32,335 bases of DNA from Verrucomicrobiota bacterium (GTDB lineage Bacteria > Verrucomicrobiota > Verrucomicrobiia > Verrucomicrobiales > Akkermansiaceae). The notes below the pieces were generated by a model that searched no databases, was not told where the DNA came from, and saw only the letters and a list, made by a program, of their open reading frames with translations. A program made the translations under genes and the position numbers. The DNA lies in contig JAGWXY010000019.1 in NCBI GenBank assembly GCA_018969605.1, positions 1 to 32,335 of the forward strand. Direction: 5' to 3'. Below, piece after piece: positions 1 through 32,335 of the stretch (the stretch's first letter is position 1; each line of letters begins with the position of its first letter).

Positions 1-1
1 A

Positions 2-535
2 GATCCGGCCGAATACCGCTGGAGCAGCTATGGCGAAGCGATTGGCGGTGGTGCCAAAGGAAATGGAAAAACCGCGCGGGCAGGGCTTGTTCGAGCATGG
101 GGCGCGCACAAGGGCATGCTTGCCGATGCCGCTTTGTGGTCGGGCGAAGTTTCACGTGCTTACCGCAAAATGCTGATGGCGCATGCGGTGGAAAAAACTT
201 CCGAGAGCATCGGACCCGACGGCACGCTGGTGCGCAAAACCACGCGCAAAGGGATTCCGAAAGAACAGCACAAACAACTCACGCCCGAAGAGCAAGCCGC
301 CAAACAACAACGCGATGGAGAGATCCCCTTCGCCCGCATGCTGCGGCATCGCATTCGTTACTTCACCGACGGCGCGGTGATTGGCAGTCGCCTCTTTGTC
401 GACGAAGCCTTCGCCCATTCCCGCTCGCGCTTCGGCCCCAAACGAAACTCCGGCGCCCGCAAGATGCGCGGCGACGCCTCCGCCGCCAATCCCTTCCTCT
501 GCAGCATGCGCGACCTACGCAAGGGCATTGGGTGA
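2..535 (+). CDS. REP-associated tyrosine transposase (IS200-like family), 5' end outside window
   Basis: The frame is open from base 2 to the stop at 533-535, giving about 177 C-terminal residues. It begins with DPAEYRWSSYGEAIGG, the 'YRWSSY' block found after the catalytic region of REP-associated (RAYT) Y1 transposases. It ends with a FARMLRHRIRYFTDGAVIGS-type segment, a C-terminal block common in this family in planctomycetes and verrucomicrobia. The HUH and catalytic tyrosine motifs should lie upstream, outside the window, so activity cannot be judged. Such proteins are single-copy chromosomal genes that process REP palindromes rather than classic IS elements. I saw no clear REP hairpin directly at the 3' end. 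An overlapping frame at 97-543 is a shadow. Family assignment is fairly firm; function in this strain is inferred. Confidence 0.75.
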   Translation, partial: DPAEYRWSSYGEAIGGGAKGNGKTARAGLVRAWGAHKGMLADAALWSGEVSRAYRKMLMAHAVEKTSESIGPDGTLVRKTTRKGIPKEQHKQLTPEEQAAKQQRDGEIPFARMLRHRIRYFTDGAVIGSRLFVDEAFAHSRSRFGPKRNSGARKMRGDASAANPFLCSMRDLRKGIG

Positions 536-620
536 GCAGATGAGAAACTTGCAAACGCATCATCACCTAATCGCCAAGCAATTCATCGTCACAGCAAAAA
601 GTTGCATCTCTGATTGAGAA

Positions 621-649
621 TTGAAAATAAACTGGGCATGTTGTAGAAA
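621..649 (+). promoter_or_regulatory. candidate sigma70-like promoter for the PPIase gene
   Basis: TTGAAA at 621-626 and TAGAAA at 644-649 are separated by 17 bases in an AT-richer stretch just before the PPIase gene. The -35 match is good and the -10 match is weak. Transcription would start near 656, at the base of the hairpin at 655-677. By-eye call only. Confidence 0.3.
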
Positions 650-654
650 GAATT

Positions 655-677
655 TGGCCACTTGATCGCAGTGGTCA
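655..677 (+). other. stem-loop before the PPIase gene
   Basis: TGGCCACT (655-662) pairs with AGTGGTCA (670-677) around a 7-base loop, with one G-T wobble. The T-rich run after it is weak, so it may be a poor terminator for the transposase gene. It may instead be a 5' leader hairpin of the PPIase mRNA, since the preferred ATG lies 22 bases downstream. Confidence 0.35.
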
Positions 678-698
678 GCTTCTTTGTCTTGCCGTCTC

Positions 699-1730
699 AT
701 GTCCTCTACCGCGAAACTAGTCGTCTGTCTTGCCATGTTCGGCATGCTCGCGGCTTATCTGGTTGGCGACCTTTTTTTGTTCAGTGGCCCGCTGAGCCAT
801 ATGATCGAACACAAAAGTTCAAAACGATCGGATGTCGTCGCACGGGTGGCAGGTCATTTCATCACCCAAAGCCAACTTGAACGTTCGACGCGAGAAAACC
901 TTTGGCTCGAAGGAAAGTCATTCGACTTGCTCAGTTCCACGGAAAAATTGCAAGTCCGCGAGAATGCGCTGCAGGTTCTGATCGATCACGCCCTGCTGCG
1001 CGACAAAATCGCGGGCGAGAAAAAGTCGATTCACATTAGCGAGAATGAAATCAGCGCCCGACTGCGAGCGATGCTTAGCCGCTTCACCACCAAGGGCGAA
1101 ATGGAAAGCTCGATGAAAAGACAAGGCATCGCAAACGAGAGCGAACTCCGCGCAAAGGTGGCCGCGAGGTTGCAGCAGGAGAAGTGGGTGGAGGCGAAAA
1201 TCGCGCCGATGATTCGCGTGAGCGATCGAGAAGCGCGGGCGTGGTTCGATCAAAACGCTGCATCGATGGCGATGAGCGAGCGGATCGAGGTCCGCCACAT
1301 TTTCATGGCCGCGATGGATCACCCGCAGACTGAGATCAATGCCAAACTGGGTGCGGCACTCGAAGAGCTGAAACTCCAGCGCAAGGATTTCGCAACACTC
1401 GCACGCGAACTTAGCGACGACCCCGCCAGCAAGGATAGCGGGGGCTTGCTCGGCTGGGTGTCGAAGGCTCGCTTGCCCGCCGATTTTGCCGCAGCGGTGT
1501 TTTCTCTGCCCATCGGCGAGCCCGCCATCATTGTAAGCAGCCTTGGCTCACACTTGGTCCAGGTCACCGCGCGCAAACCCGCCGAAGCAGCCAATTTCGA
1601 CGAAATAAAACCCGAGGTGATCGCCGCCCTCGAAGCCATCAAACGCCGCCAAGCCATCACCGAACTTCGGAAAAATGTTCGCGCGGCATCGAAGGACATC
1701 ACCATCTTCAGCGAACGAGTGACATGGTAA
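699..1730 (+). CDS. membrane-anchored parvulin-type peptidylprolyl isomerase (PpiC/SurA-like)
   Basis: The protein has 343 residues from the ATG at 699; a TTG five codons upstream is possible but less likely. A hydrophobic segment at about residues 5-28 looks like a signal anchor. A SurA_N-like helical region follows (about 40-170), with the parvulin domain at about 195-292. That domain contains the typical VRHIFM start, the SKDSGGLLGW block and the final GSHLVQV strand. Parvulins isomerise X-Pro bonds; SurA/PrsA-like members act as chaperones for exported and outer-membrane proteins. The protein would sit on the periplasmic face of the inner membrane. It stands alone between the transposase and a convergent helicase gene. 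Its fold is clear; which clients it serves is unknown. Confidence 0.85.
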   Translation: MSSTAKLVVCLAMFGMLAAYLVGDLFLFSGPLSHMIEHKSSKRSDVVARVAGHFITQSQLERSTRENLWLEGKSFDLLSSTEKLQVRENALQVLIDHALLRDKIAGEKKSIHISENEISARLRAMLSRFTTKGEMESSMKRQGIANESELRAKVAARLQQEKWVEAKIAPMIRVSDREARAWFDQNAASMAMSERIEVRHIFMAAMDHPQTEINAKLGAALEELKLQRKDFATLARELSDDPASKDSGGLLGWVSKARLPADFAAAVFSLPIGEPAIIVSSLGSHLVQVTARKPAEAANFDEIKPEVIAALEAIKRRQAITELRKNVRAASKDITIFSERVTW

Positions 1731-2025
1731 GGCGATGCGGTCATGGTTGCCGCATGGCATGGAGCCAAGAACGGGACATTGGATTGCCCCGAATCGGACA
1801 GCGATGGTCCGGACCACGGTACCCCCCGCGCCGTCACCTCCGATTGCTATCCTGTAGCTCGCGTGGCATGACTAGGGCTTTTGCTGGTTGATTTCATGCA
1901 TGTGCATTCGCAACAAGGAACTTTCTTCGCAACGGTCCGTTAAGAAAAGATAGGCCATGAATGGGCCTATTCGTTTGTAGCCGATTTATCGGAGAAAGGT
2001 TCATGCCAAAGAATTTCCAGCCCAT
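1731..2025. other. intergenic stretch between convergent PPIase and helicase genes
   Basis: No gene is seen in these 295 bases. They hold a possible stem-loop just after the PPIase stop (ATGCGG 1735-1740 with CCGCAT 1750-1755, no T tail). They also hold a perfect 12-base palindrome TGGTCCGGACCA (1805-1816) and the helicase terminator listed separately. The palindrome has no obvious gene to control. Confidence 0.4.
1950..1970 (-). terminator. Rho-independent terminator for the DinG-type helicase
   Basis: On the minus strand ATAGGCC, a 7-base loop and GGCCTAT form a perfect 7-bp stem. It is followed by CTTTTCTTAA. It lies 55 bases after the helicase stop codon. On the plus strand the tail is weaker (TCGTTTGT), so it is best read for the minus strand. 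Confidence 0.55.
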
Positions 2026-4038
2026 TCATTTCTCCCACTCGACAACCTCGACGGGGGCTTCGGGCAGGGCGTTGAGGAAGGATTTGCCGTAGCGCTTGGT
2101 AAGGATGCGGTTGTCGAGGATGCATACGAGGCCTTCGTCGCGAGCGGTGCGTATCAGGCGGCCGACGCCTTGGCGGAGTTTGAGAATCGCTTCGGGCACC
2201 GAGTATTCGTTGAAGGGGTTACCGCCTTCGGCCTCGATCGCTTCGAGTCTTGAGGCGGTGAGCGGGTGGTCGGGCACCGCGAAGGGCAGGCGGGTGATGA
2301 TCACATTCGAGAGCGCCTCACCAGGCACATCGACGCCGGTCCAGAAACTGTCGGTGCCAAAGAGCACGCTGTGAATGTCGCGACGAAATTCCTCGACCAT
2401 TTTGTGGCGTGGCATCCCCTCGCCTTGCATCAGCAAGCGCCAAGCTTTTTTCCGCAAAAATCCCTCAAGGCGCGTCGCCGCGTCGCGCATCGTGCGGTAG
2501 CTGGTGAACAGCACGAAGGCCCGCCCCTCACTCGCGGTCAATGATTCACAGATACCGCGTGCGAGCATTTCGTCGTAGCGCGGCGTACCCGGATCGGGTA
2601 TCGATTTGAAAATTTTCACCCGCATCTGGCGCTCATAATCGAATGGGCTGCCGATGCACAATGCGCGGGCTTTTTCGGCGCCGACGCGGCCGCGAAAATA
2701 TCCCAGTTGCGGATCGCCCACGCCCAGCGTCGCGCTGGTGAGCACCACGCTTTTGCCCTCGCCGAATAGCAGCGGGCGCAGCTGATCGGCCACATTTACC
2801 GGCGCGGCCTGCAGAGTGTACTGCGTTTCGTCGCGGCCACTGCGCTCGACCCAATAGACGCTTTCCTCCGACGACTGATCGAGAAACTCCGCCACCGCGC
2901 CGTGGACTTCGCGCAAGCGGCGCGAGGCATCTTGCAGTTCGGCTCGCGAGTTTTCCGATTCGACATCCGCCGCGAGCGCATCGATTTCCTGCCACAATTC
3001 GCGCAGCGGCGCGGCGATCGTGTTGTTGACCAGTTCCGGTTGGCGCACGCGGCATTCCTTGGCGTATTGGCCGAAGTTGGCGGCATCGCCGATCTGGTCG
3101 AAAAAGAGATCCGATGCGAGCAAGGCCTGCTCGGCAGCCTGCATTGCCGACGCCTTGCGATAAGACTTCAGCAAGCCCTTGCGAGTGCGCGGATGGTAAA
3201 GTCTTTGTAGCTCAAAGCGCAGCGACGATTGCGAAACGCGCAGGCCGAGCTGCACCGCCGCCACTTGCTCGATGGTGTGGGCCTCGTCGAGAATTGCGAA
3301 ATCATTTGGGAATAGGAAGCCCCCTGGTTTTTTCTCGGCCTCATCACCCTCGCCGAGTTCGGTCTCGAGCAGCGCAAAAAACAGCGTGTGGTTCACCACG
3401 ATCAGGCGCGCGTCGGCAGCTGCCTTGCGAGCTTCTTGAAAAAAACAATTTCCGCGAGGCCCGCAATGCCGCGTCGTGCAAAGGTGGGCCTCGCTGCAAA
3501 CTTGAAGCCACACGCGGAGCTGCGGTTGGAAGTCGAGATCGCTCAGCGTGCCGTTGCGGGTTTTTTCCGCCCATTTGCGAATCGCCTCGAGCTCTTCATT
3601 TTCCGAGCCAGTGAAAAGATCGCCCGATTGCTCGAGCGCGCGACGCAGGCGTGCCGGGCAAAGGTAATTTTGCCGACCCTTGAGCAGCACGGCCGGCAGT
3701 TCGTCGCCGATTATCTTGCGCACGATTGGGATGTCCTTGCGCACGAGTTGTTCCTGCAAATTGATCGTGTGGGTGGAAATGACCCCCTTGCGGCCGGTCT
3801 CGAGCGCAAACTTTGCAGCAGGCAAAAGGTAGGCGAGCGATTTTCCAACTCCAGTGCCCGCCTCGGCCACCAGCGGACGCGAGCCAGCGAGGGCCTCGGC
3901 CACAGCCACGGCCAGCGCTTGCTGCTGCGGGCGGAATTCGAAATCCCGCGATTTTGCCAACTGCCCCTTCGGCGAAAACGCATCGTGCACCGCGTCGCAA
4001 AAACCCGGTGTCGCTTGGCCGTCCGAAAGCGCAATCAT
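2026..4038 (-). CDS. DinG/YoaA-type ATP-dependent DNA helicase with Fe-S cluster
   Basis: This is a superfamily 2 helicase of 670 residues. Walker A (AGTGVGKS) lies near residues 60-67. The XPD-like 4Fe-4S cysteines are C127 (NYLC), C187, C192 and C198. The DEAH box is at 251-254. Further on are the TSATL motif, the TGVDVPG motif and the final QGVGRLIRT arginine finger. Family members unwind 5' overhangs, D-loops or R-loops and act in DNA repair and replication-conflict resolution. The ORF stays open to 4350, but the ATG at 4038 starts just before recognisable family sequence (FRPQQQALA). Longer versions would run into the divergent permease gene starting at 4151. The 112-base gap between the two starts would hold both promoters. 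All catalytic motifs look intact. Confidence 0.9.
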   Translation of the reverse strand: MIALSDGQATPGFCDAVHDAFSPKGQLAKSRDFEFRPQQQALAVAVAEALAGSRPLVAEAGTGVGKSLAYLLPAAKFALETGRKGVISTHTINLQEQLVRKDIPIVRKIIGDELPAVLLKGRQNYLCPARLRRALEQSGDLFTGSENEELEAIRKWAEKTRNGTLSDLDFQPQLRVWLQVCSEAHLCTTRHCGPRGNCFFQEARKAAADARLIVVNHTLFFALLETELGEGDEAEKKPGGFLFPNDFAILDEAHTIEQVAAVQLGLRVSQSSLRFELQRLYHPRTRKGLLKSYRKASAMQAAEQALLASDLFFDQIGDAANFGQYAKECRVRQPELVNNTIAAPLRELWQEIDALAADVESENSRAELQDASRRLREVHGAVAEFLDQSSEESVYWVERSGRDETQYTLQAAPVNVADQLRPLLFGEGKSVVLTSATLGVGDPQLGYFRGRVGAEKARALCIGSPFDYERQMRVKIFKSIPDPGTPRYDEMLARGICESLTASEGRAFVLFTSYRTMRDAATRLEGFLRKKAWRLLMQGEGMPRHKMVEEFRRDIHSVLFGTDSFWTGVDVPGEALSNVIITRLPFAVPDHPLTASRLEAIEAEGGNPFNEYSVPEAILKLRQGVGRLIRTARDEGLVCILDNRILTKRYGKSFLNALPEAPVEVVEWEK

Positions 4039-4150
4039 CCACGCCCATCGGATCCGGCAACTTGCCCGCTGACAAGCCGCATGTTCCAATCCCGACAACG
4101 CGCTCGACAGCGGTGGCCCGCCGCAGGCATCGTGGGCGCCGATCAAGCCC

Positions 4151-5512
4151 ATGAGACAACTCTTCACCCGATCCGCCCGCCTCATGGCGATTGCGGCGCT
4201 CACCCTCCTTGGTGCGCTGCTCTGTGCGTGGTTGCTGCCGGGTGAGATCCGCGCCGTACGGGAACACCTCGCGGGGTTTCCCGATGCCGATGCCGCCACC
4301 CACTGGCTGCGCCCCGTGGTACTTGCTGCGCAGTGTTTTTTGCCAGCCATCGGCGCCTGTTTTTACGCGCTCGGTGGCGAGCTCGACCGCTACATCGCGC
4401 GACGCTTTCTCAGTATTTTCTCCATCTGCCTCGGATCGCTTTTGATGATCTGGCTGCTCATCGACCTCAGCGACAAGGTCGGCGATCTTCAAGGCGCGGA
4501 AAGCATGCTCGCTTCGCTGATCGCGGTTTACAGCACTCGCGCGCCCGCCGTGCTGCTTTTGCTTTTGCCCTACGGCCTCTTGCTTTCGCTGCTCTACTGC
4601 CTCAGCCAGTTGTCGGCCTCGCGCGAGATCATCGCGATGATCCAATCCGGCCGCGGCATTGTGCGCATCACGCTGCCACTCGTGATCGCCGGCATCGTCT
4701 GCACGCTTTTTGGCATCGGTCTCAACTACCAATGGGCACCGGTCGCCGAAGGCCGCGAGGATGAGGTGATGGCCAAGGCGAAAGGCCAGGTCGTGCAGGA
4801 AGCAACGCGCGTGCTGTTCAACAATGCACCCAAAAGACGCGTGTGGATGATCGGCGCCTTTCCGCACGATTATCAAAAAGGCGCGCCGCTCAGGTTTGTG
4901 GAAATCACCACCAGCAATGCGCAAAATCAAATCGAGACGCGCTTGAGCGCCGACAGCGCAAGTTGGGATCCGGCGACGCGGCGATGGACATTTGAAAATG
5001 CCACTGTTGCCGTGCATCAGGTTGGCGCGCCACCCGATTTCCAAAAATCCAATGGCCCACTGGTGATTGATTCGTTTGAGGAAACGCCGATGCAGTTGAT
5101 CAAGCCTGGCCTGAGTGCCGAGCACCTTGGCATCCCCGATCTGAGCGGCTGGCTCAAAGCGCGAGCCGCAGGGCTCAACTTTGCCGATCCCGCACCCTAC
5201 CGCACCGAATGGCATTACCGCTGGGCGATGCCGTTCACCTGCCTCGTGAGCGTGATGCTTGCCGTGCCGCTGGCGGTAAATTTTTCGCGTCGCGGGCCTG
5301 CGGGCAGCATCGTGTTGGCTGTGGGTTTTTCGGCGATCATGCTTCTGATCAGCACCATCGTGCTCGCCTTCGGTCACGCCGGCGACATGCCTCCTGTGGT
5401 GGCCGCATGGCTTCCGAATCTGGCATTTTTCGCCTTTGGAGTTTATCTTTTCAAACAACGCATCCACGGCCGACCGCTTTTCAAACGCTCGCCCAAATCG
5501 CAAAGCGCATAA
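4151..5512 (+). CDS. LptF/LptG family permease (YjgP/YjgQ) with extra N-terminal membrane segments
   Basis: The protein has 453 residues. From about residue 79 (LDRYIARRFL) it matches the usual start of LptF/LptG, the membrane subunits that with LptB extract LPS from the inner membrane. The usual order then follows: two or three membrane helices, a periplasmic domain rich in beta strands (about 230-330), and three C-terminal helices from about 360. Ahead of this there are about 78 additional residues with two hydrophobic stretches (about 10-30 and 55-78), making it longer than the roughly 360 residues usual for the family. It stands alone here, with no second permease or lptB beside it. It is divergent from the DinG-type helicase gene. 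The family is firm; LptF versus LptG is not assigned. Confidence 0.85.
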   Translation: MRQLFTRSARLMAIAALTLLGALLCAWLLPGEIRAVREHLAGFPDADAATHWLRPVVLAAQCFLPAIGACFYALGGELDRYIARRFLSIFSICLGSLLMIWLLIDLSDKVGDLQGAESMLASLIAVYSTRAPAVLLLLLPYGLLLSLLYCLSQLSASREIIAMIQSGRGIVRITLPLVIAGIVCTLFGIGLNYQWAPVAEGREDEVMAKAKGQVVQEATRVLFNNAPKRRVWMIGAFPHDYQKGAPLRFVEITTSNAQNQIETRLSADSASWDPATRRWTFENATVAVHQVGAPPDFQKSNGPLVIDSFEETPMQLIKPGLSAEHLGIPDLSGWLKARAAGLNFADPAPYRTEWHYRWAMPFTCLVSVMLAVPLAVNFSRRGPAGSIVLAVGFSAIMLLISTIVLAFGHAGDMPPVVAAWLPNLAFFAFGVYLFKQRIHGRPLFKRSPKSQSA

Positions 5513-5562
5513 GTATCCGCCCTTGAATTTATTTCACTCATCACCCATCACTTCACCACATC

Positions 5563-6186
5563 ATGGCCCTAGCTGAATCCTGGCATGTTCGCTCCCGCTC
5601 GCGCGAGTGCGCGGCGACCCAACAACCCTTTGCCGATGGCGACACGATCATCACCGCGTTGTTTCCCGATCCCGAATCGAGCGGCTACCTGCGGCGCGAT
5701 TATTCTCCCGAAGGTTGGGAATCGCTGCCCGCCGATGCGGAAACGCCCTTCTCGTTTTGGAAGTCCCGCTACGCCGCGCCAGGCGGCGAGCAAACGGTCA
5801 ACCCGATGGAAAAACTCAGCGCCGAAGAAATCCTGCGGCGACTGGTCGATGAGGACAAGGAGCACACCGAAAACACGCGCTACATTCTTGCGGTGATGCT
5901 CGAGCGCCAAAAACTTTTGCGCGAAACCGACAACCAGCGCACGCCCAACGGCATCCTGCGAGTCTACGAACATCGCAAGACCGGCGAGGTCTATCTCATC
6001 CGCGATCCGGACATCCCGCTTGCCGAAGTCGAGGCGGTGCAAAACGAAGTGGTCGTGTTGCTCGAAAACAGTGGCGAGCTGCCCGAGCAAGTGATGCCCG
6101 AAGTGGAACCCGCCGCAACGAATGATGCGCAAGCCGAAGTGGTTGGCGACGAAAGCGAAGAAGCTTCCGAAGAGGCGAAAGCCTAA
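5563..6186 (+). CDS. conserved hypothetical protein, acidic C-terminus
   Basis: The protein has 207 residues starting at an ATG 50 bases after the permease. I do not recognise a named family with certainty. The N-terminus has a CAATQQPFADGDTI block followed by YLRRDYSPEGW and FWKSR. This resembles small planctomycete/verrucomicrobial proteins whose N-terminus looks like a reduced zinc-ribbon-like module, but only one cysteine remains here, so metal binding is doubtful. A helical middle part (about 85-130) precedes an acidic tail rich in E and A (about 170-207), which suggests a soluble cytoplasmic protein. It may be co-transcribed with the permease. Its stop overlaps the stop of the convergent PBP-like gene by three bases. 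Confidence 0.7.
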   Translation: MALAESWHVRSRSRECAATQQPFADGDTIITALFPDPESSGYLRRDYSPEGWESLPADAETPFSFWKSRYAAPGGEQTVNPMEKLSAEEILRRLVDEDKEHTENTRYILAVMLERQKLLRETDNQRTPNGILRVYEHRKTGEVYLIRDPDIPLAEVEAVQNEVVVLLENSGELPEQVMPEVEPAATNDAQAEVVGDESEEASEEAKA

Positions 6187-7871
6187 TCATTGCCGAGGCG
6201 TTCGACGAATTCATCGAGCAATGCCTTGAGTCGTGGTTCGCGCGCGATCGGTGTGAGTTTGTCGAAGCCGATCCAGATCGCGGTGGCACCGCCGGGGCCA
6301 AGACGTAAAGTCCATGCGTCGCATTCCGAGCCGGTGGCGCCGGTGAAAGTACGGGTGCCATCACTGCGTTTCAGCACACTCGCCGCATCGCCTGCTGCCT
6401 CGGGACTCAGCGCCTGCACCAGCGAAGGCTTGGCGGTGTAAATGAGTTCGCCTTTGGCATCGCGGATCTCGCGAATGAAAAATGGCTTCGGCCGCTTGCC
6501 CTTGTTGCCAAGCGTTGCGAGCCCGACCGACATCTCCATCGGCGTGGCGGCGACTGAACCACGGAACAAATCTTCTGTTTGAAGAAATGGCCCATCAAAA
6601 CCACAGCGGCGAGCGAGGCGTTCGACTTCCGCCGCACCAATTTGGCGACCGGTCTGCACCGGTTTCCCCGGAAGCACGAGTCCACCGCGCTCGGATGCCG
6701 CCGCCGCGACAAATGGCTCGAAGGCAGAGCCAAGATCACGACTCGAACGCGTGCGATCGAAGCGCGAGTGTTGGAAATTTCTGCCGCCAATCAATGCCAG
6801 CACCGCACCGCTGCCGGTCTCGGTGGTCACCGCCGCGTATTGCACATAAGCCGGATCACTGCCCGCCTGGTGTCGCGATGGCAATGGATGCGGCCACGAT
6901 TTTTCGCGCTCGAGTTGCTCGACCGCATGATTCAATTCGGTTTCGAGTCGCGCCTGCCATGCCGCGTCGAGTGTGGTCTTCACACGCAAGCCGCCCGCGG
7001 CGATCTCAGCATCGTCGAGGATGCGGTCGAGCTCGCGCCGCACCGCTTGCAACGCGTACGAGGTTTGCGTGTCGCTGCGATCATCTTTAGTAAGCCCAAT
7101 CGGTTCGGCGGCCACCGCGTCGCGGCGTTTCTGATCGATCAGACCCATCGCCACCATGCGGTTGAGCGTTTGATCACGTTGCTCGAGCGCCGCATTGAGA
7201 TTGCGAAACGGCGAAAAAATGTGCGGCCCGCGGATGATGCCGACGACCAAGGCGCATTGGCCGTCATTCAACTCGCGCACGGGTTTACCAAAATAAGTTT
7301 CCGCCGCCTGGCTGATCCCATCGGCACCGGCACCGAAGTAAATGCGGTTCAGGTAATGCGTGAGAATCTCGTCCTTCGTGTAGCGCGCCTCGATGCGCAG
7401 GGTCAGCGCGATTTCAAGAAACTTGCGATGCAGTGACTTCTGGCGCATTTGAAACACATTGCGCGCGAGCTGCATGCTCAAGGTCGAGGCCCCTTGCGTG
7501 AAGTCGCGGTCCTTGAGATTGCGCAGCGTAGCCCGCATCAAGCCGCGAACATCAACGCCGTGGTGCTCGAAGAAACGCGCGTCCTCACGCGCCCTCAAGG
7601 CATTGACCAAAAATTCCGGCAGATCCGCCCGCGTGGCCAGCCTGCCGCCGCCACCCGGCACGGCAATTTCCCGACCCTTGCGATCGATAAAAACCGTGCC
7701 ATGCGGTAATCGCGCGACCTCATCGAGATCGAAGCGCATCGCGATGACGAAGTAAGTGAAAACCAATCCCGACAAAGCGACGAGCGCCGCTACCGAAAGC
7801 CAAAACGCGATGCTTAGCGGGCCATGCAGCCACTCGGGAAGCCTTCGCCTCCACGATGCCGTCGCTTGCAT
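6183..7871 (-). CDS. class A PBP-like glycosyltransferase with degenerate transpeptidase domain
   Basis: The protein has 562 residues from the ATG at 7871; a TTG at 7889 is an alternative. One membrane anchor lies near residues 20-46. The GT51 glycosyltransferase domain (about 60-240) looks intact, with REDARFFEHHG carrying the catalytic glutamate at 96, GASTLSMQLARN at about 127, and YTKDEILTHYLN. The C-terminal transpeptidase domain is recognisable (ALIGGRNFQHSRF, ATPMEMSVGLATL, AIWIGFDK) but lacks its active-site residues. SxxK reads SAFE (382-385, Lys to Glu), KTG reads ATG (512-514), and about 40 residues that should carry SxN are missing. It should polymerise glycan strands from lipid II but not cross-link them. 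It lies 50 bases downstream of an intact PBP1A-like gene on the same strand. Confidence 0.88.
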   Translation of the reverse strand: MQATASWRRRLPEWLHGPLSIAFWLSVAALVALSGLVFTYFVIAMRFDLDEVARLPHGTVFIDRKGREIAVPGGGGRLATRADLPEFLVNALRAREDARFFEHHGVDVRGLMRATLRNLKDRDFTQGASTLSMQLARNVFQMRQKSLHRKFLEIALTLRIEARYTKDEILTHYLNRIYFGAGADGISQAAETYFGKPVRELNDGQCALVVGIIRGPHIFSPFRNLNAALEQRDQTLNRMVAMGLIDQKRRDAVAAEPIGLTKDDRSDTQTSYALQAVRRELDRILDDAEIAAGGLRVKTTLDAAWQARLETELNHAVEQLEREKSWPHPLPSRHQAGSDPAYVQYAAVTTETGSGAVLALIGGRNFQHSRFDRTRSSRDLGSAFEPFVAAAASERGGLVLPGKPVQTGRQIGAAEVERLARRCGFDGPFLQTEDLFRGSVAATPMEMSVGLATLGNKGKRPKPFFIREIRDAKGELIYTAKPSLVQALSPEAAGDAASVLKRSDGTRTFTGATGSECDAWTLRLGPGGATAIWIGFDKLTPIAREPRLKALLDEFVERLGND

Positions 7872-7921
7872 TGGTCGCCAGGTGGACAAGTGATGATTTC
7901 CTTTGCTTGGGTTGATTCAAA

Positions 7922-10213
7922 TCACGGCTCCTCCACCGGCAGCGCACGCATCGGCATTTCATCGATGATTTTTGCGCGCAGCGGCACCGCATCACCATTG
8001 GCGGCGTCGACCTCCTCGACCGCCAGCGCCCGCGCAGGGTGGATTGGACAAAAATCATTTTCCTCAGGCACCGATTCAGCAGGCAGCAATTCGCTCATCG
8101 CGGTGTCCGCAGCCTTGCATCCGCTGGTCGCACGCTTGCCGGAGAGCCTGCAAAGCCCGACTTCGACGAGACCCGATTTGTTGTGCAATTCGACGGCCTT
8201 GTAGCCAAAGCCATCGGCCGCCTTCATGATGTCCACCCACACCGGCAGCGAAAGCACCGAACCGAATCCACCTTCGAAGGTTTTTTTCGGCGTGTCGAAG
8301 CCGACCCACACCGCGCAGGTGAGCGCGGAAGAATAGCCGGCAAACCAGGCATCCTTGAAGTCGTTGGTCGTTCCGGTTTTGCCACCACAGGGTTTGTTGA
8401 AGCCCAAACTTTTCACCGAAGCAGCCGTGCCATAGCTGGTGACCTCTTTGAGAATCCGCGACACGGCGAGCGCCGAATCAGCGGATGCCGACTGATACGA
8501 AAGTGGCAGCGTCGAGTAGAGCACGTTGCCTTCGCGGTCCTTGATTTCGGCAATCAGATACGGGCGATAACGCATGCCTTCGTTGGGAAAAATCGTGTAA
8601 GCCGTTGCCACTTCCCACGGCGAGGCTTCCCATGATCCGAGAAACGAAGCGGGCCTTTCCGGCATCGGCGTCGAGAAGCCCGCCATGCCGGCGACCTCTT
8701 TGACCTTGCGCAGTCCGGCGTGATTGCCGACGCGCACCGACATCGTGTTGCGCGAGCGGATGAGGCCGTAAGAAACCGGTTGCATTCCGCCAAAGGTGCC
8801 GTCGGAGTTGTCGGGCCGCCAGGTGCCGCCGCCTTTGATTTCGCCCGCTTGGATCGGCCCGTCGCTGATCGAGGCATCGGGATCGAGTCCTTTGTCGAAG
8901 GCGGCAAGATACACGAACGGCTTGAAGATCGATCCGAGCTGACGCTTTGCGTCCTTGGCGCGGTTGAAGCGCGATTCGGTGGCATCGCGACCACCGATCA
9001 CAGCCAAGATTGCGCCGCTGCGATTCTCGACCACCACTGCGGCTCCTTGCAGGTAGGTCGGCTCCTTGCGATTTTCCTGCGGCAGCTTGCGCCATCCATC
9101 GCGCGTCGGATGTCGGTATCCGCGAATTTTCTCCACCGCATGCAGCTTGCGCTCGAGCGCTTCCTCGCCGACTTTCTGGATGCGCGAATCAATGGTCGTG
9201 ATGATTTCCAATCCGCCCAACTCGATGTTCTGTTTTTCCAAAATCAGCTCGAGGTCGTTGCGGATCGCATCCATCGCATGCGACTCGCGCGCTTCACGCC
9301 GCCACTTAGGCCGCACCTCGATCGGCTCGAGCTTCGCTGCATCCGCCTGCTCGCGGGTGATGGCCTCGGCAACGACCATGCGCTCCAGCGTCGTGTTGCG
9401 CTCGCGCGTCGCCGCCTCGATCGAACGAAACGGATTGAACGAATCAGGCCCGCGCACAATGCCTGCCAGCAATGCCGACTGCGAAAGCGTGAGCTCCGAC
9501 GGGTGTTTCTCGAAGTAGATCCGCGAGGCCTCGCCGATGCCTTTGATCTGTCGACCCCAGTTGATCTGGTTGATGTAGGCTTCGAGCAGTTCGTCTTTCG
9601 TGTAGGCCGCCTCGAGGCGGAATGCGAGGGCCATCTCGAGCAGCTTGCGGTCGATCTGGCGCACCGTATCGCCGCGTTTTTCGCCACGCTTGAGTTGGTA
9701 AATGTCGGATGCGAATTGCTGCGTGATCGTCGAGGCACCCTCGCGTTTGCCCTGGGCGTTCTTGAGGGCGGCACGGCCGATGCCGATCGGGTCGATGCCA
9801 CCATGTTGGTAAAACCGCTCGTCTTCGCGTGCGAGAATCGCCTTGCGGAAAAATTCCGACACCTGCGTGAGCGGCACGATCGAACGCTTCTCGCCGTGGA
9901 TGCGGCCGATCTCGATGCCCATGCGATCGCGGATGATCGACCTTTGCGGCATCGCATGAATTTTTGCCAAATCGTAATGCTGCGACCGAAAGCCATAAAT
10001 CACCGCAAGAATCAACGCCAGGTACAACCCAGCCACCAGGGGGTAACCGACCAAGCGCGTAAGCAGCTTGGCCAGCAGGCCGAGCGAGCGAGTGAAAAAA
10101 CCGAAGAGATAAAACGGCCACAGGAGCAGGAGCATTCCACATCCCCTCCGTCGGGCGACGGGGGCAGCGGGCTCATCCCTGCCCCGCCGGTGGTTTTCCT
10201 GTTTTTTTGCCAT
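7922..10213 (-). CDS. penicillin-binding protein 1A-type, bifunctional peptidoglycan glycosyltransferase/transpeptidase
   Basis: The protein has 763 residues. A basic cytoplasmic N-terminus (about 1-25) precedes hydrophobic segments at about 26-75. The GT51 domain (about 85-260) has E130 in REDERFYQHGG, GASTITQQFA (159-168) and YTKDELLEAYINQINWG. The transpeptidase domain (about 385-650) has all three motifs: SIFK (428-431), SRN (487-489) and KTGT (612-615). A Cys-containing tail of about 90 residues with CRLSGKRATSGC follows, resembling the short C-terminal extensions seen in some PBP1A proteins. It makes and cross-links peptidoglycan at the periplasmic face of the inner membrane. It is first in a two-gene minus-strand run with the degenerate paralogue. 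It is divergent from a serine protease gene across a 114-base gap. Confidence 0.93.
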   Translation of the reverse strand: MAKKQENHRRGRDEPAAPVARRRGCGMLLLLWPFYLFGFFTRSLGLLAKLLTRLVGYPLVAGLYLALILAVIYGFRSQHYDLAKIHAMPQRSIIRDRMGIEIGRIHGEKRSIVPLTQVSEFFRKAILAREDERFYQHGGIDPIGIGRAALKNAQGKREGASTITQQFASDIYQLKRGEKRGDTVRQIDRKLLEMALAFRLEAAYTKDELLEAYINQINWGRQIKGIGEASRIYFEKHPSELTLSQSALLAGIVRGPDSFNPFRSIEAATRERNTTLERMVVAEAITREQADAAKLEPIEVRPKWRREARESHAMDAIRNDLELILEKQNIELGGLEIITTIDSRIQKVGEEALERKLHAVEKIRGYRHPTRDGWRKLPQENRKEPTYLQGAAVVVENRSGAILAVIGGRDATESRFNRAKDAKRQLGSIFKPFVYLAAFDKGLDPDASISDGPIQAGEIKGGGTWRPDNSDGTFGGMQPVSYGLIRSRNTMSVRVGNHAGLRKVKEVAGMAGFSTPMPERPASFLGSWEASPWEVATAYTIFPNEGMRYRPYLIAEIKDREGNVLYSTLPLSYQSASADSALAVSRILKEVTSYGTAASVKSLGFNKPCGGKTGTTNDFKDAWFAGYSSALTCAVWVGFDTPKKTFEGGFGSVLSLPVWVDIMKAADGFGYKAVELHNKSGLVEVGLCRLSGKRATSGCKAADTAMSELLPAESVPEENDFCPIHPARALAVEEVDAANGDAVPLRAKIIDEMPMRALPVEEP

Positions 10214-10327
10214 CGATGAGCTGAGATTAGACGAAGCGGCGCCAGCATTCCATCACGGAAATCGATTGCGGCTTGAAATGATTTCGGAACAAGCGAGCAA
10301 TCGTGCGACGCTTCAGATACCGTGACC

Positions 10328-11305
10328 ATGGGATCGATCCAATGCCTTGCCATCGTGGGCTGCCTTGCGGCGGCCTTCAGCACGCTCCATGCAAGCGAGC
10401 CGGATCTGGCTGCGCTCGAAGCAAAGGTCAAATCCGTCGCGCAGCAGAATCTGCCTGCCACGGTCGCACTGCTCTCGGAGGACACGAATTCCTCAGGCTC
10501 GGGCGTATTGGTTTCGGCCGACGGGCTCATCCTCACCGCCGCGCATGTCGTCCAAGGCGCCAAGGAAATGTTTGTGGTTTTCCCCGATGGCGAACAAATC
10601 ACCGGCAAGGTCCTCGGCGCAAATTACTCAAAGGACATCGCGATGGTGAAGGCCACCGGCAAGGGGCCATTTCCATTTGTGAAACTTGGCGAGTCCAAAC
10701 CGTTGCAAGCCGGTGACTGGTTGGTCGCACTTGGTCACTCAACCGGCTTTGATGCCACGCGCACTCCGCCGGTGAGATTCGGTCGCGTGATCTCGGAAGG
10801 CCCCGGCAATTTCCTCACCACCGATTGCACGCTCATCGGCGGCGATTCGGGCGGGCCCTTGTTTGATCTCGATGGCAAACTCGTCGGCATCCATTCATCG
10901 ATCGGGAAAGATCGAGAAAACAACAACCATGCCGGCATCGATGGCTTCAAGGACGACTGGGATCGCATGCTCGATGGCAAATCATGGGGCGCGCTCACGC
11001 TCAATCCATTTGCCAATCCGGAAATGCCGGTGCTCGGCATCGCCATGGGCATGCGGCCGGAGCAAAAGGGCGTGATGGTCGATGGCGTAGTCGATGGCTC
11101 GCCCGCCGCAATGGCAGGCTTGAAGGTCGGCGACATGATCGTGGCACTCGATGGCAGCGCCATAAATGATGGCGGCGAGTTGCTGCAAATGCTGGCCAAA
11201 CGCGAAGCGGGCGACAGCGTGAAGCTCGATGTTTTGCGCGATGACATAACCTTCAGCACGACTGCAAAGCTGATGCGGCGCAACGAAATTTTCGAATCCC
11301 CTTGA
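10328..11305 (+). CDS. secreted trypsin-like serine protease with one PDZ domain (HtrA/DegP-like)
   Basis: The protein has 325 residues from the ATG at 10328; a GTG two codons earlier is also open. A signal peptide spans about residues 1-22 (cleavage after LHA). The chymotrypsin-fold protease has H73 (LTAAHVV), D103 (KDIAMVK) and S174 (GGDSGGPL), so the triad is complete. A PDZ domain follows at about 235-315. HtrA proteases degrade or refold misfolded envelope proteins and usually form trimers. This member is shorter than DegP (one PDZ, no long LA loop), closer to DegS-like size but apparently without a membrane anchor. The stretch after the active serine (KDRENNNHAGIDGFKDDW) differs from DegP, so substrate choice may differ. 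A pseudoprotease gene follows 14 bases downstream and is probably co-transcribed. Confidence 0.88.
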   Translation: MGSIQCLAIVGCLAAAFSTLHASEPDLAALEAKVKSVAQQNLPATVALLSEDTNSSGSGVLVSADGLILTAAHVVQGAKEMFVVFPDGEQITGKVLGANYSKDIAMVKATGKGPFPFVKLGESKPLQAGDWLVALGHSTGFDATRTPPVRFGRVISEGPGNFLTTDCTLIGGDSGGPLFDLDGKLVGIHSSIGKDRENNNHAGIDGFKDDWDRMLDGKSWGALTLNPFANPEMPVLGIAMGMRPEQKGVMVDGVVDGSPAAMAGLKVGDMIVALDGSAINDGGELLQMLAKREAGDSVKLDVLRDDITFSTTAKLMRRNEIFESP

Positions 11306-11319
11306 ACCACTTCATTTCC

Positions 11320-12516
11320 ATGAAACACCCGCTGGCCAAGTTGCTTTTGATCTGCGCGTTGCCAAACCTCGCTGCCGCGCAGGATGAAATCCCGCTGCTG
11401 CGCCCGGAAGAGCGCGCCGTGGTGGACGCGCAATCGGAGGCACTCTACGCGACCCTCAAAACAAAACTCGCCACGGCAGCACAATCAACCGTGCGCGTTT
11501 GGTCGGGAAAAAAGCGGCTCGCTTACGGTACGGTGATTGGCGACGGACGGCAGGTGCTTACGAAATGGAGCGAGGTCGCGGACGCGGCATCATCGCTCGT
11601 GGTCGACGGACCGAACCGCGAAGCCCACGATGCAAAGATAATCGGCGTTTATGAAGAGGAAGACCTTGCGATTCTCGAAATCAATGGCGAGGCACTAAAG
11701 CCCATCGCGTGGTCAAATGAAAAGCCCGCGCTCGGCGCCTTCCTAGCCGCCCCGCAACCGGATGGAAGGCCGGCCGCATTCGGCGTCGTCAGCGTGCTCG
11801 AAAGAAATTTGCGCGAAACGGATTTGGCATTTCTCGGCATCGGTAGCGACCTGCAACACAAAGGCCCAGGGGTAAGGGTCAGCGAGGTACAGCCCAACAC
11901 CGGCGCCGCCGTGGCGGGACTCAAGGAAGGCGACATTGTGCTGATGGTCAAAGAGCGGCCGATCTCGGGCTTGATGGAATTGAAAAGCGCCCTCACCGGC
12001 ACAAAACCGGGCGAGACCGTGCCACTGCGAGTGCGCACAAATGGTGGCGAAAAAACCATCAGCGTCACCCTCAGCAAACGCCCTGAGCTTCCGAAAATTT
12101 ACAATCCGCGCCTCGAACAAATGGAACGCATGGGCGGCAAAATCAGCCGCATTCGCGATTCATTCACCCAAGTGCTGCAGTCGGACATGCGTCCATCGCC
12201 GGATCAGATCGGCGGACCTGTGGTCGATCTTGAGGGCCGCGTGATCGGAATCACGGTGGCTCGCGCGGATCGCACGCGATCTTTCATCATGCCCTCGGCA
12301 GCGGTCGTGAAAATGCTCGCCAATACACCAAATGATCCATCGATCGCCAAAGTCCGCGAGCCGGAAAAACCGGTGATGGCGCGCGCGCCAAAGTCCGATG
12401 CGCCACAAGTTCCCAAAGCCCCCAGCCCGCAACGCATGCGCGAACACCTTTTGGAAATGGAGCGCCTGATGGAATTCATGCGCGAGGAGATGCGCTCGCT
12501 TGAGCCGGAGCGCTAA
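11320..12516 (+). CDS. trypsin-fold pseudoprotease with PDZ domain embedded in the protease fold
   Basis: The protein has 398 residues from the ATG at 11320; a TTG at 11302 that overlaps the previous stop is less likely. A signal peptide covers about 1-20 (ends AAA-QDE). Residues about 50-165 match the first part of an HtrA protease, but the TAAHVV histidine is replaced (VLTKWSEV, 79-86); the aspartate block EDLAILE (114-120) is kept. A PDZ domain (about 170-252) follows. Only then comes the block matching the HtrA catalytic-serine region: LQSDMRPSPDQIGGPVVD (286-303), where the serine position is Ile. After that are VIGITVA and an FIMPSAAVV strand. The PDZ therefore seems inserted between the two halves of the protease fold. 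The tail (345-398) is proline-rich then helical. A regulatory or scaffold partner of the upstream active protease is a reasonable inference. Confidence 0.82.
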   Translation: MKHPLAKLLLICALPNLAAAQDEIPLLRPEERAVVDAQSEALYATLKTKLATAAQSTVRVWSGKKRLAYGTVIGDGRQVLTKWSEVADAASSLVVDGPNREAHDAKIIGVYEEEDLAILEINGEALKPIAWSNEKPALGAFLAAPQPDGRPAAFGVVSVLERNLRETDLAFLGIGSDLQHKGPGVRVSEVQPNTGAAVAGLKEGDIVLMVKERPISGLMELKSALTGTKPGETVPLRVRTNGGEKTISVTLSKRPELPKIYNPRLEQMERMGGKISRIRDSFTQVLQSDMRPSPDQIGGPVVDLEGRVIGITVARADRTRSFIMPSAAVVKMLANTPNDPSIAKVREPEKPVMARAPKSDAPQVPKAPSPQRMREHLLEMERLMEFMREEMRSLEPER

Positions 12517-12528
12517 ACGCTAAGTTGC

Positions 12529-12951
12529 TCACTGATCAATGCCCACGCGGATCCGTGCCGGCACATCCTTGATCGGAATGCCGGCTTTGGTCAGGGCTTC
12601 CCAGATTTCCAGCAAGCGATCGAGCGGGAGTTTCTTGTCAGCCTCAAGCTCGAGCTTTCGTCCGGGATTTTGTTTCTGGTAAGCGGCAAGATACGAATCG
12701 AGCAGGCCCGGCGGCACCTTGAGCGAATCAAGCGTGATCGTTCCCGTGGCATCGACGGCGATCACCGAGCGCGACTCGACGACTTTTTCGGAAGGGATCT
12801 CGCGCACGGTCGGCAACTCAATGCGCAGAATGTCGCGCGGTTTTTTGAAGTTGGTCGAAACGATAAAGAAGATCAGCAAAATGAAAAGGATGTCGATCAT
12901 CGGAACGATCGGCACTTCGGCGCGTTTGCGTTGTGAGCGGGGAAATCGCAT
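12529..12951 (-). CDS. exbD: ExbD/TolR family biopolymer transport protein
   Basis: The protein has 140 residues with the standard layout: a short basic cytoplasmic end, one membrane helix (about 14-35) starting PMIDILFILLIFF with the essential aspartate D20, and a periplasmic domain of about 100 residues. ExbD works with ExbB to turn the proton gradient into force on TonB. It starts 4 bases after the ExbB stop, so the two are tightly coupled, and it ends the tonB-exbB-exbD run. It converges on the pseudoprotease gene with 12 bases between the stops. The symbol follows family and context; TolR is the alternative. Confidence 0.88.
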   Translation of the reverse strand: MRFPRSQRKRAEVPIVPMIDILFILLIFFIVSTNFKKPRDILRIELPTVREIPSEKVVESRSVIAVDATGTITLDSLKVPPGLLDSYLAAYQKQNPGRKLELEADKKLPLDRLLEIWEALTKAGIPIKDVPARIRVGIDQ

Positions 12952-12955
12952 GGGA

Positions 12956-13630
12956 TCAGCCGTTGATGGAATCGCCGCGGCAGGCTTCGCAAAGATCTGC
13001 GAGAAGAGACTCGAGCTTCACAGTGAGCAGTTCGATGCGACGCATGAAATAGCCGTGCGCGATCACGCAGGGCACGGCGATCGCGAGACCGAAGATCGTG
13101 GTGTTGAGCGCTTCGGCGATGCCGCGTGCGATGGCAAGGTGATCGGCCGCATCGCTGAGGCCTTGGAAGATGGTCACAAGACCCGAGGCCGTGCCCAGCA
13201 GGCCAAGCAAGGGCGCAACGGTGATGACGATGTCGAGCACGCCAATGCCGGAATAAAGGCGCGCAACCTCCATCCGCGCGGCCGATTCGACCGCGGTGGC
13301 GATGTCACTTTGTGGCTTGCCACGATGTTTGATGGCGCTCGCCGCGAGACGCGCAAGGGCGCTGCCGCCTTTTTCAATCTCCTTCACCAAACTCACCTCG
13401 CGCCCGCTGTGCGCAAGATCGGCAAAAGTGGCCACTTGTTTTTCGAGCTCGGCGGGCATGACACGCGCCGGTGAAAGCGAGAGGAACTTGTAAACAATCG
13501 CCGCCACGCCCACCACCGAAGTGAAGCTGAGCGGAATCATGAAAATGCCGCCCTTGTGAAGGAAATCCCACGCGGCTTGCACGATGCCGGTACTTTGGCC
13601 GGCGCTGGTTTGCATCAGGGTCTCAAGCAT
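12956..13630 (-). CDS. exbB: MotA/TolQ/ExbB family proton-channel protein
   Basis: The protein has 224 residues. A first hydrophobic segment lies at about 28-50. A cytoplasmic region contains EKGGSALARLAASAIKHRGK. Two C-terminal helices follow, with VTVAPLLGLLGTASGLVTIF (about 135-160) and LNTTIFGLAIAVPCVIAHGYF (about 175-200), the conserved pore helices of this family. It forms the oligomeric stator around ExbD that drives TonB. It lies between the TonB-like gene (26-base gap) and exbD (4-base gap) on the same strand. ExbB is preferred to TolQ because a TonB-like protein is encoded with it and no TolA, TolB or Pal gene is nearby. Confidence 0.9.
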   Translation of the reverse strand: MLETLMQTSAGQSTGIVQAAWDFLHKGGIFMIPLSFTSVVGVAAIVYKFLSLSPARVMPAELEKQVATFADLAHSGREVSLVKEIEKGGSALARLAASAIKHRGKPQSDIATAVESAARMEVARLYSGIGVLDIVITVAPLLGLLGTASGLVTIFQGLSDAADHLAIARGIAEALNTTIFGLAIAVPCVIAHGYFMRRIELLTVKLESLLADLCEACRGDSING

Positions 13631-13656
13631 GGTTCGTATCGGTTTTCAGAAATTTT

Positions 13657-14799
13657 TCAGAAATAAAATCGGAACATCAGCTCCAAGGGTTCGTCATTGT
13701 ATTCCTTGCGCAAGGCCTTGGGCATCGGCGGGATGTCCGCATTGCGAATCGCGTTCAAGGTGAATCCCTTTTGAACCTCACCGGTCTCCATGTCACCCAC
13801 GAATTGCACGGAGCGCACCTTGCCGCTGGTTTCGACAAAAAACCTCACGGTCAAAAATCCCGGCGTGATGAAATCCCGATGCCGCACGCAATTGCGCTGC
13901 CACTCAATCTCGACCGCGCGGCTGATCGTGGCCTGATAACGACCGAGCGGCGTATCCGCAACATCCAACGAGCTGGGCCCGCTGCGCGAAATCGAGCCGA
14001 CCATCGCCGTCTTGCGCTGATTTCCACGAAACTCTTTTTCCTTTTTCGGCTGGGGCGGGCGCGGGGAAATTTCCTTGGGTTTTCCCTCGGCGAACGGCTT
14101 GGGCTTCGGCGCTTCGGCCAGTGCTTCTTGCGGCCGGGCATCTTCTCGCAACCGGGCATCGGGCACGATGGGTTTTTTAAGTTCTTCGGTTGAAACTCCA
14201 ACATCCACCGGATTCGGGCCCTGCACGAGACCGCTGCGTTGCGGTGCGGATTTAGCGGGCGGGCTCGATGATTTTTTTGCGCTCTCAGATGCGCTTGGCT
14301 TGGCGGCGGACTTGGATGCCTCTTGCGACTCGCGAGCCTTGCTTGGTTCGGTCAATTCACCATCCTGATATTTGCTTTGAGTGGTCTCGATGTCATTGGC
14401 GTCACGCGGTGTGATTCCTTTCTGCGAAGGCTGCGCCGGAGCTGAAGGAGTCGGGGCGCGATCGCTGGCCGCGCGCGTCGATCTTTCGCCGATGAACGGA
14501 GCGTTCTTTGCCGGTTCGCTAGTCTGCTGCTCGTCAGAGGTCCGCGCAAACCGTGGTTTCGCCGGCGCATTTTTGGCCTCGGGCACCACCACGCTCGCCG
14601 CGATCTCGGGCACAATCGTCAACACCGGCTCAGCCATCACCGGCCGCAGCGCCTCGTTTCGCTGACCCAACAAATGCGATTGCAACAAGCCAAGCCCCAA
14701 AACCAGCAAAAGCCCGAGGTTGATCAACAAAGACAGCACAAACGCAGTCAGCCAAAGGCACCCCTCGCCTTTGCCCCCACAACTCAACCATTTGTTCAT
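13657..14799 (-). CDS. TonB-like energy transducer with long Pro/Lys/Ser linker
   Basis: The protein has 380 residues from the ATG at 14799; a TTG at 14862 would add 21 residues without membrane character. A membrane helix lies at about 15-42. A long low-complexity linker rich in P, K, S, A and E follows (about 75-285), as in TonB proteins that must span the periplasm. The C-terminal 95 residues (GRYQATISRAVEIEWQRN, FLTVRFFVETSGKVRSVQFV, FTLNAIRNADIPPMP) have the TonB/TolA-C pattern. It should couple the ExbB-ExbD motor to outer-membrane receptors. Linker length is unusual for TonB (about 240 residues in E. coli). No TonB-dependent receptor is in the window, so the substrate is unknown. Confidence 0.83.
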   Translation of the reverse strand: MNKWLSCGGKGEGCLWLTAFVLSLLINLGLLLVLGLGLLQSHLLGQRNEALRPVMAEPVLTIVPEIAASVVVPEAKNAPAKPRFARTSDEQQTSEPAKNAPFIGERSTRAASDRAPTPSAPAQPSQKGITPRDANDIETTQSKYQDGELTEPSKARESQEASKSAAKPSASESAKKSSSPPAKSAPQRSGLVQGPNPVDVGVSTEELKKPIVPDARLREDARPQEALAEAPKPKPFAEGKPKEISPRPPQPKKEKEFRGNQRKTAMVGSISRSGPSSLDVADTPLGRYQATISRAVEIEWQRNCVRHRDFITPGFLTVRFFVETSGKVRSVQFVGDMETGEVQKGFTLNAIRNADIPPMPKALRKEYNDEPLELMFRFYF

Positions 14800-15060
14800 C
14801 GCCAACGAGCCCAAATTGAATGCAAAATCGCACGCACGCAATGCGGCAAACTGCTCGCCCAATCACCCCCCAATCCATATTAAGGGACAGGCCTTTTATT
14901 TGGGCCTTTTAGAGCTGTTCCCGAGCCTGGTTTCATGGGTTTCAAAATCACCCCTTGGGGCGAGGAACCATTTGGGCCTACAGCGCGAATCGCGCCAAGC
15001 CATGGCCCGCCAATCCGAAAGCCATGTTCAGGCGTAGGGCACCTTTGGGACACTGTTGTG
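14800..15060. other. intergenic stretch between the TonB-like gene and the AraC gene
   Basis: No convincing gene is seen. It should contain the promoter of the tonB-exbB-exbD run. It holds inverted structures: GGGACAG near 14884 faces CTGTTCCC near 14917, with an inner AGGCC/GGCCT pair, and GCGCGAATCGCGC spans 14983-14995. The inner hairpin might end the AraC transcript. An open plus-strand frame (14935-15288) runs into the AraC gene antisense and is rejected as coding. Confidence 0.3.
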
Positions 15061-15924
15061 TCAAACGCCGGGGCTGCGGAGCTTTCGGTAGTCGCGAGGC
15101 GGCATGCCTGCGGACTTGCGGAACTGGCGGTTGAAATTGGCGAGATTCTCAAACCCGCTAGCCAGAGCGATTTCCAGGATGCTCTGATCGGTCTCGACGA
15201 GTTGCTGGCAGGCCATACGAATTCGACAACCATTGCGAAATTCAACGAACGTTTTGCCCGTCATCTTTCGGAAAAACCGTGCGAATGACGACGGCGTGAG
15301 GCCGGCGAAGCGGGCGGCATCATCGAGTTGGAGTCGCTCGTTGCAGTGGGACTCGATATGCTCGATAATGCGCCCCAACCGAGAACCCATCTTGAATGAC
15401 CGCTGGTTTCGGTAGCTTGGATCGGCCAATGCCTCGCTGCTGCAGCGCGACAGGTCGCCGAGCAGCGCGGTCAACGCAAGCCACGCATCAAGCCCTCGCG
15501 CTGCAGTCAGGGCCCGCAGCCGTTGTTCCAACAAGCCTGCGGTTTTGAGAGGAAAACGCAGCCCCAGCCCAGACCTTACCAACAAAGAACCAACCGCCTC
15601 GAACTCGGGCAGCGCCAGCAGAGTTTCCGGAAACGCCGATGGTAGAAACTGCACGACTATCGCCTCGTTTGCCTTGGCTGTTCGCCCGGGCTTCCGCGAA
15701 AACCAGGTATGAGGCAGGTTCGGCCCTAACAAAACCAGATCGCCTGGCTGATAATCTGCGCTGTGGTCCCCCACCAAGCGGGTCCCCGTTCCCCGTGTGA
15801 TCAGAGTGAGCTCGATCTCCGGATGATAATGCCAGTTCCAGGAAAAACTGCGTTCCTCACGACAGTATGCCCGCAGTGAGAGGGTGCCGTCTCGCCATGG
15901 CATTGCTTCGATAGCTGCTTTCAT
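15061..15924 (-). CDS. AraC family transcriptional regulator with N-terminal cupin
   Basis: The protein has 287 residues from the ATG at 15924. The N-terminal half is a cupin sensor (about 10-115; FSWNWHYHPEIELTLI, then YQPGDLVLLGPNLPHTW). The C-terminal 105 residues hold the double helix-turn-helix of AraC proteins (LDDAARFAGLTPSSFARFFR, then ILEIALASGFENLANFNRQF, PPRDYR). Related regulators control carbohydrate or catabolic genes, with the cupin sensing a small ligand. It is divergent from the 481-residue candidate di-iron protein, which is its most likely target along with itself. A longer frame to 15981 exists but would extend into AT-rich promoter DNA and adds a hydrophobic stretch unlike the family. 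Confidence 0.9.
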   Translation of the reverse strand: MKAAIEAMPWRDGTLSLRAYCREERSFSWNWHYHPEIELTLITRGTGTRLVGDHSADYQPGDLVLLGPNLPHTWFSRKPGRTAKANEAIVVQFLPSAFPETLLALPEFEAVGSLLVRSGLGLRFPLKTAGLLEQRLRALTAARGLDAWLALTALLGDLSRCSSEALADPSYRNQRSFKMGSRLGRIIEHIESHCNERLQLDDAARFAGLTPSSFARFFRKMTGKTFVEFRNGCRIRMACQQLVETDQSILEIALASGFENLANFNRQFRKSAGMPPRDYRKLRSPGV

Positions 15925-15931
15925 GAGCGAA

Positions 15932-15960
15932 ATTAAACAATAAATTATTGAAATTGACAA
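15932..15960 (-). promoter_or_regulatory. candidate promoter for the AraC regulator, possibly leaderless
   Basis: On the minus strand TTGTCA (15955-15960) and TTTAAT (15932-15937) are 17 bases apart. Only 7 bases lie between the -10 box and the ATG at 15924, so transcription would begin at or next to the start codon. On the plus strand the overlapping TTGACA (15954-15959) is a perfect -35 box towards the 481-residue protein, but no good -10 follows it. The 102-base gap is much more AT-rich than its surroundings. Confidence 0.45.
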
Positions 15961-16026
15961 ATTAATATCGGTTTTAGGCAAGCCGCTAGGAGATTAAAGC
16001 GAGCGGCCAGAGTAGGCTTTCGAAAG

Positions 16027-17472
16027 ATGAAACACCAATCAACTCCTGCCGTTCAGTCATACAAGAACCTCCCTCCTTTGATTGGCATCGCCAGCTTTGA
16101 GGAAGCGGCGAAGCCCGGCTTGTCCGTCGAAGCGTGCGTGAAGCGCATCAAACGCTTTCACTATTCACTGTGGCGCATCCACCAAATCTGCATCGCCCAC
16201 ATTGCGGAGGAACCGGTTTATGAATTGAAGATGGCCTTCAGCATGCACGCGCATCTGACGGCTGAATTGGACACCCTTTTCCGGACTCGGGTGGGTGAAA
16301 TGCGTGAGCCGCCACTCGGACTCGAAAAAAGCCAGCATCCGGCACTCGATGTGTTTTTTGATGAAATTCTCACCACGCCGTCTGTTGAGGAAAGGTTGCT
16401 TGGTCTGTACGACAAGGCATTTCCCGCGTTGCGCGAAGGGTTGGAGCGCTACATCTCCGAATCGCACCCTCTCGCGGATTATCCGTCATTGCGCGTCTGC
16501 CGTCACGCCCTGCTCGATCTCGAGGAAATCTGCGCATGGGGGAGCAAAGCCATCGCCGCGCTCGTGAGTGAAGACCAGCTCAAGGAATCCGCGAACTGGC
16601 TCGCGCTGCTCGATGTGTGCCTGGCCTCCGCAGGTGGCTTGGATGGTACCGGTCATGTCATGGAAAATGCGGAGGCTCCCATTCGCCACTACAGTTCCAA
16701 ATCCTTTGTCTTTGATGGCACACCGCGGCGAGATGCGCGTTTCCCGGATCCCTTCAACATGGGCGTCAATGCCGAGGCCTTCCTTTATGACGAGGACATG
16801 CCCTCCGAGGCGAAGGTGCTCATGATGTTTTACAAGCGCCTGCGTGAGATCGATGTGCCGGAGATGATGTCGAGCATCTTGTACGAAACTCAGGGCAAGC
16901 CATGGGCTTATTACCGCGACATGACCCGCCAGCTTTGGGATGAGGCGCGCCACGCCATGATGGGAGAGGTGGGCTTCGTGTCCGAGGGCATCGACTGGCC
17001 GCGCCTCGTCATGATCAATTCGACCTGGTCACACTGCCTCAATGCCCAACTCTCACCGAAAGAGCGCCACGCGGTGCTCTATTTCATCGAACAGGGGCTG
17101 ATGCCAAAAACCGGCAAGCGCCACGAGTGGGTGGTCAGCCAAGACGCCAACAACCCGTTGGCTACCACCTTCCAGGATTTCGATTGGGCCGACGAGGTGC
17201 TGCATGCGCGGATCGGACGCGACTGGTATGTGGCAGACATGCCCACCCCCAAAGAGGCGATCGATTATGGCGACGAATGCTGGGCCAAGGTGCTCGTCGG
17301 ATGGAACGACTGGAAAAAAGAAGGGCTCACCGAGCATCGCAACTGGTGGCCTGAGCTCTACCGGACATGGTGCGAGAAGTCCGGCCGCAAGCCAGACCCA
17401 CAAGCCCTTGCCTTCAAGGAAACTTACGAAGGGAAACGCCCCGATCTCAAGACGCTGCCGGCATCAGCCTGA
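16027..17472 (+). CDS. unrecognised 481-residue protein, possibly ferritin-like di-iron fold
   Basis: I do not recognise the family. The protein is soluble, without a signal peptide, and mostly helical. It contains two ExxH motifs of the kind that bind iron in ferritin-like di-iron proteins: E306-A-R-H309 in LWDEARHAMMGE, and E390-V-L-H393 in WADEVLHARIG. An early helix EEPVYELKMAFSMHAHLTAE (61-80) has further Glu and His residues, and acidic residues E274, E279 and E287 precede the first motif. The spacing of about 84 residues between ExxH motifs suits helices 2 and 4 of such a bundle. The C-terminus is rich in tryptophan (about 400-450). It is divergent from an AraC regulator, so probably inducible. 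Possible roles are an oxygenase or oxidase-like enzyme; no substrate can be named. Metal binding is inference. Confidence 0.75.
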   Translation: MKHQSTPAVQSYKNLPPLIGIASFEEAAKPGLSVEACVKRIKRFHYSLWRIHQICIAHIAEEPVYELKMAFSMHAHLTAELDTLFRTRVGEMREPPLGLEKSQHPALDVFFDEILTTPSVEERLLGLYDKAFPALREGLERYISESHPLADYPSLRVCRHALLDLEEICAWGSKAIAALVSEDQLKESANWLALLDVCLASAGGLDGTGHVMENAEAPIRHYSSKSFVFDGTPRRDARFPDPFNMGVNAEAFLYDEDMPSEAKVLMMFYKRLREIDVPEMMSSILYETQGKPWAYYRDMTRQLWDEARHAMMGEVGFVSEGIDWPRLVMINSTWSHCLNAQLSPKERHAVLYFIEQGLMPKTGKRHEWVVSQDANNPLATTFQDFDWADEVLHARIGRDWYVADMPTPKEAIDYGDECWAKVLVGWNDWKKEGLTEHRNWWPELYRTWCEKSGRKPDPQALAFKETYEGKRPDLKTLPASA

Positions 17473-17530
17473 AATTTCATCCAAGCTGCGCGCTCTCTCA
17501 ATGTTCGCGTGGTGGCCGGAGAGGAAAAAG

Positions 17531-17550
17531 CGTAGGCTAACGTAGGCTAA
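17531..17550 (+). repeat. 10-base direct repeat, two copies
   Basis: CGTAGGCTAA occurs twice head to tail (17531-17540 and 17541-17550), 58 bases after the 481-residue gene and 16 bases before the nested inverted-repeat element. It could be a simple slippage product or a mark of element insertion. Confidence 0.7.
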
Positions 17551-17566
17551 TACCACTTCCATGAAA

Positions 17567-17702
17567 CAATGCGACAAATTGGCAGACGGAGCGATGGGCC
17601 TGAAAGTCAAAAAGTCGAAGCACCGCGAATATTGAGCTGACCTTGGACTTTTGACTTTTAGACTCTTCTCTCCTGTGTCCTAACCGCTCGACTGTCGCAT
17701 TG
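17567..17702. repeat. nested inverted-repeat element (MITE/REP-like), 136 bp
   Basis: Outer ends are perfect 10-base inverted repeats, CAATGCGACA (17567-17576) and TGTCGCATTG (17693-17702). Inside, AAAGTCAAAAAGTC (17603-17616) faces GACTTTTGACTTT (17646-17658) with one extra base. The block is less GC-rich than its neighbours and carries no gene. It fills most of the gap between 17472 and 17791; the remaining 88 bases before the membrane-protein gene show no clear signal. The architecture resembles the element at 27927-28101, but the sequences differ. Confidence 0.55.
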
Positions 17703-17790
17703 ATTACGAGAGGCGGTATAACCACCCGCCATTCGGTTTGCCATCGCTGCGGCCTTGCTTGAGCATGCTGTTGGCGATAAAACGCATGTG

Positions 17791-18426
17791 ATGTTTGACG
17801 CGCCGCCAAAACCCCAGAGGAATCCGTCCTTTTCGCGAACCTTGTTGCGCGTGTTGCTGATCAGTGCCGGATCGGTGGCGATCCTGCTGCCCGCGTGGTT
17901 GCCAAACCGCCCCTCCGCTCCGCTCGAACGCGGCACGGTCGAGTTGCTCCAGGCCTTCCTGCTTGCGGCATCGGCGGTGCTGATGTTTGGGGCCTCACCG
18001 CATGCCGGCGCCTATCGTCCGGTGTGCCGCGTGTTGGGGCTGGGGCTGATGGCTGCATTTGCGGGTGAAATCGAAGACTTCGTTTCGGGCATGCTGCACC
18101 TGCGCTTTCCCGAAGCATGGGTAGCCGGAGCATTTGCCTTGGCGGCAATCATCACGGCATTGAGGCACCGCCGTGTGGTGGTTCACTTCGTTGCAACCCT
18201 GGGTCAGCACGCCGGCGCGGGACTGATCGCTGCGGCGCTGTTGATCATCTATGTCTTCAACCGCGTGATGGGCAGCTCGGCATTTTGGAAAGCATCGCTC
18301 GGCGAGGCCTATTCGCCAAACATCGCACGCATCTGCAAGGGATACCTCGAGCTGCTTGCGTGCTATCTCATCTTCATCGGCGCACTCGGCCTTTCGCTCA
18401 CACTTGCCCGCCGTCGGCAGCCCTGA
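17791..18426 (+). CDS. uncharacterised multi-spanning membrane protein
   Basis: The protein has 211 residues from the ATG at 17791; a TTG at 17755 is the alternative start. About six hydrophobic segments can be seen (near 17-36, 48-64, 77-92, 104-121, 132-158 and 183-202), separated by short charged loops. No motif points to a named family. The last segment ends in a basic tail (LARRRQP), which would be cytoplasmic. It sits 12 bases before trmL on the same strand, so the two are likely co-transcribed, but nothing ties its role to tRNA modification. The reading frame is supported by the regular membrane pattern and operon spacing. Confidence 0.65.
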   Translation: MFDAPPKPQRNPSFSRTLLRVLLISAGSVAILLPAWLPNRPSAPLERGTVELLQAFLLAASAVLMFGASPHAGAYRPVCRVLGLGLMAAFAGEIEDFVSGMLHLRFPEAWVAGAFALAAIITALRHRRVVVHFVATLGQHAGAGLIAAALLIIYVFNRVMGSSAFWKASLGEAYSPNIARICKGYLELLACYLIFIGALGLSLTLARRRQP

Positions 18427-18438
18427 TTTATCGCGACC

Positions 18439-18900
18439 ATGTTTCACATCGTTTTGGTTGAACCGGAAATCCCGCACAACGCGGGTGCCGCAGGCAGGCT
18501 CGCGCTGGCCACGGGATCGACGCTGCACTTGGTCAAGCCGCTCGGCTTTTCCCTCGAGGACAAGCATGTGCGGCGCACCGGGCTCGACTACTGGCGCGAA
18601 GTCGACCTGCGCGTATGGGAGTCGTTTGATGAATTGAAAAAATCCGCCGATGCCGATGCCGGCTTCTGGTTGCTGAGCACCAAGGCCAGCGCGAATCCAT
18701 GGCAAGCGAAGTTCAAGCCCGGCGACTATTTGGTCTTCGGCAGGGAAACGCGTGGCCTGCCCGCCGAGTGGGTTGCCGACGCCGGAGATCGCGCGCTTCG
18801 CATCCCGATGTCACCGGGCGGCACCCGCAGCCTCAACCTCTCGACCGCCGTCGCGATCATTCTCTACGAAGCCGTGCGCCAGCAGAACCCCGATTGGTGA
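18439..18900 (+). CDS. trmL: tRNA (cytidine(34)-2'-O)-methyltransferase TrmL
   Basis: The protein has 153 residues, the normal TrmL length, and consists of the SPOUT methyltransferase domain alone. Diagnostic blocks are the start FHIVLVEPEIPHNAGAAGR, VRRTGLDYW, the LVFGRETRGLP motif and the C-terminal knot SPGGTRSLNLSTAVAIILYE that binds S-adenosylmethionine. TrmL methylates the ribose of the wobble base in tRNA-Leu anticodons. The stop codon shares one base with the start of the following AlkC-like gene (TGATG), suggesting translational coupling. All conserved blocks are present. Confidence 0.95.
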   Translation: MFHIVLVEPEIPHNAGAAGRLALATGSTLHLVKPLGFSLEDKHVRRTGLDYWREVDLRVWESFDELKKSADADAGFWLLSTKASANPWQAKFKPGDYLVFGRETRGLPAEWVADAGDRALRIPMSPGGTRSLNLSTAVAIILYEAVRQQNPDW

Positions 18901-20000
18901 TGGAGCCATTCAAGGAACACTTTTCTTACGCAAATGCCCGCAAGATCGCGGCAGAAATTCATCGCGCGCATCCGGGCTTCGAGATGACGACCTTCACGCG
19001 CGGGCTTGAGAAAAAACTGGCTCCGCTCGAGTTGAAACAGCGCATGCATGTGGTGGCCGATCACATCGAAGCGGCATTGCCACTCGACGTTCCGGAACTT
19101 TTCGCGGTGCTGGTCAAGGCACTTGCGGGCGATGGCAAGCACGGCCTGCGGGGATTTGCCGTGTGGCCGCTCACCGAGATCGTCGCCCGCCGCGGGCTCG
19201 GGCATTTTGCCGAATCCATGGACGCGCTGGCGCAAATGACCCAGCGCTTCACTGCCGAATTCGCCATCCGCCCTTTCATTCGGCATCACCGCGAAAAAAC
19301 CATGCGGCAACTTCACCGCTGGTGCGACCACCCCAACGAACATGTGCGCCGCCTAGTGTCCGAAGGCAGCCGGCCATTTTTGCCATGGGGCGGCAATCTT
19401 CCCGAACTACTAGATTCGCCGTACCAAACGTTTGACCTGTTGGAAAAACTCCATCGCGATCCGAGCGCCTATGTTCGGCTCTCGGTCGCCAACCACCTCA
19501 ACGACTTCAGCAAAGGAAACGCCAAGCTGGTGATCGACACCCTCACCCGCTGGCGCAAAGCGGCACCACGCGACCCGCATCTGGAAAAACTTTCGCGCCA
19601 CGCCTGCCGCACGCTGCTCAAGAACGGCCACCCGGCCGCACTGAAATTGCACGGTTATGGCTCGGCCGATTCGCTCGAGATCGAATCATTCAAACTCCAC
19701 ACAGCTTCCGTTCGTGTCGGCGAAAAAATCGCGTACGAGCTCGTGATTTGCAACCAGTCACATCAATCGCTGCGCGTGATGTTCGACTATGCCATCCACC
19801 ACCGCAAAGCCAAGGGCACCCTCACACCCAAAGTCTTCAAGGGCCGCGTGAAAGACCTTGCCGCAGGCGAACGCTGGGAAATCCATGGCGCCCACTCATT
19901 CCAACCGGTCACCACCCGCGTCTATCACGCCGGCAAACATCAATTTGAGCCACGGCTCAATGGCAGGGTTTTCCCCGCGAAGGGATTTGTGCTGGAATAA
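18900..20000 (+). CDS. AlkC-type DNA glycosylase (DNA alkylation repair) with C-terminal Ig-like domain
   Basis: The protein has 366 residues from the ATG at 18900, which overlaps the trmL stop; the frame is open further upstream but that part is antisense-quality sequence inside trmL. Residues about 1-240 form HEAT-like helical repeats and include HPNEHVRRLVSEGSRPFLPW (144-163), a hallmark of the AlkC/AlkD superfamily. Residues about 260-366 are beta-rich (IESFKLHTASVRVGEKIAYE to HQFEPRLNGRVF). They match the position of the immunoglobulin-like domain that characterises AlkC. AlkC excises N3-methylated bases without flipping them. The family call is firm; exact lesion range is inferred. Co-transcription with trmL looks likely. 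Confidence 0.88.
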   Translation: MEPFKEHFSYANARKIAAEIHRAHPGFEMTTFTRGLEKKLAPLELKQRMHVVADHIEAALPLDVPELFAVLVKALAGDGKHGLRGFAVWPLTEIVARRGLGHFAESMDALAQMTQRFTAEFAIRPFIRHHREKTMRQLHRWCDHPNEHVRRLVSEGSRPFLPWGGNLPELLDSPYQTFDLLEKLHRDPSAYVRLSVANHLNDFSKGNAKLVIDTLTRWRKAAPRDPHLEKLSRHACRTLLKNGHPAALKLHGYGSADSLEIESFKLHTASVRVGEKIAYELVICNQSHQSLRVMFDYAIHHRKAKGTLTPKVFKGRVKDLAAGERWEIHGAHSFQPVTTRVYHAGKHQFEPRLNGRVFPAKGFVLE

Positions 20001-20043
20001 TGAGGGTGGAGATCATTTTTGCAGCCAGGAAATACAATCCGGC

Positions 20044-20463
20044 TCAGACACACTCCAAGCCTTCCGCTGCGGCGGCGGTGGCAAGCCTCTGATCAGCACA
20101 CGCAAAACGGAGGTCGAGAATGCCGGCATTTTCCACCGCGAGGGCGGCTGCGAGTTGGAGGGCACCGGCGGCCTGCAATGGGTGGGTACGGAGAAGGCGA
20201 AGCGCCAATTTGCGAACGGCGGCGGTAGGGTTCACCTCGTGCCATGCGGCGGCGAGTTCCGCGAGGCGTTCGCGGGCAAGCTTGGCATCGGCAGCATTCA
20301 ATGATCCGTCACGCAGACGGCGTTGAAGGGCGGATTCGCACTCCACGGCAGTCCCCCACCAAACGGCAAGTTTCGGATCAGCCTCAAACTGACCACGCCT
20401 TGCGATACTTTCCTCTTCGTCCACCAACAGAGCGACGAGTGCTGAGCTGTCCCAAAAAATCAT
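20044..20463 (-). CDS. PIN-domain toxin (VapC-like) lacking one active-site acid
   Basis: The protein has 139 residues, the usual VapC size. The first acid is D5 in MIFWDSSALVALL, the second E41 or E43 in AVECESAL, and the last D124 in CADQRL. The third, normally Asp in a HPLxAADALQLAAA block, is Gly here (G100, codon at 20164-20166; one base from Asp). PIN toxins cut RNA using these acids with Mg2+/Mn2+, so activity may be reduced or lost. The start overlaps the antitoxin stop by 4 bases. Unlike most genes here, it has a good Shine-Dalgarno (GGGAGG, ending 7 bases before the ATG), lying inside the antitoxin's last codons. About 40 bases separate its stop from the convergent AlkC-like gene. 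Confidence 0.87.
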   Translation of the reverse strand: MIFWDSSALVALLVDEEESIARRGQFEADPKLAVWWGTAVECESALQRRLRDGSLNAADAKLARERLAELAAAWHEVNPTAAVRKLALRLLRTHPLQAAGALQLAAALAVENAGILDLRFACADQRLATAAAAEGLECV

Positions 20464-20747
20464 CGTCCGTCCTCCCGTTCTTCAAGGATGGCATCGCGCA
20501 AAGAACCTGCCGCATTCATGACCGGCCGCGCTGCGGCCATGAATGCCGCGACATTCAGAGTTGATTGGGGCGGGCTAAGCAGACCACTGGCATGAAGGGC
20601 CTCCAGCGGCGCCTCGCCCGCATCCAAAGGCCGAATCTGCGCAACAGGCCGATTGCGGTCCGTGATGACAACGGTCTCGCCCTGCTTCACCTGCTCGATA
20701 AGCCGACTGAACTGATTTTTCGCGGTGGCAATGTTGGCAATTTTCAT
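20460..20747 (-). CDS. Phd/YefM-family antitoxin
   Basis: The protein has 95 residues. The N-terminal half is a Phd/YefM DNA-binding domain (MKIANIATAKNQFSRLIEQV, then GETVVITDRNRPVAQIRPL). The C-terminal half (about 50-95, containing AARPVMNAAG and ending EEREDGR) would be the flexible part that wraps and blocks the PIN toxin. Such antitoxins bind operators upstream of their own gene and repress the pair, more strongly when toxin is bound. The toxin gene follows with a 4-base overlap. The hairpin-forming TACAATTT/AAATTGTA at 20817-20839 lies 70 bases upstream and could be an operator, though it is part of a larger repeat. Confidence 0.88.
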   Translation of the reverse strand: MKIANIATAKNQFSRLIEQVKQGETVVITDRNRPVAQIRPLDAGEAPLEALHASGLLSPPQSTLNVAAFMAAARPVMNAAGSLRDAILEEREDGR

Positions 20748-20753
20748 GTGTCT

Positions 20754-20781
20754 AAGTTAGCCATATTGGTGGATTTGTCAA
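20754..20781 (-). promoter_or_regulatory. candidate promoter of the toxin-antitoxin operon, possibly leaderless
   Basis: On the minus strand TTGACA (20776-20781) and TAACTT (20754-20759) are 16 bases apart. Only 6 bases separate the -10 box from the antitoxin ATG at 20747, so the mRNA probably starts at the ATG. The arrangement matches that before the AraC gene. Confidence 0.5.
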
Positions 20782-20814
20782 GGAAAGGGATGGATGTGAG
20801 TGAATGTGAGAGAT

Positions 20815-21156
20815 CATACAATTTCCCAGACAAATTGTAAGAAATCGCGGAAAACCAGGAGAATCAACTATGCCTTGGGGTATTTCATGGGGTTGGCCGT
20901 GGCGCTCTCACGATCCAAAAGATCCCAAAAAGGCTCAGCGCTTTCCTCCGCGCGCATGGCATCTCCGCGTTTCGCTGAAACATATAATTTCCCAGACAAA
21001 TTGTAAGAAATCGCGGAAAACCTGGGGAATCAACAATGACTTGGGGGATTTCATGGGGTTCTCCATCGCATTCTCACGATCCAAACGATCCCAAAAAGAC
21101 TCAGCGCTTTCCTCCGCGCATGGCATCTCCGCGTTTCGCTGAAACATAAGTTTCCC
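20815..21156 (+). repeat. tandem duplication of a ~165-bp noncoding unit plus the start of a third copy
   Basis: Unit 1 covers 20815-20980 (166 bp), unit 2 covers 20981-21144 (164 bp), and 21145-21156 (CATAAGTTTCCC) looks like the truncated start of a third. The copies are very similar, with scattered substitutions and small indels. Each starts with a hairpin around the loop CCCAGAC: TACAATTT/AAATTGTA in unit 1 (20817-20839, perfect 8-bp stem), and the same with one mismatch in unit 2 (20983-21005). Each ends with CTCCGCGTTTCGCTGAAA. Small ORFs run through it in different frames per copy, which argues against coding. It fills the gap between the antitoxin promoter and the 13-base repeats. Confidence 0.85.
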
Positions 21157-21219
21157 TGCTACCCGCCCCTGCTACCCGCCCCTGCTACCCGCCCCTGCTA
21201 CCCGCCCCTGCTACCTGCC
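21155..21219 (+). repeat. five tandem copies of a 13-base repeat
   Basis: CCTGCTACCCGCC is repeated perfectly at 21155-21167, 21168-21180, 21181-21193 and 21194-21206. A fifth copy with one change (CCTGCTACCTGCC) follows at 21207-21219. The fifth copy overlaps the end of the minus-strand ABC permease gene; its CTA (21211-21213) is the permease stop codon TAG. There are no spacers, so this is a minisatellite, not a CRISPR array. Confidence 0.93.
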
Positions 21220-22899
21220 CGCTCCACTCTCCCCTTCCGAAAAAACGCGGGACTTGAGCTCGCGGTTGGCGCAGCGGGCCTTCAGCACGAGCCAGATCGC
21301 GGTGACCGACCACGCGAGCAGCCAAAAGTGGAAGGCGCCGGAGATGGCTTGCAGCGGCAGTTTTTCCACATCGTTGATGCTGAGCCGCGACACTGGCGCA
21401 GCAAGGGGCAGGCTAAATGGCGATATGCTCGTAACCCACGAGCTGATGTGAAGAAGATTGCTGCTGATGGTTCCCATGATTGATCCGGCCATGATCGGAA
21501 CCACGCCGATAAAAATCACTGCCAGTCCCAAGGCGCGCCCGCCTTTCCATTGGAGCAAGGTTTGAAATCCAACGCCCGTGGCGAACATCACGATCGCATA
21601 AACCCCAAGCATTTCGATCCCCACACGATGGCCGGGATACCAGCGGGACTCGATCAGCTCGCAGGTGAAGACATACCATCCGAGCGCGGCGAGGATCGAC
21701 ATGATCGCGACAAACATCGTGGCCGGTGCGGCATCGCCAAGCACGGGTATTTTTTGCTGTCCATGCTTGCGCGCTTTTCGCCAACCGCGCGTCTGACGGT
21801 CGAGGTTTGGCGTGATGATCAGCGCGAGGATAAAAATCAGAGACAGCGAAAATATTCCGTAAACTGCGATCATCGCCAAGGCCTCGCCATGCGTTGGGAC
21901 CCAATCGGCCTTGAGCGGAATGAAGCGCTCGAATCCCCGCGATGGGAAAAGCTCGCCGGTTTCGATGAGGGGCAACGCATTGCCAAGAAGCAGCACCTGC
22001 ACCCACGCGAAGAAACCCAGCGCCCATGCCTTGTTGAGCAGGTGAGCTTCATGACGCTGCCACTTGCGGCAAAGCATCGTCGCAAAAACAAGGATCAGGC
22101 CGCCTTGCGAAAACGCAGTGAAAACCGCTTCGGGAAAATCGAGGTCGAAGAATTTGACGGTGGGAAAAAGCTGCTGTCCGGCCTTGAGCGCGGCGGCAGC
22201 GTCTTTTGGCAAAAGGCCGGGAAGACTTTCCTGGAACACCGGCGTGATCGTCAAATACTTGAAGAACACCAGACCAAACTTCGCCATTTGCGGCACGATC
22301 GTGTAGAGCGAGAACACGAGGCCGATCGAAATAAGAAAGGCCCAGCGCCGGTTGCGCACCACCGTGCCCGTGACGAGACCGGTGAAGTGATAGGTGAGCG
22401 TGGTGGTGAAAAGGATAAGATAAAGCGGCAACCAAACCCTGCATTCAATCCCGCCGCTCCACAGCGCCCACGCGGTGAACGGCAATGTGCACAGAAACAT
22501 CGCGTATTCGCGAACTGGCAGACCAAAAAGATAACCCAACACCTTTGAAAGCGGCGTCATCGGAATGAGCCGTTGATAATCGATGACCCCTTCATCGCGC
22601 TCGGTGATCATGCCGCCCGATGCCTGCGCGGTGCCTAACACGAACAGAATCAGAGCCTGAAACACAAACAGCGGAATGATGGCAGAGCGCGCGGCGCTGA
22701 CCGGATCCGCATTGGACCTGAGCCCCAGCGACTGCACCAGCCCGCTGATGAATGCCGCGATCAGAAGCGTGATCAGCAAGGCAATGCCGAGGCCGCGCAG
22801 GCGCAGCCGCGAACGGCAGTAGCGCAGGAAAATCGGATTTTCCCAAATCCGCCACGGGACATGACGCGTGAATTCCGCTGTGTGGTTTGTTGCGTTCAT
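21211..22899 (-). CDS. ABC transporter permease subunit (ABC-2-like), large
   Basis: The protein has 562 residues with roughly twelve hydrophobic segments. An N-terminal cytoplasmic part (about 1-32) precedes helices at about 35-57, 72-95, 120-150, 155-180, 190-215 and 265-285. A second set of helices runs from about 300 to 545. The ITERDEGVIDYQRLIPMTPLSK segment (about 98-120) resembles the coupling region after the first helices of ABC-2 exporters. It overlaps the upstream ATPase gene by 4 bases (ATGA), which supports a two-component exporter. Substrate is unknown. Its stop codon lies inside a 13-base tandem repeat, so the C-terminal tail (FSEGESGAGR) may vary between strains. Confidence 0.82.
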   Translation of the reverse strand: MNATNHTAEFTRHVPWRIWENPIFLRYCRSRLRLRGLGIALLITLLIAAFISGLVQSLGLRSNADPVSAARSAIIPLFVFQALILFVLGTAQASGGMITERDEGVIDYQRLIPMTPLSKVLGYLFGLPVREYAMFLCTLPFTAWALWSGGIECRVWLPLYLILFTTTLTYHFTGLVTGTVVRNRRWAFLISIGLVFSLYTIVPQMAKFGLVFFKYLTITPVFQESLPGLLPKDAAAALKAGQQLFPTVKFFDLDFPEAVFTAFSQGGLILVFATMLCRKWQRHEAHLLNKAWALGFFAWVQVLLLGNALPLIETGELFPSRGFERFIPLKADWVPTHGEALAMIAVYGIFSLSLIFILALIITPNLDRQTRGWRKARKHGQQKIPVLGDAAPATMFVAIMSILAALGWYVFTCELIESRWYPGHRVGIEMLGVYAIVMFATGVGFQTLLQWKGGRALGLAVIFIGVVPIMAGSIMGTISSNLLHISSWVTSISPFSLPLAAPVSRLSINDVEKLPLQAISGAFHFWLLAWSVTAIWLVLKARCANRELKSRVFSEGESGAGR

Positions 22900-23849
22900 G
22901 ACTGACGGTTGATTTCGGCGACCTCCACCAGCAGGTCTTCGAGCGACGAGCGTTTTTCCTCGAAGGATTTGATACGCACGCCTTGAGCAACGAGGCCTGC
23001 GACCAAGGAAGCTTGCGCGTGATCATCGCCATCAAAATGAAAGCCGATCTTGTTGGCATCCACGCGCAGATCGCGCACACCGCTTTGCGAAGACAGCCAG
23101 GCCACCGCTGATTGCGGATCATCGACACAATGAGCGGTGAGCATGCGGTTGGTGTTACCTAGTTGGTAGCGCACTTCGTCGACGCTGCCCGAAGCCAGCA
23201 GTTGACCGCGATTCATCACGCAGAGCGAGCTGCACATTTCGGCGAGCTCACCGAGGATGTGCGAACTGACGATCACCGTGGCTCCATGATCAGAGATCTT
23301 GCGGAGCGCCATGCGAAGATCGCGGCGCGCAAGCGGATCAAGGCCGCTGGCAGGCTCATCAAGGATCAACACGCGGGGCCGATGCAGCATCGTCTTGGCA
23401 AGCACCACGCGCTGGGTCTGACCGCGCGAAAGCTCGCCGCACCACTGGTTGCGCTGACCCTCCAACGCAACCTCTTCAAGGCACTCGGCAACGCGATCAC
23501 GGCGCCTCGCTCGATTGCCAATGCCATAAGCGGCGGCGTGAAAATCAAGAAACTCCCACACCTTCAGATCGGATGGCACCGGCGCAAGATCCGGCATGTA
23601 GCCCACAACGCGCCGCGCGCTTTCGATGTCATCCGCGATATCAATTCCATCAAGCAAGACCTCGCCATAGGTCGGCTCCATCAGCGTCGCAAGCACACGA
23701 AAAGTGCTGGTTTTTCCCGCACCATTTGGCCCCACCAAACCAAACACCTCGCCTGCCGGCACGGATAGGGAAAGGTCATTGACTGCAACAAAATCGCCGT
23801 AATCCACCCGCAGCGAGCGTATATCGATGGCAGGTGGTGCGGCATTCAT
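22896..23849 (-). CDS. ABC transporter ATP-binding protein
   Basis: The protein has 317 residues: a full nucleotide-binding domain (about 8-235) and a C-terminal extension of about 80 residues. Walker A is GPNGAGKT (40-47), the signature is LSRGQ (140-144, an Arg variant of LSGGQ), and Walker B is LILDEP (161-166) followed by SGLDPLARRDL. The H-loop histidine lies in VIVSSHILGEL. The extension resembles the regulatory tail of ABC-2 exporter ATPases such as those for drugs, antibiotics or polysaccharides. It powers the permease encoded next, with which it overlaps by 4 bases. It follows the exported coiled-coil gene by 18 bases. Confidence 0.93.
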   Translation of the reverse strand: MNAAPPAIDIRSLRVDYGDFVAVNDLSLSVPAGEVFGLVGPNGAGKTSTFRVLATLMEPTYGEVLLDGIDIADDIESARRVVGYMPDLAPVPSDLKVWEFLDFHAAAYGIGNRARRRDRVAECLEEVALEGQRNQWCGELSRGQTQRVVLAKTMLHRPRVLILDEPASGLDPLARRDLRMALRKISDHGATVIVSSHILGELAEMCSSLCVMNRGQLLASGSVDEVRYQLGNTNRMLTAHCVDDPQSAVAWLSSQSGVRDLRVDANKIGFHFDGDDHAQASLVAGLVAQGVRIKSFEEKRSSLEDLLVEVAEINRQS

Positions 23850-23867
23850 GACTTGGAAAATCGTTGA

Positions 23868-24824
23868 TCAAAAATCATCAAGCGGATCCCATTCGGCAGG
23901 CAACTTGAGACCGATCGCCTCGAGGTCCTTGGAAGCCTCATCGCGTCGGCGCTTTTGTTCGGCATCATACGCTGCGCGTTGATCAGGCCGCAGCACGGAA
24001 AGCATCGCCTCACGCGAATCACCCGCCGAGGAAAGTGCCTGGCCATCGGCGCCTTCGATGCGCAGGGCGGGATCATAGTCCTTCGAGCTTCTCGCCATGA
24101 TGCCGAAGACCTTGTCGGTCTGCTCCGCATCGAGACTGACGATGTTGTTGAGTCGCTCGACCTTCATGTCGGCTAATTGCTGCACGCGCTGTGCCTTCTC
24201 ATTGATGCGCTCGGTCTTGAATTTCGCAAGGTCTTGGCCGCTCAGCATGTTTTCCATGAAACGATCGAGACCTTCATCAGGACGCGCATCGCGCGAGGCA
24301 CGCATCAGGTCCTCAATGCGCGTGCCTTCCTGCGTGACCAATGCCGTCCATGCCTTGGCATCGTCCTCGGCTTTTTGCCGAAACCATTGTTTGAGCGACT
24401 CCTGCTGCGATGCGTTGAGATTGTATTTGCGCGCCATTTCGCCGACCCGACTATCGATCGTGCGCTGTCCCTCGCGCACGCGCATGCGATCAAAGAGCGG
24501 GGCAAGATCACGCAAGAGCGGCTGGCTTGCGCGAAAGATATCATCGGGGCTCACTGGGCGGCCGTCGCGAATGTTTTGACCGAGGTCGCGCAAACGATCG
24601 GTGACCGTTTGGGTCGGGCGGCGCCTGGATTCGGGCACGCTTTCCTCGAGCGCGGCGATGCGAAGGTTCGCGCGCTTGAGGTCATGCTCAAGTTTTTGTG
24701 CGCGCTCTTCGGGTGATCCGGCCGCTGCGGGCATGCTGTCGCGGAAAAGCGTGACCCCGGTGCCACCAAGGGCAAGGCCGACTACCAGCGGTATCATCGG
24801 ACGCAGCGATTGGAAAATTTGCAT
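23868..24824 (-). CDS. exported or membrane-anchored helical protein, function unknown
   Basis: The protein has 318 residues. A hydrophobic segment at about 9-27 (IPLVVGLALGGTGVTLF) is a signal peptide or anchor. The rest is charged and helical: a coiled-coil stretch around 38-62 (EERAQKLEHDLKRANLRIAAL) and further helices to the end. NASQQESLKQWF, LDAEQTDKVFGIM and LRPDQRAAYDAEQ look like the repeated 'LTxxQ' elements of periplasmic Spy/CpxP-type chaperones, but the likeness is loose. It lies 18 bases before the ABC ATPase gene and 35 bases after the SMUG1-like gene on the same strand, so it could serve the exporter. No named family is assigned. Confidence 0.68.
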   Translation of the reverse strand: MQIFQSLRPMIPLVVGLALGGTGVTLFRDSMPAAAGSPEERAQKLEHDLKRANLRIAALEESVPESRRRPTQTVTDRLRDLGQNIRDGRPVSPDDIFRASQPLLRDLAPLFDRMRVREGQRTIDSRVGEMARKYNLNASQQESLKQWFRQKAEDDAKAWTALVTQEGTRIEDLMRASRDARPDEGLDRFMENMLSGQDLAKFKTERINEKAQRVQQLADMKVERLNNIVSLDAEQTDKVFGIMARSSKDYDPALRIEGADGQALSSAGDSREAMLSVLRPDQRAAYDAEQKRRRDEASKDLEAIGLKLPAEWDPLDDF

Positions 24825-24859
24825 GGATCAAAGCTGTGAAAACACGCAACACGACGCAA

Positions 24860-25576
24860 TCACCAAACACCCAGCTCCGTGAGCTGGCGGGTGGCGGCTT
24901 CGGCCCAGCCGCGGTTGGCGGCGGGTGAGGCGGGTGATGGATGAAGCACGCGGCCGACTGTCGCCTTGCTGCCGCAGGCCGCGGCAGCCCGAGTGAGGCG
25001 ATCTTCGGCAAATCCGCCGACCCCGATCAAGTACGATGGATCTAGTAATTCGATCACCTCGGCAAGGTGCTTGAGGCATGCCTGTTCGACCGGCTGCATT
25101 TCGCTGGCGGGAAGTTTATCCGGCGTAAGGTTGGCGCCGGTCGTGCTCATCCACACAAGCGGGCAGTAGTTCATCACGAAATGGTCATTGAAAAATGAAT
25201 CCGCCTTGCCGAATCGCTCGGCGAAGAGCCCCCAGAGGCGGCGACCGCTCACTTCCGAGCGCTTGCAAGCAAAGCCTTCGATCGGCCGCTTGGGATGCTC
25301 TTTCCGCGGTTTTTCCACATCCTCGCAAATGCCAAGCCAGTCGCGCACCGCATCGACTTCGCCAAATGGCACGCCCGTCTGCGCCATGCCGAAGGGCCCA
25401 GGATTCATGCCAAGAAACAGCACGCGTTTTTTGCCGGATCCATAGCGGGAAAGATACGCCTCGTGCGCCTTCCATGCGTACTCAAGCGGATTGTACACGC
25501 AGGCGACCGGATCCCCAAATTCAAGACCGGCGAGATGACTCAGCAGCCGCCGGGTCGATGCGATCAGCTTGCTCAT
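24860..25576 (-). CDS. SMUG1-like single-strand-selective uracil-DNA glycosylase
   Basis: The protein has 238 residues. The first catalytic motif GMNPGPFGMAQTGVPFGEV (57-75, N58 for water activation) and the second motif HPSPASPAANRG (212-223, H212) are those of SMUG1, family 3 of the uracil-DNA glycosylase superfamily. Between them lie the CKRSEVSGRRLWGLF block and NYCPLVW. SMUG1 removes uracil and 5-hydroxymethyluracil from DNA, starting base excision repair. The start (ATG 25576) lies 6 bases after the heme O synthase stop, so these genes are probably transcribed together although unrelated in function. All motifs are intact. Confidence 0.92.
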   Translation of the reverse strand: MSKLIASTRRLLSHLAGLEFGDPVACVYNPLEYAWKAHEAYLSRYGSGKKRVLFLGMNPGPFGMAQTGVPFGEVDAVRDWLGICEDVEKPRKEHPKRPIEGFACKRSEVSGRRLWGLFAERFGKADSFFNDHFVMNYCPLVWMSTTGANLTPDKLPASEMQPVEQACLKHLAEVIELLDPSYLIGVGGFAEDRLTRAAAACGSKATVGRVLHPSPASPAANRGWAEAATRQLTELGVW

Positions 25577-25582
25577 GCAGGA

Positions 25583-26509
25583 TCAGGCTCGGGTTTTCCA
25601 TGCGATCGCCAGCAGCGTCAGAGCCAGCGGCAAGTAGAGCAGCGTCGAGAAAAACAAGCGCCGCGCGGAACTGCGCTGGCCGTCATTTGCGAAGCCGAAG
25701 GCGAGCGCTGCCATGATCAATGCCAGCAGCGGGCCGCTGACTGTCCAAATGATGTTGGCAAATCCGACCATCGCCGGGATGACCGAAAATGCGGCGAGCG
25801 AGATCGCAAACATCGCAGAAAGCAGTCCGCTTTTTTTGCCGCTGAGATCGCTATTGGACCACATTTTGTATCCGGCGGCTTCGTACTCGGCGCGGTGAAG
25901 CCAGTTAATCGCGATGAAGTGCGGCAGTTGCCAAAGGAACAGCACGCCAAAAAGAAACCACGCTTCCCAGCCAAGGCCGCGGCCGGCACCGACCCAACCG
26001 ATCAGCGGCGGAATCGCACCGGGAATCGCACCCACCAGTGTGTTCGACGAATGGATGCGCTTGAGCGGCGTGTAAACAAACACATAAATCGCAATGGTTG
26101 CGGCGGTCAAATAAGCAGCGAGGTGGCCAACCTTGACCGCGAGGTGAATGATTCCGATTGCCGACAAGATCCATCCAACGCCGAAGGCCGCCAGCGGATC
26201 CATGCGGCGCGCGGGCAGCGGGCGATCGGCGGTGCGTTTCATGCGCGCGTCGAGATCGACCTCCATCAGTTGATTGAAAGCGGCGGAGCCAAACGCCGCA
26301 GCAGCCGTTCCGAGAAGTGTATGCAGCAGCTTCATCCAATCGAAGGACATCCCGCGCGAGGCAAGAATGAATCCGAAGAAGGTCGTGATGAGCACGAAAA
26401 TGTTGAGCCGCACTTTCATCAGCACGACGAGATCTCGGCGAAAGTTGTGAGGCTTCGGGCCCGAGCTTTCGGCCTCGGCATGATCGCCTGTTTGATTGGC
26501 TGCATCCAT
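25583..26509 (-). CDS. ctaB: protoheme IX farnesyltransferase (heme O synthase)
   Basis: The protein has 308 residues from the ATG at 26509; the frame is open to 26851 but that part crosses the divergent peptidase gene and lacks family sequence. It is a UbiA-type prenyltransferase with about eight to nine membrane helices. The first aspartate-rich motif is FNQLMEVDLDARMKRTADRP (N79, D85, D87 near a helix end). Other blocks are YTPLKR, GAIPGAIPPLIGW and LWQLPHFIAINW, all typical for CtaB/CyoE/Cox10. It attaches a farnesyl group to heme b to make heme o, needed by heme-copper oxidases, so the organism probably respires oxygen. No ctaA or cytochrome oxidase gene lies in the window. Downstream genes follow closely. 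Confidence 0.95.
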   Translation of the reverse strand: MDAANQTGDHAEAESSGPKPHNFRRDLVVLMKVRLNIFVLITTFFGFILASRGMSFDWMKLLHTLLGTAAAAFGSAAFNQLMEVDLDARMKRTADRPLPARRMDPLAAFGVGWILSAIGIIHLAVKVGHLAAYLTAATIAIYVFVYTPLKRIHSSNTLVGAIPGAIPPLIGWVGAGRGLGWEAWFLFGVLFLWQLPHFIAINWLHRAEYEAAGYKMWSNSDLSGKKSGLLSAMFAISLAAFSVIPAMVGFANIIWTVSGPLLALIMAALAFGFANDGQRSSARRLFFSTLLYLPLALTLLAIAWKTRA

Positions 26510-26632
26510 GTTCACTGCCCAATGATGCCCATGCCCGCCGCTTTTCCAATATTTTCCCGACAAAGAACGGCGGCGCCTGCAACAATGGCAAAATCGCATT
26601 GCCACCGGCCACAAGCCCGGACTGAATGAAGC
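26510..26632. promoter_or_regulatory. divergent promoter gap between ctaB and the SHD1 peptidase
   Basis: These 123 bases separate two divergent start codons and must hold promoters for both. I saw no convincing -35/-10 pair and no strong operator-like palindrome. CAATATTTTC near 26557 is the most AT-rich part. Confidence 0.3.
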
Positions 26633-27811
26633 ATGATCCGCGTTCACCATGTTCTGGGATTTTTGCTTCTCGCAGGCATTAACCACGCTGGGGATGAAAT
26701 GCGCACCTGGACCGACGCGCAGGGCCGCAAAATCGAGGCGCGGATGAGCGGACTTGATGGCGATCAGGTCATGCTCGAGCTCAAGGACGGCCGCAAGCTC
26801 CCCTACCCGCTCGCAAAGCTTTCCGCCGAGGACGCACATTATGCACGACACATCAATGCTGCGTCACCGACTGGCGAGACCTCCACGCAAGGCCTCAACT
26901 TCGACGCGGAGTGGCCCGATCGCATCAAGTTTGGCGAAGACCCCGAGATCGCGATCATCAGTGAGGACGCGGAGCAAAAAAAATTCATCTATGAGAGTGC
27001 CAACTACCGCTACCACTGCGATGTGCGGCTCTCGAAGTCGGTGGTGCGTGGCTTCGCATTGATGTTTGAAGCAACATACTTGTTTTGCCGCAGTTTGCCA
27101 CTCGCCTTGGATGGCGGCGACAAAACCGATGGCAAACTCGAGATCCGGCTTTTCGAATTGTATGAAGATTACATCTCGGCGGGCGGCATGCAGGGATCCG
27201 CGGGCGTGTTTATCAGCGGACGCGCATTGGTACTGGTGCCGCTCGACAGCCTCGGCGTGCGCAAAGTGGGCAGCGGCTACATGCTTGATCGCGACAAAAG
27301 CAGCAAGACCCTGCCGCACGAGTTGACCCATCAGCTCACGCCTCGTCCCTATTTTGCCGAAGGCTCGATGGGTTGGTTCACCGAAGGCATCGCCGAGTAT
27401 GTCGCGGTGACGCCGTATCGCTCCGGCGCTTTCAGCGTGCGCGGCAACCATAAGGACATCATCGATTACACCACCGCCTACGGATCAAAAAACACCGGCG
27501 GACGCGCGCTTGGTGAAAACATTCACATTTCCGATCTCAAGGAATTCATGCTGCAGGATTACAGCAACTTCATGCGCGACCCGCAGATCAATTACGGATG
27601 CAGCCTGCTCATCACCCACTACTTCCTGCAGATGGATGGCGATGGGGACGCCAAACGCATCAAGTCGTTTCTCAAAGCCCTGCGCGATGGCAAAACCGGC
27701 GAGGATGCGATCGCCGTGCTGCTCGACGGAAGAAGCTACGAACAGGTCGGCGAAGAAATCGGCAAGGCCTGGGGACGCCGCGGGATCAACCTCACCTTCG
27801 GCGCGAAATAG
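26633..27811 (+). CDS. secreted SHD1-domain zinc metallopeptidase (gluzincin-like)
   Basis: The protein has 392 residues. A signal peptide covers about 1-20. Residues about 23-72 form an SLA1 homology domain 1 (RTWTDAQGRKIEARMSGLDG, VMLELKDGRKLPYPLAKLS), a small beta domain common at the N-terminus of secreted PVC-group proteins. The C-terminal part has H229-E-L-T-H233 in LPHELTHQLTPRPYF, followed by FTEGIAEYVA (E251 or E255), the HExxH...E zinc pattern of gluzincins. So a periplasmic or surface peptidase is likely; the substrate is unknown. It is a single-gene unit, divergent from ctaB. The pairing of SHD1 with a gluzincin is the main feature. Confidence 0.8.
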   Translation: MIRVHHVLGFLLLAGINHAGDEMRTWTDAQGRKIEARMSGLDGDQVMLELKDGRKLPYPLAKLSAEDAHYARHINAASPTGETSTQGLNFDAEWPDRIKFGEDPEIAIISEDAEQKKFIYESANYRYHCDVRLSKSVVRGFALMFEATYLFCRSLPLALDGGDKTDGKLEIRLFELYEDYISAGGMQGSAGVFISGRALVLVPLDSLGVRKVGSGYMLDRDKSSKTLPHELTHQLTPRPYFAEGSMGWFTEGIAEYVAVTPYRSGAFSVRGNHKDIIDYTTAYGSKNTGGRALGENIHISDLKEFMLQDYSNFMRDPQINYGCSLLITHYFLQMDGDGDAKRIKSFLKALRDGKTGEDAIAVLLDGRSYEQVGEEIGKAWGRRGINLTFGAK

Positions 27812-27926
27812 CCCGCCGCCTACATCCACGACTGAGCAACAACGCAGCCATGGACAAGGATTCCGTTTTTTCAAGGCTGGCGAAGCCGCAAATTTCCCAC
27901 ACCTAACCCCAGCCACCGGCTACAGA
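27812..27926. other. intergenic stretch after the metallopeptidase
   Basis: No gene or clear terminator is seen in these 115 bases. The rest of the 300-base gap is filled by the inverted-repeat element at 27927-28101. Confidence 0.3.
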
Positions 27927-28101
27927 TTTAACCCGAAATCCGAAGTCGAAATATCATTCGAATCATTTTAACCACTGATTTCGCAGATTTACTGATTATC
28001 GAGGAGCGCAATTTTTGTGATTTTTCTTTATCTGTGCAATCTGTGTAATCTGTGGTCAAAGCCCTCTTTGTTTGCATTTCAACTTCCGAATTCGGGTTAA
28101 A
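27927..28101. repeat. nested inverted-repeat element (MITE-like), 175 bp
   Basis: The outer arms 27927-27952 and 28076-28101 are inverted copies matching at 23 of 26 positions (TTTAACCCGAA at each end). Inner arms 27967-27989 and 28038-28060 match at 19 of 23 (core GACCACAGATT or a close variant). The right inner arm is part of a three-fold CTGTG-containing phrase (ATCTGTGCAATCTGTGTAAT). The element is strongly AT-rich compared with the flanking genes, has no ORF, and ends 10 bases before the stop of the M23 peptidase gene. It may serve as terminator for both convergent genes. Confidence 0.7.
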
Positions 28102-28111
28102 GCAAAATGCT

Positions 28112-28759
28112 CTAAAGACCTTTGAAGCCACGGTATTCCTGATAGGTGCCAATCGGCACGGAGACCGGGCGCCACTCGCGGTTGAGCTTGCGGTGGCGGT
28201 TGATGAAATCGGTGGGGTCGACCCAGTTGACCATGTCGGCAGGCACGCTGTTGCGCACGACGCCGATGGTGATGTTGTGACGCATTTCAAAATGCAGGTG
28301 GGCGGGATACATGCCGTAGTTGGTGCCGATCGTGCCGATTTGCTGACCGCGTTTCACCATCTGGCCGACCTTCACCAGCATCGTGTCGAGGTGCGCGTTG
28401 AGGGTGTCGACATATTTCACTTCGCCGCCTTCCTTGTCGCGATAGGCATGGCGCGTGAGCACCAACTTGCCCCAACCGGTGCGCACATCGTGAGCAAAAG
28501 TCACAACGCCATCGGCGATCGCATAGACCGGATCACCGAGGTCGCTGTCACCACCGCCACGGCCATTCCAGTCCTCGCCAAAATGTTGCGGTGCGCGCAA
28601 ACGCAGGCCGCGTGATTTGTAATAGCCATCGGCATTCGGTTTTCCGACAGGGAAATCAAATCCATCGGCGAGGTTCATCTTGATGGTTTGCGCGTCCGCC
28701 AACGGCGCAAAGCAGAAAAGAATCGCCATCAGGCAGCAGGCATTCAAAGCGCGGATCAT
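28112..28759 (-). CDS. secreted M23-family (LytM-like) metallopeptidase
   Basis: The protein has 215 residues from the ATG at 28759; a TTG 12 codons upstream is also open. A signal peptide covers about 1-23 (ADA-QT). The M23 domain spans about 55-195, with zinc and catalytic residues H59-xxx-D63 (HFGEDW), H123 (NAHLD) and H154-L-H156 (AHLHFEM). The GTIGTNYGMYPAHLHFEMR block is typical. M23 enzymes cut peptide cross-links in peptidoglycan or act on related peptides in the periplasm. The spacing between D63 and the following beta-strands is lengthened by a Gly-rich loop (NGRGGGDSDLG). It lies 62 bases downstream of the MlaA fusion on the same strand, so it may share its transcript. All metal ligands are present. 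Confidence 0.88.
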   Translation of the reverse strand: MIRALNACCLMAILFCFAPLADAQTIKMNLADGFDFPVGKPNADGYYKSRGLRLRAPQHFGEDWNGRGGGDSDLGDPVYAIADGVVTFAHDVRTGWGKLVLTRHAYRDKEGGEVKYVDTLNAHLDTMLVKVGQMVKRGQQIGTIGTNYGMYPAHLHFEMRHNITIGVVRNSVPADMVNWVDPTDFINRHRKLNREWRPVSVPIGTYQEYRGFKGL

Positions 28760-28821
28760 CGCGACAAGTCCAACGCCAGCGGCGGTGCTCCGCAAGGGAA
28801 AACGCGCAAACGACTGTTTCG

Positions 28822-30702
28822 TCAGCGCAAACCCTTGAGCGCTTCAAGGATTGCGGCGCGCATGGGCGGGCTGCTCAGGTTGCCGAGATGGCCGCCATTC
28901 GGAAACATCGTGAGTTTTTTGCCGGGAAATGTCGACTTGAGCCACGCGGCATCGGAGGGGCCAAGCAGGAAATCATTGTGATTCGAAACCACGCGGATCT
29001 TTGAATTTGAGCGCAGCTGTGACGATTTGTTGCGCAGGTCGGCTTCGTAAATGATTTGCGAAGCGGTGATGCCGCGGGTTGCGTAATACGGCACGACGAG
29101 TTTGTGGAAATAATCGCTGTAAGACCAGCGGCTGATTTCATCATAGGCGCTGTTGCGGCTCCATGAGGATAGCGGCGCTTGGATCTTGCCGAGGTTGTGA
29201 CGCGACTGGCTGTTGAAAATCGCATCGCGCAGGATGAAACGGAAGTTGAGGCCGATGAGGTATTTCGATTCATTGCCGCCAAAGGTGACGGGCGGAGTCT
29301 TGGCACGCTGGCCGGGCGCGAGCATCATCAGTGCCTTTGTCGCGGTTTGATTGATGCGATCGTCGCGCTCCTCTTGCGGCCATTGAAGAGGTGCTTTGTA
29401 AAAAGCATCGAGGAATCCGGCACCGGTTCTGAGATTCACCGGGCTGTTGATCGCCACATAGCGATCGGCAACGAGCAGGTCCCGGCTTTGGGATTTTTCA
29501 CGCGCTGCGATTTGCAATGTTTGGAATCCACCCATCGAAAGTCCGATGATCGCACGCTTGCCGAAGCGTCCCGGGTGACGCTTTTCCAAATCGTTGTTGA
29601 TCGCACTGAGCGCGATGAGCAGGTCATTGCTATCGACCGGCGCATAGGCCGGAAGCGCTGCGGTCGATGCGTTGCTCATGAATTCCGGGTGAAACACGCT
29701 GCTGATCGTGACCACCGAAAATCCATTCGCGTATAGGTGCTCAGCCACCGCGAGTGCGGTGAGCGAAAGGCGGTGCGAGCCGAGGCCAGGCATCACAAAC
29801 ACCAATGGCGCAGCATCGCGTTGCAGCCAGCAGTTGTACTTAAGCGACTTGCCGGTCGGGTCGATGCGCACGCTCATCGTGCGTCCTTCGAAAGGAAACG
29901 ACGATGACTCGCAACGGATCGCGGCGACGCCGAGAGTTTCGAGCGTCGCTTGGTCCGCCGCTTCATAATGGCGGTGATTGGTGAAATTCGCATTCGCGAT
30001 GCCGGAAATCGTGGCCTTGGCCAGCACATAGGAATCGGCCTCGGCGCTCAGCAAGCGCGCCGCATCATCGGCCGATTCGCTCAAGCGATTGAAGGTGCAG
30101 AAGCCCGAGACACCGCGTACCGCCGTGATGTAGGTCGTAGGTTCGGCAGCCTTATCGGCGATGAGCCCGGCAGTTTCAGCATCGCTGCTCGGCCCGAGAA
30201 ATGGCAGCACGACGAAATTTTGCGGCTTCCAACCCCATTGGCTGAAGGTCTGGGCAAAGTCCGCATCGGATCGGCCAACCTTCCAGCGGCTCGCCACATC
30301 AAAGAGCCCGCCGACACCGGCAGTCGTGTTGCAGAGAAACCGCAGCGACTCATCGCCCGCACCGGACCAGCGACCTTGCAACGCGTGGTTCAGCAAGCGG
30401 CCCGGATAAGTGATGTTGCGCGAAAAATTTCTCACCGATGCGCGAGCCGGCGCCGGGACCAAGCCGCGGTAGCCGGCCGAAAGCGGATGCAAAAATCCGT
30501 GCATGAGCCCGCGGTTGAATTCCCACACGCCGCGGTTGAAGGGCTCGATCGGATCCGAGAGCGACTCCGGCATCAACTCATCGCGCGGCACCTGCGCGTG
30601 ATTCACCGATGGCGCGGTGCACGATGAAAGCATCGCAAAAGCCAAGGCCCCGCATGCCAGAGGCGAACGGCGGGCCTTGAATTTGATGTGCGATTTTTTC
30701 AT
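28822..30702 (-). CDS. MlaA (VacJ)-type lipoprotein fused to an alpha/beta hydrolase
   Basis: The protein has 626 residues from the ATG at 30702. A lipoprotein signal ends in LSSC (C28). Residues about 47-245 are an MlaA/VacJ domain: DPIEPFNRGVWEFNRG, VRNFSRNITYPGRLLNHALQ, FLCNTTAGVGGLFDVAS, DFAQTFSQWGW and FVVLPFLGPSS. Residues about 265-626 are an alpha/beta hydrolase: VFVMPGLGSHR strand, nucleophile elbow GLSMGG with S389, acid D577 in SNHNDF and H605 in NGGHLGN. MlaA is about 250 residues on its own; it removes phospholipids from the outer leaflet of the outer membrane. The fused hydrolase, with complete triad, could be a phospholipase or esterase acting on the same lipids; that is inference. 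One uninterrupted frame. It lies 17 bases downstream of pyruvate carboxylase. Confidence 0.88.
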   Translation of the reverse strand: MKKSHIKFKARRSPLACGALAFAMLSSCTAPSVNHAQVPRDELMPESLSDPIEPFNRGVWEFNRGLMHGFLHPLSAGYRGLVPAPARASVRNFSRNITYPGRLLNHALQGRWSGAGDESLRFLCNTTAGVGGLFDVASRWKVGRSDADFAQTFSQWGWKPQNFVVLPFLGPSSDAETAGLIADKAAEPTTYITAVRGVSGFCTFNRLSESADDAARLLSAEADSYVLAKATISGIANANFTNHRHYEAADQATLETLGVAAIRCESSSFPFEGRTMSVRIDPTGKSLKYNCWLQRDAAPLVFVMPGLGSHRLSLTALAVAEHLYANGFSVVTISSVFHPEFMSNASTAALPAYAPVDSNDLLIALSAINNDLEKRHPGRFGKRAIIGLSMGGFQTLQIAAREKSQSRDLLVADRYVAINSPVNLRTGAGFLDAFYKAPLQWPQEERDDRINQTATKALMMLAPGQRAKTPPVTFGGNESKYLIGLNFRFILRDAIFNSQSRHNLGKIQAPLSSWSRNSAYDEISRWSYSDYFHKLVVPYYATRGITASQIIYEADLRNKSSQLRSNSKIRVVSNHNDFLLGPSDAAWLKSTFPGKKLTMFPNGGHLGNLSSPPMRAAILEALKGLR

Positions 30703-30719
30703 CGGGAAATGATCGTGCC

Positions 30720-32335
30720 TCAAGCGGTCACCAACTTCACTAGCAGGTCGTCGCTGTCGACCTGATCGCCCTTTTGCACGAGGATTTCGCCAATCGTGCC
30801 GTCGGCTGCGGCGCTGACCGTGGTAAGCATCTTCATCGCTTCGAGCACAACGAGCTTGTCGCCGGCCTTCACTTCCTGGCCGGTGGAGACGGCGACCTCG
30901 GTGACCATGCCCGGCATCGGCGCACAGGCTTGGGCCGGATTGCCGGGCTCGCCCTTGACGCGGGATGCCTTCGACACCGATTTGAGCGAGTTGTCGAGCA
31001 CCACCGATTCGCGCGGCATGCCGTTGAGCTCGTAGAAAAGCGCGCGGCGGCCGGCGGAATCCGCTTCGCCGATCGAAATGAGCTTGATGATGAGGATCTT
31101 GCCGGGGTCGATCTCGACCTCGATTTCCTCGCCGATTTGCAGCCCGTAAAAGAACGCGCTGGTGGGCAAACTACTAAGGTCATCGTACTTCGCGCGGAAC
31201 GCATTGAAGTCGGCAAACACCTGCGGGTACATCAGGTGCGAGTAGAGGTCGTCGTCGCTGGCCGGGCGGCCGAGTTTTTTCGAGAGCGTTGCGCGGGTTT
31301 CGACGAGGTCGACCGGCTCGGCAAGCTCGCCGGGGCGCTTGGTGGTGGCCTTTTTGTTGCCAAGCACGACCTTCTGAACATCGGCTGGCCAGCCACCATC
31401 GGGTTGGCCGAGTCCGCCGGAAAGCATGTCGATCACCGATTCCGGGAAGTCGATCGAGCCGGGCTTGAGCTTTGGCACATCGGCCGCGCGGATGCCGCGG
31501 GTGACGAGGAACATGCACATGTCGCCGACGACTTTGGATGATGGCGTGACCTTGACGATGTCACCAAAGAGTTGGTTGACCTCGGCATAGGTGCGGGCAA
31601 TTTCGCGCCAGCGGTGGCCGAGGCCCATCGCGTTGGCTTGCTCGCGAAGGTTCGTGTACTGGCCGCCGGGCATTTCGTGTTCGTAGACTTCGGCGGTGCC
31701 GGCGCGCGGCGCGGAGTCGAAGGGTTTGAAAAAGCCGAGCACCTCCTCCCAATAATCGGAGAATTCGTTGAGCGAGTCGAAGTCCAGCCCCGGATCGCGT
31801 TCGGTTTTTGCGAGTGCGGCCGAAACCGAATTGAGGTTCGGCTGCGAGGTTGAGCCCGACATCGATGCGATGGCGAGGTCGACGATGTCGACGCCGGCAT
31901 CGGATGCAGAGAGCACGGAGGCGGCATTGAGGCCGGAGGTGTCGTGCGTGTGGAAATGGATCGGAATGGCGATTTCCTGTTTGAGCGCGGCGACCAGTTT
32001 TTCCGCGGCCATCGGTTTGCAAAGGCCGGCCATGTCCTTGATCGCAAGGATGTGCGCGCCCATGCGCTCAACCTCCTTGGCCTTGGCGATGTAATACTTG
32101 AGCGAATACTTGTCGCGCTTCTCGTCGTTGATGTCGCCCGTGTAGCAAATCGCTGCTTCGCAAAGGACCTTGCCGTGCTCGCGCGTGGCCTCCATCGCGA
32201 CCTGCATGTTGGGCAGGTAATTGAGCGAGTCGAAGATGCGAAAGATGTCCATGCCCGAATCCGCCGCATGCTTGACGAAACCGGCGACGACATTGTCCGG
32301 GTAATTTGAATAGCCGACCGCGTTGGATCCGCGGA
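30720..32335 (-). CDS. pyc: pyruvate carboxylase, C-terminal part (carboxyltransferase and biotin carrier), 5' end outside window
   Basis: The frame is open to the window edge, giving 538 C-terminal residues. It starts within the carboxyltransferase domain (RGSNAVGYSNYPDNVVAGFV, then GMDIFRIFDSLNYLPNM and AICYTGDINDEKRDKYSLKY). HFHTHDTSGLNAASVLSASD carries the metal-binding histidines. The pyruvate carboxylase C-terminal allosteric/linker region follows, and the last 70 residues are a biotinyl domain with VVLEAMKMLTTV, whose Lys carries biotin. The enzyme makes oxaloacetate from pyruvate and bicarbonate to refill the TCA cycle. The order carboxyltransferase then biotin carrier in one chain, with pyruvate-type motifs, favours pyruvate carboxylase over oxaloacetate decarboxylase alpha, although the N-terminal biotin carboxylase cannot be seen. 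Confidence 0.92.
   Translation of the reverse strand, partial: RGSNAVGYSNYPDNVVAGFVKHAADSGMDIFRIFDSLNYLPNMQVAMEATREHGKVLCEAAICYTGDINDEKRDKYSLKYYIAKAKEVERMGAHILAIKDMAGLCKPMAAEKLVAALKQEIAIPIHFHTHDTSGLNAASVLSASDAGVDIVDLAIASMSGSTSQPNLNSVSAALAKTERDPGLDFDSLNEFSDYWEEVLGFFKPFDSAPRAGTAEVYEHEMPGGQYTNLREQANAMGLGHRWREIARTYAEVNQLFGDIVKVTPSSKVVGDMCMFLVTRGIRAADVPKLKPGSIDFPESVIDMLSGGLGQPDGGWPADVQKVVLGNKKATTKRPGELAEPVDLVETRATLSKKLGRPASDDDLYSHLMYPQVFADFNAFRAKYDDLSSLPTSAFFYGLQIGEEIEVEIDPGKILIIKLISIGEADSAGRRALFYELNGMPRESVVLDNSLKSVSKASRVKGEPGNPAQACAPMPGMVTEVAVSTGQEVKAGDKLVVLEAMKMLTTVSAAADGTIGEILVQKGDQVDSDDLLVKLVTA

Follow-up and report, generated by a model that had tools for sequence, protein, structure and literature searches.

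In Pseudomonas aeruginosa, mislocalised phospholipids are reportedly taken out by the MlaA-family protein MlaZ and broken down by MlaY (PMC12569750, PMC11131202; further facts on MlaYZ are drawn from PMC10474453). MlaY has been described as a lipase without which cardiolipin degradation is blocked, and its catalytic triad has been published as S187, D388, and H415 (PMC11977310). The MlaA protein of Escherichia coli has a C-terminal tail (residues 226-251) that recruits MlaC (PMC10245069). The idea of coupling extraction to hydrolysis is already known from Pseudomonas in the form of MlaYZ.

Here, we describe a gene in which relatives of MlaZ and MlaY are joined in one polypeptide. It lies on contig JAGWXY010000019.1 of a Verrucomicrobiota bacterium of the family Akkermansiaceae (GenBank assembly GCA_018969605.1); the whole stretch that was analysed, positions 1 to 32,335 of this contig (32,335 nucleotides), is called the window. 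New are the single-polypeptide form, the reversed order of the two parts, the spread through the phylum, and the near-exclusion with MlaC. The words “fusion” and “fused” are absent from PMC10665443, PMC11131202, and PMC10474453, and the founding MlaYZ paper (Guest et al. 2023) may mention fusions.

Domain architecture of the fused protein

The fused MlaZ-MlaY gene occupies 28822..30702 on the minus strand and forms a single open frame of 626 residues, with the ATG at 30702 and the stop codon at 28824-28822, whereas stops break the frame on the plus strand of the same interval. The signal peptide is closed by the lipobox L25-S-S-C28 (30619..30630, minus strand), which would provide the lipoprotein anchor and is present in most close relatives as well.

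Residues 49 to 229 (30016..30558, minus strand) match the MlaA family (Pfam ID PF04333) with an E value of 3.3e-48 and 164 bits against a cut-off of 25, covering profile positions 2 to 185 of 195. This MlaZ-like half, which by homology is the phospholipid-extracting part, also matches solved E. coli-type MlaA chains (PDB IDs 5nuo and 8i8r) and has 34% identity to P. aeruginosa MlaZ over 157 residues. It is followed by a linker of about 55 residues (230-284; 29851..30015, minus strand). In the alignment, the linker and the hydrolase occupy the end of the fusion that corresponds to the MlaC-binding tail of E. coli MlaA, an arrangement that would suit a diverted hand-off of the lipid. This argument is weak because the long E. 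coli tail is likewise missing from verrucomicrobial MlaA proteins encoded next to MlaC, and the tail is therefore not a general feature of the MlaA family.

The C-terminal part, from about residue 285 to 626 (28825..29850, minus strand), is an alpha/beta hydrolase domain and a predicted MlaY-like lipase. The match to Abhydrolase_6 (Pfam ID PF12697, residues 301-612) reaches 27.1 bits against a cut-off of 26.3, which is weak on its own, and the hydrolase assignment is secured by the homology to MlaY. Here, BLASTP gives 26% identity to the P. aeruginosa protein over 344 residues (E value 3e-29), and the profile-profile comparison with hhalign gives a probability of 100 and an E value of 5.6e-57 over 337 columns, which firmly places the domain among the relatives of MlaY. 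The predicted nucleophile S389 (motif GLSMGG; codon 29536..29538), the predicted acid D577 (codon 28972..28974), and the predicted base H605 (motif GGHLGN; codon 28888..28890), all on the minus strand, align with S187, D388, and H415 of MlaY, respectively, and are invariant in 40 of 40 aligned fusions. The Fusobacterium hydrolase has a Glu at the column of D577. A profile search of solved structures with the hydrolase returned weak alpha/beta hydrolase matches only (E values above 0.002), and an AlphaFold2 model of the fusion, for which the input was limited to the window protein and one close relative (L022), has a pLDDT of 30 and a pTM of 0.22, too low for use.

A preliminary description of this DNA had already proposed an uninterrupted frame at this place, a lipobox, complete MlaA blocks, and an alpha/beta hydrolase with an apparent S389-D577-H605 triad. 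Translation confirms the frame and assigns it to the minus strand, which had been left unstated, and the lipobox reads LSSC with C28. The nearly end-to-end coverage of the PF04333 profile agrees with the complete MlaA blocks and disposes of the case, considered at the time, of a protein with no MlaA match, while the triad residues lie where they had been placed.

Two-gene relatives outside the phylum

The tblastn search of plasmids with the fusion as the query found adjoining hydrolase and VacJ (MlaA) genes in P. aeruginosa and two Skermanella, as well as adjoining unannotated open reading frames for the hydrolase and MlaA in Fusobacterium. Plasmid searches with the window hydrolase and with P. 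aeruginosa MlaY returned the identical six records, and the MlaA gene is adjacent in all six. The 453-residue P. aeruginosa hydrolase has S187, D388, and H415 at exactly the published numbers, and we therefore identify this pair as PA3238 (MlaY) and PA3239 (MlaZ). On the Fusobacterium vincentii record (L054, 2749-4789), from the Fusobacteriota, mlaY and mlaZ follow each other in this order, overlap, and are both unannotated.

Conservation and selection

Full-length, single-frame copies with 89 to 91% identity are found in two other genomes. Within the genus, 27 of 61 genomes match the fusion, nearly all at full length in one frame, and it is absent from the other 34; with about half of the genus lacking the protein, it is not essential. 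The dN/dS ratio against the two close copies is about 0.11 overall, about 0.06 for the MlaA part, 0.12 to 0.13 for the hydrolase, and 0.11 to 0.25 for the linker. Purifying selection thus acts on the whole joined protein, the linker included, and most strongly on the MlaA part. Sampling long MlaA frames across the phylum showed the hydrolase behind MlaA in all 20, and the fusion-length frames include some from single-contig and few-contig assemblies (G143, G177, and G233). The MlaA-hydrolase fusion is confirmed as a real, conserved protein and not an assembly artefact. A scan of genome contigs yielded one relative, and a scan of viral contigs yielded none.

Some copies are interrupted. In one genome (G010:C155:1044-2899), the fusion is split into three overlapping frames, owing to assembly indels or a decaying gene. 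Three others (G301:C39, G204:C9, and G079:C16) each have one in-frame TAG or TGA in the hydrolase domain, which could be a sequencing error, a pseudogene, or something else.

Distribution in Verrucomicrobiota and near-exclusion with MlaC

The preliminary description had raised the question of how widespread the architecture is. Our survey covered 388 Verrucomicrobiota genomes, where the hydrolase was counted from strong matches only. MlaA is found in 153 of these genomes, MlaC in 47, and the MlaY-like hydrolase in 106. All 106 hydrolase genomes have MlaA, and there is no genome among the 388 with the hydrolase but without MlaA. A fusion-length frame carries the hydrolase in 94 of the 106 genomes; the remaining 12 comprise 10 adjacent gene pairs, mostly overlapping and in the order mlaZ-mlaY, and two cases at contig ends (G216 and G423).

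Of the 47 genomes that have MlaA but not the hydrolase, 44 have MlaC, against 1 of the 106 genomes with the hydrolase (Fisher P value of 1e-33, which is descriptive and ignores relatedness). The association of the hydrolase with MlaA is obligate, and MlaC is nearly excluded, in these 388 genomes. G233 is the only genome of the 388 with both the fusion and MlaC, having a short mlaA in a cluster with mlaC and mlaE and the fusion elsewhere. Both pathways coexist in P. aeruginosa as well. With its canonical mlaE-mlaC-mlaA cluster (G233:C1:1960572-1963828) and the fusion (2986607-2988328), G233 is a natural organism for genetic comparison. Two further genomes (G330 and G370) have an MlaA that stands alone, with no MlaC or hydrolase close by, a possible third partner arrangement.

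Evolution of the pairing

In the tree of MlaA domains, the verrucomicrobial MlaA domains linked to the hydrolase, whether fused or split, stand apart from the MlaC-linked ones, and the MlaZ proteins of Pseudomonas, Skermanella, and Fusobacterium group with other proteobacterial MlaA proteins. The trees of the N-terminal and C-terminal domains largely agree, with matching groups in the hydrolase tree. In the hydrolase tree, the split pairs have one set of fusions as their closest neighbours, and at least one fusion or fission must therefore have taken place within the phylum. A topology that unites all MlaA domains linked to the hydrolase in one clade is weakly rejected (p-AU of 0.034, for a group chosen after seeing the tree), so the MlaA-hydrolase pairing may have more than one origin. 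That one lipase family was paired with MlaA independently, with the genes in opposite orders, is possible but not established.

Genomic context

The only PF04333 match in the window's genome is the fusion itself, and no other mla gene is found among the flanking genes scanned, in agreement with the preliminary description, which had reported none in the window. The search for mla partners and pldA that it had suggested gave no match to MlaC (Pfam ID PF05494), MlaE, or PldA (Pfam ID PF02253) in this genome, which is 98.7% complete in 150 contigs, so that absences are not absolute; E. coli controls were positive each time. PldA, which had been offered as an analogue, is a poor one, being an unrelated beta-barrel enzyme. 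A PldA homologue is ruled out as the identity of the protein, since PF02253 has no match in the fusion protein, nor in the window's genome and ten relatives. LpxC is present in the window's genome, which makes LPS probable.

Upstream, a biotin-containing carboxylase gene (PYC_OADA by Pfam; 30720..32252, minus strand), which is not part of the system, ends 17 nucleotides before the ATG of the fusion, and the same neighbour is found in seven relatives (L003, L004, L005, L007, L008, L012, and L022). The two genes are possibly co-transcribed. The downstream neighbour, likewise not part of the system, is an M23 peptidase-like envelope gene (Pfam ID PF01551; 28112..28795, minus strand), which occurs at this place only in the closest relatives L003, L004, and L022.

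Further downstream, the window has an intergenic inverted repeat (27927-28101) with 26-nucleotide arms of 88% identity, which contains ACCACAGATTACACAGAT, with a minus-strand copy of this 18-mer at 28039-28056. The 18-mer has 17 copies in the genome at up to 2 mismatches (0 for the reversed control), often no more than about 115 bases from a contig start, and is a dispersed repeat that probably breaks the assembly.

The fusion is unmatched in the genomes G001, G004, and G313 of the same genus and in G065, G081, and other genomes of genus g2 of the same family, several of which are complete or nearly so. G001, G004, G313, and the genus g2 genomes also have no MlaA, MlaC, or hydrolase match where searched. 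G004 has LpxC, MlaE, and MCE and lacks both PldA and the fusion.

Proposed function and alternative explanations

The fusion is probably the MlaZ-MlaY pathway in the form of a single polypeptide, which would extract and hydrolyse mislocalised phospholipids with no shuttling back. Judging from the lipobox, the protein would be exported, lipid-anchored at C28, and sited in the outer membrane. The MlaA domain, by its homology, would provide a channel leading phospholipids misplaced in the outer leaflet to the periplasmic side, where the lipid would pass through the short linker to the tethered hydrolase and not to MlaC. The S389-D577-H605 triad, conserved and homologous to that of MlaY, would then cleave the ester bond, and fatty acids together with lysolipids or headgroups would be freed in the periplasm for re-use. 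The hand-off from MlaZ to MlaY in Pseudomonas is itself a proposal. The preliminary description had suggested extraction and hydrolysis in one protein, and this part stands with the homology of both halves to MlaZ and MlaY; it had missed the Pseudomonas precedent, the distribution, the reversed order, and the near-exclusion with MlaC. More tentatively, and with doubt slightly outweighing belief, we propose that much of the Verrucomicrobiota may keep its asymmetry with a single extract-and-cut lipoprotein, in which the MlaA pore would open straight into a tethered lipase, with no shuttle, inner-membrane pump, or ATP, and which would substitute for the MlaC-dependent route.

Acyltransferases, too, can have the alpha/beta hydrolase fold, and the named hydrolase families are matched weakly, so that the enzyme might move an acyl chain of the extracted phospholipid to an acceptor in the envelope (lipid A, a lipoprotein, or a glycan) and not to water. 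We regard this as unlikely, as the nearest characterised relative, MlaY, is described as a lipase needed for cardiolipin degradation (PMC11977310), and conservation among the neighbouring genes concerns the biotin carboxylase and no acceptor-related gene. It is also quite improbable that the protein still belongs to a transport route, in which a multi-MCE tunnel protein or another bridge would receive intact lipids or lysolipids from the MlaA half, and the hydrolase would have an editing or regulatory role only. MCE proteins are indeed found in 11 of 11 genomes checked, the window's genome has a 531-residue frame with three MCE matches, and several fusion genomes keep the MlaE permease. However, MlaC is missing from 105 of the 106 hydrolase genomes, MlaE is unmatched in the window's genome, and G004, in which the fusion was not found, has MCE and MlaE all the same, so neither tracks the fusion.

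A different substrate for the hydrolase, for example an environmental ester or polymer, with the MlaA domain acting mainly as a membrane anchor, would fit the generic Pfam-level annotation and the weak profile similarity to cutinases and esterases. That the hydrolase never occurs without MlaA in the 388 genomes, that both domains are under strong purifying selection with the MlaA domain the most constrained (dN/dS of about 0.06), and that the same pairing exists as separate genes in three other lineages make this explanation very unlikely. Finally, the split two-gene forms in some relatives and the three frames of the G010 gene could suggest an assembly or annotation artefact joining two genes, an error for which the preliminary description had allowed. 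This reading has a negligible probability and is refuted by the fusion-length frames in 94 genomes and by the purifying selection across the linker; the claim of a fused gene also survives in view of the copies with 89 to 91% identity and the low dN/dS.

As a natural fusion that is conserved in the phylum and nearly exclusive with MlaC, the protein gives independent support, of the Rosetta-stone kind, to a lipase being fed directly from an MlaA channel, and it offers a one-gene test system for the MlaZ-MlaY hand-off. It also bears on the debate about the direction of Mla transport, as an MlaA protein ending in a lipase would serve removal and not delivery. The fusion is furthermore a candidate asymmetry system for LpxC-bearing bacteria without MlaC and PldA.

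Comparison with known systems

The fusion shares the lipobox and the complete MlaA domain with E. coli MlaA (Pfam ID PF04333; PDB IDs 5nuo and 8i8r). The E. coli protein ends in the MlaC-binding tail, whereas the fusion has a predicted lipase in this place and no MlaC was found in its genome. PldA, also named OMPLA (Pfam ID PF02253), removes surface phospholipids by hydrolysis, the outcome also proposed for the fusion, but it is an unrelated outer-membrane beta-barrel, and the fusion has no PF02253 domain.

The split mlaZ-mlaY pairs of other Verrucomicrobiota (L085-L093 and L096) match the fusion in their two domains and in domain order and also lack MlaC in the genome. They encode two polypeptides, with the hydrolase gene having its own start, in contrast to the one polypeptide of the fusion.

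The closest described system is MlaZ-MlaY (PA3239-PA3238) of P. aeruginosa, which has in common with the fusion the pairing of an MlaA-family extractor with an alpha/beta hydrolase lipase and the same triad, at an identity of about 34% to MlaZ and 26% to MlaY. P. aeruginosa has two genes, mlaY and then mlaZ, an order also found in Skermanella and Fusobacterium, whereas the fusion is one predicted lipid-anchored polypeptide with the opposite order, MlaZ and then MlaY. P. aeruginosa also has the MlaA-MlaC-MlaBDEF route, unlike the window's genome, which is without a recognisable MlaC or MlaE. In the fusion and in MlaYZ alike, the hydrolase is linked to an MlaA-family gene in all data searched.
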